This document shows, one piece after another, positions 1 to 64,000 of a stretch of 64,000 bases of DNA. The DNA is from Corallococcus macrosporus DSM 14697. GTDB taxonomy: Bacteria > Myxococcota > Myxococcia > Myxococcales > Myxococcaceae. The DNA is taken from NCBI RefSeq assembly GCF_002305895.1, contig NZ_CP022203.1, positions 6,172,001-6,236,000 on the forward strand. Reading direction: 5' to 3'. The translations under genes and the position numbers were made by a program. Numbering within the stretch: the first letter of the stretch is position 1; each line of letters opens with the position of its first letter. Below the pieces are notes generated by a model. The model was given only the letters and a program-made list of their open reading frames with translations. It ran no database searches and had not been told where the DNA came from.

Positions 1-529
1 GGCCGCGCAACTCCCGGACGACCTCGCGGACCACGGAGTTATGCGTATGCCAGCGCGCCTGGCGATCGGGATTCTGACCGTTCCATGCACCGGAGATGTA
101 GTGCGTGTTGATGAACGCCAGCTTCGCGCCGGTCTGCTTGTTCTTCAGCACGACCCAGTTGACGAAGCGCGCGGGCGTCACGCCAGCTTCGCCTTCGTGC
201 GTGAGTCGAGAGCCGTCGCCGGTCTTCTCGTACTTGTTCTTGCGCCAGGAGATGGCGATGGAGTTGCGGGCGGCGAGCCGCTCCGCGCCAGGCCGGAAGT
301 GAGCGTAGTACTCGAGCGCTTCGAGCTTGTTGTGCCCTTCCGCGGTGCTCACTTCCTGCCAGCCGATGACATCCGCGAGCGGCCTGAACGTCGCCTGCCC
401 ACGCAGCGTGTTGTGCGTCGCGACGGTGGTGGTCGTGGCGGCGAGCGACTCGACCTCCCCCTCTTCGGCGGGCAGAACTCCCACGGACACCAGCAGACTG
501 AGGACCACTGACGACAAGAGCTTCAGCAT
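1..529 (-). CDS. Secreted endonuclease/exonuclease/phosphatase-like protein (3' end outside window)
   Basis: The frame starts at an ATG at 529 and is still open at base 1, so 176 codons are visible and the C-terminal half lies outside. The N-terminus is a typical signal peptide, with a Lys followed by a Leu/Val-rich core over about residues 3-20. The body shows the EEP fold: an early Asn in ATHNTLRG (about 40), the metal-binding Glu in GWQEV (56-60) and the beta-strand/His motif AFINTHY. The EEP superfamily cleaves phosphodiesters or phosphomonoesters with a divalent metal. Substrate cannot be told; a secreted or outer-surface nuclease or phosphoesterase is likely. The C-terminal catalytic Asp-His pair is not in view. 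It is the last gene of the minus strand here and lies downstream of a stretch rich in GACACGTCA-like half-sites. Confidence 0.8.
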   Translation of the reverse strand, partial: MLKLLSSVVLSLLVSVGVLPAEEGEVESLAATTTTVATHNTLRGQATFRPLADVIGWQEVSTAEGHNKLEALEYYAHFRPGAERLAARNSIAISWRKNKYEKTGDGSRLTHEGEAGVTPARFVNWVVLKNKQTGAKLAFINTHYISGAWNGQNPDRQARWHTHNSVVREVVRELRG

Positions 530-729
530 GATTCCCTCGAGGATGTGAACGGCGAGTTATTCAGTTGCGTCGATGCGACCGGCCATGCGAACTCGAACCA
601 GTCGCCGCTGTACACCGTGCCCGACTGAGCACCCGCGGCATCGATGACGTAGACCTTCGGCCTGATTCTCTCCGAGGCGGGAAGTCCCACACCGGGATTG
701 TCGCAGGGCGCGAAGAAGGAATGCCTCCA
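523..729 (-). pseudogene. Possible remnant or small unknown reading frame upstream of the EEP gene
   Basis: The minus frame ending at a TGA overlapping the start of the EEP gene reads as natural-looking protein in its last 60 or so codons, for example IRPKVYVIDAAGAQSG and GDWFEFAWPV. The part further upstream (above about 729) looks like noise, rich in Arg and Trp, and no ribosome binding site or convincing start is visible. It may be the tail of a decayed secreted-protein gene, or a short unrecognised gene. I do not recognise the family. The stop codon overlaps the EEP start region, which would fit translational coupling if the frame is real. Confidence 0.3.
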
Positions 730-744
730 GCGAGTATGTCGACG

Positions 745-805
745 CCACGTCATGAACGATAGACGTGTCCGGAATGACACGGGCATTGATGACTGGGACA
801 CGTCA
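745..805. promoter_or_regulatory. Cluster of GACACGTCA-like half-sites
   Basis: Within 60 bp there are AGACGTGTCC at 761-770, TGACAC at 775-780, GGACACGTCA at 796-805 and CACGTCA near 746-752. The 761 and 796 copies are inverted with respect to each other. The same 10-bp word occurs twice upstream of each of two sigma-54 promoters elsewhere in the window (36845-36896 and 47298-47339). No -24/-12 promoter was found between here and the EEP gene start, so its role is uncertain. Confidence 0.35.
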
Positions 806-873
806 CCGCAACCAACGTGTCTGTGTTTTTCCCGCCACGGCAGACAAGCATCCGCCGCCAGGAAGTGACGCGC

Positions 874-1953
874 TCAGTCCAGCGCGTCCACCCACGTCCG
901 CAATCGTGGCTCCAACTGCGCCTCACCGCGAACACCGGGCTCCGCGTCCAGGGGCAGCGTGTGGAAGCCACGCGCCGCCAATCCCTTGCACATCTCCGCG
1001 CGGACCTGCGCATCCGGCGCGAACAGGATGCAGCCGTCCCCGCCGCCCGCGCCGGACAGCTTGCCCGCCGCGCCGTACGTGGCAGCCAGCGCCAACACGC
1101 GCCGCATGCCCTCCGTCTCCAGCGGCCCCAGCTCCAACAGCAGCGCGTGCTGCGCCTTCACGGCCTCGGAGAAGGCCCGGAAGTCACCGCCGCTCAGCCC
1201 GTCCTCAATCGAGTGGCCCAGCGTGTCCGAGCGCTCCACGAAGCTCCGGCGGCCCGCCTCCTCCAGCCGGGCCTCCACCTGGCCAATCAGCACCCGCGTC
1301 GAGGCGCTCTCGCCCGTGAAGGCATACGCCATGGACACCCGGGGCAAAGGCAACCGCCACACGTCCACCGACGGAGACTCCGCCAGCGCCGCGCGCAACC
1401 GGCCGCTGTTGCTCGCCTCAATCAAGGGCGCCACGTCGTAGCGCCGGTAGCGCAGCACGCCTCCGGCGAAGCTCGTCGCCACATCCCCGCCGCTGCCCTT
1501 CCCGCCCTGCCCCAGCGTGTGCGCCAGCAGCGCCAGCTTCAGCGCGTCGTAGCGCTCCTCCAGCACGTAGCGCACGCCCTCCGCCGCCAGCACCGTCGCG
1601 CACGCACTGCCGCCCATGCCCAGCTTCTGTCCATTCGGCCCCACCGCGGACGGCGCCACCGCCAGGTCAAAGCCCTGGCTCGCCCGGCCATGCGCCCGCA
1701 GGGCCTCATCCAGCGCCCGCGCCACGAAGGCGAACCCCGCCGGCACGTCCCGCGCCCAGCGCACGCCCAGCGGCGTGGTGCTCCCCGCCAGCGTCCCCTC
1801 CTCCAGGCACACGTGCACACGGGCATCCGCGCGGCGACGGACGTACGCGGCGGTGCGCGGCGCCACCGCGGCCAGGCGCGCCACCCCGCCCCACAGCACG
1901 GCGTACTCGCCGGAGAGGAACAGCTTGCCCGGCGCGGAGAGGGCGCGCTCCAT
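874..1953 (-). CDS. mvaK2: Phosphomevalonate kinase (GHMP family)
   Basis: A 359-residue GHMP-fold kinase. The N-terminal strand APGKLFLSGEYAVL is the usual GHMP opening. The phosphate-binding loop is KLGMGGSACATV, and the motif QGGKGSGGDVATSFAGG (near 168-184) is the phosphomevalonate-kinase version of the second conserved block. The C-terminal loop KLSGAGGGDG completes the fold. It should phosphorylate 5-phosphomevalonate to the diphosphate in the cytosol, feeding MvaD. Its ATG overlaps the mvaD stop by one base (TGATG), so the two are translationally coupled. It is the last gene of the five-gene mevalonate operon. The family is less certain than its neighbours because GHMP kinases diverge, but position and motifs agree. 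Confidence 0.88.
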   Translation of the reverse strand: MERALSAPGKLFLSGEYAVLWGGVARLAAVAPRTAAYVRRRADARVHVCLEEGTLAGSTTPLGVRWARDVPAGFAFVARALDEALRAHGRASQGFDLAVAPSAVGPNGQKLGMGGSACATVLAAEGVRYVLEERYDALKLALLAHTLGQGGKGSGGDVATSFAGGVLRYRRYDVAPLIEASNSGRLRAALAESPSVDVWRLPLPRVSMAYAFTGESASTRVLIGQVEARLEEAGRRSFVERSDTLGHSIEDGLSGGDFRAFSEAVKAQHALLLELGPLETEGMRRVLALAATYGAAGKLSGAGGGDGCILFAPDAQVRAEMCKGLAARGFHTLPLDAEPGVRGEAQLEPRLRTWVDALD

Positions 1954-2951
1954 CAGAAGAGGTGCTCCGCCTTCAGCTCCGCATCACCGCCGGGCACGCA
2001 GCGAATCACCTCCACCGCGCCACACGCGCGGGCCAGCGCCTCCGCGGCCACCTCGTGCGCGGCGTCCGTCAGCAGCACCGGGTTGGGCCCCGCGTCCAAC
2101 GTGAACCACACCGGGATGCCCTTCTTGCGCTGCTCCTTCAGGTGCTGGATGAGCGCCAGCGTGCCGGGGCTCATGTAGCTCAGCGGCGGATTCGCGGCGA
2201 AGGACGTCGCGTGCATCCGCCACGCGTTGCGCTCACACAGCTCGCCCAGGGCCTGCAGGTCGCGCTTCGCGATGTGCTCACGCACCTGCACCACCTCCGC
2301 CTCCGCGTCCTTCACCCACGCCGGGTAGTACGGGCTGGTGTCCACCGTGTGCTTCATCCCGTCCCGCGACTTCACCTCTTTCTCGCCGCGGTCGATGATC
2401 GCCACCACCATGCGCAGGTCCGGCCAGTGGGCCGCGTCGAAGCGCTGCACCGCGAAGCTGTCCTCGCCATCCGGACGCTCGCCGCGCTGCCACTCACAGA
2501 AGCCGCCCTGCACGCTCCGGCACGCGGAGCCGCTGCCCAGCCGCGCCAGGATGCTGGCCGCGCGAGGCTCCGACGGCAGCCCCGCCGCCGCGCGCCCCGC
2601 CACCGCCAGCGCCGCGAAGCCCGCCGCGCTGCTGGCCAGCCCCGCCGCCATGGGGAAGTCCCCGCGCGACACCACCTTCGCGGGCCCCAGGTCGGCCTTC
2701 GCCTGGGCGCGCACCGTCTCCAGCAGGCGCAGCACGCGGTCGCGCTCGCTGCCCTTCGCGGTGTGGCCGTTGAGCTCCACCTGGTCGCTCGCGGCGCCGA
2801 ACTCCACCGTGGTCGTCACCGACAGCGGCGACAGCGTGAGGGACAGGCTGGACTGATGCGGAAGAATCAGCGCGTCATCCCGCTTCCCCCAGTACTTCAC
2901 CAGGGCGATGTTGGGATGCGCCAGTGCTGTGGCTTTCATGGGAAGACTCAC
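1953..2951 (-). CDS. mvaD: Diphosphomevalonate decarboxylase
   Basis: 332 residues. The opening AHPNIALVKYWGKRD is the signature of diphosphomevalonate decarboxylase, followed by the Ser-rich SSLSLTLSPLSVTTTV strand and the ATP-loop block AAGLASSAAGFAALA. It carries out the ATP-dependent decarboxylation of mevalonate diphosphate to isopentenyl diphosphate. The GTG at 2951 overlaps the mvaK1 stop as GTGA. An ATG four codons further in (2939) is an alternative start. Length is normal for the family. It sits between mvaK1 and mvaK2 with no intergenic space, so it must be co-transcribed with them. Confidence 0.95.
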   Translation of the reverse strand: MSLPMKATALAHPNIALVKYWGKRDDALILPHQSSLSLTLSPLSVTTTVEFGAASDQVELNGHTAKGSERDRVLRLLETVRAQAKADLGPAKVVSRGDFPMAAGLASSAAGFAALAVAGRAAAGLPSEPRAASILARLGSGSACRSVQGGFCEWQRGERPDGEDSFAVQRFDAAHWPDLRMVVAIIDRGEKEVKSRDGMKHTVDTSPYYPAWVKDAEAEVVQVREHIAKRDLQALGELCERNAWRMHATSFAANPPLSYMSPGTLALIQHLKEQRKKGIPVWFTLDAGPNPVLLTDAAHEVAAEALARACGAVEVIRCVPGGDAELKAEHLF

Positions 2952-3916
2952 GACGCCCGCGGACCCGCGAGCTGGCTGCTGAAGCAGCGCACGCCCATCC
3001 GGCGGAGCTTCGTCACCACCGGCTTGGGCTCGAGGAACAGGCCGATGACGGCCCCACCATCTCCACCCGCTCCGGTCAGCTTGGCGCCCAGCGCCCCCAG
3101 CTCCCGGAGCCGGTAGACCATCTCTTCCAGCGGCGGCGACGACAGGCCCAGCGCCGCCAGCAGGCCCTGGTTGACGTTCATCGCGTCACCCAGCGCCTCC
3201 AAATCACCCGCCGCCACCGCCTTCGCGCCCTCCGTGGACACCCGTCCGATTTCCGTGAACAGGCGCTCGTAGCGCGACGGCCAGCGCGCCTGCCGCTCAC
3301 GCAGCGCGCCCACCGTCTTCTTCGTGGGGCTGCGCTCACCCGCGAGCGTCACCACCACGTGCAGCGGCCTGGGGCTGTCCACCACCTGCCCCGTGCCCTT
3401 GGCCGCCCCCGGCTTGCGCCGGTAGAGGACAAGCTGCTCCATCGCGCTCGTCGTGTGGTCCAACCCCGACGGCGCGCCGTGGAACTCCTGCTCCATGGCC
3501 CACGCCACGCGCACCGCGTCCTTGTGCGAGGGCTCCGCCCCCGCCGCCTGGAGCAGCAGCCGCGCGCACGCCACCGACAGGGCCGCCGAGCTCCCCAACC
3601 CCACCGCCAGCGGCAGGTCCGCCTCCAGCGACACCTTCACCGGCGGCGCGCCCGTCACCTCCGCGGCGCGGGCGAACGCCGCCGTGAGCTGCGCCCGCTG
3701 CGGGCGGCTCAACGTGGCCGGAAGCGAGAGCTGACACGACTTCGCGGGAACGGCACGCGCCGTCACGCCCTGCGACAAGGGCCCGGCCAGGGCCGGGTGC
3801 CCGTACACGACGCTGTGCTCACCCAACAGGATGACCTTGCCGGCGCCAAAGGCCGACAAGGATTCAGTGCGAGGAGCCACGGCGTCAGACGTTGGTGCCG
3901 GTCGCGGCCGCGGCAT
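2948..3916 (-). CDS. mvaK1: Mevalonate kinase
   Basis: A 322-residue GHMP kinase with FGAGKVILLGEHSVVYGHPA at the N-terminus, the mevalonate kinase form of the first motif, including the Glu-His pair. It also has the ATP loop PLAVGLGSSAALSVA and the C-terminal KLTGAGGDGGAV. It phosphorylates mevalonate at C5. The ATG at 3916 lies inside the 3' end of mvaA (32-bp overlap). A GTG at 3880, just after the mvaA stop, is an alternative start and would lose only a Pro-rich non-conserved N-terminus. The downstream gene mvaD overlaps it by four bases. Confidence 0.93.
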   Translation of the reverse strand: MPRPRPAPTSDAVAPRTESLSAFGAGKVILLGEHSVVYGHPALAGPLSQGVTARAVPAKSCQLSLPATLSRPQRAQLTAAFARAAEVTGAPPVKVSLEADLPLAVGLGSSAALSVACARLLLQAAGAEPSHKDAVRVAWAMEQEFHGAPSGLDHTTSAMEQLVLYRRKPGAAKGTGQVVDSPRPLHVVVTLAGERSPTKKTVGALRERQARWPSRYERLFTEIGRVSTEGAKAVAAGDLEALGDAMNVNQGLLAALGLSSPPLEEMVYRLRELGALGAKLTGAGGDGGAVIGLFLEPKPVVTKLRRMGVRCFSSQLAGPRAS

Positions 3917-5213
3917 CCTCGGCGGGGAGGGCGGCCAGCAGTTCGCGGGCCTTCTCCACCTTCACGTGGCCCGCCTTCACCAGCAGGTTGGCGATCTTCT
4001 CCACCCAGTCGCCCCGCGCGCCCGCCGTCACCGCCACGCAGCGCGCGTGCATCGCCATGTGGCCCTTCTGGATGCCCACGCTGCCCAGCGCCCGGAGCGC
4101 CGCGAAGTTCTGCGCCAGACCCACCGCCGCGATCACCATGGCCAGCTCGCGCACCGTGGTGGTCTGCATCAGCTTGAGCGCCATCTGCACGCCCGGGTGG
4201 ATCTTGATGGGCCCGCCCACCGTGCCCAGCGCCATGGGCAGCTCGATGCGGCCCACCAGGTGCCCCTCCTCCAGGTACCAGGTGGACAGCGGCCGGTACT
4301 GCCCGTTGCGGCAGGCGAACGCGTGCGCGCCCGCTTCAATGGCGCGCCAGTCCTGCCCCGTGGCGATGGCCACCGCGTCGATGCCGTTCATCACGCCCTT
4401 GTTGTGCGTGGCGGCGCGGTACGGGTCGGCCTCCGCGAAGCGGCTCGCCTGGGCGATGCCCTCGGCGATCTCCTCGGCCGGCATCTCGAAGTCCGCCAGC
4501 AGCGGGATGGGGATGCGGCACATGGCCCGCGCCAGCCGGCGGTCCGCCAGGTTGGAGAGGATGCGCAGATACACCTTGCCACCCGTCACCTGCTCGACGA
4601 GCGGCGCCACGCCCTCCGCCATGGTGTTGATGAGGTTGGCCCCCATCGCCTCCTGGGCGTCGATGATGAGGTGGACGATGAGCAGCGGCTCGCCGCGCGG
4701 GCCCTCGGGGGCCGGCAGCACGCGCACCTCCACGTCCTTGGCCCCACCGCCCCGCGCGACCATCGCCGGGTGGAAGCTGTTGGCCAGCGCGAGGATCTGC
4801 TCCTTGTGCGCCAGGATGCGCTCGGTGGCCACCGTCGGGTCGCCGTAGCGCGACACCTGCACCTGGCCAATCATCAGCGACGGGTCCGCCTCGCCAATGA
4901 AGCCGCCCGCCTCCCGGACGATCTTCGCCGCGAAGGACACCGCCGCCACCACGGACGGCTCCTCCACCGCCATGGGCACCAGGTAGTCGCGCCCGTTGAC
5001 CTGGAGGTTCAGCCCCAGGCCCAGCGGCAGGGAGAAGGTCCCCACCGCGTTCTCAATCATCTGGTTCGCCAGGACAGGCTGGAGCGCCTCCGAGCCCAGG
5101 AGCTGCTGCAGGTCCTCGGGCGTGAGCCGGAACATGCGGGAGAGGTGCGCGTGGCGCTCCTCCATCGGCAGCTTGTGGAACCCGGGAAGCCGGGACGTCA
5201 CGGTGTCAGACAT
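3885..5213 (-). CDS. mvaA: Hydroxymethylglutaryl-CoA reductase, class II
   Basis: A 442-residue class II HMG-CoA reductase. Visible motifs are LPGFHKLPMEERHAHL near the N-terminus, ENAVGTFSLPLGLGLN, the catalytic Glu in AVEEPSVVAA, DAQEAMGANLINT, the Lys in NKGVMNGIDAVA, and a late His (GHMAMHAR) at the usual position. It reduces HMG-CoA to mevalonate and commits carbon to isoprenoids. The start at 5213 (MSDTVT) is preceded by a strong GGAAGGAAG ribosome binding site. An in-frame ATG ten codons upstream lacks one. It is the second gene of the operon, 33 bp after fni. The enzyme that makes HMG-CoA, MvaS, is not in this window. Confidence 0.96.
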   Translation of the reverse strand: MSDTVTSRLPGFHKLPMEERHAHLSRMFRLTPEDLQQLLGSEALQPVLANQMIENAVGTFSLPLGLGLNLQVNGRDYLVPMAVEEPSVVAAVSFAAKIVREAGGFIGEADPSLMIGQVQVSRYGDPTVATERILAHKEQILALANSFHPAMVARGGGAKDVEVRVLPAPEGPRGEPLLIVHLIIDAQEAMGANLINTMAEGVAPLVEQVTGGKVYLRILSNLADRRLARAMCRIPIPLLADFEMPAEEIAEGIAQASRFAEADPYRAATHNKGVMNGIDAVAIATGQDWRAIEAGAHAFACRNGQYRPLSTWYLEEGHLVGRIELPMALGTVGGPIKIHPGVQMALKLMQTTTVRELAMVIAAVGLAQNFAALRALGSVGIQKGHMAMHARCVAVTAGARGDWVEKIANLLVKAGHVKVEKARELLAALPAEDAAAATGTNV

Positions 5214-5246
5214 GTTCTTCCTTCCAGACTTCGGCGCGGCCACCCT

Positions 5247-6305
5247 CTACAGCGCCGCCAACCAATCCTTCAACTCTCCGGTGACCACCCGGGGCCGCTG
5301 TCCCAGTTCAGCGCAGCTTCTGCTTCCCGTCAGGACCAGCGCCTGACGCAGCCCGGCCAGGATGACCTCCAGCGCCGCCTCCGCCGCGGGGAGACCGCCC
5401 GCCTGCTGCGCGCGGAACAGCGGCAGCGCCATGCCGGCCAGGTTCGCGCCCAGCGCCAGCACCTTGGCGGCGTCCAGCCCCGTGCGCAGGCCGCCGCTCG
5501 CCACCAGGTGGACGTCCGGGCCCACGGCGCGCCGCACGGTCGCCAGGGCCGCCGCCGTGGGGATGCCCCACGCGCTGAACTCCGCGCCCACCTGGGCCTG
5601 TACGCCCGAGGCGCGAAGTTGTTCCACGCGCACCCAGGACGTCCCGCCCAGGCCGGACACGTCGATGTTCCGCACGCCCAGGTCCACCAGCCGCCGCGCG
5701 ACGTCCGGGCCAATGCCGCAGCCCGTCTCCTTCACCAGCAGCCGGTCACCGAAGGCGCGCACCAGCAGCTCCACCACGCGGTAGCCGCCCCGGAAGTCCC
5801 GGTCGCCTTCCGGCTGCGTCAGCTCCTGGCCCGCGTTGAGGTGCAGCGCCAGCCCGTCCGCGCCAATGCCGTCCACCAGCCGCCGCGTTCCGTCCACGCC
5901 CAGCCGGATGGCCTGGAACATGCCGATGTTGCCCAGGAGCGCCACCGTGGGCGCCACCTGCCGCACCTGGAAGGAGGCCGTCCGAGCGGCGTCCTCCGAC
6001 ATGGCGCGCTGGCTCCCCACGCCGAAGGCCAGGCCATGACGCTCGGCGAGCTGCGCCAGGTCGCGGTTCACCGCCCCCGCGCGCTCCGTGCCGCCCGTCA
6101 TCCCGGTGACGAGCAACGGGTAGCGCAGCCGCTTGCCCAGGAACGGCGTGGACAGGTCCACGTCCTCCACGGACAGCTCCGGCATCGCGCAGTGAACCAG
6201 CTTCACGCACTCCAGGAGGGTGCTGTTCCCCGAGGGCTCGACGTCACCCGTGGCGCAAAGGTCGAGATGCGCGTCCTTGCGTCTGGCTGTGATGTCATCG
6301 CCCAT
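5247..6305 (-). CDS. fni: Isopentenyl-diphosphate delta-isomerase, type 2 (FMN-dependent)
   Basis: 352 residues from the ATG at 6305. The type 2 isomerase features are an N-terminal RRKDAHLDLC (the family RK-x-x-H pattern), TGMTGGTERAGAVNRDLA, GVGSQRA, the glycine-rich FMN/phosphate-binding segments VKETGCGIG and DVSGLGGTSW, and the C-terminal SGGLRTGLDAAKVLALGA. It interconverts isopentenyl and dimethylallyl diphosphate using reduced FMN. The open frame extends further upstream, but that part is low-complexity antisense-like sequence and the family normally begins at this Met. It is the first gene of the mevalonate operon, divergent from a DsrE-like gene across about 150 bp that must hold the operon promoter. 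Confidence 0.94.
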   Translation of the reverse strand: MGDDITARRKDAHLDLCATGDVEPSGNSTLLECVKLVHCAMPELSVEDVDLSTPFLGKRLRYPLLVTGMTGGTERAGAVNRDLAQLAERHGLAFGVGSQRAMSEDAARTASFQVRQVAPTVALLGNIGMFQAIRLGVDGTRRLVDGIGADGLALHLNAGQELTQPEGDRDFRGGYRVVELLVRAFGDRLLVKETGCGIGPDVARRLVDLGVRNIDVSGLGGTSWVRVEQLRASGVQAQVGAEFSAWGIPTAAALATVRRAVGPDVHLVASGGLRTGLDAAKVLALGANLAGMALPLFRAQQAGGLPAAEAALEVILAGLRQALVLTGSRSCAELGQRPRVVTGELKDWLAAL

Positions 6306-6458
6306 CTCGCTGGAGTCCGGTCCGCCCTGGGGAGGGAAAGCGCGTAAGTGCCTGAATGGCCGAAGTTTCCTAGCAAGCACGGCGGCCAAGGCGCAAGCCA
6401 AAGGACCCCGGTCGGTCGGTGCGGGAGTGTGGGTGGACGCTGACGGCTGGTGGGCGGT

Positions 6459-6878
6459 ATGAGCGCCGGCGTGAGCCCCCCACCGACCCACGTGGTTGTC
6501 TTCCTGCACAGCGGCGACTACGACCGCGTGCACCAGGGCCTGTCCATCGCCGCCGCGGCCGTGGCGTCGGGCCGCAAGGCGGAGGTGTACCTCTTCTGGT
6601 GGGCCCTGGAGCGCTTCCTCCATGGGACGCTCGACGAGCCGGACTTCCTGGGTCGCGACGACGTCACGAACCGCTTCGAATCACGCGGCATGCCCACGTT
6701 GCGCGCGCTGCTCGCACACCTGACGGACTCGGGGCTGTTCACCCTGGCGGGCTGCACGGGCTCGCTCGGCGCCCTGGGCGCCGAGGCGCGGGCGGACGCC
6801 AGTGGCATCGCCTTGTGGCTGGGTTGGAGCGCCATCCTCCAGCGCACCGCGGGCGTGACGGACCGCTTCTATCTCTAG
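6459..6878 (+). CDS. DsrE/DsrF-like small protein
   Basis: 139 residues from the ATG at 6459 (a GTG at 6450 is possible). The strand-turn opening HVVVFLHSGDYDRVHQGLSI, then AAAAVASGRKAEVYLFWWAL, and a later LAGCTGSLGAL resemble the DsrE/DsrF/peroxiredoxin-like alpha/beta fold. The Cys in the last segment (GCTGS) is in the place where DsrE-fold proteins carry a sulfur-handling Cys. The family includes sulfur carrier subunits and many single-domain members of unknown role. It is transcribed away from fni and toward the TonB receptor gene. No partner tus or dsr genes are nearby, so a specific sulfur-relay role is unproven. Confidence 0.6.
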   Translation: MSAGVSPPPTHVVVFLHSGDYDRVHQGLSIAAAAVASGRKAEVYLFWWALERFLHGTLDEPDFLGRDDVTNRFESRGMPTLRALLAHLTDSGLFTLAGCTGSLGALGAEARADASGIALWLGWSAILQRTAGVTDRFYL

Positions 6879-6911
6879 AAGCGCGGCGCCGCCCGCGGTG
6901 GTGTCCGGGCC

Positions 6912-9419
6912 TCAGATGCCCAGCTTGACGCCCACGATGACGGTCCGCGGCGCGTTGGGCCGGGCGCCGTAGGGGCGGCGCGACACGATGGCCTGCTCGT
7001 CCAGGATGTTGCGAGCGCTCAGGTAGAGCTGCCCCCAGCGGGAGAAGTGCCAGCTCGCGTTGACGTCGAAGGTCAGCAGCGCGTCCGTCAGCTCGCCCGG
7101 GGGCGCCTCGCCCTGCCCCGCCCTCTCGCGCATGGCGTCCACGTAGAAGGCGCTCAGGGCCAGGCCGCCCCAGGCCGTCTCCACGCCCGCGGTGGCGTAG
7201 AGCTGGTGCCGGGGCACGTAGGGCAGCTCGTCGCCCGCGCGCACGTTGCCGAACTGCGGGTCCGCGGACTGGAAGGCCTCGCGCAGCCGCGTGCGCGTGA
7301 AGGTGTAGGACAGCGACACGGGGAACGTCACCCCGCCGCCCGGGCGGAAGGTCTTCTCGCCGAAGACCTCCAGGCCGTAGATGTACGCCTTGCCCGCGTC
7401 CGTCTGCCGGTCCAGGTCGTCGTTGAGGCAGCCGCTGGAGAAGGTGCAGATGTCGGTGAGGTTGGAGTAGTCGTTGAAGAAGCCCACCGCCTCCAGCCGC
7501 TCGCCCCGGCGCGTCCACCGGGCGCCCGCCTCGTAGTTGATGCTCTTCTCCGGCAGCACCGCGTCCGGCTGTCCGGGCGCGGGCGGCGAGAAGCCGCGGT
7601 AGGCCCCGGCGAACAGGCCCAGCTCGCGCGTCAGCGCCCCGTAGACGCCCATGCCCGGCATGAGCACCTCCAGCGCGCCATGGGACTCGGCGCCCGTCAG
7701 GCGGTTCGAGGACTCGGAGCGGATGATCTCCAGCCGCACGCCCGGCGTCAGCACCAGGGGGCCCCAGCCGATGGCGTCCGTCGCGTGCAGGGCGACGGCG
7801 TGCGTGGCGTCCTTGTTGTCGGCCGTGGTGTACGTGGGCTCGCTGGTCCGCACGAGCTGGCCGCCCTGCATGAGGAAGGCGTCCTCGGTGTGGAGGCGGC
7901 GGATGCGGTCGTAGTGGAAGCGCGCGCCCAGCTCGAGGTTGTGGCTCAGCGACCCGGTGTTCGTCGTCCAGCGGGCGATGCTCTGGAGGCCCTGGGACAC
8001 GTAGGTGCGGTCGTTGGGGCCGATGAGCAGCGCGTCCTGGGCCGACGCCGTGTCCAGCTCGCCGGTGAGCACGCCGTAGTAGATGGCGTTGCGCGCGCTC
8101 GTGGGGTCCGCCAGCACGCTGGCGATGGAGGCGCCGCGGAAGCGGTTCACCTTGCGCCACGCCCGGCTCAGGTCCTGCCGGTAGACGGACGTCGTCACGG
8201 CCAGCCCGCCCGCTTCGAGTTCGTGGCTGAGCACCACCTGCGTGCGGTGCCACTTCATGTGGTCCAGGGCGCTGGCGACGTAGCGGCGCAGCGGCGCGGC
8301 GGCGAAGTCCGCGTCGCTCAGGCCCAGGTACGTCTCGTTCGAGTCCTCGTCCGAGTAGCCCAGCTTGAGCTGGAGCGTCTGGCGCACCGGCCCTTCCGGG
8401 ACGAGCTGGTAGCGGCCCTTGGCCATCCACTCGTTGCGGGTGAAGCCCGTGTCGCCGCCCACGGTGTCCAGCTCCTTGAAGCCGTCACTGCGCAGGTGGA
8501 CGCCCTCCAGCAGGAAGCCCGCGCGCTCGGTGCTGGCGCCGAAGACGCCGTGGGCCTTGCCGTAGAGGTACTCGCCGCCCGCCACGTCCAGCCACGCCGT
8601 CTCCGACGCGGGGATGTCCCGGGTGATGAACTCCACGGAGCCGCCCACCGTCTGCGGCCCCTGCTGGATGGCCGAGGGCCCCTTCAGCACGCGGATGCTC
8701 TGCATGCGCGTGGCCAGCGGGAAGTAGTAGGCCGCCGGCGCGGAGTACGGCGCCGGGCCGAAGAGGATGCCGTCCTCCAGCAGGGTGACCTTCTTGGCGC
8801 GGTCCGGGTTGACGCCGCGCAGGCCCACGTTCGGGCGCAGGCCGAAGCCGTCCTCGCCACGGGAGTACACGCCAGGCACCGTCTGGAGGATGGCGGCCGG
8901 GTCATCGCGCTCGAAGCGCTCCAGCTGCGCGGGCTTCAGGACGTGGATGGAGCCGCTGGTGCGCGCCTCCGACGTGCCCACCACCACGCTCTCGAACTTC
9001 TTCTCCACCCGCTCCGGCGAGGGTTCGAGTACCAGCGGCTCGCTCGCGGCGGCGAGGGGAGCGTCGCTCGCGGGCGCCTCCTCGGTGGCGGCCAACGGTG
9101 GCTCCGGCGCGGCGGCGACGTCGGGGGCGGCCAGCGGTGGCTCCGGCGCGGCGGCGACGTCGGGCGTTTGCGCCGTGTCCGACGCGGCTGCGGTGTCCTG
9201 CGCCGGCGGCGACTCGGGAACCCCGGCGGCGGCGTCCTGCGCCGGCGGCGACTCTGAAACCCCGTTGGCGGCGTCCTGCGCCAGCGACGGTTCGGGAACC
9301 CCGGCGCCGTCATCCTGGGGCGGCTCGGACTGTGCCGCGGCCGGAGAGGCCCATGTCAGCAAGAGCGCCGGAACCGTCCAGCTCCGCGCCCGCATCCACT
9401 TCTGCTCGAACAGTGCCAT
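6912..9419 (-). CDS. TonB-dependent outer membrane receptor, FecA-like
   Basis: 835 residues. A signal peptide (Trp/Leu-rich core ending SPAAAQ, about residues 12-30) is followed by about 110 residues of Ala/Pro/Glu-rich low-complexity repeats. Then come a TonB-box-like ESVVVGTS (about 142-149) and the plug domain, with PAAILQTVPGV, PNVGLRGVNP, LLEDGILFGPAPY, IRVLKGPSAIQQGP and TVGGSVEFITR. The rest is a 22-stranded-barrel-type C-terminal part ending with a hydrophobic residue. Such receptors import ferric siderophores, ferric citrate or other scarce ligands through TonB energy. It lies downstream of the delta-60 lipoprotein on the same strand, close to two Fur-like operators, which favours an iron ligand. 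The hairpin at 9446-9499 could partly separate the two transcripts. Confidence 0.9.
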   Translation of the reverse strand: MALFEQKWMRARSWTVPALLLTWASPAAAQSEPPQDDGAGVPEPSLAQDAANGVSESPPAQDAAAGVPESPPAQDTAAASDTAQTPDVAAAPEPPLAAPDVAAAPEPPLAATEEAPASDAPLAAASEPLVLEPSPERVEKKFESVVVGTSEARTSGSIHVLKPAQLERFERDDPAAILQTVPGVYSRGEDGFGLRPNVGLRGVNPDRAKKVTLLEDGILFGPAPYSAPAAYYFPLATRMQSIRVLKGPSAIQQGPQTVGGSVEFITRDIPASETAWLDVAGGEYLYGKAHGVFGASTERAGFLLEGVHLRSDGFKELDTVGGDTGFTRNEWMAKGRYQLVPEGPVRQTLQLKLGYSDEDSNETYLGLSDADFAAAPLRRYVASALDHMKWHRTQVVLSHELEAGGLAVTTSVYRQDLSRAWRKVNRFRGASIASVLADPTSARNAIYYGVLTGELDTASAQDALLIGPNDRTYVSQGLQSIARWTTNTGSLSHNLELGARFHYDRIRRLHTEDAFLMQGGQLVRTSEPTYTTADNKDATHAVALHATDAIGWGPLVLTPGVRLEIIRSESSNRLTGAESHGALEVLMPGMGVYGALTRELGLFAGAYRGFSPPAPGQPDAVLPEKSINYEAGARWTRRGERLEAVGFFNDYSNLTDICTFSSGCLNDDLDRQTDAGKAYIYGLEVFGEKTFRPGGGVTFPVSLSYTFTRTRLREAFQSADPQFGNVRAGDELPYVPRHQLYATAGVETAWGGLALSAFYVDAMRERAGQGEAPPGELTDALLTFDVNASWHFSRWGQLYLSARNILDEQAIVSRRPYGARPNAPRTVIVGVKLGI
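9080..9330 (-). repeat. In-frame Ala/Pro/Glu-rich repeats in the TonB receptor N-terminus
   Basis: The DNA encoding receptor residues of about 30-113 contains short imperfect tandem repeats. One unit encodes AAPEPPLAAPDV and occurs twice back to back. Another encodes GVPESPPAQDAA with variants and occurs three to four times. The encoded stretch is disordered, acidic and proline-rich, lying between the signal peptide and the TonB box. It may act as a periplasmic tether. Repeat slippage should make its length vary between strains. Confidence 0.7.
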
Positions 9420-9445
9420 CTGAAGCGTTTCGACCTTTCAAAAGC

Positions 9446-9499
9446 CAGGAGCCGGAGGTGGCGGCCCGCCCGCGCGCGGACCGCCCTCCCCGGCTCCTG
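9446..9499 (-). terminator. Hairpin with short T-run after the delta-60 gene
   Basis: CAGGAGCCGG at 9446-9455 pairs perfectly with CCGGCTCCTG at 9490-9499. Read on the minus strand the hairpin is followed by GGCTTTTGAAAGG. It lies between the stop of the delta-60 gene (9531) and the TonB receptor start (9419). It would act as a full terminator or as an attenuator reducing expression of the receptor. Confidence 0.6.
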
Positions 9500-9530
9500 C
9501 TCTACTCAACTTCCGTGACTCCCGCTTCGA

Positions 9531-11009
9531 CTACTGCTTCTCGACGGGGCCGCCGATGACGATCTTGCCGTCCGACTGGATGGCGATGCCGCGAGCGGTC
9601 TCCTCGGTGGCCGCCGTGACGACGTTGACCTTGGCGATGCCGCCGGTGCCGAAGGTCGGGTCGAGGTTGCCGTCGGTGGTGAAGCGCGCCACCACCATGT
9701 GGTTGTCACCCCCCTCGGTCACGAAGCCCGCCGCGTAGATGCGGTTGTCCGAGTCGAAGGCGACGGACCAGAAGCGGTCGTTCTCCGTGGTGGAGATGGG
9801 CGTGGCCTTGACGACCTCCGTGCCCGTGCCACCCGTGGGGATGATGGCCAGGATGGCGTCGGTGCCCTCGTCGCCACCGGCGCGGTAGCCCACCGCGGCG
9901 GCCCAGTTGCCGTCCGCCGACTTGGCCACGCCGAAGAAGGCCTGCTCGGAGCGCTCAAGGCCGTAGACCTTGTAGCCTTCCGGCGCGAAGGTGGTGTCCG
10001 GCTGGCCGTCCGCCGTCTGCATCAGGAGCATGGCCTGGATGTTCTGCGCGCTCGGCGTACCGCTGCCCACGTGCAGGACGCGGTCGTCGTTCAGGACCAC
10101 CAGGTTGCGGCCGCGGTCGTTGTCACCGGCCAGGTCCAGCACCACGGCGCCGCCCGTGCCCCACGTCGGGTCGAGCTCGCCCGTGGCGGTGTAGCGGAAG
10201 GACACCAGGTCCACCGTGCCGGAGGACGCGGACCGGCCGTAGCCCGTCGTCACGTAGCTGCCGGTGGACTGCATGCCGGCGGCGTAGGCCTCGGCCATGC
10301 CCCACTCGGGGTTCGTCTCGCTCTGGGCCTGGAACGGCGCGGACGTCACGACGCCCTTCCAGCCGAAGGTGTCATCCGCCTTGCCGTCGTCGTTCAGGCG
10401 CTGCAGCACGATGCGGTTGGCCGCCTGCGCACCCACGCCCGTGGGCATGGACGTGTAGCCGGAGGTCATGATCTTCCCGTCCGGCTGCACCAGGCCGTAG
10501 CGCATGCCGTCGTTCAGGTTGGACAGGTTGAGGACGCTGAAGCCGTTGGGCGTCGCCGCCGAGCCGAACGTCGTGTCCAGCGCGCCCGTCGCCGTCAGGC
10601 GGGCCACCACGCGGTCGGTGTCCGCGCGCGTACCGTCCGCGCGCTTGTTGCCGAACAGCACGATGCGGTCCGTGGCGTCCACCCGCACGTCCCACAGCGA
10701 GTCACGCGTGCCGTCGCGGCCGGTGCCGAAGTCCACGTGCGTGACGCCGCCGGCGCCAAACGTCGTGTCCTGCGTGCCGTCCGTGTTGAGGCGCACCACC
10801 GCGATGTCGCTGTCCAGCGGGCCCGTGCCGGCGTCCGGCGTCGGTTCCGTGCCCGCGTCCGTCTGCGTGCCCGCGTCCGACTGCGTGCCCGCGTCGGGGA
10901 TGGGCGTCGGCGTGGGCTCGTCGTCGCCGCAGCCCGTCATGCACGCCAGCGTGAGCGCCAGGGCCGCTCCACGCACCAGGAAGCCGCGGTGATTGACCGT
11001 CTTCAACAT
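9531..11009 (-). CDS. Delta-60 repeat lipoprotein
   Basis: 492 residues. The signal sequence ends in the lipobox LACMTGC, followed by a Thr/Pro/Asp linker with DAGTQSDAGTQTDAG repeats. The rest consists of delta-60 repeats with the recurrent core DTTFGxGG (as TQDTTFGAGG, ALDTTFGSAA, ELDPTWGTGG, NLDPTFGTGG) and the strand pattern R-I-V-L-x-G. Delta-60 repeats form beta-propeller-like surface domains that are very common in myxobacteria. Biochemical role is unknown, but a surface lipoprotein is likely. The ATG at 11009 has GGAGGGG upstream. A Fur-box-like sequence sits 40-54 bp upstream of the start. The TonB receptor follows downstream, so the protein may help capture iron or an iron ligand. 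That is inference from context only. Confidence 0.85.
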   Translation of the reverse strand: MLKTVNHRGFLVRGAALALTLACMTGCGDDEPTPTPIPDAGTQSDAGTQTDAGTEPTPDAGTGPLDSDIAVVRLNTDGTQDTTFGAGGVTHVDFGTGRDGTRDSLWDVRVDATDRIVLFGNKRADGTRADTDRVVARLTATGALDTTFGSAATPNGFSVLNLSNLNDGMRYGLVQPDGKIMTSGYTSMPTGVGAQAANRIVLQRLNDDGKADDTFGWKGVVTSAPFQAQSETNPEWGMAEAYAAGMQSTGSYVTTGYGRSASSGTVDLVSFRYTATGELDPTWGTGGAVVLDLAGDNDRGRNLVVLNDDRVLHVGSGTPSAQNIQAMLLMQTADGQPDTTFAPEGYKVYGLERSEQAFFGVAKSADGNWAAAVGYRAGGDEGTDAILAIIPTGGTGTEVVKATPISTTENDRFWSVAFDSDNRIYAAGFVTEGGDNHMVVARFTTDGNLDPTFGTGGIAKVNVVTAATEETARGIAIQSDGKIVIGGPVEKQ

Positions 11010-11048
11010 GATGTTCGTCCCCTCCTCGGGAGTCCTTCGAACTGCAAA

Positions 11049-11063
11049 CGATAATCGTTATCA
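11049..11063. promoter_or_regulatory. Fur-box-like operator 1
   Basis: The 15-bp sequence CGATAATCGTTATCA matches the 7-1-7 Fur motif TGATAAT-N-ATTATCA at 12 of 14 arm positions. It is also the core of AACGAT-A-ATCGTT, a perfect 6-1-6 inverted repeat. It lies 40 bp from the delta-60 lipoprotein start and 135 bp from the imelysin start. A/T-rich operators stand out strongly in this GC-rich genome. It would repress both divergent units under iron sufficiency. Confidence 0.72.
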
Positions 11064-11156
11064 GTTTCGGTGCGCAGCCTCCTACTTCGGATGAGCGCTT
11101 CGGGTCAACCTCCAAGCTGTAGGAACTCGCATGGTATCCGGGAGAAATTTTGAAGT

Positions 11157-11171
11157 TGATTGTCATTAACA
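11157..11171. promoter_or_regulatory. Fur-box-like operator 2
   Basis: TGATTGTCATTAACA matches the 7-1-7 Fur motif at 11 of 14 arm positions and lies 27 bp before the imelysin ATG. It is embedded in a larger inverted repeat, GAAGTTG (11152-11158) and CAACTTC (11170-11176). With operator 1 it frames the divergent promoter region of the delta-60/TonB receptor and imelysin/gamma-carboxylase-like units. Confidence 0.55.
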
Positions 11172-11197
11172 ACTTCGGCGTGTTAGCGAGCCCGGCC

Positions 11198-12430
11198 ATG
11201 AACTCCGAGTCGTCACGCCCCCACTCCGCCCTTCGCGCGAGCGCCATCGCGCTCGTGGTTCCCGCGCTCCTCTCGCTGTCCGCGTGCAAGTCGGACAAAC
11301 CGGCGCCACCGGACGCGGGCGCGCCCGACGACACCGTGGCCGCGACGCGGGCCGCGCTGCTGGAAGCGTCCGGCGCCTGCGTCCTGCAGACGGCGCGTGA
11401 ATTCCAGACGGCGGCCGCCGCGCTGGACGACGCCGTCAAGGCGCACGCGGCCACGCCGGACGCCACCACGCGGGACGCCGCGCGCGCGGCCTACCACGCG
11501 GCCATGGACGTATGGCAGGTGGCGGAGGTGATGCAGTTCGGGCCCGCGGCGCCTCGCAGCGTGCCGGGTGGCGCGGAGCATCGCGACAACATCTATTCGT
11601 GGCCGCTGGTCAGCCGGTGCGCCGTCGAGGAGCAGGTCGTCAACCGCAGCTACGCGTCGGAGTCCTTCGAGACGTCGCTGGTGAGCCGCCGCGGCCTGTA
11701 CGCGCTGGAGTACCTGCTCTTCTTCGAGGGCAACGACACCGCCTGCCCCGGCACCTCCGCCATCGTGTCCCAGGGCACGTGGGCGGCGCTGTCCGAGGAC
11801 GAGCGGGCCGCGCGCAAGCGGGCGTACGCCGCCGTGGTGGCCGCCGACGTCCACCGCCGCGCGGACGCGCTGGTGAGCGCGTGGGCCGCCGACCAGGGCA
11901 ACTTCACCCAGACGCTGACGACGGCCGGCTCCGGCAACGACGTGTACCCCTCCACGCAGGCGGCGCTGAACGCCATGAGCGACGCCATCTTCTACCTCGA
12001 GCGCGAGGTGAAGGACCTCAAGCTGGCGCGCCCGCTGGGGATGCGTGAGTGCGCCACGTCCACCTGCCCCGAGCACCTGGAGTCGCAGTTCGCGGCGCGC
12101 TCGAAGACGAACCTCCGCGCCAACCTGGTGGGCTACCGCCGCCTCACGGAGGGCTGCGGCGAGGACTTCTCCGGCACCGGCTTCGACGACCTGCTGGAGG
12201 CCTCGGGCGCGGACGCCCTGGCGGCCAGGCTGCGCGAGCGCAACGCGGCGGCGGCGGCGGGCATCGAGGCCCTCCCGGGCGAGGACGTGGCGACCCTCCT
12301 GGCCCAGGACAAGGCCGCGGTGCGGACCCTGTACGACGCCGTCAAGGGCGTGACGGACGTCCTCAAGACGGAGCTCGTCACCGTGCTGGACCTGGAGCTG
12401 CCCCAGTCCGTCGAGGGGGACAATGACTGA
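11198..12430 (+). CDS. Imelysin-family lipoprotein
   Basis: 410 residues from the ATG at 11198. A TTG 16 codons upstream would put a non-signal sequence before the signal peptide and would overlap operator 2. The signal peptide ends in the lipobox LSAC. The imelysin core is recognisable: VMQFGPAAPRSVPGGAEHR, then DNIYSWPLVSRCAVEEQV, RRGLYALEYLLFF and the long helical C-terminal half. Imelysins are helical periplasmic or surface proteins frequently regulated by Fur and linked to iron uptake (EfeO relatives). The classical GxHxxE motif appears as GLYALE, with Tyr replacing His, so the metal-binding site is altered. The next gene overlaps it by 8 bp, which couples their translation. Confidence 0.85.
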   Translation: MNSESSRPHSALRASAIALVVPALLSLSACKSDKPAPPDAGAPDDTVAATRAALLEASGACVLQTAREFQTAAAALDDAVKAHAATPDATTRDAARAAYHAAMDVWQVAEVMQFGPAAPRSVPGGAEHRDNIYSWPLVSRCAVEEQVVNRSYASESFETSLVSRRGLYALEYLLFFEGNDTACPGTSAIVSQGTWAALSEDERAARKRAYAAVVAADVHRRADALVSAWAADQGNFTQTLTTAGSGNDVYPSTQAALNAMSDAIFYLEREVKDLKLARPLGMRECATSTCPEHLESQFAARSKTNLRANLVGYRRLTEGCGEDFSGTGFDDLLEASGADALAARLRERNAAAAAGIEALPGEDVATLLAQDKAAVRTLYDAVKGVTDVLKTELVTVLDLELPQSVEGDND

Positions 12431-13877
12431 GGTGGCGCCAGGCGCGCGTTCCGCCTCCGCACGCCTCTGGCAAGCGCTGCTGGCGCCGCGAGACCTCGCG
12501 GCGCTGGTGGCGTTCCGCGTGGCGCTCGGGCTGCTCGTCACCGTGTCAGCGGTCCGGTTCCTCGCCTACGGCTGGGTGGACGTGCTGTTCACCGGCCCCC
12601 GCTTCCACTTCACCTACTGGGGCTTCGGCTGGGTGCCCGCGCTGCCGGCGCCCTGGATGCACGCCGTCTTCGCGGCGCTCGCGGTGCTCGGGCTCTGCAT
12701 GGCGGCGGGCCTCTTCTACCGCGTGGCGGTGGCGCTGCTGTTCGTCACCTTCACCTACGTCCAGCTCGTGGACGTCAGCAACTACCTCAACCACTACTAC
12801 CTGGTGAGCCTGCTGCTGGGGCTGATGCTCTTCGTCCCGGCCCATCGCGGCTTCTCCGTGGATGCGTGGCGCACCCCGGCGCTGCGGAGCGACTGGCTGC
12901 CGGCGTGGTGTACGTGGTTGCTGCGCTTCCAGGTCGGCGTGGTCTACGTGTTCGCCGGACTGGCGAAGCTCACCAGCGACTGGCTGGTGCATGCCCAGCC
13001 GCTCAACATCTGGCTGTCGGCGCGGACGAGCCTCCCCGTGGTGGGGCCGCTGCTCGCCGAGCGCTGGGTGGCCTACGCGGCGGCGTGGTCGGGCTTCCTG
13101 TTCGACACCTTCATCGTCGCCTGCCTCCTCACGCGGAAGCTGCGGCCCTTCGCCTACGTCGTCGTCATCGGGTTCCACGCGGCCACCTCCGCGCTGTTCC
13201 CCATCGGGATGTTCCCCGTCATCATGGTCACCGGCGCGCTCGTGTTCTTCGAGCCGTCCTGGCCACGGCGCCTGTTCCAGGGGCTGCGCACCCGCTTCGC
13301 CCGGGTGGCCGCCGCGGCCGAGCCGCCCGCTGAACCGGCCTCGCCCCTGGCACCGGGAGCCCCCGGCTGGAAGGCCCGGGCGGCCCTGGGACTGGCCGTG
13401 GCCTACGCCGTCGTCCAGGTCGCCGTGCCCCTCCGGACGCACCTGTATGGTGGCAACGTGCTGTGGCACGAGCAGGGCATGCGCTTCTCGTGGCGGGTGA
13501 TGGCGCGCGAGAAGAACGGCAGCGTGACGTTCATCGTCCGCGACCCGGCGTCGGACCGGGAGTGGCACGTCACGCCCACCCAGTACCTCACCCGCCTCCA
13601 GGAGCGGGAGATGTCGGTGCAGCCGGACCTCATCCTCCAGCTCGCGCGGCACATCGCCCGGGACTTCGAGGCACGGGGCAAGGGCCGGGTCCAGGTGCAC
13701 GTCGACGCCCTGGTGTCGCTCAACGGCCGGCCCGCGGAGCGCCTGGTGGACCCCGACGTGGACCTCGCCCAGGAGGTGGACGGACTGGCGCCCAAGCGGT
13801 GGATCCGCCCCGCGCCGGACACGCCGCCCGTCCGCCTGCGCTCTCCGCTCCGCGGGGCCACGGCCGAGCGGCTGTAG
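12423..13877 (+). CDS. HTTM-domain protein, vitamin-K-dependent gamma-carboxylase homologue
   Basis: 484 residues. The N-terminal two thirds hold several hydrophobic membrane segments between about 25 and 285. The soluble C-terminal part (about 345-465) contains WHEQGMRFSWRVM, a beta-rich segment, and VSLNGRPAERLVDPDVDL. That last block matches the pattern S-x-N-x-R-x-x-x-R-x-x-D-P-x-V-D of the animal enzyme. His124 (LNHYY) and Lys182 (AGLAKLTSDW) align without a gap with human GGCX His160 and Lys218, with 58 residues between them in both. The animal enzyme carboxylates protein glutamates using vitamin K hydroquinone. The bacterial substrate and quinone are unknown. The ATG lies inside the imelysin stop region (8-bp overlap), so the two proteins are made together, probably under Fur. 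Confidence 0.85.
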   Translation: MTEVAPGARSASARLWQALLAPRDLAALVAFRVALGLLVTVSAVRFLAYGWVDVLFTGPRFHFTYWGFGWVPALPAPWMHAVFAALAVLGLCMAAGLFYRVAVALLFVTFTYVQLVDVSNYLNHYYLVSLLLGLMLFVPAHRGFSVDAWRTPALRSDWLPAWCTWLLRFQVGVVYVFAGLAKLTSDWLVHAQPLNIWLSARTSLPVVGPLLAERWVAYAAAWSGFLFDTFIVACLLTRKLRPFAYVVVIGFHAATSALFPIGMFPVIMVTGALVFFEPSWPRRLFQGLRTRFARVAAAAEPPAEPASPLAPGAPGWKARAALGLAVAYAVVQVAVPLRTHLYGGNVLWHEQGMRFSWRVMAREKNGSVTFIVRDPASDREWHVTPTQYLTRLQEREMSVQPDLILQLARHIARDFEARGKGRVQVHVDALVSLNGRPAERLVDPDVDLAQEVDGLAPKRWIRPAPDTPPVRLRSPLRGATAERL

Positions 13878-13888
13878 GAACCCCTGCC

Positions 13889-13911
13889 GCTCCCCAGCGC
13901 CCCTGGGGAGC
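13889..13911 (+). terminator. GC-rich hairpin after the gamma-carboxylase-like gene
   Basis: GCTCCCCAG at 13889-13897 pairs with CTGGGGAGC at 13903-13911 across a 5-base loop. It starts 12 bp after the stop codon. No T-run follows, so it is either an mRNA-stabilising 3' end or a terminator assisted by Rho. The rest of the gap to htpX (13912-14043) holds only its promoter and leader. Confidence 0.5.
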
Positions 13912-14043
13912 GCGGGACGCCAACGCGGCCCCCTTCCCTCCGAGGGTGGCCGCTCAGGCACCGGCCCCGCCTCGTTGCCGCGCCCGCGCGCCTGTTTACG
14001 TTTGCCAGAGGCCCCCAGGCGGGCCCCAGGAGACGAGGCGGCC

Positions 14044-15027
14044 ATGGCGCTCAACCCTCCCCACGACGCATCCGGCCCTCGCGCGGGCCGACCGGCGCTG
14101 CACGGCGGCGGCGGTTGGCACCGGCTGGGCAACGCGCTCAAGACGACGGTGCTGCTGGCCGGACTCACGGCGCTGGTGCTCGTCATCGGCGACCGGCTGG
14201 GCGGAGCGCGGGGCCTGCTCTTCGCAGGCCTCTTCGCGGTGGTGATGAACTTCGGCTCGTACTGGTTCAGCGACCGGATTGCCCTGGCCATCCATGGCGC
14301 GAAGCCGCTGCCCCGTGAGCAGGCGCCCTGGCTCCATGAGCTGGTGGAGCGGCTGTGCGCCCGTGCGGGCATGCCCAAGCCCAAGGTCTACCTCCTGCCC
14401 ACCGCGGCCCCCAACGCGTTCGCCACCGGCCGCAACCCGAGCCACGCGGCCATCGCGGTGACCGCCGGCCTCCTGGAGCTGCTCGACCGGCGCGAGCTGG
14501 AGGGCGTGCTGGCCCACGAGCTGGGCCATGTGCTCAACCGGGATACCCTCATCGGCACCGTGGCGGCGACGCTGGCCGGCATCATCAGCTACGCCGCGCA
14601 GATGCTCTTCTGGTTCGGCGGCTCCATGCTCAGCCGGGGCGACGACGACGAGCGCGGCGGCCTGGGCAGCGCCTTCGCCAACCTGGGCCTGCTGCTGGTG
14701 GCCCCCATCGCCGCCACCCTGCTCCAGCTCGCGGTCAGCCGCTCCCGGGAGTACGGGGCCGACCAGACGGGCGCCGAGCTGGCGGGCGACCCGGACGCGC
14801 TCGCCAACGCCCTGCTGAAGCTGGAGCGCGGCGCCGAGGCCATCCCCTACGACAAGGCCCCCGCCACCTCCCACCTCTTCATCGTCAACCCGCTCCACCA
14901 CGGCGGCGTCATGGCGCTGTTCTCCACCCACCCGCCCATCCCCGAACGGGTGCGCCGGCTGCGGGAGCTGGGAGCCCGCATGGGCGCCCGGAGCGGCGGG
15001 CGCGGCGGCTGGGCGTACGCGTACTGA
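14044..15027 (+). CDS. htpX: HtpX-type zinc metalloprotease (M48B)
   Basis: 327 residues from the ATG at 14044, which follows GGAGACGAGG. An upstream in-frame ATG (13975) has no conserved sequence behind it. Two membrane segments lie at about 32-49 and 55-73. The zinc motif HELGH is at 158-162. Further hydrophobic segments follow at about 168-190 and 210-235, and the third zinc ligand lies in SREYGADQTGAEL. HtpX degrades damaged inner-membrane proteins together with FtsH. The C-terminal region FSTHPPIPERVRRLREL is typical. It is somewhat longer than the usual 285-300 residues because of a Gly/Pro-rich N-terminus. It stands alone between two hairpins. Confidence 0.93.
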   Translation: MALNPPHDASGPRAGRPALHGGGGWHRLGNALKTTVLLAGLTALVLVIGDRLGGARGLLFAGLFAVVMNFGSYWFSDRIALAIHGAKPLPREQAPWLHELVERLCARAGMPKPKVYLLPTAAPNAFATGRNPSHAAIAVTAGLLELLDRRELEGVLAHELGHVLNRDTLIGTVAATLAGIISYAAQMLFWFGGSMLSRGDDDERGGLGSAFANLGLLLVAPIAATLLQLAVSRSREYGADQTGAELAGDPDALANALLKLERGAEAIPYDKAPATSHLFIVNPLHHGGVMALFSTHPPIPERVRRLRELGARMGARSGGRGGWAYAY

Positions 15028-15030
15028 CGA

Positions 15031-15057
15031 GGCGGGCGGTGCCAGGGGACGCCCGCC
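15031..15057 (+). terminator. Hairpin after htpX
   Basis: GGCGGGCG at 15031-15038 pairs with CGCCCGCC at 15050-15057, three bases after the htpX stop. No T-run follows. A possible sigma-70 promoter, TTGACG (15124-15129) and TAGGCT (15146-15151) with a 16-bp spacer, lies between this hairpin and the next gene. Confidence 0.5.
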
Positions 15058-15188
15058 GGGCCGGCCGGACAGGCAGCCAGGGCGATTCACTGCGTGAACC
15101 CAAGCACGTCCAGCAGTGGACCCTTGACGCCCCGGGGGCTGACGGTAGGCTGCCCCGCTTTTTGCATTTCCCCGTGGAGGTCGTTCCC

Positions 15189-16214
15189 GTGCTGGTCCTG
15201 GTCCTCGCCCTTGCTGTCGGGCTCGCCATCTCGCTCTATTTCAATCTCTTCGCCGGCCCCAAGCACGCCGCGCTCCCCTCGTCGGCCGCGTCGTCGTCGC
15301 CCCGCGCCGAGCTGGTGACGGACACCCAGGCGCGCGCCAAGGCCGAGGCGGAGCTCCAGCGCAAGCAGAAGGAGCTGGATGAGCAGCGCTCTCAACTTCA
15401 GGACGTGAAGGAGCAGCTCAAGCAGGCCAAGCGGAAGCTGTACGAGCAGAAGGAATCCGACAAGGGCGCGCAGGAGCTGGCCAAGGCGCGCGCCGAGGTG
15501 GAGCGCAGCGCCTCCACGCAGCTCGAGCGGACCCGCGAGGAGCTGTCCCACGCGCTGGTGGAGAACCAGCGGCTGAAGTCGGAGCTGGAGTCCAAGGGCC
15601 GCCGGCCGCAGCCCGCGCCGGCCGCGCCCGCTCCCACCGCCGCGCCCGCGCAGGTCGCCGCGCCCGCCCAGGAGGGTGAGGCCGTCGTCGCCGCGGTGGT
15701 GCCCGTGGTGGCCACGACGACGGAGGCGGCGCCGCAGGAGCGCCGCCAGCGCGTGTACCGCGAGCTGAACGACGCGGACCGCGAGAAGATGGAGCGGCTG
15801 GAGCAGGCCGCCACCAAGGACCGCAACCGCGCGGCGGAGCTGGAGAAGGAGCTGCGCCGGGTGAAGGGCCGCAACGAGACGCAGCAGCGCGTCTACGCCG
15901 CCACCAAGCACGACCTGGACCTGAGCCGCGACAAGTACAAGGCCTTGGAGAAGCGCCTCAACCGCACGCTCCTGGAGCGCGACCTGCTCCGCCGGGCCAT
16001 CAAGGACCTGGAGAAGAAGACGGGCATGCTCGCCGACCGCACGGAGCTGACGCCCGAGGAGGTCGCCGCCAGCGACCAGCGCACCGAGGAGACCTCGCGC
16101 GTGCGCGCCGAGGACGAGGGCCAGGCCACCAAGGCGGAGGCCCCGGCCGACACCGAGCAGCAGGCCCCCGAGAGCGCCCCGGCCGACGCCGAGACGAAGC
16201 CCGCGCAGGCCTGA
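15189..16214 (+). CDS. Membrane-anchored coiled-coil protein, function unknown
   Basis: 341 residues starting at a GTG at 15189, which has GGAGG eight bases upstream. No other start in the frame has a comparable site. A single N-terminal membrane segment (about residues 2-22, VLVLALAVGLAISLYFNLF) leads into a charged coiled coil (about 50-145). A Pro/Ala linker (about 147-185) and a second coiled coil (about 195-285) follow, then an acidic tail rich in Ala, Glu and Pro. The layout suggests an inner-membrane-tethered cytoplasmic scaffold. No enzymatic motif is visible. It is convergent with the MarR gene and separated from it by a strong hairpin. Confidence 0.8.
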   Translation: MLVLVLALAVGLAISLYFNLFAGPKHAALPSSAASSSPRAELVTDTQARAKAEAELQRKQKELDEQRSQLQDVKEQLKQAKRKLYEQKESDKGAQELAKARAEVERSASTQLERTREELSHALVENQRLKSELESKGRRPQPAPAAPAPTAAPAQVAAPAQEGEAVVAAVVPVVATTTEAAPQERRQRVYRELNDADREKMERLEQAATKDRNRAAELEKELRRVKGRNETQQRVYAATKHDLDLSRDKYKALEKRLNRTLLERDLLRRAIKDLEKKTGMLADRTELTPEEVAASDQRTEETSRVRAEDEGQATKAEAPADTEQQAPESAPADAETKPAQA

Positions 16215-16240
16215 CGCACCCGCCCCGACACGGGCGCCAT

Positions 16241-16283
16241 GAAGGGCTCGGCCTCCTGGAGAACCTCCAGGGCCGGGCCCTTC
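16241..16283. terminator. Bidirectional terminator between convergent genes
   Basis: GAAGGGC, CGGCC and CTGGAG on the left pair with CTCCAG, GGCCG and GCCCTTC on the right, giving a long GC-rich stem with small interruptions. It lies between the stops of the coiled-coil gene (16214) and the MarR gene (16296), where a shared terminator is expected. Confidence 0.75.
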
Positions 16284-16295
16284 GTCATTTCCGCG

Positions 16296-16751
16296 TCACG
16301 CCTCGGGCGGGCCGCCGCAGCCGTCCACCGGCAGCGGGCCCCGGGCCTGGACGAGCCCCGTCAGCAGCTTCTCCATCAGCCGCTTGAGCTCCGCCATCTC
16401 CGGCGCCGTGAGGTGACGCAGCAGCTCCCTGTCCGTCCACACCAGGGCGTCACGCAGCACCCCCAGCTCGGCGTGGCCGGCCGGAGACAGCTCCAGGCGG
16501 GAGCAGCGGCGGTCCTCGGAGGGGCCGCGCTTCACCAGCCCGTCCTCCTCCAGGCGGCCCACGAGCCGGCTCACCGCGGGGGCGTCCACGAGCAGCCGCT
16601 CCGCGATGGCGGCCTGGCTGCGCACACCGTCCGCGATGGACTGCAGCGCCAGCAACTGCATGAAAGGTCGACTGGTCTGCTCGCCGAGCCGCTCGGTCAG
16701 CAGACGGCGGATGGCGCGACGCAGCGAGGCCATTTGCTCCGGGAGAGTCAT
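16296..16751 (-). CDS. MarR-family repressor of the adjacent efflux operon
   Basis: 151 residues. The winged helix is visible: AIAERLLVDAPAVSRLVGRL is the helix-turn-helix, and EEDGLVKRGPSEDRRCSRLEL is the wing with the conserved DxR (EDRR). Flanking helices form the dimer interface. MarR proteins bind short inverted repeats and are released by phenolic or lipophilic ligands. The gene is divergent from an outer-membrane-factor/adaptor/RND operon, and an inverted repeat lies between the two starts, so local repression of both is likely. A GGGAG ribosome binding site lies immediately before the ATG. Confidence 0.9.
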   Translation of the reverse strand: MTLPEQMASLRRAIRRLLTERLGEQTSRPFMQLLALQSIADGVRSQAAIAERLLVDAPAVSRLVGRLEEDGLVKRGPSEDRRCSRLELSPAGHAELGVLRDALVWTDRELLRHLTAPEMAELKRLMEKLLTGLVQARGPLPVDGCGGPPEA

Positions 16752-16762
16752 CTCCCGTAAAG

Positions 16763-16783
16763 ATGGTTGCAGACTACAACCAT
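16763..16783. promoter_or_regulatory. Probable MarR operator
   Basis: ATGGTTG at 16763-16769 and CAACCAT at 16777-16783 form a perfect 7-bp inverted repeat around a 7-bp spacer, the size expected for a MarR dimer site. It begins 12 bp from the MarR start codon and is about 90 bp from the outer-membrane-factor start. On the minus strand it overlaps the spacer of a possible promoter whose TTGACA lies at 16783-16788. The surrounding stretch is A/T-rich compared with the genome. Confidence 0.7.
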
Positions 16784-16873
16784 TGTCAATTACATCGGCC
16801 CGACGCGTTTGGTCACAACGGGGGGAAGATTCCGGCCCACACGCAGTTCGCTCCCTTATTTCTTCCTCCTGGT

Positions 16874-18262
16874 ATGGCCTCCCCTTCCGTCATTCTCATG
16901 GCGCTCGTCGCGGCGTCGACGCTGACCGAGCCGTCACCGTCCATTCCCGCGCCCGTCCCCTTCCAGCCGAAGGTGGAGGACGCGATGCTCACCCCCGTGG
17001 CGCCCGCACCGCAGCAGGTGTCCACCTGGGATGAAGCCCTCGCGCTCGTCCGCCAGCGCTCCACCGACTTGCGCAGCGCCGAAGCCGGCGTGGAGCGCGC
17101 CGCCGGGCGCTCCCGGCAGGCCCTGTCCGCGCTGCTCCCCAATGCGCGCGTGTCGTCCAGTGTCGGTGTTGACCTGCTCAATCCCGACCTCCCCGTGGGC
17201 GCGGGCGGCACGCCGCTGGTGGGCATTGGCGGCGGCGACACCGGCGGTCCCTCCACGCCGCTCATCACCGCCACGGCGAACCTGACGCAGTCCCTGGTGG
17301 ACATCAGCGCCTGGCGCGGGCGGGCCTCGGCCAAGGCGGCCGAAAAGGGCGCGGTGGCGACGCTGGCGGAGACGCGGCGGCTGCTCACGCGGGGGCTGGC
17401 CCAGGTGCTGGTGTCCACGGTGGCGGCGGAGCGCGCGGCGGAGATCAACCGCGTGGGCCTGCGGCAGGCCCTGGAGCGCTTCGCGCTGGCGCAGCGGACG
17501 TATGAGCTGGGCGCGGGCAACCAGTTGGACGTGGTGCGCGTGGAGCAGGACGTGGCGGTGGCGCGTGGCGCCCTGGTCGCGGGCGATGAGCAGCTCCGGC
17601 GCAGCCGCGAGGCCCTGGGGCTGGCGGTGGGCAACGACAGCGCCGTGGGCGTCACCCGGGACTTCAACCTCCAGGGGCTGGTGGAGGAGACGCGGCGGGC
17701 CTGCACGCCCTTGAAGGACGTGAATGAGCGGACGGACCTGGTGGCCTCGCGCGCGCAGTTGGAGTCCGCGCGCGACAGCCGCCAGCAGGCCACCGCCGGC
17801 TATCTGCCCACGCTGGGCCTGTCCAGCACGGCCATTGGCCTGACCACGGACCCGGGCTTTGGCCGCGTGGCCATCTGGAGCGTGTCCGCGGTGCTGTCCG
17901 TCCCCATCTGGGAGGGCGGCCTGCGCGGCGGCCTGATTCGCGAGCGCGAGGGCGTGGAGCGCCAGGCGGCGGAGACGCTGGAGAGCACCCGCCGCAACGT
18001 GTCCATCCAGGTGACCCAGGCCCGGCGCGCCGTGGAGGTGGCGGAGGCCCTGGTGGCGACGGCGGTGGCGTCCCGCGACCTGGCGGACCGGACCGACCGC
18101 CTCACCCGCCGTTCTTTTGAAGTGGGCCGCGGCAGCAGCCTGGAGCTGGTGCAGAGCGGAGCGGCCCTGCGCCAGGCGGAGCTGAACCTGGTGCTGCGTG
18201 AATTCGAGCTCGTCCAGGCGCGCCTGGACGCATTCCTGACGGAGGCGCGGTGCGACTGGTGA
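16874..18262 (+). CDS. TolC-type outer membrane factor of an RND efflux system
   Basis: 462 residues from the ATG at 16874, giving a short hydrophobic secretion signal (SVILMALVAASTL). The two internally repeated helical blocks of the outer membrane efflux family are visible: WDEALALVRQRSTDLRSAEA with AAGRSRQALSALLPNARVSS, and RAQLESARDSRQQATAGYLPTLGLSS. The C-terminal repeat SFEVGRGSSLELVQSGAALR is typical of the family. It forms the trimeric channel-tunnel through the outer membrane. The adaptor gene begins inside its last codons. No clear ribosome binding site precedes the start, so the exact N-terminus is less sure. Confidence 0.9.
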   Translation: MASPSVILMALVAASTLTEPSPSIPAPVPFQPKVEDAMLTPVAPAPQQVSTWDEALALVRQRSTDLRSAEAGVERAAGRSRQALSALLPNARVSSSVGVDLLNPDLPVGAGGTPLVGIGGGDTGGPSTPLITATANLTQSLVDISAWRGRASAKAAEKGAVATLAETRRLLTRGLAQVLVSTVAAERAAEINRVGLRQALERFALAQRTYELGAGNQLDVVRVEQDVAVARGALVAGDEQLRRSREALGLAVGNDSAVGVTRDFNLQGLVEETRRACTPLKDVNERTDLVASRAQLESARDSRQQATAGYLPTLGLSSTAIGLTTDPGFGRVAIWSVSAVLSVPIWEGGLRGGLIREREGVERQAAETLESTRRNVSIQVTQARRAVEVAEALVATAVASRDLADRTDRLTRRSFEVGRGSSLELVQSGAALRQAELNLVLREFELVQARLDAFLTEARCDW

Positions 18263-19410
18263 ATCCGATGAAGGCGATGTGGGGCGTCACCCTGCTGGCG
18301 GCGGTGGCGGGCTGTTCGGGGCAGAAGGCGGCCCCCGCGGCCCCTCCGCCCCGCGAGGTGGAGGTGATGACGCTCACCCCGCGCGAGGTCCGTGACACGG
18401 GGGAGTACCTGGGCTCGCTGCTGTCGCGGCAGAACGTCAGCGTGCTGCCCCAGGTCGCCGGGTACGTGCGCAAGATTCACGTGCGCCCCGGTGAGAAGGT
18501 GGAGGCCGGCGCGCCGCTCCTCGAGGTGGACTCGCGCGAAGGCACCGCGGCGCTCGACAGCGCGCAGGCGCAGCTCAGCTCCACCCAGGTGAGCCTGGAG
18601 CTGGCGCGCCGCACGCTGGAGCGCACCGAGGCGCTCTACAAGGAAGGGCTCGCGAGCGCGCAGGAGCTGGAGCAGGGCCGCGCGCAGGTGGAGGCCGCCC
18701 AGGCCGCGGCGCGCTCGTCGGCCGCGCAGGTGACGCAGCGCCAGGTGCAGCTCCAGTACCACATCGTCCGCGCGCCCTTCGCCGGCACGGTGGGGGACGT
18801 GCTGGTGCGGCTGGGTGACTACGTGGGCATGACGACGCCGCTCACCAGCGTGGCGCAGGCGGACGTGCTGGAGGTGAGCGTGTCGATTCCGTCGCCGCGC
18901 GCCCGGGCGATGAAGCCCGACACCGCGCTCGAAATCCTGGACGCCGCGGGCAAGGTGCTGCTCACCAGCAACGTCTTCTACATCGCGCCCCAGGCGGACC
19001 CGCGCACCCAGTTGGTGGAGGTGAAGGCGGCCTTCCGCAACACCGTGGGCCTGCGGCCCAGCGAGCTGGTGCGCGCGCGGCTCGTCTACTCGGCCCGGGA
19101 CGCGCTGCAGATTCCCGCGCTCGCCGTCGTGCGGCAGAGCGGCCAGCCCTTCGCGCTGATCGTCCTGGAGAAGGATGGGAAGACGGTGGTGGAGCGCCGC
19201 CCCATCACGCTCGGCGCGCTGGGCGAGATGGCCTACGTGGTGGAGAACGGGCTGAAGTCAGGCGATCAGATCGCCGTGTCCTCGCTGCAGGCGCTGCGGG
19301 ATGGCACCGCGGTGAAACCCAAGCAGGCCAACGCCTCCTCCGCGCCCACTGGCAGCGGCCCGCCCCGGGCTGCTGGCAACGGCGGCGGCACGGTCGGCGG
19401 GAGCCGCTGA
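18250..19410 (+). CDS. RND efflux periplasmic adaptor (membrane fusion protein)
   Basis: 386 residues starting with a GTG at 18250, which has GGAGG four bases upstream and overlaps the outer-membrane-factor gene by 13 bp. A second GTG three codons further in is possible. The lipobox AVAGC (about residue 22) makes it a lipoprotein. The HlyD/AcrA domains follow: beta-barrel and lipoyl halves VSVLPQVAGYVRKIHVRPGEKVEAG and VRAPFAGTVGDVLVRLGDYV, a helical hairpin between them (about 100-165), and the membrane-proximal C-terminal domain. It bridges the RND pump and the outer membrane channel. Confidence 0.93.
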   Translation: MRLVNPMKAMWGVTLLAAVAGCSGQKAAPAAPPPREVEVMTLTPREVRDTGEYLGSLLSRQNVSVLPQVAGYVRKIHVRPGEKVEAGAPLLEVDSREGTAALDSAQAQLSSTQVSLELARRTLERTEALYKEGLASAQELEQGRAQVEAAQAAARSSAAQVTQRQVQLQYHIVRAPFAGTVGDVLVRLGDYVGMTTPLTSVAQADVLEVSVSIPSPRARAMKPDTALEILDAAGKVLLTSNVFYIAPQADPRTQLVEVKAAFRNTVGLRPSELVRARLVYSARDALQIPALAVVRQSGQPFALIVLEKDGKTVVERRPITLGALGEMAYVVENGLKSGDQIAVSSLQALRDGTAVKPKQANASSAPTGSGPPRAAGNGGGTVGGSR

Positions 19411-19432
19411 ACGAAGGGCCGGATAACGCACC

Positions 19433-22400
19433 ATGTTCGTCGACTTCTTCATCCGCAGGCCCGTCTTCGCCATCGTCTGCTCCATCCTGCTGACGCTGGT
19501 GGGGCTGATTGCCATCCCCACGCTGCCCATCTCCCAGTACCCGGACCTGGCGCCGCCGCAGGTCACCGTGAGCAGCACCTACGTGGGCGCGAGCGCCGAG
19601 GTGGTGGAGAGCGCCGTCACCATCCCGCTGGAGCAGGAGCTCAACGGCGTGGAGGGCATGCGCTACATCACCTCCACCAGCGGCAACGACGGATCCAGTC
19701 AAATCACCATCACCTTCGACGCCGCCCGCGACATCGAGGTGGCGGCCGTCGACGTGCAGAACCGCGTCAGCCGCGCCTCCGCGCGCCTGCCCTCGCAGGT
19801 GAACCAGACGGGCATCGTCGTCAACAAGGCCTCTAGCCAGATGCTGCTGACGGTGGGCCTGTTCAGCCCGGACAACCGCTACGACGCCAAGTTCCTCAGC
19901 AACTACGCCGACGTGAGCCTGAAGGACGCCATCAAGCGCGTGCCCGGCGTGGGTGACGTGCGCATCTTCGGCGAGCGCAAGTTCTCCATGCGCCTGTGGT
20001 TGGACCCCACGGAGCTGGCGCGCCGCAAGCTCACGCCCCAGGACGTGACGCGCGCGCTCCAGGAGCAGAACCTCCAGGTGGCCGCGGGCCAGATTGGCCA
20101 GCCGCCGTCCACCGAGGACCAGCCCTACCAGCTCGCGGTGCGGGCCCGGGGCCGGCTGGTGGAGCCGGCGGAGTTCGGTGACATCGTCCTGATGCGGGAC
20201 ACGGATGGTACCAGCGTCCGGGTGAAGGACGTGGGCCGCGTGGAGCTGGGCGCGGAGAACTACGGCACCCTCCTGCGCTTCAACGGCAAGACGGGCGTGG
20301 GCCTGGGCATCTTCCAGCTCCCCACCGCCAACGCGCTGGACGTGCGCGACGGCGTGTACGCGGAGCTGGAGCGGCTGTCGAAGCTGTTCCCGCCTGGCAT
20401 GCAGTTCCAGACGGGCACCGACACCACCCTGGCCGTCCGCGCCTCCATCAACGAGGTCGTCAAGACGCTGGCGGAGGCCATCGTCCTCGTCATCCTCGTC
20501 ATCTTCGTGTTCCTGCACGGCTGGCGCAGCGTGCTCATCACGGCCTTCACCCTCCCCGTCTCGCTGATAGGCACCTTCGCCTTCGTCTACCTGATGGGCT
20601 TCTCCATCAACACCCTCACCCTGTTCGGCCTCACGCTGGCCACGGGTCTGGTGGTGGACGACGCCATCGTCGTCATCGAGAACATCGAGCGGTTGATGGT
20701 GGAGCGGCGCCTCTCGCCCATGCAGGCCGCGCGGGAGGGCATGAAGGAGGTGGCCGGCGCCGTCATCGCCATCTCCATCGTGCTGGTGGCGGTGTTCGTC
20801 CCGGTGGCGCTCTTCCCGGGCACCACCGGCGCCATCTACCGTCAGTTCGCGCTGACCATCGCCGCGTCCATGGTGCTGTCCGCCTTCTGCGCCCTCACGC
20901 TCACCCCCGCGCTCAGCGCGCGGATGCTGAAGCACCACGTGGGCGAGAAGTGGGTCTTCTTCCGCTGGGTGGACAAGGTCCTGGACGGGACGAAGGCGAT
21001 GTATGGCCGGGGCCTGCGCAGGATGCTGAAGCACCCCTACCTGGTCCTGCTCGCCTTCCTGGCGTGCATCGGCGGCACGGCGCTGCTCTTCCGCGTCGCG
21101 CCCACGGGCTTCATCCCCGACGAGGACCAGGGCTACATCATGGTCTCCATCCAGGGCCCCGAGGGCATGGCACTCGCCCAGACGGAGAAGGTGCTGGTCG
21201 AGGCGGAGGCGATTCTGCAGGCGCAGCCCGAGGTGCGCGCCATGTTCGCCATCGGTGGCTTCTCCGTGATGGGCAACGGCCCCAACATGGCCATGATCTT
21301 CTCGTCGCTGACTCCGTGGGAGGAGCGCACGGGCAAGGGCCAGTCGGTGGCCGCGCTGGTGGAGCGGCTGCGTGGCCCGCTGAGTCAGATTGGCGGAGCG
21401 CGCGTGCTGCCCTTCCAGCCGCCCGCCATCCGCGGCGTCGGCAGCGTGGGCGGCTTCCAGTACATCGTCGAGGACATCGACGGCACCAAGTCGCTGGATG
21501 ACCTGGCCGCGGCCACGCAGATGCTGGTGGCGAAGGCCAACGAGCAGGGCCAGCTCCGCGGGGTCTTCAGCACCTTCAACGCGGACACCCCGCTGCTGGA
21601 CGTGGAGGTGGACCGGCAGAAGGCGAAGGCGCTCGGGGTTCCGATTGAGCAGATCTTCGGCACCATGCAGGTCTACATGGGCAGCCAGTACGTCAACGAC
21701 TTCAACTACGCCAACCGCACCTACCGCGTGTACGTGCAGGCGGAGCAGCAGTTCCGGGACAACCCGTCCGACATCGGCGCCTTCTACGTACGCAGCGACA
21801 CCGGGGACATGATTCCGCTGGAGTCGCTGGTCAAGGTGGAGCCCACCGTGTCCGCCCAGGTCATCCGCCACTACAACCTGTTCCGCTCGGCGGAGGTCAA
21901 CGGGCAGCCGGCGCCGGACGTGTCCTCCGGCCAGGCGCTGGAGGCCATGGAGGCGCTGGCCGCGCAGCACCTGCCCCAGGGCATGAGCGCGGAGTGGACG
22001 GGCATCAGCCTGGAGCAGAAGGAGAGCGGCGGCCAGACGGCCATCATCTTCGCGCTGGGCCTGCTCTTCGTCTTCCTGGTGCTGGCGGCGCAGTATGAGA
22101 GCTTCAGCCTGCCGCTGGTCATCATCTTCTCCGTGCCCCTGGCCATCATGGGCGCGCTGGGGTTGCAGCTCGCGCGCGGGTTCGCCAACGACGTGTTCTG
22201 CCAGGTGGGGCTCGTCATGCTGGTGGGCCTGGCCAGCAAGAACGCCATCCTCATCGTGGAGTTCGCCGAGCAGCTCCGGGAGGGCGGCAAGAGCGTCATC
22301 GACGCGGTGGTGGAGGCGGCGGAGGTCCGCCTGCGCCCCATCCTGATGACGTCCTTCGCCTTCCTCCTGGGCGTGGTGCCGCTGATGACGGCGTCCGGCG

Positions 22401-22579
22401 CCGGCGCGGCGTCCCGCAACTCGCTGGGGACGGCGGTGTTCGGCGGCATGCTGGTGTCCACGGTGGTGAACTTCGTGTTCATCCCCGGCCTCTACGTGCT
22501 GATGCAGAAGCTGCGCGGCGAGGCGAAGCGGTCCACGGGCGAGGACGACGCGGTGCCCACGCCCGCCGCGTCCCACTGA
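19433..22579 (+). CDS. RND multidrug efflux pump, AcrB/MexB (HAE1) type
   Basis: 1048 residues, the normal length for hydrophobe/amphiphile RND pumps. It starts MFVDFFIRRPVFA. The proton-relay Asp pair is present in GLVVDDAIVVIENIERL and the relay Lys in GLASKNAILIVEFAEQL. The porter segments include SGNDGSSQITITFD and GEMIPLESL-like loops, and GFIPDEDQGYIMV is the usual start of the second periplasmic half. It exports lipophilic compounds by proton antiport as a homotrimer. It lies 22 bp downstream of the adaptor gene in one operon controlled by the MarR gene. Confidence 0.96.
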   Translation: MFVDFFIRRPVFAIVCSILLTLVGLIAIPTLPISQYPDLAPPQVTVSSTYVGASAEVVESAVTIPLEQELNGVEGMRYITSTSGNDGSSQITITFDAARDIEVAAVDVQNRVSRASARLPSQVNQTGIVVNKASSQMLLTVGLFSPDNRYDAKFLSNYADVSLKDAIKRVPGVGDVRIFGERKFSMRLWLDPTELARRKLTPQDVTRALQEQNLQVAAGQIGQPPSTEDQPYQLAVRARGRLVEPAEFGDIVLMRDTDGTSVRVKDVGRVELGAENYGTLLRFNGKTGVGLGIFQLPTANALDVRDGVYAELERLSKLFPPGMQFQTGTDTTLAVRASINEVVKTLAEAIVLVILVIFVFLHGWRSVLITAFTLPVSLIGTFAFVYLMGFSINTLTLFGLTLATGLVVDDAIVVIENIERLMVERRLSPMQAAREGMKEVAGAVIAISIVLVAVFVPVALFPGTTGAIYRQFALTIAASMVLSAFCALTLTPALSARMLKHHVGEKWVFFRWVDKVLDGTKAMYGRGLRRMLKHPYLVLLAFLACIGGTALLFRVAPTGFIPDEDQGYIMVSIQGPEGMALAQTEKVLVEAEAILQAQPEVRAMFAIGGFSVMGNGPNMAMIFSSLTPWEERTGKGQSVAALVERLRGPLSQIGGARVLPFQPPAIRGVGSVGGFQYIVEDIDGTKSLDDLAAATQMLVAKANEQGQLRGVFSTFNADTPLLDVEVDRQKAKALGVPIEQIFGTMQVYMGSQYVNDFNYANRTYRVYVQAEQQFRDNPSDIGAFYVRSDTGDMIPLESLVKVEPTVSAQVIRHYNLFRSAEVNGQPAPDVSSGQALEAMEALAAQHLPQGMSAEWTGISLEQKESGGQTAIIFALGLLFVFLVLAAQYESFSLPLVIIFSVPLAIMGALGLQLARGFANDVFCQVGLVMLVGLASKNAILIVEFAEQLREGGKSVIDAVVEAAEVRLRPILMTSFAFLLGVVPLMTASGAGAASRNSLGTAVFGGMLVSTVVNFVFIPGLYVLMQKLRGEAKRSTGEDDAVPTPAASH

Positions 22580-22608
22580 GGCAGGCGCCCTCGGGCGATT
22601 GAAAAACG

Positions 22609-22642
22609 ACGGCCCGGCTCCTCACATGAGGGGCCGGGCCGT
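22609..22642. terminator. Bidirectional terminator
   Basis: ACGGCCCGG at 22609-22617 pairs with CCGGGCCGT at 22634-22642, with further pairing of CTCCTCA against the AGGGG side. AAAAA precedes it at 22602-22606, giving a T-run when read on the minus strand. It ends both the efflux operon and the convergent small lipoprotein gene. Confidence 0.8.
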
Positions 22643-22694
22643 GCCCATTTCAAGCAATCAATGGAGAGTTACAATGATGCCTGATAGCGGCAGC

Positions 22695-23147
22695 CTAGAT
22701 TTCGATCGGCAAGCCACCGCCGCAACCGCACGACTGAACCTCCGCACCGTAGCTGTACTCGGTGCACGAAGCGCCCACCGAGTTCAAACAGACGCGGTAA
22801 CGATTCCGTCCTTGGAAGATCGCGCCAGTCGTCACCCACTCGCCGTCGATACGCGTCCTGCAGATTGGAGCAGCATGGTCACACGCGGACAGCGTTCCGC
22901 AATCCACATCCTCTGACCACGCCGAACACGAGCCGTATCCAGCGGCTACACAGTTATTGACGGTCGAGGGCTCGCAGGAGTCAGCCAGGGCCTCCAGCAT
23001 GGCTGCATCGGGGACCGGAATCTCCGCACGCAAGGCCGCTTCGTTCGATGCGGGAGTCCCCTCTGCCGAATGCTGTTCATCGACGGGACCACACCCGACA
23101 AGGACAGCCACCAACGTCGAACCAATGAGCATTCCAAACTTCATCAT
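22695..23147 (-). CDS. Small Cys-rich lipoprotein, unknown function
   Basis: 150 residues from the ATG at 23147 (a second ATG follows directly), with GAGGTG upstream. The signal sequence ends in the lipobox VLVGC. The mature part has many Cys (SCEPSTVNNC, YGSCSAWSEDVDC, SACDHAAPIC, SCTEYSYGAEVQSCGCG), so it is probably a disulfide-stabilised surface domain. The sequence is less GC-biased than the neighbouring genes, in line with a lineage-specific or acquired gene. I recognise no family. The open frame continues upstream of 23147 but loses protein-like character. Confidence 0.65.
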   Translation of the reverse strand: MMKFGMLIGSTLVAVLVGCGPVDEQHSAEGTPASNEAALRAEIPVPDAAMLEALADSCEPSTVNNCVAAGYGSCSAWSEDVDCGTLSACDHAAPICRTRIDGEWVTTGAIFQGRNRYRVCLNSVGASCTEYSYGAEVQSCGCGGGLPIEI

Positions 23148-23678
23148 GCAAAGCACCTCAGACTCCTGCCGCCAAGAGCCGCGTCTAGGGCCCGTCATCG
23201 CACGTTCGCGGGCCACTGTGACATTTCCCAGGGATGCGGCGTATTGCCCCAGCCAAAAGGGATCCCAGGCCTGATTCGCATCATCCGCAGCATCCCACAA
23301 CAATCACTTTCCAGAAAAAACCAATTCGCCACTCATTCCGAATTGGCTTGCATTCCAGAAAACCCTATCACCACCACGTCAATGAATATTTACAGACACG
23401 TCACCTGGCGCTCCATCCAGGCCATCCCAAACAACAGACGAATCCCCCACATCGCACGCACGGCTTCAAGGCATCCGCAGCAGTCCGTACCGGCAACGTT
23501 TGCGGATCCTGACAAGGGCAAGTCGCGCGGCAGCCCCTCACTGAGAATGCGGCGGGTACATTTTGGGGTACGCTGGGCCCCACCGGAGGTAGTCCCTCCC
23601 CCTCGGCGGCCCCCGAGCAGGCGCCCGAGCTCCCTGGAGACGAGACTTGCGGCTGGACGGCCCGCCACGTAGCGAGGA
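23148..23678. other. Gene-poor, lower-GC stretch
   Basis: About 530 bp with visibly more A/T than the rest of the window. It contains the promoter of the Cys-rich lipoprotein, a clear minus-strand terminator at 23315-23346, and near-identical TTCCAGAAAA words on both sides of that hairpin (about 23310-23319 and 23353-23362). No convincing gene is visible. A short minus-strand frame ending in a TAA at about 23390 is the only candidate for the transcript that the terminator would end. The right end holds the promoter and leader of the histidine kinase gene. Confidence 0.6.
23315..23346 (-). terminator. Rho-independent terminator with no recognised upstream gene
   Basis: CCAATTCG at 23321-23328 pairs perfectly with CGAATTGG at 23339-23346 around a 10-base loop. 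On the minus strand the stem is followed directly by TTTTTT (23315-23320). It is a textbook terminator, but the DNA upstream of it on the minus strand (23347 to about 23600) has no recognised gene. It implies a small RNA or very short coding transcript. Confidence 0.75.
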
Positions 23679-25226
23679 ATGCCCGTGAAGCTCTCCCTCG
23701 CGACCCGCATCTTCCTGGGCTACGCCGTGGTGCTCGGCACCTTCGGGCTGGTGTCCCTGTTCAGCGTGACGGAGCTCCACCGCAACCGGTTGGAGATCCG
23801 CCTGGTGAGCCAGGGCTACCTCCAGCTCTCCCAGGACGCCGCGGAGCTGGAGACCTTCCACTCCACCCAGGAGAAGGACACCGAGCGCCTCCTCCAGGAA
23901 GGCAGCGTCGAGGCCCGCCGCGCCTTCATCCGCCTGGCGCGCACCTACAACCCGCCCCTGATGTCCCAGCGGCTCGCCGCCGCCCAGGCCAAGGCCCACG
24001 AGGTGCTGGCCTCCGCGCCCGACAGCGAGGTGCCCTTCATCCGGGGCCTGGAGGCCCGCTTCGGCGAGCTCCAATCCCGCTACCGCGACTACGGCCGCGC
24101 CGCCGAGGCCGTCTTCGCCGCCCTGTCCACCGAGGCCCCCGACAAGGAGCAGGTCGCCACCGCCACCGCCGCGCTGCGCCAGGTGGAGAACTCCATCGGC
24201 CGCGAGATTCGCGTGCTGCGCGCCGCCCTCTCCAACCGCATCCGCGAGCGCGTGGACGGCGCCGAGGAGCGCGAGCGCACCACCGGCCTCTTCATCATCG
24301 GCTTCTCCGTGGCCGCCATCGCCGTGGGCGTGGGCGCCACCGCCTGGTCCGCGCGCACGCTGCGCCCCATGCGCAACCTCATCCGCGGCGTCTCCCGCAT
24401 CGGGCGCGGTGACTACAACGCCCAGCTCGGCGTGCGCGGCGACGACGAGGTGGCCGTCCTGGCCCGCGAGTTCGACCAGATGGCCCGCTCGCTCCAGGCG
24501 CGCGAGGCCCAGCTCAAGGCCCAGGCCGAGGCGCTCATGCGCGCCGAGCAGCTCGCCGCCGTGGGCCGCATCTCCGCGCAGATCGTCCACGAGGTGCGCA
24601 ACCCCCTGTCCTCCATTGGCCTCAACGTGGAGCTGCTCCAGGACGGCCTGGAGCAAGCCCGCTTTGACTCCCCCGAGGACGCCGCCGAGGCCAGGGACCT
24701 CCTGTCCGCCGTCACCCAGGAGGTGGACCGGCTGGCGGACGTCACCGAGCAGTACCTGCGCATGGCCCGCCCGCCCCGGCCCGACCTGGACCCGCGCGAC
24801 GTCACCGCCGTGCTGGACACCGTGCTGGACTTCACCCGGGAGGAGTTGGAGCGCGCCGGCGTGGAGGTGGTGCGCGACTTCGCCCTGGATACCCCGCACG
24901 TGCTGGCGGACGAGGGCCAGCTCCGCCAGGTCTTCCTCAACCTGCTGCGCAACAGCCGCGAGGCCATGCCCTCCGGCGGCCGCCTCACCATCGTCACCCG
25001 TCCGCTGGAGGACGCCGTGGAAGTCACGGTGCGGGATACCGGACAGGGCATGACGGAGGAGGCCCGCCAGCACCTCTTCGAGCCCTTCTTCACCACCAAG
25101 GAGGGGGGCACCGGCCTGGGGCTGGCCGTCAGTCAGCAAATCCTCCAGGCGCACGGTGGCTCGCTCTCCTGCCAGAGTATTCCCGGCCAGGGGACGGCCT
25201 TCGTGTTAAGGCTTCCTCGCGCATGA
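23679..25226 (+). CDS. HAMP-domain sensor histidine kinase
   Basis: 515 residues. Membrane segment 1 is at about 10-30. A helical extracytoplasmic domain (about 35-200) follows, then membrane segment 2 (about 203-224), HAMP (about 225-277) and a coiled linker. The dimerisation domain has the phospho-acceptor His304 (QIVHEVRNPLSSIG). The ATPase domain carries the N box (NLLRNSREAMP), G1 (VRDTGQGM), F box (EPFFTTK) and G2 (GTGLGLAV). It resembles NtrB-like orphan kinases of myxobacteria. No response regulator is adjacent. The last bases overlap the start of the M16 peptidase gene (ATGA), so the two are co-translated. Confidence 0.93.
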   Translation: MPVKLSLATRIFLGYAVVLGTFGLVSLFSVTELHRNRLEIRLVSQGYLQLSQDAAELETFHSTQEKDTERLLQEGSVEARRAFIRLARTYNPPLMSQRLAAAQAKAHEVLASAPDSEVPFIRGLEARFGELQSRYRDYGRAAEAVFAALSTEAPDKEQVATATAALRQVENSIGREIRVLRAALSNRIRERVDGAEERERTTGLFIIGFSVAAIAVGVGATAWSARTLRPMRNLIRGVSRIGRGDYNAQLGVRGDDEVAVLAREFDQMARSLQAREAQLKAQAEALMRAEQLAAVGRISAQIVHEVRNPLSSIGLNVELLQDGLEQARFDSPEDAAEARDLLSAVTQEVDRLADVTEQYLRMARPPRPDLDPRDVTAVLDTVLDFTREELERAGVEVVRDFALDTPHVLADEGQLRQVFLNLLRNSREAMPSGGRLTIVTRPLEDAVEVTVRDTGQGMTEEARQHLFEPFFTTKEGGTGLGLAVSQQILQAHGGSLSCQSIPGQGTAFVLRLPRA

Positions 25227-26554
25227 GCTTCACTACGTACCGGGACGTGCTGCCCTCCGGGCTGCGCGTCGTCACCGTCGAGACGCCCCACCTCCACACC
25301 GCCCTGCTCGCCGTCTACGTGCGGACGGGCAGCCGCCACGAGACGCTGGCCACCAACGGCGTCAGCCACTACCTGGAGCACCTCTTCTTCCGCGGCAGCG
25401 AAGGCTGGCCGGACACCGTGAAGATGAACGCGGCCGTGGAGGAGGTGGGCGGCAACCTCAATGGCGTCACCACCCGGGACCACGGGTACTACTACACGCC
25501 CATCCACCCCGCGCACCTGCGCGTGGGCCTGGACATCATCGGCGACATGCTCACCCGCCCCCGCCTCACCGACATGGAGGTGGAGCGTCAAATCATCCTC
25601 GAGGAGATGCTCGACGAGGTGGACGAGAAGGGCCGGGACATCGACCTGGACAACCTGTCCAAGCACCTGCTCTTCCCCGGGCACCCGCTGGCCCTCAAGA
25701 TTGCCGGCACGCGTGAGTCCGTCACGAACCTGACGCACCCGCAAATCCTGGAGCACTTCGCCCAGCACTACGTCGCGGGGAACATCGTCGTCACCGCCGC
25801 CGGCCGGGTGAAGCACTCCGAGGTGCTGGAGATGACCGAGCGCGCCTTCGCCCGCCTCCCGCGCGGCCCGTCCAGCGTCGAGGCGCCGCCGCCGCTCACC
25901 CCGCCCGGCCCCCGCCTGCACTTCGTCAGCCACGACGAGTCCCAGACGGAGTTCCGCCTCAACTTCCGCGGCGTCCCCGAGCAGCACGAGGACTACCCCG
26001 CGCTGCAGATCATCCGCCGCGTGCTGGATGACGGCCTGTCCTCGCGGCTGCCCTTCGAAATCGTGGAGAAGCGCGGGCTGGCGTACTCCGTCAGCGCGTC
26101 GCTGGACGCCTACCACGACGCGGGCCTCCTCGAGATTGAGGCCGCCAGCGCCCCGGAGAAGGCCGCCACGGTCATCACCGAGGCCCTCCGCGTGCTGGCC
26201 ACCCTCTGCAACACGGAGGTGGGCGAGGAGGAGCTGACGCGCGCCAAGCGCCGGCACCGCATGCTGCTGGAGTTCTCCCAGGACTCGCCGGGCGAGCTGG
26301 CCGGCTGGTTCGGCGGCACGGAGCTGTTCCGCGCGCCGGAGTCCTTCGGCCACCGCGCCGACCTGGTGGACTCGCAGTCCGCCGCCCGCGTGCGCGAGGT
26401 GGCCCGGCGCTACTTCAACCGGGAGAACCTCACGGTGGTGGCGGTGGGCCAGCGCAAGGGCCTCAAGGCCCTGGAGCGCGTGGTGGCGGAGGCCCCCGGC
26501 CTTCCCGGGCCGGAGGCGTCCCCGCTGGCGGCGGTCAGCGGCCGCCGCGGATGA
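25223..26554 (+). CDS. M16-family zinc peptidase
   Basis: 443 residues. The inverted zinc motif HYLEH is at 49-53, followed by the conserved NAAVEEVGGNLNGVTTRDHGYYY. The third ligand region lies near the NLSKHLLFPGHPL segment, and a second-domain FRLNFRGVPEQHEDYPAL follows. This is a single-unit M16B peptidase of the mitochondrial-processing-peptidase/PqqL group, usually working as a homodimer in the cytosol or periplasm. No signal peptide is visible. It is coupled by a four-base overlap to the histidine kinase gene, an unusual pairing. Its 3' end overlaps the convergent TPR lipoprotein gene by 20 bp. Confidence 0.9.
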   Translation: MSFTTYRDVLPSGLRVVTVETPHLHTALLAVYVRTGSRHETLATNGVSHYLEHLFFRGSEGWPDTVKMNAAVEEVGGNLNGVTTRDHGYYYTPIHPAHLRVGLDIIGDMLTRPRLTDMEVERQIILEEMLDEVDEKGRDIDLDNLSKHLLFPGHPLALKIAGTRESVTNLTHPQILEHFAQHYVAGNIVVTAAGRVKHSEVLEMTERAFARLPRGPSSVEAPPPLTPPGPRLHFVSHDESQTEFRLNFRGVPEQHEDYPALQIIRRVLDDGLSSRLPFEIVEKRGLAYSVSASLDAYHDAGLLEIEAASAPEKAATVITEALRVLATLCNTEVGEEELTRAKRRHRMLLEFSQDSPGELAGWFGGTELFRAPESFGHRADLVDSQSAARVREVARRYFNRENLTVVAVGQRKGLKALERVVAEAPGLPGPEASPLAAVSGRRG

Positions 26555-27860
26555 TGATGGGGCCCGAGGGCTTCTTCTTGGGCTTCGGCTTCAGCGCGAT
26601 GAGCGCCTTCTGGGTGCGGAGGTAGTCCGGGTTCTCCGGCTCGCGCTTCAGGGCCTCGTCGATGAGCTTGAGGCCCTGGGACACCTTCGTCTGCATCCGC
26701 GCGTAGAGGGCGGCGAGCTGGGCCTTCTCCTCGATGCTGGCCTCGCTCAGGCTCAGCAGCCGCTCCAGTGACGCCTCCGCGTCCGCCACGCGGTCGGCCT
26801 TCAGGTGGATGCGCCACATCCGCGAGTGCACCGGGGCGAAGCGGGGCGCCGAGGACAGCGCGAAGCGGTAGGCCTCCTCCGCGCCGCGGCGGTCCCCCTG
26901 CTCTTCCAGCGAGCGCCCGCGCACGTACAGCGCCCGGGCCAGCCGGGGGTCGAGCTGGAGCGCCTTGTCCACCATGGCCATGGCATCCGCGCGGCGGCCC
27001 TGCACCAGCAGCGTCTCCGCCAGCCACGCCAGCGCTTCCGCGTTCTGCGGCTGGGCCTCCAGCAGCTTGCGCAGGGCCGCCTCCGCGTCCGGGGCGCGGC
27101 CCTGGGCCAGGTACACGCGCGCGCGCAGCGTCACGGCCTCGAGCCGCTCGGCGTCCTCGCCCTTCACCGCGTTCAGGTCGGACTCGGCCAGGTCCGGGAA
27201 GCCGTTGACGAGGAAGTAGCGGGCGCGCAGCAGCCGCGCGGACGCCAGCGCCGGGTCCTGGTTGAGGAGCCGGTCCATGAGGTTGGCGGCCAGGAGCTCG
27301 TCGCCCTTGAGCCAGAGCACCTCGGCCTCCACGGACTTGGCCTCCGCGTCGTCGGGGTTCTCCCGCAGGATGCCCTCCAGCGACTTGAAGGCGGCGTCAA
27401 TCTGCCCTTCACGCGCCTGGAGCCGGGCCAGCCGCAGCACGTCCGCGTCCGGCAGGTTGCCCGCGTCCCGCATGGTGATGAGCGCCGCGAGCGCGTCCTT
27501 GGTGAGGCCATGCTCCAGGTAGATGTCGGCGAGCTGGCGCTGGATGGCCGGGTCCGCCCCCTTCGACATGGCGGCGGCCTGCTTCAGCGCCAGGATGGCG
27601 GCGCCTTCGTTGCCCGCCATGCGGTGGGCCTGCGCCGTGAGCAGGTACAGCTCCATGTTGTCGGGGGTCGCGGTGGTGGCCCTGCGCAGCGCGGCGAGCG
27701 CGGCGGGGGCCTGGCCATTGGACAGATGGCCGCGGGCCTCCGTCAGGGCGGTCTGGGCCCGCTGGGCCTTGCTCTCCGCGGCAGCCACCTCCGGCTCCTT
27801 GCAAGCAAGCAGCGGGAGGAGCGCCAGGGTCCACGGTCTGATTCGAAAATGACGGTGCAT
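26535..27860 (-). CDS. TPR-repeat lipoprotein
   Basis: 441 residues. A short signal sequence ends in the lipobox LPLLAC. Tandem tetratricopeptide repeats follow, with the alternating helix pattern (for example AAILALKQAA, ALAWLAETLLVQGRRADAMA, ARALYVRGRSLEEQGDRRGAEEAYRFAL), covering about residues 35-420. The C-terminus is basic (KPKPKKKP). It is likely a periplasmic or outer-membrane scaffold. The 3' end overlaps the convergent M16 gene by 20 bp. Its start is only 40 bp from the divergent small gene, so their promoters must overlap. Confidence 0.85.
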   Translation of the reverse strand: MHRHFRIRPWTLALLPLLACKEPEVAAAESKAQRAQTALTEARGHLSNGQAPAALAALRRATTATPDNMELYLLTAQAHRMAGNEGAAILALKQAAAMSKGADPAIQRQLADIYLEHGLTKDALAALITMRDAGNLPDADVLRLARLQAREGQIDAAFKSLEGILRENPDDAEAKSVEAEVLWLKGDELLAANLMDRLLNQDPALASARLLRARYFLVNGFPDLAESDLNAVKGEDAERLEAVTLRARVYLAQGRAPDAEAALRKLLEAQPQNAEALAWLAETLLVQGRRADAMAMVDKALQLDPRLARALYVRGRSLEEQGDRRGAEEAYRFALSSAPRFAPVHSRMWRIHLKADRVADAEASLERLLSLSEASIEEKAQLAALYARMQTKVSQGLKLIDEALKREPENPDYLRTQKALIALKPKPKKKPSGPIIIRGGR

Positions 27861-27900
27861 CGCTGAGCGGCAGGGTACCGGATGTTATCCTCCTTCGTCG

Positions 27901-28245
27901 ATGGACCCATTCGTTCGGCGCCTCGTGGAGAGGCTCCATGACCCCAGCCAGCCGCTGTCGCGCAACCGGCACTTCCACACGTTCGACACCCCCGAGGGGC
28001 GAGCGGCGCTGAAGGTGGTCCGGCGGCTGCGCAGCCTCCAGAAGGACATCCTCGCGTGCCACGCGGAGGGCTTCCGCGCGCGCATCTTCCGCCACGCCAA
28101 CGGACCGGGAGAGCACCGCATCGAGCTGCTCATGGAGCGCCTCTCCGGCCGCCGCGTCTCCATGCTCCAGTCGGACGAGTTCGAGCTGCTCACCGCGCTG
28201 CCCGGCGTGCGTGACGCGCTGGAAGTGCTCGACGAGGCGGCGTGA
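27901..28245 (+). CDS. Small conserved-looking protein, unknown function
   Basis: 114 residues, soluble, with basic and helical character (RLHDPSQPLSRNRHF, VVRRLRSLQKDILACHAEGF, EHRIELLMERLSGRRVSML). No membrane segment, Cys cluster or catalytic motif is seen. Codon use agrees with that of real genes here. It is divergent from the TPR lipoprotein and convergent with the Omp85-like gene, with only 15 bp between stops. I do not recognise a family. Confidence 0.7.
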   Translation: MDPFVRRLVERLHDPSQPLSRNRHFHTFDTPEGRAALKVVRRLRSLQKDILACHAEGFRARIFRHANGPGEHRIELLMERLSGRRVSMLQSDEFELLTALPGVRDALEVLDEAA

Positions 28246-28260
28246 CGCCCCCCGTCACGC

Positions 28261-29586
28261 TCAGAACAGGTGGTTGAAGTCCAGGTAGAAGCCCGTCGTC
28301 CCATCCCGCGGGCTGACGCCGTAGTCCATGCGGACGATGAAGTTCTTCTCCCAGGCGACGCGCAGGCCGCCGCCGCCCGCGTAGCGCCCCATGCCGCGGT
28401 CCTGGAAGGACAGGTCCGACCACGCCCTGCCCGCGTCCAGGAAGGCCACCAGCGTGAAGTCCACGCGCTGCTTCAACGGCAGCACGGAGAGGAACTGCCA
28501 CCGCAGCTCGCCGTTGACCAGGGCCTTCACTTCGCCCTGGAGCCGGTGCTTCAGGATGCCGCGCGCGGTGAAGACGCCGCCCACGCCGCCCCACCCGTCC
28601 CGCCACTCCACGCCGCCGAACGAGCTGAGCAGGTAGAACGGCACGTTGCCGCCCATCACGTCCCCCATGAGGCGCAGCGCGGCCACCAGCCGGTCCGTGC
28701 CCAGCGGGTGATAGAAGCGGAAGTTCGCCGTGGCGCCCCAGTAGTTGAAGGAGCTGCCCGTGGCGCCCGCCGCGCCGCGCACCGCCAGCTCGTGAAACAT
28801 GCCTCGGATGGGCGCCGGCTCGTTGTCTCGCAAATCCAGCAGCAGCCCCGCGGTCAACTCCGCCGTGCGGAAGGTCCCCGTCACCGGACCGCCGTCATTG
28901 ACCCGCCCGGCCTGGATGTCCTCCTCCAACCGGGAGGCCCCCGACTGGCCCAGGGCGTCCGCGTCGTAGCGCGTGGCCACCCGTGTCATCCGGAAGCGGT
29001 AGCCCATGGACACCTGCCACGGGCCGCTCACCGGCCGGCGCGCGTTGAGCACCACGCTGGGCAGCGTGCGCTGCTCGAAGTTGTAGTAGCGCAGACCTCG
29101 GAACGCCGGGTTGCCCGGGCAGACATCCGGCGCGTCCTCCAACGCGTTCCGGTCATCACACGCGGCGAAGTCCTGGTCGAACGAGGCCGCGCCGCCCTGG
29201 CCGTAGTACGGCGAGAACCGGTCGTTGAGCAGGCTCACGTCCAACCCCAGCCGCCAGCGGGACTCCAGGAACGTGGGCGCGTCCAGCATGAGCCGATGCA
29301 CCGCGTTGCCCCGCGTCGTCTGGAAGAACTGCGCGATGATGGCGTGCCGGTACGGCGCCTGCGTGCCGTCTCCCGCGTCCACCAGCATCAGCCGCGCGCC
29401 GTAGCCCAGGCCCTCGTCGCTGTTGAAGTTGAGCAGCGGCAGGCCCTGGACACGCCACCCCGTGCGTGGGGGCGGAGGCGACGGTGTCTCAGGCGCGGGC
29501 GGAGGCGCCACGCCTTGCGCCCGCGCGGTGATACCTCCCAACACCACCGACAGCACCACGGCCCACGTTGTCCGACTCGAGTACAT
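28261..29586 (-). CDS. Omp85/BamA-type outer membrane beta-barrel protein without POTRA domains
   Basis: 441 residues. A signal peptide (to about GITARAQG) and a Pro-rich linker are followed directly by a 16-strand-type barrel: PLLNFNSDEGLGYGARLMLV at the first strand, amphipathic strands throughout, and GGGLRVAWEKNFIVRMDYGVS near the end. The C-terminus is LDFNHLF, with a final Phe suited to Bam-dependent insertion. It resembles the surface-antigen (D15) C-terminal domain. No POTRA repeats are visible. It is the third gene of a unit with DUF819 and the S1P-lyase-like gene, 18 bp after DUF819. A role in lipid or lipid-product passage across the outer membrane is possible but inferred. Confidence 0.82.
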   Translation of the reverse strand: MYSSRTTWAVVLSVVLGGITARAQGVAPPPAPETPSPPPPRTGWRVQGLPLLNFNSDEGLGYGARLMLVDAGDGTQAPYRHAIIAQFFQTTRGNAVHRLMLDAPTFLESRWRLGLDVSLLNDRFSPYYGQGGAASFDQDFAACDDRNALEDAPDVCPGNPAFRGLRYYNFEQRTLPSVVLNARRPVSGPWQVSMGYRFRMTRVATRYDADALGQSGASRLEEDIQAGRVNDGGPVTGTFRTAELTAGLLLDLRDNEPAPIRGMFHELAVRGAAGATGSSFNYWGATANFRFYHPLGTDRLVAALRLMGDVMGGNVPFYLLSSFGGVEWRDGWGGVGGVFTARGILKHRLQGEVKALVNGELRWQFLSVLPLKQRVDFTLVAFLDAGRAWSDLSFQDRGMGRYAGGGGLRVAWEKNFIVRMDYGVSPRDGTTGFYLDFNHLF

Positions 29587-29604
29587 GCCTGTCTCCGGGG
29601 CGTC

Positions 29605-30735
29605 TCAGGGGCGCAGGAACCACGCCACGGCCAGGCCGAGATACGTTCCCAACGCGAACCCCATGATGCCTGTCGTGACACCAGACACCATCAGCTCCCT
29701 GTTACGCAAAGCACGCGCCACCGGTCCGATGAAGGCCGGCCCGAAAATGGTCGCTGTCGATGTGATGAGCACTGTATCAGCATCGATTCGAAACAGGGCC
29801 CCCAGGCAGAAGTGGAGCAGGACGGCCAGCGCCAGGACCGCCGCGCAGCAGGCGAAGACGAAGAGCCCCGCCGCCTGCAACCGGCTCGCGTCCGCCAGCG
29901 TGCCCACCGCCACGCAGAAGACGAGCAAGGCGTAGTCCCCCAGCGCGTAGCTCCCCGGCAGCGTGCGCACCGAGGGCCGGAACGAGGCCGCCAGCGACAG
30001 CGTGGTGATGAGCAGCAGCACCACCGTCACCTCCAGCCGGCCCAGCAGCGCCAGGGAGCCCCCCGCGGACACGCCCGCCACCGCCACCGCCAGCAGCAGG
30101 GACAGCACGCCGCCGCGCACCTGGGCCCAGGTGAGCCTCGACGGCGCGCCCTCCTCGCGCGCCTCCGCGTCCTCCCACGCCGTGGCGTTCTGGAAGCGCG
30201 GGAGGACGAGGAGCGCCAGCCGCTGCGCCACCGTCATCAGGAAGAGCAGGTACACCGCGCCCACGACGATGTCCGCCGTGTTGAGGAGCACGAAGGTCTC
30301 CTCGCGCACGCCCAGCGCCAGCCCCACCGCGTTCATGTTGGCGGTGCCGCCCGTGAAGACGCCCGTCAACATGCCCGCCATCTTCCACCACTCGTCCGAA
30401 CGCTCCGCCACGGCGAAGCCCACCAGCGCGGCGCTCACCATGGCGGAGACACACGCCAGCACGAAGGACAGCAGCGTGGTGCGCGCCAGCCGCATCCACC
30501 GGGGCATGTCGGTGGTGAAGAGCAGCAGCGGGATGGCCAGCGGCACGGCGGCCTCGCTCACCGACAGGCTCACTCCCGAGGTGAGCCCCAGGCCCGGCAC
30601 GTTGGCCAGCAGGATGCCCGCCGCGTAGCACGCCACCACCGGGCCCACCCAGGCCACGGGCTTCACGTGACGCGCCGCCAGCAGGGCGAGGCCGGGGATG
30701 CCCACCAGGAGAAGCACCTGGATGAGGGGCATCAT
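29605..30735 (-). CDS. DUF819-family integral membrane protein
   Basis: 376 residues and strongly hydrophobic, with about ten membrane segments. The segment MAGMLTGVFTGGTANMNAVGLAL carries the Gly/Thr/Asn-rich re-entrant-like motif typical of DUF819 (YjcL) proteins. A similar Thr/Ser-rich turn, TVLITSTATIFGPAFIGPVA, lies in the second half. The family is related to Na+-coupled carriers, and its substrate is not established. Its ATG overlaps the stop of the S1P-lyase-like gene (four bases), suggesting it transports a substrate or product of that enzyme. Confidence 0.82.
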   Translation of the reverse strand: MMPLIQVLLLVGIPGLALLAARHVKPVAWVGPVVACYAAGILLANVPGLGLTSGVSLSVSEAAVPLAIPLLLFTTDMPRWMRLARTTLLSFVLACVSAMVSAALVGFAVAERSDEWWKMAGMLTGVFTGGTANMNAVGLALGVREETFVLLNTADIVVGAVYLLFLMTVAQRLALLVLPRFQNATAWEDAEAREEGAPSRLTWAQVRGGVLSLLLAVAVAGVSAGGSLALLGRLEVTVVLLLITTLSLAASFRPSVRTLPGSYALGDYALLVFCVAVGTLADASRLQAAGLFVFACCAAVLALAVLLHFCLGALFRIDADTVLITSTATIFGPAFIGPVARALRNRELMVSGVTTGIMGFALGTYLGLAVAWFLRP

Positions 30736-32048
30736 TCGTAGATGGCGTCCATGAACTGGCGGATGAAGTCAGCGGCCTCGCGGCGGTCGGGCATGGCGCC
30801 CAACATGCCGTACATGGCCGCGCTGCCCTCGGGCGCGGGCTCACCCTTGGCCAGGCTGGCGGCGCACTCGCGCAGGTCCGCGAGGAAAGGCTCCGCCACC
30901 TTCGCGTGCGCGGGCGTCACCATCAGGTGCAGCGCGGGCGGGCCCATCTGCCGGTCCAGCTTCCAGCCGCGCGCCTCCATCGCGTCGCCCAGGGCGTAGA
31001 TGTCCAGGGAGTCCGACGAGAAGGCGAACACGCTGAGCTTCGGCGACCCCAGGAGCTTCAACCCGGGCACCGCGGCGATGCCCTCGCGCAGCGTGCGCGC
31101 GGTGTCCAGCACCGTGCCCGCCAGCTTCAGGTAGCCCTCTTCCCCCAGGTACTTGAGGATGGCCCACGCCGCGGCGATGGCGCCGCCCGGCCGCGTGCCC
31201 GCCATGGACGGCGAGGCGTAGATGCCGCCACACCAGTCCGCGTAGGTGAAGAACTGATAGCGGCGCAGCTCCGCCGTCCGGTACAGCACCAGCGACGCGC
31301 CCTTGGCCGCGTAGCCGTACTTGTGCAGGTCCGCCGACAGGCTCGTGACGCCCGGCACGGCGAAGTCGAACGGGGGGACGTCGTGGCCCAGGCGGCGGGC
31401 GAAGGGCAGCAGGAAGCCGCCGAGGCACGCGTCCACGTGGAAGAGGACCCCCTTCTCCTGGGCCATGGCGGCCAGCTCGACAATGGGGTCCACCACGCCG
31501 TGCGGATAGGCGGGGGCGGAGCCCACCACCAGCACCGTGTTGGGCCCCACCGCGGCGCGCATCGCGTCCACGTCCGCGCGGAAGTCCGCGGCCAGCGGCA
31601 CGTTGACGGGCTTCACGCCGAAGTAGTGCGCGGCCTTCTGGAAGGCCGGGTGGACGGAGGCCGGCAGCACCAGCTCCGGCGCGGTGATGCCCTTCTCCGC
31701 GCGCGCGAAGTCACGCGCCGTCTTCACGGCCATGAGGATGGACTCGGTGCCACCGGACGTCATCGTGCCCGCGGCCGTCTCGCCCTGGAACAGCTCCGCG
31801 GCGATGGCCAGCACCTCCGATTCGAAGGTGCGCAGGCTGGGGAACGCCAGCGGGCTCAGGCCGTTCTCCGACATGAACTCCGTATACGCGTCCGCGAGCA
31901 GCCGGCGGATGTCCTCACCGGCGTTGTATACGAGGCTCCACGTCCGGCCTTCCCGCCAGTTGGCGTCATCCGCTCGCATTTCACGCATCTTCGCGAGCAC
32001 GTCCTGGTGGCTCATTCCCTGAGAGGTCAGACGGGGCGTCTTCGGCAT
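30732..32048 (-). CDS. Sphingosine-1-phosphate-lyase-like PLP enzyme
   Basis: 438 residues from the ATG at 32048, with AGGAG five bases upstream. The PLP fold is clear: phosphate-binding GTMTSGGTESI (95-104), HVDACLGGF (204-212) with the pyridine-binding Asp206, and the Schiff-base Lys243 in SLSADLHKYGYAAKGAS. The following block RRYQFF...WCGGIYASPSMAGTRPGG closely follows the eukaryotic sphingosine-1-phosphate lyase pattern rather than that of glutamate decarboxylase. It would cleave a phosphorylated long-chain base to a fatty aldehyde and phosphoethanolamine. There is no N-terminal membrane anchor, unlike the animal enzyme. It is translationally coupled to the DUF819 gene. An amino-acid decarboxylase of the same fold is the main alternative. 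Confidence 0.85.
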   Translation of the reverse strand: MPKTPRLTSQGMSHQDVLAKMREMRADDANWREGRTWSLVYNAGEDIRRLLADAYTEFMSENGLSPLAFPSLRTFESEVLAIAAELFQGETAAGTMTSGGTESILMAVKTARDFARAEKGITAPELVLPASVHPAFQKAAHYFGVKPVNVPLAADFRADVDAMRAAVGPNTVLVVGSAPAYPHGVVDPIVELAAMAQEKGVLFHVDACLGGFLLPFARRLGHDVPPFDFAVPGVTSLSADLHKYGYAAKGASLVLYRTAELRRYQFFTYADWCGGIYASPSMAGTRPGGAIAAAWAILKYLGEEGYLKLAGTVLDTARTLREGIAAVPGLKLLGSPKLSVFAFSSDSLDIYALGDAMEARGWKLDRQMGPPALHLMVTPAHAKVAEPFLADLRECAASLAKGEPAPEGSAAMYGMLGAMPDRREAADFIRQFMDAIYE

Positions 32049-32312
32049 CACGGCTCCTGTGGTGGGGTCTGGAGTGGCCCGGGAGTGAAGACTCGCCTAC
32101 TCCGCGTCGAAGTAAACCCCTCTCGGCCACCGGGCCCCCGAGAAAGCCAGGCGCGCATGCGCCGCTTGTGAATCCACGTCCCGCGGGTGCGGCGCCGAGG
32201 AACCAGAGGCCGTCGGCGGAAGTCAGGCGCCGGTCGCACGGGATTCGCGTCGTGACGCCACGTCAGCGCCAGGATGCGCCAAGGGCAGACACCCGCTGTC
32301 CGTGAAACACCG

Positions 32313-32346
32313 CGGACCCGGCGCGCGAGGAGGCGTGCCGGGTCCG
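32313..32346 (-). terminator. Terminator of the aldehyde dehydrogenase operon
   Basis: CGGACCCGGC at 32313-32322 pairs perfectly with GCCGGGTCCG at 32337-32346, 11 bp beyond the DUF779 stop. On the minus strand it is followed by CGGTGTTTCACGG. The remaining 32052-32312 contains only the promoter and leader of the S1P-lyase-like gene, with no gene visible. Confidence 0.7.
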
Positions 32347-32356
32347 TGGGCCTTGC

Positions 32357-32794
32357 CTACTCCGGAGGTCCGCGCCGGGGCGGCGGCGCGTGCTTCATCC
32401 GCGCATATTCCTCGTCGGTGAAGACGCGGCTGCGGGTGATGAAGCGCACCCCCAGCGGGGACTCCAGGCTGAAGCCCGCGCCCCGCCCCTTCACCACGTC
32501 CAGGGTGAGGTGGGTGTGCTGCCAGTACTCGAACTGCGCGCCGCCGATGTAGACGGGGCAGCCCTCCACCTCGCCCAGGAGGACGTCTCGCTGGCCCACG
32601 CGGAAGTCCCCCACGGGGTAGCACATGGGCGCGCTGCCGTCGCAGCAGCCACCCGACTGGTGGAACATCAGCGGCCCGTGCGTGGCGCGGAGCTGGCGGA
32701 TGACGGCGGCGGCTTCGGGCGTCACGTCCACCCGGGCCACCGCCGTGGCGCCCTCCTGTCCGCCCGTGCCGGGGCCGGCACCGGCGCCGCTCAT
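32357..32794 (-). CDS. DUF779 protein, aldehyde dehydrogenase partner
   Basis: 145 residues from the ATG at 32794, which overlaps the aldehyde dehydrogenase stop by one base (TGATG). The DUF779 core is clear: LMFHQSGGCCDGSAPMCYP with its CC and C pattern, then YIGGAQFEYWQHTHLTLDVV and GAGFSLESPLGVRFITRSRVF. The conserved Cys residues suggest metal or redox binding. DUF779 genes are usually found beside the ExaC/AldB type of acetaldehyde dehydrogenase, as here. Exact function is unknown; assistance to the dehydrogenase is the usual inference. Confidence 0.9.
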   Translation of the reverse strand: MSGAGAGPGTGGQEGATAVARVDVTPEAAAVIRQLRATHGPLMFHQSGGCCDGSAPMCYPVGDFRVGQRDVLLGEVEGCPVYIGGAQFEYWQHTHLTLDVVKGRGAGFSLESPLGVRFITRSRVFTDEEYARMKHAPPPRRGPPE

Positions 32795-34314
32795 CAGAAG
32801 AAGCCCATGGCCTTGGGGCTGTAGCTGACCAGCAGGTTCTTCGTCTGCTGGTAGTGGTCCAGCATCTTCCGGTGGTTCTCCCGCCCGATGCCCGACTGCT
32901 TGTAGCCGCCGAACGCCGCGTGCGCGGGGTAGATGTGGTAGCAGTTGGTCCACACGCGGCCCGCCTCGATGGCGCGGCCCGCGCGGTAGGCGGTGTTGCC
33001 ATCGCGCGTCCACACGCCAGCGCCCAGGCCGTACAGCGTGTCGTTGGCCTGGCGCATGGCGTCGTCGAAGTCCTTGAACGTCGTCACGCTCACCACGGGG
33101 CCGAAGATCTCCTCCTGGAAGACGCGCATCCGGTTGTGGCCCTGGAACACCGTGGGCGCCACGTAGTAGCCGTCCTTCAGGTCGCCGGACAGCGCCACGC
33201 GCTCGCCGCCGGTGAGGACCTTGGCGCCCTCCTTCTTGCCGATGTCGATGTAGCTGAGGATCTTCTCCAACTGGTCGTTGGAGGCCTGGGCGCCTACCTG
33301 GGTGTCGGTGTCCAGCGGGTTGCCCGGCGTCACCTTGCGGACGCGGTCGATGGCCTTCTCGATGAACTGGCCGTAGATGCGCTCGCTGATGAGGGAGCGC
33401 GACGGGCAGGTGCAGACCTCGCCCTGGTTCAGCGCGAACATGGCGAAGCCCTCCAGCGACTTGTCGAGGAAGTCGTCGTCCCGCGCCATCACGTCTTCGA
33501 AGAAGATGTTGGGGCTCTTGCCGCCCAGCTCCAGCGTGACGGGGATGAGGTTCTCACTGGCGTACTGCATGATGAGCCGGCCCGTGCTCGTCTCGCCGGT
33601 GAAGGCCACCTTGGCGATGCGCGGGCTGCTGGCCAGCGGCTTGCCCGCCTCGACGCCGAAGCCGTTGACGACGTTCAGCACGCCTTCGGGCAGCAGGTCG
33701 CCGACGAGCTCGGTCCACAGCAGGATGCTGGAGGGCGTCTGCTCCGCGGGCTTGAGGACCACGCAGTTGCCCGCCGCCAGCGCCGGGGCCAGCTTCCACG
33801 CCGCCATCAGCAGCGGGAAGTTCCAGGGGATGATTTGACCCACGACGCCCAGCGGCTCGTGGAAGTGGTAGGCGACGGTGTCGTGGTCCAGCTCGCTCAC
33901 GCCGCCCTCCTGCGCGCGGATGCACCCGGCGAAGTAGCGGAAGTGGTCGATGGCCAGCGGGAGGTCCGCGGCCAGCGTCTCGCGGATGGGCTTGCCGTTG
34001 TCCCACGTCTCCGCGACGGCGAGCATCTCCAGGTTCTGCTCCATCCGGTCGGCGATCTTGTTGAGGATGTTCGCCCGGACGGTCGGCGAGGTGCGACCCC
34101 ACGACAGGCGCGCCGCGTGCGCCGCGTCCAGGGCCTTCTCGATGTCCTCCGCCGTGGAGCGGGCCACTTCACAGAAGGGCTTGCCCGTCACCGGGCTGAT
34201 GTTCTCGAAGTACTGACCGCGCGTGGGCTCGACCCAGCGCCCGCCGATGAAGTTCTGGTAGCGGGACTTGAACTGCACCTTGGAGCCAGGCTGATTGGGG
34301 GCGGCGTAGATCAC
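32794..34314 (-). CDS. exaC: NAD-dependent aldehyde dehydrogenase, ExaC/AldB type
   Basis: 506 residues from a GTG at 34314, with AAGGAG six bases upstream; this is the standard length of the group. Conserved blocks are [20 protein letters not shown], the NAD-binding FTGETSTGR, the catalytic Glu in [10 protein letters not shown], the nucleophile Cys in [11 protein letters not shown], and the C-terminal [15 protein letters not shown]. It oxidises acetaldehyde and similar short aldehydes produced from ethanol or acetoin. It is transcribed from a sigma-54 promoter at 34365-34380 with DUF779, and its AcoR-like activator gene lies upstream. Confidence 0.94.
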
Positions 34315-34364
34315 TGCGCTCTCCTTCGGTTGGGGGAACGACGGCACGCAACTGCGCCCCCCAG

Positions 34365-34380
34365 AGCAGCGCGCGTGCCA
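34365..34380 (-). promoter_or_regulatory. Sigma-54 (-24/-12) promoter of the aldehyde dehydrogenase operon
   Basis: Read on the minus strand, 34380 to 34365 is TGGCACGCGCGCTGCT. It has the invariant GG and GC with exactly 10 bases between them and matches the consensus TGGCACG-N4-TTGCA/T at all but one position. It lies about 50 bp upstream of the GTG start. Confidence 0.85.
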
Positions 34381-34411
34381 GCCCACGCGTCCGTCGACGT
34401 CGCGGCGCGTC

Positions 34412-34481
34412 GTGTCCCGCTCCGCGACACCTGTCCGGACACGCGTGGCGCGGAGCGCGACACGTGTCGCGACGCGGACAC
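34412..34481. promoter_or_regulatory. Probable enhancer (activator-binding) region of the aldehyde dehydrogenase operon
   Basis: Several inverted GTGTC/GACAC arms are clustered 30-115 bp upstream of the -24 box. They are GTGTC (34412-34416) with GACAC (34426-34430), the palindrome TGTCCGGACA (34432-34441), the perfect palindrome GCGACACGTGTCGC (34457-34470), and GTGTC (34464-34468) with GACAC (34477-34481). An enhancer-binding protein such as the AcoR-like regulator encoded next door is expected to bind here. Confidence 0.65.
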
Positions 34482-34500
34482 CGCGTTCTCCAGTGGACGT

Positions 34501-36702
34501 TCAGCCGCGCGAGGGCAGCGTGATGCCGAAGCGCTCCGCCATCCGGTAGAGCGTGCTGCGCGCGATGCCCAGGTGCCGCGCGGCCTGGGCCACGTTGCCG
34601 CCGCTGAGCGCCAGGGCCTCCTGGATGGCGCGGGCCTCCAGCTCGCGGAGCGGGCGGGCGGCGGCGCTCATGCCCGGCTCGCGCGGTGCGCTGAGAGCCG
34701 GCGGCGTCACGAGCGGCGTCGGTGCGGGCTCCGCCTGGGCGACGGCGGGCACGGGCACGCTTCCCAGAATCGGCGGCAGTGCCTCGACCTCCAGCACGGG
34801 CGCGCCCCCAGCCCGCACGAGCGCCAGACGCAGCACCGTCTTCAGCTCCCGCACGTTGCCGGGCCAGCGGTGGGCGGCGAGCCGTGCGAGCACGGCGGCG
34901 GAGAGGCCCGGTGTGGCCACGCCCTCCTCCTCCGCGAGCCGGGCCAGGAGCGCCTGGGCCAGCTCGGGCAGGTCCGTGCGCTCGCGCAGCGGTGGCAGCC
35001 GCAGCACCGCGCCCTGGAGGCGGAAGTACAGGTCGGAGCGGAACGTGCCCGCGCGCACCGCGGCGTCGAGGTCCCGGCAGGTGGCGCCCACCAGGCGGAA
35101 GCGGGTGCGCCGCATGCGCGACTCCCCCACCCGCGAGTAGGAGCCGTCCTCCAGCACCCGCAGCAGCAGCACCTGGAGCGCGGGCGGCATCTCCACCAGC
35201 TCGTCGAGGAAGAGCGTGCCGCCGTCCGCGGCCGCGAGCTTCCCCTCCGCGCCGCCCACGCGCGCGCCCGTGAAGGCCCCCGGCGCGTGGCCGAACAGCT
35301 CGCTCTCCAGCAACGCGGGTGAGAGCGCGCCGCAGTTCACCGCCACGAAGGGGCCCGTGGCGACCGCGCTGGCGGCATGCAGGGCCCGCGCGAGCAGCTC
35401 CTTGCCCGTGCCCGTCTCCGACAGGAGCAGCACCGGCAGGCTCGTGGGCGCGAAGCGCTCCGCCTCCCGCAGCGTGGCCCGGTGCCGCGGGTCATCGCCC
35501 TTGAGCGCCGCCCACGGCTCCGGAGGCGCCACGGTGTCCGCCGGCCCAGGGCCCCTGGTTGGCGAACGTGGCGCGCCGCCCGAGCGCTCCTGAGCCGCGC
35601 GCGCTGGGGCCTCCGGGCGGGGGGGCATTCCCCAGGACGACGAGGACGCGGGGGTGGGCGCAGCCGACGGCGCCGCGTCCAGGGACTCGGCGCCGGCCAC
35701 GGGCTCCAGCCGGGCCGCGTGCCCCGCCCGGGCGCCGAGCGGCTCCAGCCGCACCAGCACCGCGAGCGCGGAGCCGCCCTCCGCCGTGCGCACCGCCTCC
35801 GAGTGGACGCGCCACGCCGGCCCCTGGGCGGGGCCGCGCGTCTCCAGCGCCACCCCACGCAGCGCCGCGTCCGTCAGCGCGCGCCACGACACGCCAAGCG
35901 CCGACTCCACGGACATGGGCCCCTGCGCGCCGAGCAACGCGCGCGCGGCGGCGTTGACGCGGCTCACCCGCCCCATCGGCTCGACGACGAGCACCGGGCC
36001 GTCCTCGCGCGACAGCCGCGACTCCAGCCCGCCCCGCGCCGCCGCGGCCACCCGGGCCCAGGCGACCTCGCGCAGCCGGGCCTCGGCGGCGTGGGCCACG
36101 CTGGCCACCGCCACCAGCACCAGCGGGTCCGCCGCGCCCGCCGGGCCCGTGACGTCCAGCACGGCCACCAGCGCGCCAAAGGGGTCATGGACCGGCGCCG
36201 CGTAGCAGACGAGTCCATGGTGACGCTGCGCGTAGTGCGCCGGGCCCACCACCGCGACGGCCGACGACTCCGCCAGCGCGGTGCCAATGGCGTTCGTCCC
36301 GCGCGAGGCCTCGTCCCAGCAGGCCCCCTCCACCAGGCGCACGTAGTCCGCGTGGTGGGTGAAGTCCCCGCCCGAGCTGCGCATCGCCAGGATGACGCCC
36401 TCACGGTCCGCCAGCAGCGCCACCCGGCCGGAAGGCAGGGGCGCCGCCGACAGCATCTCCAGCATGCCACCCAGCTCGTCCCAGACCGGCTCCAGCCGCG
36501 CGCGGCGCTCCACGAGCGCCAGGCCGCCCACGCTGGGCCCCTCGTCCGGCTGCCCGGTGCTGGGGGCGCCCAGCGACCGCGAGCGCTGCCAGCGCGGCAG
36601 GATGGAGCGCAGCTCCGGGCGCAGCCCCGCCTCCCCGTCGAGCGCACCGACGAGGAACTGCTCCCATAGGAGCGGCGAAGCGCTGAGCGTAAGCGTCCCC
36701 AA
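34501..36702 (-). CDS. AcoR-like sigma-54 enhancer-binding protein
   Basis: About 733 residues. An N-terminal helical/GAF sensory part is followed by a PAS-like segment and a disordered Pro/Ala linker. The AAA+ domain has Walker [16 protein letters not shown], the sigma-54 contact loop GAFTGA, and Walker [14 protein letters not shown]. The C-terminal Fis-type HTH is [24 protein letters not shown]. It resembles AcoR/ExaE-type activators of acetoin and alcohol catabolism and should activate the aldehyde dehydrogenase operon that follows it. The start is uncertain: no ATG fits, the TTG at 36702 has AAGG four bases upstream, and the open frame further up does not look like protein. Confidence 0.88.
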
Positions 36703-36844
36703 GGACCTTGAATCTTGGTGGAATCCCGGTGGCGACAACAACGGGGGACCGGCCCAGTGTTTCTGGCCCAACCTGACGCAGCGCATCCAAGAGGCCCACA
36801 AGGCCCCCGGCCCCACCTTCAGCGTCCGGTGCCCGCACCCCGCC

Positions 36845-36896
36845 TGACACGTCATTGACGCGTCCGAAGGCAGCCGGAAACGGCGCTGACACGTCA
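36845..36896. promoter_or_regulatory. Paired TGACACGTCA sites, probable enhancer
   Basis: The identical 10-bp word TGACACGTCA occurs at 36845-36854 and 36887-36896. The start-to-start distance is 42 bp, four helical turns, so both sites face the same side. They lie 75-126 bp upstream of the plus-strand sigma-54 promoter at 36971-36986. The same word recurs as a pair at 47298-47339 upstream of another sigma-54 promoter. Confidence 0.65.
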
Positions 36897-36970
36897 ACGG
36901 CAGGGGCCCGGACCCAACCCACCCCACGGGTCCCTCTCACACACCTCACGGGTTTTTCCGGGGACAAACG

Positions 36971-36986
36971 TGGCGCGTTGCGTGCA
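36971..36986 (+). promoter_or_regulatory. Sigma-54 (-24/-12) promoter of the OmpA/Cys-rich operon
   Basis: TGGCGCGTTGCGTGCA has GG and GC separated by 10 bases and agrees with the -24/-12 consensus except at two positions. It lies about 73 bp upstream of the OmpA-like start, with paired enhancer-like sites further upstream. The rest of 36703-37058 contains the leader of this operon and the promoter region of the divergent AcoR-like gene. Confidence 0.7.
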
Positions 36987-37058
36987 AAACACCCCGCGTC
37001 TCAAGCAGTGCGACACCCGCGTGCGCTGTTCCGGCGACACGTTGAGGGGGAGGAACCC

Positions 37059-38900
37059 TTGTCATCACACATGCATCACCCATGGCTTGGAGGTCTGGCC
37101 ATCCTCTGGGCGGTCACGGCCCAGGCCCAGGCGCAGCCCATCCCCGGCATCGAGCTGGAGCGGCTGCAGCTCAACCCCGGCGCGCGTGACAGCCTGGTGC
37201 TGTCCACCGGCGACCTCATGTCCCGCGGCGAGTACCGCCTCGGCTTCACCGGACACTATGAGAAGGAGCCCCTGGTGCTCGTCTCCGGTGGAGCGCGGCA
37301 GGGTGTCATCGTCTCCGACCGCGTGACGGTCCACCTGAGCGGCGCCTACGCCCTCACCGACTGGCTGGAGCTCGGCGCGCAGGTGCCCATCGTGTCCCAG
37401 TGGGGACCGGACACCGCGAGCCTGGGCGTCTCCACGCCGTCCACCAGCGCGCTGGGCACCCCGTGGCTCCAGGCGCGCGCGGGCATCCTCTCCGAGCAGC
37501 GCGGCGGGCCGCTGGATGTGGGCCTGCACCTGGGCGCGGCCCTGCCCTTCGGCAGCACGGAGACGCTCACCCGGGACCAGGGCTTCGTCTTCTCGCCCCG
37601 GCTCGGCCTGGGCAAGCAGCTCGGCGGCTCGTGGCGCGTGGGCGCCGACGTGGGCGCGCTGGTGCGGACCAAGACGTACGCGCTGTCCCCCGACACGCAG
37701 CCGACCCTGGATGAGCTGGGCACGGAGCTGAACGGCGGCGTCAACCTGTCCGCGGGCCTGGCCGGCTTCCGTCAGGAGCTGGTGGTGCGCGGCACCCTGC
37801 CCGTGGCGAACGCGCCGGAGTCCATGGAGGTCCTGCTGGGCGTGCGCGTCCCCATGCCCGCGGGCACGGAGGTCTATGCCATGGGCGGCCCCGGCTTCGG
37901 CAGCACGCCGGGCACGCCGTCGTTCCGCGTGCTCGCCGGCCTCACCTTCGGCACCCCCACCTCCACGCCCAACGCCTGTGTGGAGGGTCAGCCGCATGAC
38001 CCGGCCCGCTGTCCGGACTTCGACCTGGACGGCGACGGCATCATGAACGCGGCCGACCAGTGCCCCACCGCGGAGGGCCTGTCGGAGCTGCAAGGCTGCC
38101 CGGACCAGGACGACGACGGCGACGGCCTGCTCAACCTGGCGGACCGCTGCCCGAAGGAGGCGGAGAACTTCAACGGCTTCGAGGACCACGACGGCTGCCC
38201 GGATGACCCGGACACCGACGGGGACGGCGTCGCCGACTCCCTGGACACGTGCCCCGCCCAGGCCGAGGACAAGGACGGCTTCCAGGACGAGGACGGCTGC
38301 CCCGACCCGGACAATGACGGCGACGGCGTGGCCGACGCCACCGACCGCTGCCCCAACGAGGCCGGCCCCCGGGAGAACCGCGGCTGCCCGGACAAGGACA
38401 CCGACGGAGACGGCCTCGTCGACCGGCTGGACAACTGCCCCGCCGAGCCCGGCCCGGCGAAGAACCACGGCTGCAAGGAGAAGCAGCTCGCGCAGATTGG
38501 CGAGAACCGCATCCAGCTCCTCGAGGCCGTCTACTTCGAGAACAACAAGGACGTCATCATCGCGCGCAGCAACAAGCTGCTCGACACGGTGGCCAACATC
38601 CTCAACGCCCACCCGGAAGTGGAGAAGGTGCTTGTCGAGGGCCACACCGACAACCGCGGCAACGAGGACTACAACCTGGACCTGTCCCAGCGCCGCGCCG
38701 ACGCCGTCGTGCGCTACCTGGTGGAGAAGGGCGTGGCCCGGGAGCGCCTGGAGTCCAAGGGCTTTGGTCCGACGCAGCCCATCGCGGACAACGCCACCAC
38801 CCAGGGCCGCGCGAAGAACCGCCGCGTGGAGTTCAAGATCGTCGGCGACGCCGAGGGCGTGCAGACCCAGCAGGGCGAGCCCTCGCCCGACACCCACTGA
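37059..38900 (+). CDS. OmpA-family outer membrane protein with thrombospondin type 3 repeats
   Basis: 613 residues from a TTG at 37059, which has GGGAGG five bases upstream. The ATG four codons later lacks that spacing. A signal peptide ends near AQAQAQP. An N-terminal beta-barrel (about 25-305) is followed by a run of Asp-rich thrombospondin type 3 repeats (about 315-470, such as DGDGIMNAADQCP, DGDGLLNLADRCP, DGDGVADATDRCP) that bind calcium. The C-terminal OmpA domain has VLVEGHTDNRGNEDYN and RRADAVVRYLVEKG for peptidoglycan binding. It links the outer membrane to the wall. The giant Cys-rich gene follows 20 bp downstream, so they form one unit under the sigma-54 promoter. Confidence 0.92.
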   Translation: MSSHMHHPWLGGLAILWAVTAQAQAQPIPGIELERLQLNPGARDSLVLSTGDLMSRGEYRLGFTGHYEKEPLVLVSGGARQGVIVSDRVTVHLSGAYALTDWLELGAQVPIVSQWGPDTASLGVSTPSTSALGTPWLQARAGILSEQRGGPLDVGLHLGAALPFGSTETLTRDQGFVFSPRLGLGKQLGGSWRVGADVGALVRTKTYALSPDTQPTLDELGTELNGGVNLSAGLAGFRQELVVRGTLPVANAPESMEVLLGVRVPMPAGTEVYAMGGPGFGSTPGTPSFRVLAGLTFGTPTSTPNACVEGQPHDPARCPDFDLDGDGIMNAADQCPTAEGLSELQGCPDQDDDGDGLLNLADRCPKEAENFNGFEDHDGCPDDPDTDGDGVADSLDTCPAQAEDKDGFQDEDGCPDPDNDGDGVADATDRCPNEAGPRENRGCPDKDTDGDGLVDRLDNCPAEPGPAKNHGCKEKQLAQIGENRIQLLEAVYFENNKDVIIARSNKLLDTVANILNAHPEVEKVLVEGHTDNRGNEDYNLDLSQRRADAVVRYLVEKGVARERLESKGFGPTQPIADNATTQGRAKNRRVEFKIVGDAEGVQTQQGEPSPDTH

Positions 38901-38920
38901 GAAGCGAGGCAGACATCCCC

Positions 38921-41900
38921 ATGAAAACGCGTGTTTTCTTCAAGACGGCGGCGCTCTGTCTCGCGCTGCTCTCATCCCTGAGCGGCTGTGAATCGGGCGG
39001 CGCCCGCACGGCCGCGGCCCCCACCGAGCCCGTGCTCGTCAGCCAGGCCGCCTCCCTCGTGGGAGACGGCCGGCTGGAGCCCGGCGAGGAATGTGACGAC
39101 GGCAACACCACCAGCGGCGACGGCTGCTCCGCCACCGGCGCCATCGAGGCCGGCTACCTGTGCCACGTGCCCGGGCGGCCCTGCTCGCTGGCGAGCCTGT
39201 GCGGCAACGGCACCGTCAACTCCGGCGAGGCGTGCGACGGCGACGGCTCCGACTGCACCGCGGACTGCGACCTGTCCCTGTGCGGCAACGGCGTGTTCGA
39301 CAACCGCTCCCACCCGTCCTACGCGCAGGAGATCTGCGACGACGGCAACCGCTTCGAGGGCGACGGCTGCAGCCGCCTGTGCGAAGTGGAGTCCGGCTTC
39401 GCCTGCGCCGGCAGCCCCAGCCGCTGCGTGCGCGCGGGCGTGACGGTCTTCAACACCGGCGTGGACGAGCACAACCGCCGGCTGGAGGCCGAGGTCGCCG
39501 TCGATCCGCACTGGTTCTACAGCGGCACCACCACGGGCGCGGCCACCGGTCCCCGGGACGCCAATGACTGGCCGCAGGAGATCCAGACGGCCCGCTTCAT
39601 GGCGGCGCCGCTGGGCGAGCCCGTCTGCGTGTACCAGGACTTCATGGTGCCCTCGACGACCAACATCGCGCAGTTCCGCCTGCGGCTGGCCACCTTCAAC
39701 GACAACGACTTCGCCAGCGCGAGCGTGAACGGGCAGGACTTCATGCCCACTGTCGTCAACGATCCGGCGGGCCAGCCCTGGCAGAAGAACATCTTCCGCG
39801 AGTTCGGCGCCAACGCGCCGTGGCGAGAGGGCCTCAACCGCATCGAGCTGTGCAACGAGAACGAGGCCACCGAGCCCAACGCCTTCCGCTACCTGTTCGT
39901 GGACGCCTATGACGACCGCTGCGGCGACGGCGCGGTGTCCCTGCGCGAGGAGTGCGACGACAACAACACCACCGACGGTGACGGCTGCTCCGCCACCTGC
40001 GGCATCGAGGCGGGCTACGGCTGCACCGGCCAGCCCAGCACCTGCGCCCAGACGTGTGGCAACGGCACGCTGAACCCGGGTGAGCAGTGCGACGACGGCA
40101 ACGCCTCGGCGGGCGACGGCTGCAACGCGAGCTGCCGCGTGGAGGCCGGCTACGCCTGCCCCACCCCGGGCCAGGCCTGCCTGATGACCTGCGGCAACGG
40201 GGCCATCGACCCGGGCGAGCAGTGCGATGACGGCAACGCCTTCGACTCGGACGGCTGCTCCGCTTCGTGCCGCGTCGAGCGCGGCTACGAGTGCCAGGGT
40301 GCCCCGTCCACCTGCGCGCCCCTGTGTGGCAACGGCACGTTGGACGCGGGTGAGCTGTGCGACGACGGCAACACCGCCCTGGGCGACGGCTGCACCAACG
40401 CCTGCACCCTGGAGCTGGGCTACGCCTGCCCCACCCCGGGCCAGGCCTGCGTCCAAACGTGTGGCAACGGCAACGTGGATCCGGGCGAGCAGTGCGATGA
40501 CGGCAACCTGAGCTCGCAGGACGGCTGCGGCACCGAGTGCCGCGTGGAGGAGGGTTACGCGTGCAGCGCGCCCGCCACCGGCCCGTCCGTGTGCGTGCAG
40601 AGCTGCGGCAACGGCGCGTTGGACCCGAACGAGGCGTGCGACGACGCCAACACCACCAGCGGCGACGGCTGCACCTCCGGCTGCCGCGTGGAGGCGGGCT
40701 ACGCGTGCAGCGGCGCGCCCAGCGCCTGCGCCACCCTCTGCGGCGACGGCATCCGCGCGGGCACGGAGACGTGCGACGACGGCAACACCACCAACGGCGA
40801 TGGCTGCTCCAACACCTGCGGCGTGGAGCCGGGCTGGAGCTGCCCCGGCGCGGGCACCGTGTGCTTCAACACCTGCGGCAACGGCACGGTGGACAGCGGC
40901 GAGACCTGCGATGACGGCAACGCCGACGCGGGCGACGGCTGCAGCGGCTCCTGCCGCGTGGAGAACGGCTATACGTGCAGCGGCGCGCCCAGCGTCTGCG
41001 CCACCACCTGCGGCGACGGCACCCGTGCCGGCAACGAGGTGTGCGACGACGGCAACCTCAACAACGGCGACGGCTGCTCCTCGCGCTGCCTCCTGGAGGA
41101 CGGCCAGCCCTGCAACGCGTCCGGCGTCTGCGAGAGCGGCATCTGCAACCCCGACACCAACACCTGCATCAGCCCCAACGCCTGCGGCAACGGCATCCTG
41201 GACGAGGGGGAGCTGTGCGACGACGGCGACACCACGGCGGGCGACGGGTGCTCCAACACCTGCGCCATCGAGGACGGCTTCGGCTGCACCGGCATCCCGT
41301 CGGTGTGCGCGGTGACGTGTGGTGACGGCATCCAGGCGGACAGCGAGGCCTGCGATGACGGCAACACCACCCCCGGGGACGGCTGCTCGGCCACGTGCAC
41401 CGTGGAGGCGGGCGCCGCCTGCCAGACGGCGGACGTGCGGGAGTTCATCACCCGCCAGGGCAACACGGACTGCACGCAGGTGACGGACATCGACGCGCCC
41501 GTCCTGCCCGACGCGGCCATCCAGGCCGCGCTGGGCGTGCCGGGCCGCTACCGCATCCGCTACGTCTCCGGCGCGGTGAGCTACTCGGGCGGCGTCAACT
41601 GGCGCCCCGGCGTCATCGGCGTCAGCGCCAACGCGGGCGCGCAGGTGCAGGGCTTCTCGCTGGGCTACACGGCGGGCTCCGGCGCGGCCACGCGCGCCGA
41701 GGCCCTTCCGCTGGGCTTCCCCCTGTCCCGAGACTTCACGGCGGCCACGGGTGACGTGCGCATCGCGCTCATCGACCTGGACTGCGACCAGGCCAACAAC
41801 TCCGACACGGCGGTGACCTACCGCGTGGACGCGCTGTCCATCTGCCAGACGGCCCCCGTCATCACGTCCCCGACGCCGGGCGGCACCGCCGGCGAGGAAG

Positions 41901-43012
41901 TCACGGGCACCGCCACGCCGGGCGCCACCGTGGACGTGTACCTGGACGGCGACACCACGCCGGTGTGCACCGTCGTCGCCGACGAGACGGGCGACTGGAG
42001 CTGCGCGCTGCCAGAGGACCTGGAGGAAGGGCCGCACACGGCCGTCGTCACCTCCACCTACCCGGGCGCGCCGCAGACGACCACGACGGTGGACTTCGTC
42101 GTCGACCCCACCCCGGCCGCGCCCCCGGTCATCACCGGCCCCACGCCGGACGCCGTGCTGGACACGCAGACGCCCGTGCTGAGCGGCACGGCGGCGCCCG
42201 GTGACGAGGTGACGGTGTACGAGGGCGGCACCGTCCTCTGCACCGCCACGGCCGACGCGGCGGGCAACTGGAGCTGCACGCCCACCACGCCGATGGCCGA
42301 GGGCCCGCACACGGTGACGGCCACGGCCACGCCGCCCGGCGGCAGCCCCAGCCCCACCTCCACGCCCGTCTCGTTCACCATCACCCTGGGCACCACGGAG
42401 GCGCCGGTCATCACCGGGCCCGCCGACGGCGCGGTGCTCGACACGCCGACGCCGCCCCTGAGCGGCACGGCGACGCCCGGTGACGAGGTGACGGTGTACG
42501 AGGGTGACACGGTGCTCTGCACCGCCACCACCAACGACCTGGGCGTGTGGAGCTGCACGCCGACCCAGCCGCTGGAGGATGGCCCGCACACCATCACCGC
42601 CACCGCCACCGACAGCGAGGGCCGCACCAGCGAGCCCTCCGCGCCTGGCGCGTTCATCATCGACACGCAGGCGCCGGACACGTACCTCCCGAGCACGCCG
42701 CCCTCGCGCGGTGGCAACCGGACGGCCACCTTCGACTACGGCTCCTCCGAGGAGGACGTCACCTACGAGTGCAGCCTGGACGGGGGCGCCTTCGAGCCCT
42801 GCCGGGACAGCTATGACGTGGGCGAGGGACAGCACACCCTGCGCGTGCGGGCCACGGACCGCGCGGGCAACGTGGACAGCACCCCCGCGGAGTACACGTG
42901 GGTGGTGGAGCTCACCCGCGCCTTCGCCGGTGGCGGCTGCAGCACGGCGCCCGCCACGTCCTGGCTGGCGCTGCTCGGCCTGCTGGGCCTGCGGCGGAGG
43001 AAGCGCGGCTAG
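38921..43012 (+). CDS. Giant Cys-rich repeat surface protein with MYXO-CTERM sorting signal
   Basis: 1363 residues. The N-terminal signal has the lipobox LSSLSGC (about 17-23). About thirteen Cys-rich DUF4215-type repeats follow, with the core CDDGNTTSGDGCSATC and a downstream ExGYxC (roughly 45-830). A non-repeated beta-rich domain, three Ig-like domains (each with TGTATPGATVDVY-like or SGTAAPGDEVTVYEGG-like blocks) and one further Ig-like domain come next. The protein ends in a MYXO-CTERM tail: GGCS, the hydrophobic LALLGLLGL and RRRKRG. MYXO-CTERM tails are processed by myxosortase and expose the protein on the outer surface. The presence of both a lipobox and a MYXO-CTERM Cys is unusual. 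It is co-transcribed with the OmpA-like gene. Confidence 0.93.
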   Translation: MKTRVFFKTAALCLALLSSLSGCESGGARTAAAPTEPVLVSQAASLVGDGRLEPGEECDDGNTTSGDGCSATGAIEAGYLCHVPGRPCSLASLCGNGTVNSGEACDGDGSDCTADCDLSLCGNGVFDNRSHPSYAQEICDDGNRFEGDGCSRLCEVESGFACAGSPSRCVRAGVTVFNTGVDEHNRRLEAEVAVDPHWFYSGTTTGAATGPRDANDWPQEIQTARFMAAPLGEPVCVYQDFMVPSTTNIAQFRLRLATFNDNDFASASVNGQDFMPTVVNDPAGQPWQKNIFREFGANAPWREGLNRIELCNENEATEPNAFRYLFVDAYDDRCGDGAVSLREECDDNNTTDGDGCSATCGIEAGYGCTGQPSTCAQTCGNGTLNPGEQCDDGNASAGDGCNASCRVEAGYACPTPGQACLMTCGNGAIDPGEQCDDGNAFDSDGCSASCRVERGYECQGAPSTCAPLCGNGTLDAGELCDDGNTALGDGCTNACTLELGYACPTPGQACVQTCGNGNVDPGEQCDDGNLSSQDGCGTECRVEEGYACSAPATGPSVCVQSCGNGALDPNEACDDANTTSGDGCTSGCRVEAGYACSGAPSACATLCGDGIRAGTETCDDGNTTNGDGCSNTCGVEPGWSCPGAGTVCFNTCGNGTVDSGETCDDGNADAGDGCSGSCRVENGYTCSGAPSVCATTCGDGTRAGNEVCDDGNLNNGDGCSSRCLLEDGQPCNASGVCESGICNPDTNTCISPNACGNGILDEGELCDDGDTTAGDGCSNTCAIEDGFGCTGIPSVCAVTCGDGIQADSEACDDGNTTPGDGCSATCTVEAGAACQTADVREFITRQGNTDCTQVTDIDAPVLPDAAIQAALGVPGRYRIRYVSGAVSYSGGVNWRPGVIGVSANAGAQVQGFSLGYTAGSGAATRAEALPLGFPLSRDFTAATGDVRIALIDLDCDQANNSDTAVTYRVDALSICQTAPVITSPTPGGTAGEEVTGTATPGATVDVYLDGDTTPVCTVVADETGDWSCALPEDLEEGPHTAVVTSTYPGAPQTTTTVDFVVDPTPAAPPVITGPTPDAVLDTQTPVLSGTAAPGDEVTVYEGGTVLCTATADAAGNWSCTPTTPMAEGPHTVTATATPPGGSPSPTSTPVSFTITLGTTEAPVITGPADGAVLDTPTPPLSGTATPGDEVTVYEGDTVLCTATTNDLGVWSCTPTQPLEDGPHTITATATDSEGRTSEPSAPGAFIIDTQAPDTYLPSTPPSRGGNRTATFDYGSSEEDVTYECSLDGGAFEPCRDSYDVGEGQHTLRVRATDRAGNVDSTPAEYTWVVELTRAFAGGGCSTAPATSWLALLGLLGLRRRKRG
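39085..41410 (+). repeat. Tandem Cys-rich repeats at DNA and protein level
   Basis: About 13 copies of a 120-200 bp unit encode variants of CDDGNTTSGDGCSxxC followed by a Glu-rich strand and another Cys. Several copies share long near-identical DNA runs (for example around 40080, 40200, 40480 and 40760), so recombination could change copy number. A separate duplication of an Ig-like unit lies at about 42130-42340 and 42400-42600. Confidence 0.8.
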
Positions 43013-43061
43013 GGGCTGACCGCGACACCCTTCCGCCGGGAGGTCCCCCCCTCAGAGGCCG

Positions 43062-43092
43062 CTCCGCCGGCCTCGTGGGCCTCCCGGCGGAG
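43062..43092 (+). terminator. Hairpin between the Cys-rich gene and the kinase gene
   Basis: CTCCGCCGG at 43062-43070 pairs with CCGGCGGAG at 43084-43092, followed by TCTCCCCC. It lies 50-80 bp after the Cys-rich protein stop and just before the kinase start. It may end the operon or dampen read-through into the kinase gene. Confidence 0.55.
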
Positions 43093-43129
43093 TCTCCCCC
43101 TGCCACGCGCCAGCCCGTATGCTGGGGCC

Positions 43130-46100
43130 GTGCACGTGGCAGGGCGATTGAATGAGACGTATGAGGAGGAGCTCCTCCTCGCGATGGACGAAGGGTTGCT
43201 CTCCGGCGAGGAGGCGGCGGCCCTGCGCGAGGAAGCGCTCCGCCTGCGGCGTGGCCCCCTGGAGCTGCTGCGGGAGCGAGGCCGGCTGTCCGAGGACTCG
43301 ATGCTGGCGCTCCGCGAGGAGCTCGCCGCCGAGAGCACGGACCCGGGCGCCGCCCGTCCCCTCGAGGCCGCCACGCTGACGCCCGTCACGCCGGGCGTGG
43401 CCCCGCCCCCCGCCGCCGAGCCGGACGGCCCCACCTTCCCGGTGCCGGACTGGGACCGCTACCAGCCGGTGCGCTTCCTGGGCCAGGGCGGCATGGGCCG
43501 GGTGTTCCTGGCGTATGACCCCATGCTCCGCCGCAACGTGGCGCTGAAGTTCGTGCGCGGGGACGACCCGGAGCTGGCCCGGCGCTTCCTCTCCGAGGCC
43601 CGCGCCCAGGCCCGCGTCCGGCATGAGCGGGTGTGCGAGGTGTACGAGGTCGGCGAGGTGCGCGGCCGGGGCTACATCGCCATGCGCTACGTGGACGGAC
43701 AGCCGCTGGGGCAGCTCGCGCGCTCGCTCACGCTGGAGCAGAAGGTGGTGGTGCTGCGCCAGGCCGCCGAGGGCGTGCACGCCGCCCACGGCGCGGGCCT
43801 CATCCACCGCGACATCAAGCCAGGCAACATCCTGGTGGAGCGCACCGAGGACGGCGGGCTGGCCCCCTTCGTCATGGACTTCGGCCTGGCGCGCGACTGG
43901 CGCGAGGACGGCGCCGCGCCCAACGCCGTGCAGGGCACCCCGCGCTACATGGCCCCGGAGCAGGCGCGCGGCGAGGTGTCCCGCCTGGACCGGCGCGCGG
44001 ACGTCTACAGCCTGGGCGCCACGCTCTACTCGCTGCTCACCGGCCGGCCGCCCTTCACCGGCGCCACCGAGGCGGAGGTCATCACCCGGCTCCAGCACGA
44101 GGAGCCGGCGCCGCCGCGCGCGCTCGACGCCGACATCCCGTCGGACCTGGAGGCCATCGTCCTCAAGTGCCTGGAGAAGCAGCGGCCCGCCCGCTACGAC
44201 TCGGCGCGGGCGCTGGCGGAGGACCTGCAGCGGTTCCTCGACGGCGAGCCCGTCCTGGCGCGCCAGGGCCTGGGCTACCGCCTGCGCCGCAAGGCCCGCA
44301 AGCACCGGGTGGCGCTGACGCTGGGCTCGGCGGCGCTGACGGTGGTGCTGCTGGCGCTCATCCAGACGGCCATCGCCCGCGGCGAGGTGGCCGAGCGCGA
44401 GCGCCTCACGCGCCGCTTCACCGAACGGGTGGAGCGCATCGAGGCCTCGGCGCGCTACTCCGCCCTCTCACGCCTGCACGACACCCGCGAGGACCGGCGC
44501 GAGCTGCGCGCCAGCATGGACGCGCTGGAGGCCGAGGTGCGCGAGGCCGGCCCCCACGCGCTGGGCCCCGGCCAGTACGCCCTGGGCCGCGCGCTGCTCG
44601 TGCTGGATGACCGGGACGCCGCACGGAAACGCCTGGAGGCCGCGTGGGCCCAGGGCTACCGCGAGCCCCGGGTGGCCTGGGCCCTGGCGCAGGTGCTGGG
44701 AGACCTCTACCAGGAGCGGCTGCTGCTGGACGTGGAGCGCCGCAGCCCGGAGCAGCGCGAGCTGCGCCGCAAGGAGCTGGAGCAGGACTACCGGGACCCG
44801 GCGCTGGCCTACCTGCGCCAGGCGGAAGGCCCGGACGTCCCCGTCCCGCCGCTGTACGTGAAGGCGCTCTTCGCCTTCTACGAGGGCCGCCACGAAGAGG
44901 CGCTGACGCACCTGGAGGCCATGGGCCGCGCGCAGCCCTGGTTCTACGAGGCGCCGCTGCTGCAAGGCGACGTGCTCCTGGCCCGGGCCACGCAGCGCTG
45001 GCACCAGGGTGACAAGGCCGGCTCGCAGGAGGACCTGGACGCGGGCCGCCGCGCGTATACGGCGGCCATCGCCACCGCGGAGAGCCAGCCCACCGGGCAC
45101 TACGTCCTGGCGCGCCTGGAGCTGGCCGCGCTGGTGATGGAGCTGTACGGCGAAGGCAACGTGCTGCCCTACTACGAGCGCGGCGTGGAGGCGGCGACCC
45201 GCGCGCTCACCGCCGCGCCGGACCACCACCGCGCGCTCGTCGTCCTCTCCCGCCTGCACCGCCGGCTCGCGGAGCAGCGCACCAGCCAGGGCCGCCAGGA
45301 CGCGGAGCCGCTGCTGGAGAAGTCCATCCACGCCGCGCGCGAGGCCCTGGCCCTGGCTCCGCCGGCAGACCGCGTCGCGCTGGAGCTGGCCATCACCCAC
45401 CGGCTCTGGGCCCGCTACCTGCAGGAGCGCGGGCAGGACCCGGGCGAGCAGCTCCGCCTGTCGATTGAAGCCTTCGAGCGCCTGCGCCCCGAGGAGCGCG
45501 ACTACGCCTTCCACGCCAACCTGGGGCTGACGTACCAGGTGTGGGCGGACGCGGAGGCGGAGCGCGGCGTGGACCCGCTGGCGCACCAGGGCAAGGCCAT
45601 TGACGCGTACCTCGCCGCCATCCGCGTGCGGGAGCACCAGGCGGACGCGTGGATCAACCTGGGCAACGCGCTGAGAAGGCGCGCCTCCACGCCGGGCGCC
45701 ACGGACGCCGCGGGGGACCTGACGCGGGCCCGCGACGCGCTCGCGAAGGCGCTGGCCTTGAACCCCGGCAACGTCGTGGCGTGCTTCCGGGGCGCCGAAA
45801 TCTCCGAGCAGCTCGCCCGCTGGCGCTGGAGCCACGGCGAGCCCCATGAAGCGGACCTGGAGCATGCGCTGTCCCTGTTCCGCCAGGGGCTGGACATCAA
45901 CGCGAAGCTGCCCCCGCTGCACAACGGCCTGGGCGCGGCGCTGCTGTGGCATGCGGAGCAGCGCTGGGAGGAAGGCGGCGACACCGCGCCGCTGCTCGAA
46001 CAGGCCCAGGCGGCCTTCGAGGAGGCGCGGCGGCTGGCGCCCAAGCAGGCCTATGCCCACAACAACCTGGGCGAGGTGTGGCTGCGGCGAGCCACCATCC

Positions 46101-46801
46101 AGGCCGCGCGCGGGGAGGACCCGCGCCCCAGCGGCCGCGCCGCCGTTGAGGCCTACCAACAGGCCCTCTCGCTCCAGGAAGGAGACGCCGACCTCTGGGC
46201 CAACCTGGGACGTGCCCAGACGCTGCTGGCCACCTGGCGCCTGGAGCGCGGCGGAGCCCCTGGCCAGGCGCTGTCCCGGGCCGAGGCGTCCCTGGCGCGC
46301 GCCAGCTCGCTGAACGCACGCCAGGCCCACATCTGGCGCAACCTGGGCGAGCTGCGGGCCCTCCAAGCGCGGTGGCTGGCGCGGCGCGACACCGTGAAGG
46401 ACGCGGACTTCGAAGCCGCGGCCGAGGCGTTCCAGCAGGCCCTGACGCTGGCGCCCCGGCGCCACGACTTCCGGCTGGAGGCCGCGCGCTTCCAGCTCGC
46501 CTGGGCCGAGTGGCGGCAGCGCGCGGGCATGGACTCGGCCCCCCCCCTGGCGCGCGGCCTGACGCTCGTCGAGGAGGTCCTGGCCGTCCGTCCCGGGTGG
46601 GCCCGTGCCCTGGCGCTTCGCGGCGGCCTGCGGGTGGCGCTGGCGGAAACGCCCGCCGCCCTGGAGCAGCGGCAGGCGTGGCGCGCCGAGGGGCAGGAGG
46701 CGCTGCGGCAGGCGTTGGCCCGCAACCCCCTGCTGGAATCCGAATGGAGGAGCCGGCTCGTCACGGCCCACGAGCCATGGGCCGGCCCTCCCCTGCCCTG
46801 A
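43130..46801 (+). CDS. Ser/Thr protein kinase with transmembrane segment and long TPR tail
   Basis: 1223 residues from a GTG at 43130. A short helical N-terminal region (1-75) and a Pro/Ala linker precede a Hanks-type kinase domain (about 110-375). That domain has the Gly loop LGQGGMGRVF, Lys140 (VALKFV), the catalytic loop HRDIKPGN (226-233), DFG (250-252) and MAPEQAR. A single membrane segment lies at about 394-416. About 800 residues of TPR-like helical repeats follow, as in ALAWLAE-type and AHNNLGEVWLRRATIQAA units. The kinase domain appears complete and active, with its tail outside the membrane. It follows the surface-protein operon, so it could sense the state of that surface layer; this is inference. 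Confidence 0.93.
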   Translation: MHVAGRLNETYEEELLLAMDEGLLSGEEAAALREEALRLRRGPLELLRERGRLSEDSMLALREELAAESTDPGAARPLEAATLTPVTPGVAPPPAAEPDGPTFPVPDWDRYQPVRFLGQGGMGRVFLAYDPMLRRNVALKFVRGDDPELARRFLSEARAQARVRHERVCEVYEVGEVRGRGYIAMRYVDGQPLGQLARSLTLEQKVVVLRQAAEGVHAAHGAGLIHRDIKPGNILVERTEDGGLAPFVMDFGLARDWREDGAAPNAVQGTPRYMAPEQARGEVSRLDRRADVYSLGATLYSLLTGRPPFTGATEAEVITRLQHEEPAPPRALDADIPSDLEAIVLKCLEKQRPARYDSARALAEDLQRFLDGEPVLARQGLGYRLRRKARKHRVALTLGSAALTVVLLALIQTAIARGEVAERERLTRRFTERVERIEASARYSALSRLHDTREDRRELRASMDALEAEVREAGPHALGPGQYALGRALLVLDDRDAARKRLEAAWAQGYREPRVAWALAQVLGDLYQERLLLDVERRSPEQRELRRKELEQDYRDPALAYLRQAEGPDVPVPPLYVKALFAFYEGRHEEALTHLEAMGRAQPWFYEAPLLQGDVLLARATQRWHQGDKAGSQEDLDAGRRAYTAAIATAESQPTGHYVLARLELAALVMELYGEGNVLPYYERGVEAATRALTAAPDHHRALVVLSRLHRRLAEQRTSQGRQDAEPLLEKSIHAAREALALAPPADRVALELAITHRLWARYLQERGQDPGEQLRLSIEAFERLRPEERDYAFHANLGLTYQVWADAEAERGVDPLAHQGKAIDAYLAAIRVREHQADAWINLGNALRRRASTPGATDAAGDLTRARDALAKALALNPGNVVACFRGAEISEQLARWRWSHGEPHEADLEHALSLFRQGLDINAKLPPLHNGLGAALLWHAEQRWEEGGDTAPLLEQAQAAFEEARRLAPKQAYAHNNLGEVWLRRATIQAARGEDPRPSGRAAVEAYQQALSLQEGDADLWANLGRAQTLLATWRLERGGAPGQALSRAEASLARASSLNARQAHIWRNLGELRALQARWLARRDTVKDADFEAAAEAFQQALTLAPRRHDFRLEAARFQLAWAEWRQRAGMDSAPPLARGLTLVEEVLAVRPGWARALALRGGLRVALAETPAALEQRQAWRAEGQEALRQALARNPLLESEWRSRLVTAHEPWAGPPLP

Positions 46802-46814
46802 GACGGCGCGGGAC

Positions 46815-47162
46815 TCAGGCCTCTGGCGGGTCCGTCGTCACGTCCAGGTTCCCGTTCTTCGTCTCCAGCTCGCTGCCATGGTGCGACGAGCCGGACCCGC
46901 CGGGGACATTCACCGTGAACGGATACGTGCCGACCGCGGCCCCTTCGGAGACGGCGTCGTCCTTCGCCTCCTTCAGGTTGGAGGAGTTGTCCAGGGAGAT
47001 GGACGCCGTGCTGTCCAGGCACGTGGGCGGGTACACCGTCGCGTTGGTGACGCCGGTCGACGTGTCGATCCAGAAACGGACGGTATCCCCGTGCCGGACC
47101 TTGTTGTTGGGGATGTAGCTCAGGTCCCCCGACTTCTTGATGACGACGGTGACGATGGCCAT
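46815..47162 (-). CDS. Small beta-strand-rich protein under a sigma-54 promoter, function unknown
   Basis: 115 residues from the ATG at 47162, with AGGAG ten bases upstream. There is no signal peptide. Alternating hydrophobic strands (AIVTVVIKKSGDLSYIP, GDTVRFWIDTSTGVTNATVY, GTYPFTVNVPGGSGSSHHGS) suggest a small beta-sandwich resembling the cupredoxin or immunoglobulin-like type. There is one Cys (PPTCLDS) and a His pair near the C-terminus. That is not enough to claim a copper site. It is transcribed from the -24/-12 promoter at 47220-47235, directly downstream of an enhancer-binding protein gene. It is convergent with the kinase gene, 13 bp apart. I recognise no family. Confidence 0.75.
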   Translation of the reverse strand: MAIVTVVIKKSGDLSYIPNNKVRHGDTVRFWIDTSTGVTNATVYPPTCLDSTASISLDNSSNLKEAKDDAVSEGAAVGTYPFTVNVPGGSGSSHHGSELETKNGNLDVTTDPPEA

Positions 47163-47219
47163 GGGCCGTGGCTCCTGTGCCCCGCTGGGGCGTGTGATGA
47201 ATGACTGACGGCTGTGATT

Positions 47220-47235
47220 TGCAGACACCGTACCA
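47220..47235 (-). promoter_or_regulatory. Sigma-54 (-24/-12) promoter of the small beta-rich protein
   Basis: Read on the minus strand, 47235 to 47220 is TGGTACGGTGTCTGCA. GG and GC are exactly 10 bases apart, and it matches the consensus except at two positions. It is about 58 bp from the start codon and 60-105 bp downstream of the paired enhancer-like sites. Confidence 0.75.
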
Positions 47236-47297
47236 GACAGGTCTGCTGGGCTGGGCCTCCAAGGAAACCCATCCGGTTCCATTCGCCGAAGGCGCGT

Positions 47298-47339
47298 GGA
47301 CACGTCAGCCGAACCCACCCGGTCCGGTTTGACGTGTCA
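47298..47339. promoter_or_regulatory. Inverted pair of GGACACGTCA/TGACGTGTCA sites, probable enhancer
   Basis: GGACACGTCA lies at 47298-47307 and its near-complement TGACGTGTCA at 47330-47339, with starts 32 bp apart (three helical turns). The pair lies immediately after the stop codon of the enhancer-binding protein gene and upstream of the sigma-54 promoter at 47220-47235. It matches the pair at 36845-36896. Confidence 0.65.
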
Positions 47340-47346
47340 GCCCAGG

Positions 47347-48954
<1,608 letters not shown>

Positions 48955-49124
48955 GGGTATTCGCGTGAGTCCTGGGATACCCGTTCAGCCTACACCCCCG
49001 GACGCCCGCGCGTCGGGTTCATCCACCGGGGAAACGACGTGAGAATCCGGTGGGTTGGGGGAGCTGGCCGGTGCCAGGGGCGCGACCTGTCCTCCTCGCG
49101 CAGCCGCCAACCTCCGGACCCCCT

Positions 49125-49433
49125 ATGGGCCACGTCTACATCCTCCGAGACTTCGCTTCCCCGCACGAGGGGCGCTCGCGCACCGTCCGCATCTACACAC
49201 CGGATGCGGATGACGCCTCACCTGACAGGTCCTTCTCCGTCCTCGACATGCAGGACGGGCAGAACGTGTTCGCCCATCCGGAGTCCGCGCGCTTCGACAC
49301 CTGGTGCGCCAACCTCACGAGCGAGCGCATCACGCAGGACGCGTACGCCCAGAAGAAGGCGGAGCGCCTCACACGATGGACGCGGCGGCCCGCTGCACCT
49401 GGGGCACGCCGGGCAGCGTGGGCGCCGGGTTGA
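49125..49433 (+). pseudogene. Truncated esterase/alpha-beta hydrolase fragment
   Basis: From the ATG at 49125 the frame reads MGHVYILRDFASPHEGRSRT and then a segment ending LDMQDGQNVFAHPESARFDT, WCANLTSERI. This is the N-terminal part of a putative-esterase-type alpha/beta hydrolase (enterochelin-esterase-like), normally around 250-300 residues. Homology stops near 49350. From 49369 the sequence is the 3' end of the convergent regulator gene, so the last codons are antisense to it. The nucleophile Ser and the His are absent. It is a decayed remnant cut by a deletion or rearrangement. The region 48955-49124 holds the promoter of the enhancer-binding protein and no gene. Confidence 0.7.
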
Positions 49434-50868
49434 GCGCCTGGACCAGCAGCGCGCGCAGCGCGTCCGCCAGGTCATCCCCCGAGCCTAGCGCCCCCGCCGG
49501 AGCCCCCTGCAGCGCCGCGGGGACCTCCGCGCCCACCACCACCACCGGCATCCGGACCTCCCAGGCCAGGTAGTGCGCGAGCCGCACGGAGGGCTCGGCC
49601 ACGTCCATCAGCAGCGCGCCCATGGCGCCCGCCGTGAAGGGGCGCCAGAGCGGACGCGCCGCCTCCGCCGGAGGCAGCACGCAGAAGTCCAGGCGCAGCA
49701 CCTCGCTGAGCACCAGCCGCCCCAGCGTGCCGAAGCCGCTCTTCACCGCGGTGGGCTCGGCGGACAGCGCCTCCATGCCGGGCATGCGCGAAAGGACCCG
49801 CCGGGCCGCGCCCGCGTTGCTGCCGCACACGAAGATCTTCGCGGTGGCCACCTTCGCCGGCGCCCGCGTGCGGAGGATGCGGCCGCGCAGCGCGTGGACC
49901 TCCGCCGCGCCCAGCAGCTCGCCGGACGTCGCCTCCACGCCGTCCCCGTCCGCGGCCCTCGCCACGCCCCGCTGCATCAGCGTGGTGAGGACGTTGAGCA
50001 CTTCCAAATCCGTGGCCGGCGCCAGGTCCAGCACCTCGCCCAGGGCGCGCGGCTGGCGGATGAGGTCCACCACCTGCTGCGTCACCGGGTGCTGGTCCCC
50101 TTGCAGGTCCGCGTCCGGCGCCAGCATCAGCCGCGTGTGGCGCGGCGGCAGGCCGGGCATCAGCCGGTTCACCTCGTCCGACTGGCGCATGCCCTCCAGC
50201 AGCGCGTCATCCATGCCGCGGTTGATGCGCGGCTTCGCCACGTTTCCGCCCGGCGAGAAGGTGAACGTCCCATCCACCCACGCCAGCAGGCGGAACAGGG
50301 CCTTCTCCCCTTCCACGCGCCCCAGCTTCGCGTTCACGGGGCGGCCCTCGGCGACGGCGATCTCACCCCGGTCGTTGCCGCGCTCCAGCGTCAGCTTGCC
50401 GCTGCGCCGGTTCATGCCCAGCAACTGCATCAGGTCCGGGATGCTGAGCTGGCTGAGCGAGCCCTCGATTTCCTGCTGCTCGCTCTTGAGGTCCTTGGCC
50501 GCCTCGCTGCGGCGGAAGATGTGCTCGATGCGGCTGAGCACCTCGTCCAGGTTGAAGGGCTTGCGCAGGTAGCCGTCGCGCAGGCCGCGCAGCCGGTCCG
50601 ACTCGAAGCTCGCGGTGGTGAGCACCACCGGGATGTCCTCGGTGCGCGGGTTGGTGCGCAGAATCTGGATGAAGGTGCGCGCGTCCAGCAGCCGGCAGGC
50701 CTCGTCGAACAGCGTGAGATCCGGGTGGCGCAGCACGGCCACCTCCAGCGCCCGCGAGCCGTCCGGCGCGTAGTGCACCTGGTAGCCCTTGGTGCGCAGC
50801 GCGCGCGACAGCGAACGCACGGACTCGAGGTCGGGGTCGGCGATGAGGATTTTCCGGACCGGGGCCAC
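49369..50868 (-). CDS. Receiver-DUF4388 regulator with degenerate GTPase-like C-terminus
   Basis: 499 residues. An N-terminal receiver domain (about 5-120) has Asp55 (DLTLFDEAC) and the Lys of LRKPF. A DUF4388/PATAN domain follows (about 133-207, GSLSQLSIPDLMQLLGM and GKLTLERGNDRGEIAV). The C-terminal half contains AKIFVCGSNAGAARRVL, PTAVKSGFGTLG and ARPLWRPFTAGAMGALLMDV. These run in the order of a MglA/Ras-like GTPase, but the P-loop lacks GKT. It is thus a probable pseudo-GTPase fused to a phosphoryl-receiver. DUF4388 proteins interact with other regulators. It lies 19 bp downstream of a receiver-GAF-GGDEF gene in the same unit. Confidence 0.85.
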   Translation of the reverse strand: MAPVRKILIADPDLESVRSLSRALRTKGYQVHYAPDGSRALEVAVLRHPDLTLFDEACRLLDARTFIQILRTNPRTEDIPVVLTTASFESDRLRGLRDGYLRKPFNLDEVLSRIEHIFRRSEAAKDLKSEQQEIEGSLSQLSIPDLMQLLGMNRRSGKLTLERGNDRGEIAVAEGRPVNAKLGRVEGEKALFRLLAWVDGTFTFSPGGNVAKPRINRGMDDALLEGMRQSDEVNRLMPGLPPRHTRLMLAPDADLQGDQHPVTQQVVDLIRQPRALGEVLDLAPATDLEVLNVLTTLMQRGVARAADGDGVEATSGELLGAAEVHALRGRILRTRAPAKVATAKIFVCGSNAGAARRVLSRMPGMEALSAEPTAVKSGFGTLGRLVLSEVLRLDFCVLPPAEAARPLWRPFTAGAMGALLMDVAEPSVRLAHYLAWEVRMPVVVVGAEVPAALQGAPAGALGSGDDLADALRALLVQALNPAPTLPGVPQVQRAAASIV

Positions 50869-50887
50869 GGTGGCGCTCCGCTTCGTG

Positions 50888-52738
50888 TCAGTAGGGCTGC
50901 AGGTCGTATTCGGCCTGCAGCTTGGAGATGAGCCCGTCCACCACCGCGGTGTCCGAGGTGTGGAACCCCCACGTCGCCCCGTGGCCCCGCCGCTGGATGA
51001 GCGCGTAGGCCGCGCTCTCGGAGAGCCAGAGGATGAACTCGTGCCGCGCGATGCGGTCGTCTCCCTCCAGGAACACCGGCGTCAGCGCGGGGTGGGACTC
51101 CAGGTCCACCCGGCGGCCCAGCAGGTAGATGCGCGAGGCCAGGTCGGGAGGCGCGGACTCCAGCCCGGCGGCGATGTTCAGGTCGGTGCGGATCTCCGGC
51201 CCGCCCACGTACAAGAGGCCGCGCGAGCCCGGGTCTCGCAGCATCTCCCGGGCAATCTCCGCCTGGAGCTCGTCGAAGAGGACGTCGGACACCTTGCCCC
51301 GGCGGCTCGGCTCGGAGCGCTCGTCCACCGGCAGGCGGGGGCTGTTCGGCGTGCCCAGCAGCAGGTCCACCTCGTCCCAGAAGGGCAGCCCGTCCAGCAT
51401 CAGCCGCCGCTGCAACGACGCGCGGCGCTCGTCCATGCGGCGGCGGCAGCGGTGCACCAGCTCGTCGAAGTCCTCGCCATCCTTGGGGAAGGTGCTGGCG
51501 CCGCCCACCATCATCAGGGGCAGCCGCTGCTCCACCTCCATGGCCTCGGGCTCCTCGCGCACGGCGGCCACCGCGCGGCGCACGAACATCAGCGCGCCGA
51601 AGAAGTCCGTCTCCGGCAGCAGGAGGTAGAACTCCTGGTCGCTCGCCTTCGCGATGACGTCCGAGTCGCGGATGATTTTACTGAGCGCCTTGATGATGCC
51701 GCGCACCGCCTTCTTCGCGTCCGCCGCGCCCTGGCGCACGCGCACCAGCGGCAGGTTGTCGATGGAGAAGGTCAGCAGGGAGAAGGTCCGCCCGTAGCGC
51801 CGGGCCTTGTAGATCTCCTTGGACGCGTAGTCGGTGAAGTAGCTGAGGTTGTACGCGGCCGTCTCGCGGTCCCTCAGGCCCAGGCGCTGGAGCGCGAGCA
51901 TCTTCCGGCCGTTCTTCAGGCCCACCGCCGCGAAGTCCCCCAGCACGCGGGCATCGCGTGTGTGCTCGGGCCGGAAGTCTCCAGACAGCGGGTCGGAGAG
52001 CTGCGCCAGGCCGACGACTTCTCCCGACGCCACCAGGGGCACGTACATCACCGCCGAGCGCTCGTCGCGGGCCGTCCACGGCTGGGCCTCCCGCAGCCGC
52101 CCGGACAGCGGCCCCTCCGGGCTCATCTTCTCCGCGAGGAACTGCCGGTCCAGCAGCCCGCGGTAGGCGCGCAGCACCAGGTCGCCCCGGTCATCAATCA
52201 CCCACAGCGCGGCGCTCTGCGCGTCGCAGACGGCCGCCAGCTCCGAGGTGAGCCGCTCCTGGAGCCACTCGAGGTCCGGATGGGACAAGAGCTCCAGGCA
52301 GCGCTGGTGCAGGTTGTGGAAGCGGGCGAACTCCAGGTTCTCATCGCGGAGCTGCGTGCGCTCGCGGCGCAGGGACGCGCGCTCCAGCGCCCGGTCCACG
52401 GCGAGCAGCATGTCGTTGGCGTCCACCGGCTTGGTGAGGCAGTCCGCCGCCCCCGAGCGGAGCGCCACCTCGGAGCCGCGGACGTCGGTCCGCTGGCTGA
52501 CGAGGATGACCTCCTGGTCCGGGTCCCGCTCGCGCAGGCGCGCGGTGAGCGCGAAGCCGTCCACCCCCGGCATCACCACGTCGGTGATGACCAGGTCGAA
52601 CGGGGTACGGGCCGCCTCTTCGAGCGCGAGCGTTGCGTTCTCCACGGTCACCACGCGATGCCCGCTACGGGTGAGCAAGTCGCTGGCGAGCTGACGGAAG
52701 AACAGGTCGTCGTCGACGACGAGGATGGGTCCGGCCAC
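50888..52738 (-). CDS. Response regulator with GAF and degenerate GGDEF domain
   Basis: 616 residues. The receiver domain (about 4-118) has Asp9/Asp10, phospho-acceptor Asp53 (LVITDVVMPG) and Lys in LTKPV. A GAF domain (about 145-275) follows. A GGDEF-fold domain (about 285-440) has the GGDEF motif replaced by SDQEF in ASDQEFYLLLPET, so it is unlikely to make cyclic di-GMP. The C-terminal extension (about 470-616) is of unknown type. It could bind nucleotide or act through protein contacts. It is transcribed with the receiver-DUF4388 gene, and dapF lies 38 bp upstream. Confidence 0.87.
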   Translation of the reverse strand: MAGPILVVDDDLFFRQLASDLLTRSGHRVVTVENATLALEEAARTPFDLVITDVVMPGVDGFALTARLRERDPDQEVILVSQRTDVRGSEVALRSGAADCLTKPVDANDMLLAVDRALERASLRRERTQLRDENLEFARFHNLHQRCLELLSHPDLEWLQERLTSELAAVCDAQSAALWVIDDRGDLVLRAYRGLLDRQFLAEKMSPEGPLSGRLREAQPWTARDERSAVMYVPLVASGEVVGLAQLSDPLSGDFRPEHTRDARVLGDFAAVGLKNGRKMLALQRLGLRDRETAAYNLSYFTDYASKEIYKARRYGRTFSLLTFSIDNLPLVRVRQGAADAKKAVRGIIKALSKIIRDSDVIAKASDQEFYLLLPETDFFGALMFVRRAVAAVREEPEAMEVEQRLPLMMVGGASTFPKDGEDFDELVHRCRRRMDERRASLQRRLMLDGLPFWDEVDLLLGTPNSPRLPVDERSEPSRRGKVSDVLFDELQAEIAREMLRDPGSRGLLYVGGPEIRTDLNIAAGLESAPPDLASRIYLLGRRVDLESHPALTPVFLEGDDRIARHEFILWLSESAAYALIQRRGHGATWGFHTSDTAVVDGLISKLQAEYDLQPY

Positions 52739-52776
52739 GGCGCGTTCTGACCTGGGGGCGAGAGGAACGCCGGAGG

Positions 52777-53628
52777 TTACCGGCCCGAGGGAACCGCGAC
52801 AACGCCCTCGAAGACGAAGGCCACCGGTCCACGGAGGCGGATGTCGGACAGGTCGGCGGGGACGCGGATGCGCAAGTCACCCCCTGGCAGGGTGACGCGC
52901 AGCCAGGCATCCGCCGGGAGCCGCTTCGCCAGCACGGCGGCCACGGCGGAGGCGCAGGCCCCCGTCCCGCAGGCCTGCGTCAGCCCACAGCCCCGCTCCC
53001 AGACGACCACGGTGAGGCCGTCCGGGTCCACGCGGACGAACTCCACGTTGGTGCGGTCCGGGAAGGACGGGTGGTGCTCCAGCAGGGGCCCCAGGCGCGA
53101 GGCGTCCTCCAGCGGCTGGTCCAGGAGGACCAGGTGTGGATTGCCCATGCTCACCGCGGACGCGCGCAGGGGCGGATGGCCCGGCACCTCGGCGTCCAGG
53201 AAGGGCTGGCCCGTGGCGCCCGAGGGGAGATTGGGGGCGACCAGCCGGGCGGGGCCCATGGAGATGTCCACGGCCACCACGCCGCCCTCGCCGTAGGAGG
53301 GGTAGCAGGTGAGCACGCCCGCCCCCGTCTCCACGTCGATGTGGCCCGGCGTCTGGCCGGAGTCGTCCACCAGGAACTTCACCGCGCAGCGCAGGCCGTT
53401 GCCGCACATCTCCGCGATGCTGCCATCCGCGTTGTGCACGACCATGCGGGCGACGCCCCGCTCGGAGGGCAGCAGCGCCAGCACGCCGTCCCCGCCAATG
53501 CCCAGGCGCCGGTCGCACATCCACCGCGACGTGGCGGCGCCGATGTCCACGCCGGTGCCCCGCCGGTCCAGCACGACGAAGTCATTGCCCAGGCCCTGGT
53601 ACTTGAAGATGCGCTCGCGAGCTTCCAC
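52777..53628 (-). CDS. dapF: Diaminopimelate epimerase
   Basis: 283 residues from a GTG at 53628. Both catalytic Cys motifs are present: AEMCGNGLRCAVKFL and TQACGTGACASAVAAV. The N-terminal YQGLGNDFVVLDRR and DRRLGIGGDGVL are typical. The enzyme converts LL- to meso-diaminopimelate for lysine and peptidoglycan synthesis in the cytosol. It lies 24 bp downstream of the giant coiled-coil gene and upstream of two signalling genes on the same strand, so it is probably expressed from a long shared transcript. Confidence 0.96.
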   Translation of the reverse strand: MEARERIFKYQGLGNDFVVLDRRGTGVDIGAATSRWMCDRRLGIGGDGVLALLPSERGVARMVVHNADGSIAEMCGNGLRCAVKFLVDDSGQTPGHIDVETGAGVLTCYPSYGEGGVVAVDISMGPARLVAPNLPSGATGQPFLDAEVPGHPPLRASAVSMGNPHLVLLDQPLEDASRLGPLLEHHPSFPDRTNVEFVRVDPDGLTVVVWERGCGLTQACGTGACASAVAAVLAKRLPADAWLRVTLPGGDLRIRVPADLSDIRLRGPVAFVFEGVVAVPSGR

Positions 53629-53652
53629 GGGCGCAATCCTAGTCGCGAGCCG

Positions 53653-56600
53653 CTATTCGCGCTCGTCCGGCTTCATGGGGCGCTTCTGGGCCGGCAGGTC
53701 CAGCGCGGGCACGGCGCCTCGGGGACGCCGCGCCTGGGCCCTGGCGCCCTGCTCCGCCCCTTCCGGGGGGACCACCTCGTTCCGGACGGGGTCGGGCGCG
53801 TCCAGCAGGGCGAAGCCGTCCGCGCGGGACGCCGGCCGCTGTGCCGCGGCGAGCTCGGCCTCGCGGTCCGCGAGCTTCTGCTGGAGGTCTTCCACCAGGG
53901 ACTGGAGGAGCTCCATCTCCGCGGCCATCTCCAACACGGCCTCGGGCTGGGAGGCGGTCTTGAGCGCCTCCACGGTGGCCAGGAGCCGGGTGCGCTCGGC
54001 CTCCACGGCGTCCAGGCGGGCCTGCTGCGTCTGGAGCTGGGCCTCGAGGCTCCGGAGCTGCTCGTCGAACTGGGCGCGCTCGGCCTGGAAGGACGCGAGC
54101 TGGCCGGCGGTGCTCCCGTCCTGCTGCTGGAGCTGCTGCGTGGCCGTTTCGAGCGCCTGGGCCAGGCGGGTGCGCTCGGCGCGTTCGGCGTCGAGGATTC
54201 GGACGGCGTCGGTGGACGCGGCCTCCAGGGCGGTGACGCGGCCTTCGAGGCGGACCCGGGCGGCGCGGGCGACCGACAGGTCGGACTGGAGGCGCGCGCG
54301 GTCGGAGTCTGCCTTGGCGAGGCGCTCCTGGGCGGACTGAAGCGAGGCGGCGCGCTCCGTGGCGGCGGTCAGGTCGGCGCGGAGGGCTTCGAGCTGTGAC
54401 GTCAGCTCCGCCACGCTGGACTCGAGCGTGCGCTTGTCGGACTCGGCTCGCGAGACGGCGTCGGCGTGCTGGGCCGCGAGGCTGCGGGCCTCGGCCAGTT
54501 GCGCGGTGAACCGCGCGGTGTCTTCCGCGAGCCGGGCTTCGAGGGCGGCCTGCTGCGCTTCAAGCCGGGCGTTGAGGTCCGCGAGCTGGGTCTCCAGCTC
54601 GCCACGCCGGGCGTCGGCATGCGCGAGACGCGCTTCGAGTTCGGCCCGTTGGGCGTCGGCGCGGGCAGTGGCCTCGGAGAGCTGCTGCTCAACGTCGACA
54701 CGCAGGGCGTCGGAACGCGAGGTGGCGTCCGCCAGACGCGCTTCGAGCTCGGCACGCTGGGCGTCGGCGCGGGCAGTGGCCTCCGAAAACTGCTGCTCCG
54801 CCTCGGCGCGCTGAGCCTCGGCGCGGGCAGTGGCCTCCGCGAGCTGGGCTTCCGCGTCCCGCAGCCGGGTCTCCCACTCGGAGCGCTGGGCCTCCAGCGC
54901 GGCACGGGCACGCGTCAGGCCATCGGCCGAGTCCGTGAGCTGGGCCTCCAGCGCGTTCGCCCTCGCCTGCTCCGTGGCGACGGCCTCCGCCGCCTGGGCC
55001 AGCTCGGCCCGCAGCGTCTCCAGCGCGGCGCGCTCCGCTTCGAGCGAGTTCTCCATCGCGGTGGCCTTGCCCGCGAAGCGCCGCGCCGTTTCGAGCTGCA
55101 CCATGAGCAGCTCGGCGTTCTCCCGCTGAGCGGCGAGCCGGTCCTGCGCGTCCACCAACTCCGCATCGAGCCGGGCGATGTGGACGCCCCGCTCGTGCAG
55201 GGCCGACATGGCGTGTTGGAGCTGGGCCCCAAGCCGCAGGGTCTCCTGCCGCGCCGCGCCCAGGTGGGCCAGGTCCTGCTGGGCCGCGGCCAGGGCCGCC
55301 CGTTCGCGGTCTCGCTCCGCCAGCAGCGATTCAATCTCCCCCTGCTGCCGCTCCGCGCGAGCCAGCGCGCCGTCCAGCTCGCGCTCAAGCGCGGAGAGCC
55401 GCTCCTGGGATGAGGCTTCCTGCTGGGCCAGCGCCTCGCGGGCCTCGGTCAGCGCCTGGGCCTGCTGCTGTGCGGCTTCACTGACGCGGCCTGCCTCGGC
55501 CTCGCGCTCGGCGAGCTGAGCCCGCAGGTCGCCGAGCTGAGCCTCCAGCGCCTCGATGATTCCCGCCCGCTCGGCGAGCTGAGCCTCCGCGGCGCCCCGT
55601 GCCGTCTCCAGCTCCGTCGCACGCGCGGCCTCCGACGCCTGGGCCGCGCGAACCTCCGCGAGCTGGGCTTCCAATGCGGCGCGCTGCTCCTGCGCGGTGC
55701 TCTCGACCCAGGCCCGCTCCGACTCCAGCCGCGTCACGGAGTCCCGGAGCGCCTGCCCGCGGGCCTCGGCCTCGACGCGCTGGGTCTCCAGCGCGCGCTC
55801 CATTTCGGCCATGACGCGTTCGGCGGCGGCCAGGCGTTCCTGGCGGGCGTGGTCGCGTTCGGAGGTCTCCGTGCGCAGCGCTTCGAGCGCGGACTCCGCA
55901 TCCGCTCGCGAACGCTGCTCCGCTTCGAGCATCCCGCGGACCTGCGCCAGCGAGGCTTCGGCCTCGGCGCGGCGCTGCTGCTCCGCCTCCATCGCCGAAC
56001 GAGCTTGTCCGAGAGCAGCCCCCTCCGACTCAAGGGACTGCCGAGATTGCGCCAGGGCAGATTCCACCTGGGCACGCGACTGTTCCTCGGTGGCGAGTGC
56101 CGCCTGCGCCTCGGCCAGACGGGCCTCGACTTCGGCGCGGGCCTGCTGCTCCGCCGCGAGCGCCTCGCGCGACTGTGCCAGGCCGGATTGAGTCTCGACG
56201 CGAGCCTGCTGCTCCGCGCCCAGCGCCGCACGCGACTGCGCCAGCGTGGACTCGAGCTCGGCGCGGGCCTCCTGCTCCGCCGTGAGCGCCGCACGCGACT
56301 GCGCCAGCGTGGACTCGAGCTCAGCGCGGGCTTGCTGCTCCGCCGTGAGCGCCGCACGCGACTGCGCCAACGCGGACTCAGTCTCGATGCGAGCCTGCTG
56401 CGCGTCCGAGAGTCCGTCTCGGAAACGCGCAAGGGCGGCCTCGGCCTCCGCACGAGCCTGTTGTTCCGCGGTGAGCGCCGCATGCGAGCGCGCCAGGGCC
56501 GCCTCGGCTTCCGTCCGCGACTGCTGCTCGGCCGTGAGCGAGTCCCGGAACCGAGCCACGGAGGACTCAGCCTCAGCGCGGGCCTGTTGCTCCGCGGTGA

Positions 56601-59600
56601 GCGTCGCGCGCGTTTGAGCCAGGACCGACTCGAACTCGGAGGCACGCTGCTGTTCCGCGCCCAGCGCCTCGCGAGACTGCGCCAGCACGGCTTCCGTTTC
56701 AGCGCGCGCCTGCTGCTCCGCGGTCAGTGCCGCGCGGGCCTGCCCCAGGGACGTCTCAGCATCGGCCAGTGACTGCTGTTCCGCGCCAAGCGTCGCGCGA
56801 AGCTGCGCCAGCGCCGACTCCGCACCCAGGCGAGCCTGCTGCTCCGCCCCGAGCTGCTCCTGGACGCGAGCCAGCGCGGCCTCACCCTCGCTTCGGCCCA
56901 GCCGTTCCGCGTCCAGCTCCTGCCGCGCCTGGGCCAGCGCCTCGTCCGAGCGGGTCCGGGCATCGCGCTCCGATGCAAGCTCCCCCTGCGTCCGCGACAA
57001 CGAACCTTCGAGCTGGGCACGCGCCTCACGCTCCGCATCGAGCGCGGTCCGGGCATCCTCATATGCGGCTTGCGCGCGGGCCCGTCCCTCACGCTCGGAG
57101 GCCGCCTCGGCCTCGAGCCGGGTGACGACCTCGTCCGCGCCAAAGGCACGCTCCCGCATCGCGGTGAGCTCGGCGGCAAGGCGCTCGCGCTCCTGCCCCT
57201 CCCGTTGGAGCTGGGACTGCGCATCCGCCAGCGCCGCTTCCCACCGCCCCCGCCGCTCCTCCTCGGCGGCCAGCGCCTCGCGCACCTGCGTCAGCGTCTG
57301 GCGGGCCTCGTCGAGCCCAGCCCGCGTCTCGACGAGCGTCGCCTCCGCGTCGCTCCGGCGCGCCTGCTCCGCCTCGAGCTGCGCACGCAACGCCCCCAGC
57401 GCCCGGGCCCGCCCCTCCTGCTCGGACTCCAGCGAAGCCCGGGTCTCCGCCAGCGCGCCCTCCAGCTCCGTGCGCCGGGCCTGCTCGGACTCCAGCGACG
57501 CCCGGGCCTCCGCCAGCGAGCCCTCCTGCTCCGTGCGCCGGGCCTGCTCGGACTCCAGCGAAGCACGGGCCTCCGCCAGCGCGCCCTCCAGCTCCGTGCG
57601 CCGGGCAAGCTCCGCGTCCAGCGCCTCACGGGTCCGCGCGAGCGAGTCCTCGGCCTCCGTCAGCCGCTGCGCCGCGCCCTCCAGCTTCCCGCGCGCCAGC
57701 CGCAGCGCCTCCTCCACCGCGGCCCGAGCCTCCCGCTCCGAATCCAGCTCCCCCCGAACGTGCCCGAGCTGCGCCTCCGACGCCTGCCACTCCTGATGCG
57801 CGGACTCCAGCTCCTCCCGGGCAGCCCGAAGCGAAGCCTCCAGCTCCGCCGAACGCTCGGTGGCCTCCCGCCCCGCGCGAGCGTGCGAAGACGCCTCCGC
57901 CTCCAGCTCCACCACGCGCCGGACCAGGGCCGCGCGCTCGTCCGCCAGCTCCTGCCGCCGGGCCTCGACCTCGCCCTTCGCGGAGACCTCGTCGAGGACC
58001 TGCTGCTCCAGCGCCGCCGCCCGGGCCCGCTCGTCCTCCAGCTCGCGCTCCAGCGACGTCAGCCGGGCCTGGAGCGCGGCCCGCTCCGACTCCAGCGCCT
58101 GCCCCAGCCGCTCCTCCGTCCGAGCCCGCTCCGACTCCAACGCCTCCAGCCGCTGCGAGGCCTCGTGAAGCGACTGCTCCCACTTCTGGGCCGTAGCCCG
58201 CGCGGAGGCCTCCGCCTGCGTCAGGGCCTCCACCTCCTGCCCCAACCACGCCTGCGACTCACGCGCGGCGACCAGCTCCGTCTCCAGGCCACGGACCTCC
58301 GCCTGAAGCGCCTCCAGCCGCGACTCCGCGTCCTTCCGAGCCCCTTCCGCAGTGGCCGTCCGCTGCCGGGCGTCCACCAGCTCCCGCGCCGTGCGAGCCA
58401 GCTCCGCGTCCTTCACGGAGACGGCCGTCCCCGCGTCCCGGGACGACGCCTCCGCCTTCGCCGCCTCGGCCTTCAGGTGCTCCACGGCCGCCAGGGCCGC
58501 CGAGTACTGCTCCGCGATGCGCAGCTCCCGCTCGCGCGCGGCCTCCGCGGCGCGGCGGCGGTCCTCGGACTGCTCCACGGCGCGCTCGGCCGCCAGCCGG
58601 TCCCGCTCACGCTCGATGCGCAGCGTGGACTGCTCCTCCTGGAGGTCCCGCACCTGCGTGTACGCCTGCGTCAGCCGCTCACGCGCCTCCTCTAGAGACG
58701 CCGCCGTCTCCTCCCGGCGAGCCCGCTCCAGCCGCAAGGCCTCCTGCGCCGCCAGCACCTGCACGCCCGCGTCCGCCTGGGCACGCTGCGCGGCCTCCAC
58801 CTCCAGCCGCTGCGCCGCCAGCCGCCGGTCCGCGTCGGCCATCCGCTCCTGGGCCACCTGGAGCTCGAGCTCGCGCCGCCGCAGCTTCCCGGACAAGTCG
58901 TCCCGCTCGCGCTGCGCCTCCTGGCTGCCCCGCGCCTGCTCGAGCTGCGCGGTGAGCCGGGCCACCTCCTCCCGAGCCGCCTCCAAGGAGGGGCGCAGCG
59001 ACGCCGCCTCCGCCTCCCGGTCCGTCAGCTCCGCGCGGAGCTTCGTCAGCGCCTCCTTCAGCCGGCCGCTGCGCTCCTCCCAGGACTTCGCGCGGGCCAC
59101 CACCTCATCCAGCTTGCCGCGCGTGAAGGCCAGCGGCTCGGGAGGGAGCTGGACCCACGTGGGGTCCACCACGCGCGCGGCGTCCTGCCCCGCGACCACC
59201 AGGAAGTAGGCGGCCTCGCTGTGGTTCACCAGGGTGCCGTCCACCTGGAGCCCTTCCCCGCGCTCGAAGGCGAGCTGGTAGCCCAGCACCGGGGACTGGG
59301 TGGCCACCTCCACCTTCGCGAAGTGGGCCGACAGCGCGTCGAGAAGCTGACCGTAGGTGGGCGGCACGCCCTCCTCGGCCTCCAGGAGTTGGGGCAGCGC
59401 GAGCCCCGCGACGTTGCGCAGGCCGCCCACGAGGAAGCCCTGCTTCGCCACCAGCCGCGCCAGCTCCGCCAGCAGCTCCGGGGCCTTCACGTACGGCGCC
59501 AGGTCCGCGACGAGCACCACGTCGAAGCTGCCCGACTCGAAGTCGTCGTAGACGTTGGCCCGGAAGCGCAGGGCGGGACCGCCGTGCGCCTTCTGCGCGG

Positions 59601-59796
59601 CCTCCACCGCCGCTACATCCCTGTCGCACGACACGACCGCGCGCGCGCCTCGCTCCACGAGGAAGCGCGCGCTCTCGCCCCCGGTGGAGGCCACGGCATC
59701 CACTTCCAGGACCCGGCGACGGGCGAAGAGGCTCTCCGCGAAAATGTAGCGGGGCAGCAGTTCGCTAGGCCCCAAGCGGCGGAATGTGTGGTGCAT
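53653..59796 (-). CDS. Giant coiled-coil protein with N-terminal methyltransferase-like domain
   Basis: 2047 residues. Residues 1-230 form a Rossmann-like class I methyltransferase domain (RRVLEVDAVASTGGESARFL, RAVVSCDRD, FDVVLVADLAPYVKAPELL). The SAM-binding Gly motif reads EVDAVASTGG rather than the usual D/E-x-G-x-G-x-G, so catalysis is doubtful. From about 245 to 2000 the protein is a nearly unbroken coiled coil of Ala, Glu, Gln, Arg and Leu, including three blocks of tandem 18- or 21-residue repeats. The C-terminus is a short Pro/Arg-rich tail. It would form a filament around 250 nm long if a single helix. A cytoskeletal, polarity or motility scaffold is plausible. The dapF gene follows it. 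Confidence 0.88.
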   Translation of the reverse strand: MHHTFRRLGPSELLPRYIFAESLFARRRVLEVDAVASTGGESARFLVERGARAVVSCDRDVAAVEAAQKAHGGPALRFRANVYDDFESGSFDVVLVADLAPYVKAPELLAELARLVAKQGFLVGGLRNVAGLALPQLLEAEEGVPPTYGQLLDALSAHFAKVEVATQSPVLGYQLAFERGEGLQVDGTLVNHSEAAYFLVVAGQDAARVVDPTWVQLPPEPLAFTRGKLDEVVARAKSWEERSGRLKEALTKLRAELTDREAEAASLRPSLEAAREEVARLTAQLEQARGSQEAQRERDDLSGKLRRRELELQVAQERMADADRRLAAQRLEVEAAQRAQADAGVQVLAAQEALRLERARREETAASLEEARERLTQAYTQVRDLQEEQSTLRIERERDRLAAERAVEQSEDRRRAAEAARERELRIAEQYSAALAAVEHLKAEAAKAEASSRDAGTAVSVKDAELARTARELVDARQRTATAEGARKDAESRLEALQAEVRGLETELVAARESQAWLGQEVEALTQAEASARATAQKWEQSLHEASQRLEALESERARTEERLGQALESERAALQARLTSLERELEDERARAAALEQQVLDEVSAKGEVEARRQELADERAALVRRVVELEAEASSHARAGREATERSAELEASLRAAREELESAHQEWQASEAQLGHVRGELDSEREARAAVEEALRLARGKLEGAAQRLTEAEDSLARTREALDAELARRTELEGALAEARASLESEQARRTEQEGSLAEARASLESEQARRTELEGALAETRASLESEQEGRARALGALRAQLEAEQARRSDAEATLVETRAGLDEARQTLTQVREALAAEEERRGRWEAALADAQSQLQREGQERERLAAELTAMRERAFGADEVVTRLEAEAASEREGRARAQAAYEDARTALDAEREARAQLEGSLSRTQGELASERDARTRSDEALAQARQELDAERLGRSEGEAALARVQEQLGAEQQARLGAESALAQLRATLGAEQQSLADAETSLGQARAALTAEQQARAETEAVLAQSREALGAEQQRASEFESVLAQTRATLTAEQQARAEAESSVARFRDSLTAEQQSRTEAEAALARSHAALTAEQQARAEAEAALARFRDGLSDAQQARIETESALAQSRAALTAEQQARAELESTLAQSRAALTAEQEARAELESTLAQSRAALGAEQQARVETQSGLAQSREALAAEQQARAEVEARLAEAQAALATEEQSRAQVESALAQSRQSLESEGAALGQARSAMEAEQQRRAEAEASLAQVRGMLEAEQRSRADAESALEALRTETSERDHARQERLAAAERVMAEMERALETQRVEAEARGQALRDSVTRLESERAWVESTAQEQRAALEAQLAEVRAAQASEAARATELETARGAAEAQLAERAGIIEALEAQLGDLRAQLAEREAEAGRVSEAAQQQAQALTEAREALAQQEASSQERLSALERELDGALARAERQQGEIESLLAERDRERAALAAAQQDLAHLGAARQETLRLGAQLQHAMSALHERGVHIARLDAELVDAQDRLAAQRENAELLMVQLETARRFAGKATAMENSLEAERAALETLRAELAQAAEAVATEQARANALEAQLTDSADGLTRARAALEAQRSEWETRLRDAEAQLAEATARAEAQRAEAEQQFSEATARADAQRAELEARLADATSRSDALRVDVEQQLSEATARADAQRAELEARLAHADARRGELETQLADLNARLEAQQAALEARLAEDTARFTAQLAEARSLAAQHADAVSRAESDKRTLESSVAELTSQLEALRADLTAATERAASLQSAQERLAKADSDRARLQSDLSVARAARVRLEGRVTALEAASTDAVRILDAERAERTRLAQALETATQQLQQQDGSTAGQLASFQAERAQFDEQLRSLEAQLQTQQARLDAVEAERTRLLATVEALKTASQPEAVLEMAAEMELLQSLVEDLQQKLADREAELAAAQRPASRADGFALLDAPDPVRNEVVPPEGAEQGARAQARRPRGAVPALDLPAQKRPMKPDERE
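54600..54850 (-). repeat. 54-bp tandem repeats in the giant coiled-coil gene (C-terminal block)
   Basis: An 18-residue unit with the core EATARADAQRAELEARLA occurs about four times with variants such as DATSRSDALRVDVEQQLS. DNA copies are highly similar, for example the GCGTCGGCGCGGGCAGTGGC words near 54655 and 54760. Confidence 0.75.
55900..56900 (-). repeat. 63-bp tandem repeats in the giant coiled-coil gene (central block)
   Basis: About 15 copies of a 21-residue unit with the core LAQSRAALTAEQQARAELES occur in a row. Twenty-one residues are exactly three heptads, so register is kept from copy to copy. Adjacent copies around 56220-56360 are almost identical in DNA, showing recent expansion by slippage or unequal crossing-over. 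Confidence 0.85.
57340..57620 (-). repeat. 63-bp tandem repeats in the giant coiled-coil gene (N-terminal block)
   Basis: Three to four copies of a 21-residue unit with the core ASLESEQARRTELEGALAE are nearly identical at DNA level from about 57420 to 57606. This block is separate from the central array but has the same three-heptad period. Confidence 0.8.
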
Positions 59797-59900
59797 CGGT
59801 GTGTACGGGAGTGGGAGTATACCCCCGGGCAGGCGCGCCCCAAGTTAAGCGCCGGGGCCGGAAATGGGCCTCGCGCTCGCACGTCAGGAGGGCAGGCGAC

Positions 59901-60737
59901 ATGAACGGAACGGCACAACAGGGATTCGGTTATCGGGCGCGGCGTACCTTCACGCGGCTGCTCGTCTTCACGCTCATCCTGGGCCTGGGGGGCGTCGTCG
60001 TCTTCCTGCTGTCCCAGCTCAACGCGCGCACCTTCACGCTGGCCCTCCAGGACGGGCAGCTCGTGGTGATGAAGGGCCGCAACGCCCCCATGGGCGCCCT
60101 CCCCTACCGGACCGGGGACCCGCGGCTGGCGGACGCCTACGCGCCCATCGCCGTCGAGGGCCAGGACGTCTCCTCCCTCCTGACGCGCAAGTTCACCGAC
60201 CGGGACGAGCTGGACCAGGCCCTGTTCCCCGTCCTGGAGTCCCTGGCCCGGCCGCGCATCGCGTCGGACGAGCCGGCCCGGGTGGACCAGGGCCTCTACT
60301 ACCTGCGGCGCGCGGAGAAGCTCTCCGGCATCACCGAGGAGCAGCGCCTGACGCTCCAGAAGCACATGGTGGACGTGGCCTACTACCAGGCCCGGCAGAA
60401 GCTGGAGGACGCGCGCCGGCTGGTCAGCGAGGCCCTCACCCAGCTCAAGCTGGCCGCTGAGAGCCAGAGCCGCAACGCGCGCAGCGCCAACCAGATGCTG
60501 TCCGCCGTGGCCCCGCCGGCCCGGGATTTGGAAGACGCCCTGCGGCGCGCCGTGCACTCCCTCAGCGGCCCCCAGGCGGCCCCGCAGGCGCCGCCCCAGG
60601 CCGCGCCGCAGCCCGCCCCCTCCTCCCCGCCCCCGGCCCCCGAGCCGCAGCCGCAGACCACCGGAGAGGCCCTGGACGAGGCCCCCCAGGCCCCCACTGG
60701 GACGGATGCGGGCGGTGTGGTTCCAACCCCTCCGTAG
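59901..60737 (+). CDS. Inner-membrane protein with Pro-rich tail, unknown function
   Basis: 278 residues from the ATG at 59901, preceded by AGGAGGG. An N-terminal membrane segment (about 19-40, LLVFTLILGLGGVVVFLLS) is followed by a soluble domain with a short beta part (TFTLALQDGQLVVMKGRNAP). A helical region containing ARVDQGLYYLRRAEKLSGI and QARQKLEDARRLVSEALTQL comes next, then a Pro/Ala-rich disordered tail (about 215-278). It resembles a membrane-anchored TPR-like protein, but no family is recognised. It is divergent from the giant coiled-coil gene across about 105 bp. Confidence 0.8.
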   Translation: MNGTAQQGFGYRARRTFTRLLVFTLILGLGGVVVFLLSQLNARTFTLALQDGQLVVMKGRNAPMGALPYRTGDPRLADAYAPIAVEGQDVSSLLTRKFTDRDELDQALFPVLESLARPRIASDEPARVDQGLYYLRRAEKLSGITEEQRLTLQKHMVDVAYYQARQKLEDARRLVSEALTQLKLAAESQSRNARSANQMLSAVAPPARDLEDALRRAVHSLSGPQAAPQAPPQAAPQPAPSSPPPAPEPQPQTTGEALDEAPQAPTGTDAGGVVPTPP

Positions 60738-60746
60738 GGCCTTTTC

Positions 60747-60802
60747 TGACCGCCCACGGTGGATTCCAGGGGGCCCACACTCCACGTCCCTGGGGGCGGT
60801 CA
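60747..60802. terminator. Long two-part hairpin after the membrane protein gene
   Basis: TGACCGCCC at 60747-60755 pairs with GGGCGGTCA at 60794-60802. Inside it CCAGGG (60766-60771) pairs with CCCTGG (60788-60793), directly adjacent to the outer right arm. It begins nine bases after the stop codon. No T-run follows on plus. It is probably the 3' end of the upstream transcript. Confidence 0.5.
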
Positions 60803-60890
60803 CGCATTGTTCACCGAAGGACTGCGAGATCGCCTCGGAGATCGATCATAGATTGCATGGGCCGTGCCGGACCAAGCACTAGATCTCGCG

Positions 60891-60919
60891 TTGACACCAT
60901 GGATACCCCCCCATAGCTT
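60891..60919 (+). promoter_or_regulatory. Candidate sigma-70 promoter of nrdA
   Basis: TTGACA at 60891-60896 and TAGCTT at 60914-60919 are separated by 17 bp. This would give a leader of about 250 nt before the nrdA start at 61177. That leader contains a further hairpin, GTCCCGT at 61052-61058 with ACGGGAC at 61068-61074. Apart from these elements the 60738-61176 gap shows no gene. Confidence 0.5.
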
Positions 60920-61176
60920 GTGGCTGGTCGATGGCGCCCCACCAGCCGATGTGGCTGGGAGCTGGGGCAGAGGAGGGATTGTGGGTTTCTTGCTTACAAC
61001 ATCGGTCTGGCCCATAAATCCCCCCAGATTCACCGTCGATTCCAGCCGCTAGTCCCGTCCCGCCGGAACGGGACCTACCTGAACAATTTTCCAGTAACGT
61101 GGTGGGGGAGTCCGCTTCCCTGGACAGGCCTCGTGTCTGCCCGAAGCGCCCTGCTTTTGTCTGGAGTGAGCCGCTC

Positions 61177-63693
61177 GTGAACTTCGATACGCCCGTGAAG
61201 CCCGCCGCCAACATGACCGTCCCGCCCGTCTCCTCCGGCCCGTCCACGCCGGCGACGACGACAGCGCCGGCCAGCACCGCTGCCTCGGCCGCGGTGGCTT
61301 CCGAGCCCACGGCGGGCGACTTCGGCGCGACCTCCATGCGCGTGCGCAAGCGCAACGGCGGCACGGAGACGGTGGACCTCAACAAGATTGTCCGCGCGGT
61401 GGGCCGCTCCTGCCAGGGGCTGCCCCGCGTGGACGCCATGCGCGTGGCCACCAAGACGATCTCCGGCCTGTATGACGGCGCCACCACGCGCGAGCTGGAC
61501 AGCCTCTCCATCCAGACGGCCGCCGCCCTCATCGTGGAGGAGCCCGAGTACGGCCGCCTCTCCGCGCGCCTGCTGGCCACCTTCATCCAGAAGGAGGTCA
61601 GCAACCAGGACATCCACTCCTTCAGCCAGTCCGTCGCCGCGGGCCACAAGCACGGCCTCATCGCGGACCGCCTGCTCCAGTTCGTCCAGGCCAACGCGCG
61701 CAAGCTGAACGCGGCCATCGACCCGTCGCGCAACGACCTCTTCGAGTACTTCGGCCTGCGCACCGTCTACGACCGGTACCTGCTGAAGAACCCGCAGACG
61801 CGCGAGGTGCTGGAGACGCCGCAGGAGTTCTTCCTCCGCGTGGCCAGCGCGCTCAGCGGCGACAACGTGAACGAGGCCATCGAGCTGTACCGGCTGTTCA
61901 GCTCGCTGGAGTACCTGCCCAGCTCCCCCACCCTGTTCAACTCGGGGACGCGCCACGAGCAGCTCTCCAGCTGCTTCCTGCTGGACTCGCCCGCGGACGA
62001 GCTGGACGCCATCTACAAGAAGTACTCGGACATCGCGATGCTGTCGAAGTTCTCTGGCGGCATCGGCGTGGCGTACCACCGGGTGCGCGCGCGCGGCTCG
62101 CTCATCAAGTCCACCAACGGGCACTCCAACGGCATCGTCCCCTGGCTGAAGACGCTGGACGCCTCCGTGGCGGCGGTGAACCAGGGTGGCAAGCGCAAGG
62201 GCGCGTGCTGCGTGTACCTGGAGACGTGGCACGCGGACATCGAGGACTTCCTGGAGCTGCGTGAGAACACCGGCGACGACGCGCGCCGCACGCACAACCT
62301 GAACCTGGCCAACTGGGTGCCGGACCTCTTCATGAAGCGCGTGGAGGCGGACGGCGACTGGAGCCTGTTCGACCCGAAGGCCGTCCCCCACTTCACGGAC
62401 CTGTACGGTGACGCCTTCGAGCGGGCCTACGCGAAGGCCGAGGCGGACGGCCTGGCCATGCGCAAGGTGAAGGCGCGTGACCTCTACGCCCGGATGATGA
62501 AGAGCCTGGCGCAGACGGGCAACGGCTGGATGACCTTCAAGGACATCAGCAACCGCAAGAGCAACCAGACGGGCAAGGACGGCAACGTCATCCACCTGTC
62601 CAACCTGTGCACCGAAATCCTGGAGGTGACGAGCCAGGGTGAGACGGCGGTGTGCAACCTGGGCTCGCTGAACCTGAGCCGGATGCTGGTGGACGGGAAG
62701 TTCGACTTCGAGCGGCTGCGCGCCAACGCCCAGCTCGCGATGCGGCAGCTCGACCGCGTCATCGACCTGAACTACTACCCCATCCCCGCGGCGGCCTCGT
62801 CCAACAAGCGCTGGCGCCCGGTGGGCCTGGGCCTGATGGGCCTCCAGGACGTCTTCTTCCAGCTCAAGCTGGCCTTCGACTCCGCGGAGGCGCGCGCGCT
62901 GTCCAAGAAGATCTCGGAGGAGATCTACTTCGCGGCGCTGACCACCTCCTGCGAGCTGGCCGAGCAGTACGGCGCGCACGCGTCCTTCCCGGAGACGCGG
63001 GCGGCCCGGGGCGAGCTCCAGTTCGACCACTGGGGCGTGGTGCCCGAGGACACGGCGCGCTGGGACGCGCTGCGCCAGCGCATCATGAAGCACGGCCTGC
63101 GCAACTCGCTGATGATCGCCATTGCCCCCACGGCGACGATTGCGTCCATCGTGGGCTGCTACGAGTGCATCGAGCCGCAGGTGTCCAACCTGTTCAAGCG
63201 CGAGACGCTGTCGGGTGACTTCCTCCAGGTGAACCGCTACCTGGTGCGCGACCTCCAGGCGCTGGGGCTGTGGAACGAGAACACCCGCAACCGCATCAAG
63301 ATGGCGGAGGGCAGCGTGCAGGACCTCACGGAGCTGCCGGAGCACCTGCGCGCGGTGTACCGCACGGCGTGGGAGCTGCCGATGCGCTCGCTGCTGGACA
63401 TGGGCGCGGACCGCGGGGCGTTCATCGACCAGAGCCAGTCGCTGAACCTCTTCGTGGAGACGCCGAACATCGGGAAGCTGTCCTCGATGTACTTCTACGC
63501 GTGGCAGAAGGGCCTGAAGACTACCTACTACCTGCGCTCGCGTCCGGCGACGCGGATTGCCAAGGCGACGGTGGGTGCGGGTGGCGGCGCCAGCGTGGCG
63601 CAGGCGGCCCCTGCCCCGGTGGCGAAGGCGACCGAGGCCGAGGCGGTGGCCTGCTCGCTGGAGAACCCCGAGGCGTGCGAGGCCTGCCAGTAG
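61177..63693 (+). CDS. nrdA: Ribonucleoside-diphosphate reductase alpha subunit, class I
   Basis: 838 residues from a GTG at 61177 (MNFDTP). A low-complexity Thr/Ala/Pro stretch (about 10-48) precedes the ATP-cone (MRVRKRNGGTETVDLNKIVRAV). Catalytic motifs are visible: SSCFLLDS with the first redox Cys, the radical Cys in HLSNLCTEI (the N-x-C-x-E motif), TAVCNLGSLNLS with the second redox Cys, and the Tyr pair near the C-terminus (SSMYFYAWQKGLKTTYYLR). The tail CSLENPEACEACQ carries the shuttle Cys. It reduces ribonucleotides to deoxyribonucleotides with NrdB. An Ala/Pro linker connects the body and tail. nrdB follows 75 bp downstream. Confidence 0.97.
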   Translation: MNFDTPVKPAANMTVPPVSSGPSTPATTTAPASTAASAAVASEPTAGDFGATSMRVRKRNGGTETVDLNKIVRAVGRSCQGLPRVDAMRVATKTISGLYDGATTRELDSLSIQTAAALIVEEPEYGRLSARLLATFIQKEVSNQDIHSFSQSVAAGHKHGLIADRLLQFVQANARKLNAAIDPSRNDLFEYFGLRTVYDRYLLKNPQTREVLETPQEFFLRVASALSGDNVNEAIELYRLFSSLEYLPSSPTLFNSGTRHEQLSSCFLLDSPADELDAIYKKYSDIAMLSKFSGGIGVAYHRVRARGSLIKSTNGHSNGIVPWLKTLDASVAAVNQGGKRKGACCVYLETWHADIEDFLELRENTGDDARRTHNLNLANWVPDLFMKRVEADGDWSLFDPKAVPHFTDLYGDAFERAYAKAEADGLAMRKVKARDLYARMMKSLAQTGNGWMTFKDISNRKSNQTGKDGNVIHLSNLCTEILEVTSQGETAVCNLGSLNLSRMLVDGKFDFERLRANAQLAMRQLDRVIDLNYYPIPAAASSNKRWRPVGLGLMGLQDVFFQLKLAFDSAEARALSKKISEEIYFAALTTSCELAEQYGAHASFPETRAARGELQFDHWGVVPEDTARWDALRQRIMKHGLRNSLMIAIAPTATIASIVGCYECIEPQVSNLFKRETLSGDFLQVNRYLVRDLQALGLWNENTRNRIKMAEGSVQDLTELPEHLRAVYRTAWELPMRSLLDMGADRGAFIDQSQSLNLFVETPNIGKLSSMYFYAWQKGLKTTYYLRSRPATRIAKATVGAGGGASVAQAAPAPVAKATEAEAVACSLENPEACEACQ

Positions 63694-63768
63694 GTCTGGG
63701 ACGTTGACGGTTTCGCCGTAGGAAGAACGACTGAGACACCGCGCCGCAGCGCGAGGAGCACGGAAGCA

Positions 63769-64000
63769 ATGCTGTTGAACCCTGGGCTGAATCTCACGCT
63801 GCGCCCGATGGCGTATCCGCAGTTCTTCGAGATGTACCGGAACGCCATCAAGAACACCTGGACCGTGGAGGAGGTGGACTTCTCCACGGACCTGGTGGAC
63901 CTGCGCTCGAAGATGACGGACGCGGAGCGGCACCTCATCCACCGGCTGGTGGCGTTCTTCGCGACGGGCGACAGCATCGTCGGCAACAACCTGGTGCTGA
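63769..64000 (+). CDS. nrdB: Ribonucleoside-diphosphate reductase beta subunit (5' part only)
   Basis: The ATG at 63769 follows GAGGAGCACGGAAGCA and the frame is open to the end of the window (77 codons). The sequence MLLNPGLNLTLRPMAYPQFF, then NTWTVEEVDFSTDLVDL and ERHLIHRLVAFFATGDSIV, is the N-terminus of class I NrdB. It includes the Trp and Asp around which the diiron site is built. Together with nrdA it makes the aerobic ribonucleotide reductase. The Tyr radical site and other ligands lie outside the window. Confidence 0.93.
   Translation, partial: MLLNPGLNLTLRPMAYPQFFEMYRNAIKNTWTVEEVDFSTDLVDLRSKMTDAERHLIHRLVAFFATGDSIVGNNLVL

Follow-up and report, generated by a model that had tools for sequence, protein, structure and literature searches.

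In the genome analysed here (8.97 Mb, one contig), the only imelysin and the only HTTM/VKGC-family membrane protein are encoded by two adjacent, overlapping genes, and the locus that contains them is very probably an iron-regulated uptake module whose parts are functionally linked. The pair is accompanied by genes for a secreted lipoprotein and a TonB-dependent receptor, lies downstream of a Fur-box-like site and is conserved in several bacterial phyla. To our knowledge, the role of the bacterial homologues of the vitamin K carboxylase has been open since they were first noticed; the constant coupled partner, the iron-regulated uptake context and a candidate acceptor motif found here make the target of such an enzyme directly testable.

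Gene order, Fur-like sites and conservation

The features of the locus are given in Table 1, with positions in the window, i.e. the whole stretch of 64,000 nucleotides that was analysed; gene calls outside the window were made in the present analysis. The genes for the delta-60 lipoprotein and the TonB receptor are transcribed divergently from the imelysin-HTTM pair. The earlier note had described the 8-bp overlap of an imelysin lipoprotein with a VKGC-like protein, the divergent delta-60/TonB unit and two Fur-box-like sites in the shared intergenic region, and all of these were confirmed. The receptor gene product is also matched by the NCBIfam FecA/TonB-siderophore models in a profile search, below their cut-off. 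No di-haem peroxidase (DUF1111/EfeB) is encoded among the genes neighbouring the imelysin, and the genome lacks a second imelysin. No RNA element reaches the Rfam gathering thresholds between window positions 9000 and 14500, and the intergenic region contains no sigma-70 or terminator consensus. Beyond the receptor gene, a mevalonate-pathway cluster is located on the minus strand (874-6308), which comprises two kinase-like genes, a diphosphomevalonate-decarboxylase-like gene, an ORF resembling IPP isomerase and an HMG-CoA reductase gene (PF00368, 1.5e-107); in one distant locus (L131), the imelysin is also preceded by two genes of this kind, one mevalonate-kinase-like and one decarboxylase-like. 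ARAGORN called a tRNA-Trp on the minus strand at 15545-15621, within a long coding ORF of the opposite strand, and this call is possibly spurious.

Table 1. Features of the imelysin-HTTM locus (positions in the window)
Feature	Position	Strand	Basis
TonB-dependent outer-membrane receptor, FecA/siderophore-receptor-like, 835 aa	6912..9419	-	PF00593 6e-28, PF07715 2e-12
Delta-60 repeat lipoprotein, 492 aa	9531..11009	-	TIGR02608 E 1.2e-81, six repeats
Fur-box-like site CGATAATCGTTATCA, 40 nt 5' of the delta-60 gene	11049..11063		13/15 to 7-1-7 consensus TGATAATCATTATCA
Fur-box-like site TGATTGTCATTAACA, 27 nt 5' of the imelysin ATG	11157..11171		12/15 to 7-1-7 consensus
Imelysin (M75 superfamily) lipoprotein, IPPA/PA4372 type, 410 aa	11198..12430	+	Pfam PF09375 (Peptidase_M75) E 3.5e-34
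Lipobox LSAC, Cys30, Lys at +2	11276..11287	+	Sequence
Imelysin C-terminal acidic tail E-G-D-N-D, D408 and D410 invariant	12413..12427	+	Alignment of partners
8-bp start/stop overlap imelysin/HTTM, ATGACTGA	12423..12430	+	Sequence; translational-coupling geometry
HTTM/VKGC-family membrane protein, 484 aa	12423..13877	+	PF05090 (HTTM) 6.5e-79, PF22777 (VKGC lumenal domain) 4.4e-46
N123-H124, equivalent to GGCX N159-H160 (substrate carboxylate and quinone pocket)	12789..12794	+	Conserved 81/81
K182, equivalent to GGCX K218 (catalytic base); preceding residue Ala where human K217	12966..12968	+	Conserved 81/81

The site upstream of the delta-60 gene contains GATAATCGTTATC as an exact match, and for GATAATNNTTATC with up to two mismatches, the expected number of occurrences across the whole window is 0.17. 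In 1000 shuffles of the intergenic region, the score of the first site was never reached (0/1000), and the same holds for the second (0/1000). Among relatives, Fur-like sites are present in 10 of 12 divergent intergenic regions, with two sites kept in nine of the 12, and their sequences drift while the consensus stays constant; in other taxa, 15 of 35 loci have Fur-like sites ahead of their first gene, versus 0 of 35 control stretches. The combination of a TonB receptor with Fur-type operator-like sites points to a Fur-regulated TonB uptake locus.

Table 4 of a study on Riemerella anatipestifer lists RAYM_09779-09794, which encode a TBDR, a VKGC, an imelysin lipoprotein and a hypothetical protein in a row, as upregulated in low iron with values of 2.1-3.1 (PMC5609570). 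The run shares with the present module these four components and the iron/Fur-responsive listing; it appears in that paper as table rows, which do not discuss its function, chemistry or conservation. Since the iron response is given in the same source as persisting in the fur mutant, direct Fur control is not clean in Riemerella. By analogy, this listing suggests an iron response of the present locus, and together with the Fur-like sites in 10/12 and 15/35 regions against none of 35 controls it lends good support to the iron-responsive envelope system that had been proposed. Searches of the literature retrieved no paper that combines HTTM and imelysin, only the Riemerella paper for VKGC, TonB receptor and iron, and none that discusses the function of the four-gene set. 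The earlier statement that no pathway of this kind has been described holds for these searches, although the gene set itself is present in the Riemerella regulon table. Each of the families is known, whereas in the literature searched we found no earlier description of the four-gene module, of its breadth, or of a substrate side that is remodelled and goes with a recurrent Asp-bearing partner.

Conservation of the gene pair was surveyed in the 80 closest HTTM loci of GTDB species genomes, which, going by record titles, span Myxococcota, Gammaproteobacteria, Bdellovibrionota, Bacteroidota, Rhodothermia and Chloroflexota. An imelysin gene lies immediately upstream on the same strand in 79 of them, with an overlap of exactly 8 bp in 32 and of 14 bp in 13 of these 79 loci. 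A TonB receptor cluster is found in 71 of the 80 and a delta-60 or DUF4856 lipoprotein in 60 (one locus has both), the delta-60 cluster being present in 40 loci and a DUF4856 lipoprotein instead in 20 others. In a second arrangement, imelysin-DHOR-imelysin-HTTM, the HTTM gene is added to an operon of the P. aeruginosa ICMP type. Two further surveys, which were not picked by similarity, agree with this result: in 195 Myxococcota genomes, an imelysin is found within 500 bp of 65 out of 84 full-length HTTMs and within 1.3 kb of four more, and in 148 Bacteroidota genomes 30 of 40 lie beside an imelysin, with adjacency counted by reading tables. Among 140 sampled Pseudomonadota, a full-length HTTM was found in one genome only, and imelysin pairs are common. 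Chance adjacency was rejected on the basis of the 79/80 loci and the Myxococcota survey; the survey of imelysin-HTTM adjacency that the earlier note had called for gives very strong support to conservation of the pair, far outside the myxobacteria. One contig labelled Comamonas sp. KCTC 72670 (L053) shares about 85% identity and the gene order with the Myxococcus locus and probably derives from an assembly that is mislabelled or contaminated. In a separate clade of Bacteroidota HTTMs (L147-L152), the HTTM gene is located behind a RibF-like gene of about 310 aa and usually ahead of a serS-like gene.

The HTTM protein compared with human GGCX

Sequence, fold and catalytic residues all identify the HTTM protein as a true homologue of GGCX, which fits the membrane carboxylase-like enzyme that had been proposed. 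Human GGCX is matched along the length of the protein at 8e-38 (phmmer), and GGCX structures align to its AF2 model (pLDDT 93.5) with Z-scores of 26.6-30.8 in 15 of 16 matched chains; with a Z-score of about 30, the alignment extends across 434 residues at 26% identity and covers the transmembrane and the first lumenal domain. The roles of quinone-binding and base residues of GGCX are known from cryo-EM, according to which H160 and N159 hold the substrate carboxylate and K217 of the human enzyme couples substrate binding (PMC12589487). The equivalents of N159, H160, A214, K218, D222, W223, F286, F299 and W399 are invariant in all 81 bacterial sequences compared, and the fold, the catalytic K218/H160/N159 and the quinone pocket are shared with the human enzyme. 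VKOR co-occurrence was rejected as proof of epoxide recycling, as almost all genomes of the family have VKOR, whether HTTM is present or not.

The substrate side differs from that of GGCX. The position of K217 is occupied by Ala in 81/81 bacterial HTTMs, Y395 and R436 on the glutamate side are replaced mostly by Met and by Glu, respectively, as is also the case in the present protein, and the propeptide contact Y425 is variable. The protein (484 aa versus 758 in GGCX) ends near human residue 527, with the alignment stopping at 507-528, and lacks the later propeptide-binding/exosite region and the Arch domain; its partner is a lipoprotein, whereas that of human GGCX is a propeptide-Gla protein. 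Four residues, R338, E350, R354 and K364, are invariant in the bacterial sequences, the first three being specific to bacteria, and mark a substrate side different from that of GGCX. As far as the conserved positions indicate, the quinol/base half of the enzyme is intact and the substrate half remodelled. Since K217, Y395/R436, the propeptide exosite and the Arch domain are not kept, the protein lacks the substrate-side features of a propeptide-directed gamma-carboxylase of the GGCX type. The gamma-carboxylation of Glu that the earlier note had envisaged finds no support in these positions, and the recurrent acidic residue of the partners is Asp.

The imelysin and its acidic tail

Instead of the GxHxxE motif, the imelysin carries GxxxxE (G166LYALE171), which is a trait of the IPPA/PA4372 family as defined by Xu et al. 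2011 (PMC3143127). Its AF2 model (pLDDT 92) is matched in Foldseek by 7xrx, 4ecg and 3pf0, the latter with a TM-score of 0.80 by target length. The Fur-linked imelysin loci of P. aeruginosa (ICMP operon PA4370-PA4373) and EfeUOB are among the closest known systems (Xu et al. 2011, PMC3143127), and the PA4372-type imelysin described here keeps an acidic C-terminus, as does 3pf0, which ends in STDGD. In contrast to ICMP/Efe, the present locus contains an HTTM protein and a TonB receptor in place of a di-haem DUF1111 enzyme or second imelysin; hybrids of the two systems are the imelysin-DHOR-imelysin-HTTM operons. Lysine at position +2 is typical of lipoproteins retained in the inner membrane of M. 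xanthus (PMC3222651), and because of its Lys at +2 the imelysin is predicted to remain in the inner membrane next to the enzyme.

Only three columns, G319, D408 and D410, are invariant in an alignment of 62 HTTM-linked imelysins, and both aspartates lie within the C-terminal tail. Among the nearest partners, 78 of 79 tails contain D-[NTDS]-D, often followed by GD, and the exception looks like a frameshifted copy. A D-[not G]-D ending occurs in 78/79 nearest partners versus 1/206 and 2/240 background genes, although tails and loci are homologous and these counts are not independent of each other; both hits among the 240 are non-imelysin proteins encoded directly upstream of other HTTMs. Gene overlap was rejected as the cause of tail conservation, as D-x-D persists at gaps of -374 to +155 bp. 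The motif was also rejected as a diagnostic of HTTM: in the 22 Pseudomonadota genomes fetched, IPPA imelysins have a DGD ending although HTTM is lacking, and D-x-D is kept in five module imelysins without an adjacent HTTM, all five near a TBDR and from genomes that show no full-length HTTM. Because of these HTTM-free tails, and because in an independent sample of Bacteroidota 10 of 26 partners have no more than DGD at their end, the acidic tail seems to be an imelysin family trait, which HTTM may exploit but did not create.

Proposed chemistry and its alternatives

From the observed gene order, homology, catalytic residues, operator-like sites and conservation, we infer the enzyme activity, the target, the site and the ligand as follows. 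The locus would be one copy of an ancient iron-repressed outer-membrane uptake module, whose components are the IPPA-type imelysin lipoprotein, the VKGC/HTTM enzyme of the inner membrane, the TonB-dependent receptor and a secreted lipoprotein that is either a delta-60 propeller or a DUF4856 protein; Myxococcus has the corresponding genes in two divergent units under the two Fur-like sites, with imelysin and enzyme translationally coupled. With its active site facing the periplasm, the enzyme would consume menaquinol, O2 and CO2 and form a strong base by epoxidation at K182, which would drive carboxylation of an acidic residue on the co-translated partner, most likely the imelysin, while both are located at the periplasmic face of the inner membrane. 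The carboxylation would create or improve a hard-metal (iron) site needed for transfer between this partner and the TonB receptor, in either direction. As candidate site we regard the D-x-D tail at the exposed C-terminus of the imelysin, and carboxylation would thus concern Asp rather than Glu.

Taken as a whole, this explanation is the best one available, but it is held tentatively. That the enzyme performs quinol-dependent VKGC chemistry is probable. Modification of the imelysin is our best guess and not a finding, and we give it a little less than an even chance; it is suggested by the coupling geometry, the +2 Lys, the invariant D408 and D410, the tail bias and the HDDDDDG neighbours of orphan HTTMs described below. 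The C-terminal tail is the best candidate for the site but rather unlikely to be the actual one; its acidic character is not specific to HTTM. The loss of K217, Y395, R436 and the propeptide site of GGCX, together with the early end of the protein, counts against this explanation.

In a rival reading, the HTTM protein does not carboxylate proteins but acts as a quinol epoxidase or redox enzyme, coupling menaquinol oxidation to a step needed for uptake, such as ferric reduction or the oxidation of a ligand or protein; the imelysin would then be the metal carrier. In such an enzyme, the quinone pocket and base would be kept and the glutamate-side and propeptide residues lost, just as is the case here, and in ICMP-type operons a di-haem oxidoreductase replaces or accompanies the system. 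The bacterial VKGC homologue of Leptospira, VKG, is reported to epoxidise but not to carboxylate. The same genus possesses an imelysin-DHOR-imelysin operon, which is induced by low iron (PMC7567364). However, the equivalents of H160 and N159, by which GGCX holds the carboxylate of its substrate, are invariant, and the bacteria-specific R338, E350 and R354 suggest that a polar substrate pocket is retained; we consider this reading unlikely, with perhaps one chance in a few.

It is improbable that the enzyme acts on the delta-60/DUF4856 lipoprotein or the TonB receptor and that the imelysin is merely an operon neighbour. Receptor (71/80) and lipoprotein (60/80) are conserved, and in one lineage (L131) DUF4856 even sits between imelysin and HTTM; however, the lipoprotein type switches, the receptor is missing from ICMP-type HTTM operons and neither shares an acidic motif at its C-terminus, whereas an imelysin gene is present almost without exception and is directly coupled. 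A small molecule or peptide ligand, such as a siderophore-like carboxylate that the locus imports or exports, would suit the FecA-like receptor and the altered substrate pocket, but recurring biosynthetic genes are absent from the loci, and such a target has a low probability. Least probable is a module that imports another metal or cofactor, with iron merely as regulator and HTTM as a non-catalytic folding or stability factor for lipoproteins: imelysin biochemistry is unsettled (Xu et al. 2011), but the catalytic residues are invariant over phyla, and the operator-like sites and the iron response listed for Riemerella speak against it.

Returning to carboxylation of the imelysin, finding the modification would tie bacterial post-translational carboxylation to metal acquisition and give the chemistry of the human clotting enzyme a counterpart in soil bacteria. 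It is tempting to speculate that bacterial HTTM enzymes are menaquinol-dependent aspartyl carboxylases, which install beta-carboxyaspartate on Asp tags and thereby build metal sites, here for iron uptake. This broader idea is unlikely as it stands; if true, it would provide the first assigned role for the VKGC family in bacteria, and vitamin K-dependent Gla formation would have a counterpart that acts on Asp. Candidate tags may be the C-terminal D-x-D of the imelysin and the SDFD/SDSDSD tails and HDDDDDG arrays of co-encoded secreted proteins. Small secreted Cys proteins that end in GGGGGSDFD and GGGSDSDSD are encoded immediately upstream of HTTM genes that have no imelysin. In two genomes, an orphan HTTM adjoins a secreted protein with about ten HDDDDDG repeats, whose gene holds 9/12 and 8/11 of the genome-wide HDDDDDG codings, respectively; the remaining occurrences are on other secreted proteins, partly as C-terminal tags.

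The small Cys proteins with a Gly-rich linker and a C-terminal SDFD or SDSDSD are located in L139, L140 (4834-5484) and L142 (4450-5442). The HDDDDDG(GGGG) arrays or tags are carried by unrelated secreted proteins in L137 (5871-8438), L138 (1566-5555), L235, L236 and L237, which belong to two genomes of the family Myxococcaceae with an orphan HTTM and possibly have an Asp tag in common.

Follow-up and report, generated by a model that had tools for sequence, protein, structure and literature searches.

The window, a stretch of 64 kb from the genome of a soil bacterium, encodes a VKGC-family protein whose predicted fold is closely related to that of GGCX, the human vitamin K-dependent carboxylase of clotting factors. 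Directly upstream lies the gene of an imelysin lipoprotein that ends in a short acidic D-x-D tag, and this pairing of VKGC and imelysin recurs across phyla. The tag is nearly invariant and hints at what the bacterial VKGC may act on. The tagged partner, on which the preliminary description of this DNA was silent, is the best clue to the VKGC substrate. Bacterial homologues of the vitamin K-dependent carboxylase are known, but we know of none with a known substrate. New are the iron-linked partner and its tag; the chemistry discussed below is a proposal.

Family membership and fold

The VKGC gene and its main features are the following:

12423-13877, + strand: VKGC-family protein (HTTM plus VKGC lumenal domain), 484 aa (Pfam, phmmer, AlphaFold2, Foldseek, VIA-align)
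12486-13262, + strand: HTTM domain, residues 22-280 (Pfam PF05090, E 6.5e-79, over the cut-off)
13380-13817, + strand: VKGC lumenal domain, residues 320-465 (Pfam PF22777, E 4.4e-46, over the cut-off)
12789-12794, + strand: N123-H124, corresponding to human N159-H160 (phmmer, residue map; 160/160 rows)
12966-12968, + strand: K182, corresponding to the human catalytic base K218 (phmmer, residue map; 160/160 rows)
13482-13484, + strand: R354, a putative tag-recognition residue adjoining M353 (human Y395) (row comparison)

The 484-residue protein is a member of the VKGC superfamily. A chance resemblance to GGCX is ruled out because of the Pfam E values for the HTTM and PF22777 domains, and likewise by phmmer. 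In the search against the PDB chain sequences, residues 13-469 align with residues 49-511 of human GGCX, which is the sole PDB match (eight distinct chains, E 7.9e-38 to 2.7e-37). H124 falls on H160 and K182 on K218 with zero gaps between them, and the residue map also equates N123 with N159 and W187 with W223. The preliminary description had placed His124 and Lys182 58 residues apart as in GGCX, with a gap-free stretch between them and an SVD at the matching offset, and had matched a C-terminal VSLNGRP...DPDVDL segment to GGCX. All of this is borne out by the translated reading frame (His124 is CAC at 12792-12794, Lys182 is AAG at 12966-12968) and by the phmmer alignment, in which SVD (145-147) and VSLNGRPAERLVDPDVDL align with the human SVD and VSINDRFQQRIFDPRVDI. 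The coordinates given there, 12792-12970, span the two residues and not the entire gene.

The AlphaFold2 model, built on the 31-row alignment A1, has a pLDDT of 90.2 and a pTM of 0.88. All Foldseek rows at E <= 0.001 (the first 16) are GGCX, with a best E of 4e-22 and a TMq of about 0.80. Superposition on GGCX, which had been proposed as a check, gives a Z of 34.8 and an rmsd of 3.0 over 438 residues in VIA-align. Together with the lumenal domain, this fold rules out that the protein is a mere HTTM protein.

Quinone pocket and substrate side

The GGCX residues at the naphthoquinone ring, the isoprenyl tunnel, and the substrate are named in Zhong et al. 2025 (PMC12589487). Six of the seven ring residues are identical in VKGC (H160, V210, W223, F286, F294, and F299 in human numbering), and the seventh, M401, is V359. 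K218 and N159 are identical as well, and so are two of the six tunnel residues (A214 and G259). On the substrate side, the human residues Y395, R436, and N158, which serve the Glu side chain and the peptide, are M353, E396, and L122 in VKGC, and K217 is A181. Of the propeptide exosite, Y425 is H382, and the human residues beyond about 511-527 have no counterpart (phmmer extends to 511, VIA-align to 509-528). The disulfide pair C99/C450 of GGCX is not kept either.

The 160 bacterial rows compared (154 distinct when judged by the last 200 residues) exclude L051 and all rows shorter than 380 aa; throughout these 160, N123, H124, K182, W187, F251, G262, F264, R338, W357, Q393, and N434 are invariant. 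R338 and R354 are bacterial specialities, the human residues at these positions being S380 and G396. By this residue comparison, the quinone pocket and the base are kept; the residues that bind the peptide in the animal enzyme are not, nor is the C-terminal part of GGCX. Given the lumenal domain, the GGCX fold, the invariant base, Asn, and His, and the six ring residues, quinone-epoxidase-type chemistry is plausible in the bacterial VKGC. The preliminary description had argued for retained carboxylase or quinone-epoxidase chemistry instead of a mere HTTM membrane protein. Its rejection of the latter stands and the quinone part is plausible, but animal-type carboxylation of Glu peptides finds no support in the altered Glu- and peptide-binding residues and the missing C-terminal part. 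VKGC thus seems to resemble GGCX in its quinone-side working, which does not imply that it is an animal-type glutamyl carboxylase.

The imelysin partner and its gene cassette

Upstream of VKGC the following genes are found:

11198-12430, + strand: imelysin (M75) lipoprotein, 410 aa, lipobox Cys30, stop overlapping the VKGC start (Pfam PF09375, E 3.9e-34)
9531-11009, - strand: delta-60 repeat / DUF5122 beta-propeller protein, divergent from the imelysin (Pfam PF17164, NCBIfam TIGR02608)
6912-9419, - strand: TonB-dependent receptor (Pfam PF00593, PF07715)

The mechanical reading frame of the imelysin begins at 11150, and the Met at 11198 was picked as the probable start by the signal peptide. 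In addition to the PF09375 match, the sequence contains G166-L-Y-A-L-E171, as expected for an imelysin (GxxxxE or GxHxxE), and the lipoprotein Cys30 is present in 99% of the paired imelysins.

In 195 genomes of the window's phylum, PF22777 is found in 72, imelysin in 91, and both in 69 (Fisher p 3.7e-29, not corrected for relatedness). An imelysin gene lies at most 6 kb from VKGC in 69 of the 88 VKGC places of this phylum, always upstream on the same strand; the remaining 19 include contig ends and second copies. The cross-phylum set consists of the best 80 of 506 confirmed loci (36 from Bacteroidota, 28 from Myxococcota, and others from eight further named phyla, with many MAGs among them) and shares six imelysin records with the phylum set. 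In 74 of these best 80 loci an imelysin lies at most 8 kb from VKGC, and three of the six loci without imelysin begin less than 200 bases before VKGC. Other cassette genes in the best 80 of 506 loci belong to clusters that were each named from one representative: DUF4856 in 47 loci, di-haem oxidoreductase in 15, and DUF5122 in 9. In the 47 loci concerned, the DUF4856 proteins sit upstream of the paired imelysin (for example at 1287-2417 of L171).

The C-terminal acidic tag

12419-12427, + strand: acidic tag D408-N409-D410 at the imelysin C-terminus (comparison of paired imelysins)

The imelysins adjacent to VKGC end in EGDND, DNDGD, SDSD, and similar sequences at the very C-terminus. Defined as D-x-D within two residues of the end, the tag is present in 136 of 138 paired imelysin rows, or 131 of 132 distinct ones. 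The sole untagged distinct imelysin is a frameshifted record seen twice (L055 and L124), which contains EGDND in another frame. Among 39 aligned paired imelysins, the only invariant columns are G115 and the last residue, D410; the other 38 sequences are 19-87% identical to that of the window. In the model of the imelysin the last ten residues have a mean pLDDT of 68 versus 90.8 overall.

Outside the pairs the tag is rare. It is found in 1 of 1140 other reading frames of at least 250 aa and in 0 of 273 frames of at least 200 aa in low-GC loci, the latter being the fairer control because many reading frames of high-GC loci are gene shadows. Among the 207 frames of at least 150 aa in the window, the imelysin is the only one to carry it. 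A general imelysin feature is ruled out by the other imelysins of the same loci, of which 1 in 30 is tagged. The tag can also not be a by-product of the overlapping VKGC start codon, given that 55 of 56 non-overlapping cases still have it. A looser tag test on 53 unpaired imelysins gave seven positives, and imelysins near VKGC in other arrangements (L137, L141, L145, and L148) have a D-x-D near the end too.

Link to iron

11044-11068, + strand: Fur-like operator in the divergent promoter, two overlapping 19-mers, 15 of 19 to consensus (consensus scan)
11152-11170, + strand: second Fur-like site, 14 of 19 (consensus scan)

The 19-mers were scored against a Fur consensus. The two overlapping 19-mers are the best Fur-like matches in the 64 kb, the third best (14 of 19) being the one at 11152. 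With up to two mismatches, GATAATNGTTATC occurs in the 64 kb solely in the divergent promoter (one site, counting both strands), at 0.15 expected. Sites of at least 14 of 19 are present in 38 of 138 upstream regions versus 9 of 400 random stretches. Most of the strong ones come from relatives of the window's organism with imelysin as first gene, and such near relatives are not independent. From these sites we infer that the cassette is under Fur control in the window's organism.

A TonB receptor lies at most 6 kb away in 44 of 53 tagged loci drawn from the best 80 of 506 cross-phylum loci and in 42 of 55 tagged loci of the phylum set, versus none of four untagged loci, counting loci with full flanks. 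In PMC5609570, a table with the heading 'Gene regulation by fur under iron restricted conditions' lists a TonB receptor, a 'vitamin K-dependent gamma-carboxylase', an imelysin, and a hypothetical protein of Riemerella anatipestifer, encoded at consecutive loci. The neighbours of this carboxylase are thus like those of VKGC, to which it is likened here by annotation name only. The imelysin families themselves have been tied to iron uptake (PMC3143127).

Phylogeny, partner exchange, and exceptions

In a quick tree of 73 rows chosen from 161, 65 tag-side rows are split from human GGCX and seven VKGCs in untagged context with a branch support of 97. Human GGCX groups with these seven, but its end branch is 2.9 and the placement unsure. 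A tagged neighbour was looked for in the seven cases and none could be assigned. R354 is an Arg in 150 of 153 tag-side rows versus one of seven on the other side, where six of seven have Asn or Lys; the sides are also separated by V359 (human M401) and T255 (human N290). In L035 (7324-8067, + strand), an untagged-context VKGC on the human side directly follows an Imm52 immunity-protein gene. L176 is a MAG contig under the title Klebsiella pneumoniae whose VKGC clusters with one from Verrucomicrobia at a support of 100; the contig is probably mislabelled or a contaminant.

In three loci (L098, L101, and L103), VKGC is preceded not by an imelysin but by a secreted-looking protein ending in GGGSDSDSD or GGGGSDFD, and a Pfam scan of two of these three proteins found no family. 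The VKGCs of these loci group together as a single tag-side clade with an SH-aLRT of 100. Judging from these sequences, this clade appears to have exchanged imelysin for an unrelated secreted protein bearing the same tag.

Four genomes (G010, G008, G053, and G187) have tagged imelysins and no PF22777 match, and a search for HTTM gave weak matches in two of them and none in the other two. VKGC could have been lost here or the assemblies could be incomplete, but these genomes also allow for a tag that is sufficient by itself. Several tagged imelysins are not beside VKGC, though VKGC is encoded elsewhere in the same genome. In L223 and L225, such a tagged imelysin adjoins a delta-60-like gene; no VKGC match is nearby and VKGC is found elsewhere in the genome. 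In L223 the tagged imelysin is followed by an M48-like gene (by frame ends), as VKGC is in the window.

In G006 (L108, 8089-8310, + strand, and L238), VKGC is broken into two reading frames with an Arg in the Lys182 column, and a 73-aa remnant of a tagged imelysin precedes it. The two genes seem to be decaying together, which fits a joint function of VKGC and tagged imelysin.

VKOR, read off the profile-search tables, is present in 64 of the 72 VKGC genomes versus 79 of 123 other genomes. VKOR as an obligate partner of VKGC is therefore not supported. A single VKOR match is present in the genome of the window, at 7579116-7579526 (- strand) inside a frame of 486 aa about 1.4 Mb from the window; it is a possible menaquinone-epoxide recycler.

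Possible function

Family, fold, pocket, cassette, and tag are computed results. Going beyond them, we infer that menaquinol serves as co-substrate, that the tail is the substrate, that the chemistry is carboxylation, and that the metal is iron. By analogy with the GGCX site, which faces the ER lumen, the active site of VKGC would face the periplasm. Lys182 would deprotonate menaquinol, and O2 would convert it into a strong base, yielding menaquinone epoxide. This base would deprotonate an acidic partner side chain held by N123/H124, and CO2 would then be added to that side chain. The substrate would be the D-x-D tail of the imelysin lipoprotein encoded directly upstream in the iron-regulated cassette, and the product a malonate-type metal ligand (Gla- or beta-carboxyaspartate-like) at the protein end, serving iron capture together with the TonB receptor. 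That VKGC modifies, and most likely carboxylates, the tail in this way to make an iron ligand has in our view about an even chance of being correct. Several points count against it. The Glu modified by GGCX lies within a Gla domain bound through a propeptide, and the tag is Asp at a free C-terminus; Y395 and R436 are not kept; four tagged-imelysin genomes have no PF22777 match; several further tagged imelysins are not beside VKGC; eight of 72 VKGC genomes are without VKOR, a candidate epoxide recycler; and no tagged neighbour could be assigned to the seven VKGCs that the tree places opposite the tag side.

The tail could instead be an unmodified ligand of iron or calcium, or a contact for another cassette protein, with VKGC being adjacent since both serve iron uptake. 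The four genomes that keep a tagged imelysin with no VKGC found, as well as the association of imelysins with iron uptake, agree with this. However, the tag goes with VKGC and not with imelysin in the partner exchange, and the 30 other imelysins of the same cassettes, which presumably serve iron uptake too, are tagged once. We regard an unmodified tail as unlikely.

Short conserved C-terminal tags often serve as recognition signals. The tail might accordingly be for docking only, and VKGC would then act on a different imelysin site, such as the conserved Glu295, or pass menaquinol electrons to bound iron. Position 295 is Glu in 94% of the paired imelysins versus 18 of 53 others, where His is commonest, and GGCX has an exosite distinct from its catalytic site (PMC12589487). 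But the alignment with GGCX runs out at the end of VKGC, short of the remaining propeptide-binding region, and the only visible features common to the exchanged partner and the imelysin are a secretion-like N-terminus and the tag. A pure docking role is thus not favoured, and we rate it about as improbable as an unmodified tail.

That VKGC is a menaquinol epoxidase or a quinone-binding scaffold that does not carboxylate seems quite unlikely to us. It might be thought so from the divergent Glu- and peptide-binding residues, and the Leptospira homologue reportedly shows a changed activity that points to some function besides carboxylating proteins. However, N123/H124, the equivalents of the GGCX residues holding the substrate Glu, are present in 160 of 160 rows.

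Returning to carboxylation of the tail, VKGC and the D-x-D tail might more generally form a dyad of enzyme and tag: driven by menaquinol, the carboxylase would act on the C-terminal aspartates of secreted proteins for iron uptake and give them a beta-carboxyaspartate-like, citrate-like chelating end. We put this wider idea forward tentatively and consider it rather doubtful as a whole.

Relation to known systems and significance

PEP-CTERM with exosortase and GlyGly-CTERM with rhombosortase are pairs of a C-terminal tag and a dedicated membrane enzyme. In these pairs, as in the one described here, a secreted protein bears a short C-terminal signal that is conserved and accompanied by one membrane enzyme, but exosortase and rhombosortase are proteases or transpeptidases, whereas VKGC is a relative of a quinol-dependent carboxylase. 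In contrast to the substrates of GGCX, the proposed imelysin substrate has neither propeptide nor Gla domain. The imelysin/EfeO loci (PA4370-PA4373 of Pseudomonas, LruB of Leptospira) also combine imelysin lipoproteins with iron regulation, and some VKGC cassettes hold a second imelysin and a di-haem oxidoreductase as these loci do. VKGC is not mentioned in the accessible parts of the literature on these loci, and those of PMC3143127 do not contain carboxylase, vitamin, or HTTM. Within the coverage of our search, outside which most subscription journals lie, no paper was found that links VKGC, imelysin, and the tag.

The recurrent iron-linked and tagged partner provides a concrete candidate substrate and residue, and the substrate question is therefore reduced to a single mass-spectrometry experiment. 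If carboxylation were confirmed, a modification thought to be animal would be a bacterial tool of iron uptake, and menaquinone would gain a use outside respiration. If the dyad of enzyme and tag were also true, vitamin K-type carboxylation would be a widespread modification in bacterial iron acquisition, and the carboxylation of animal blood clotting would belong to a sister branch.
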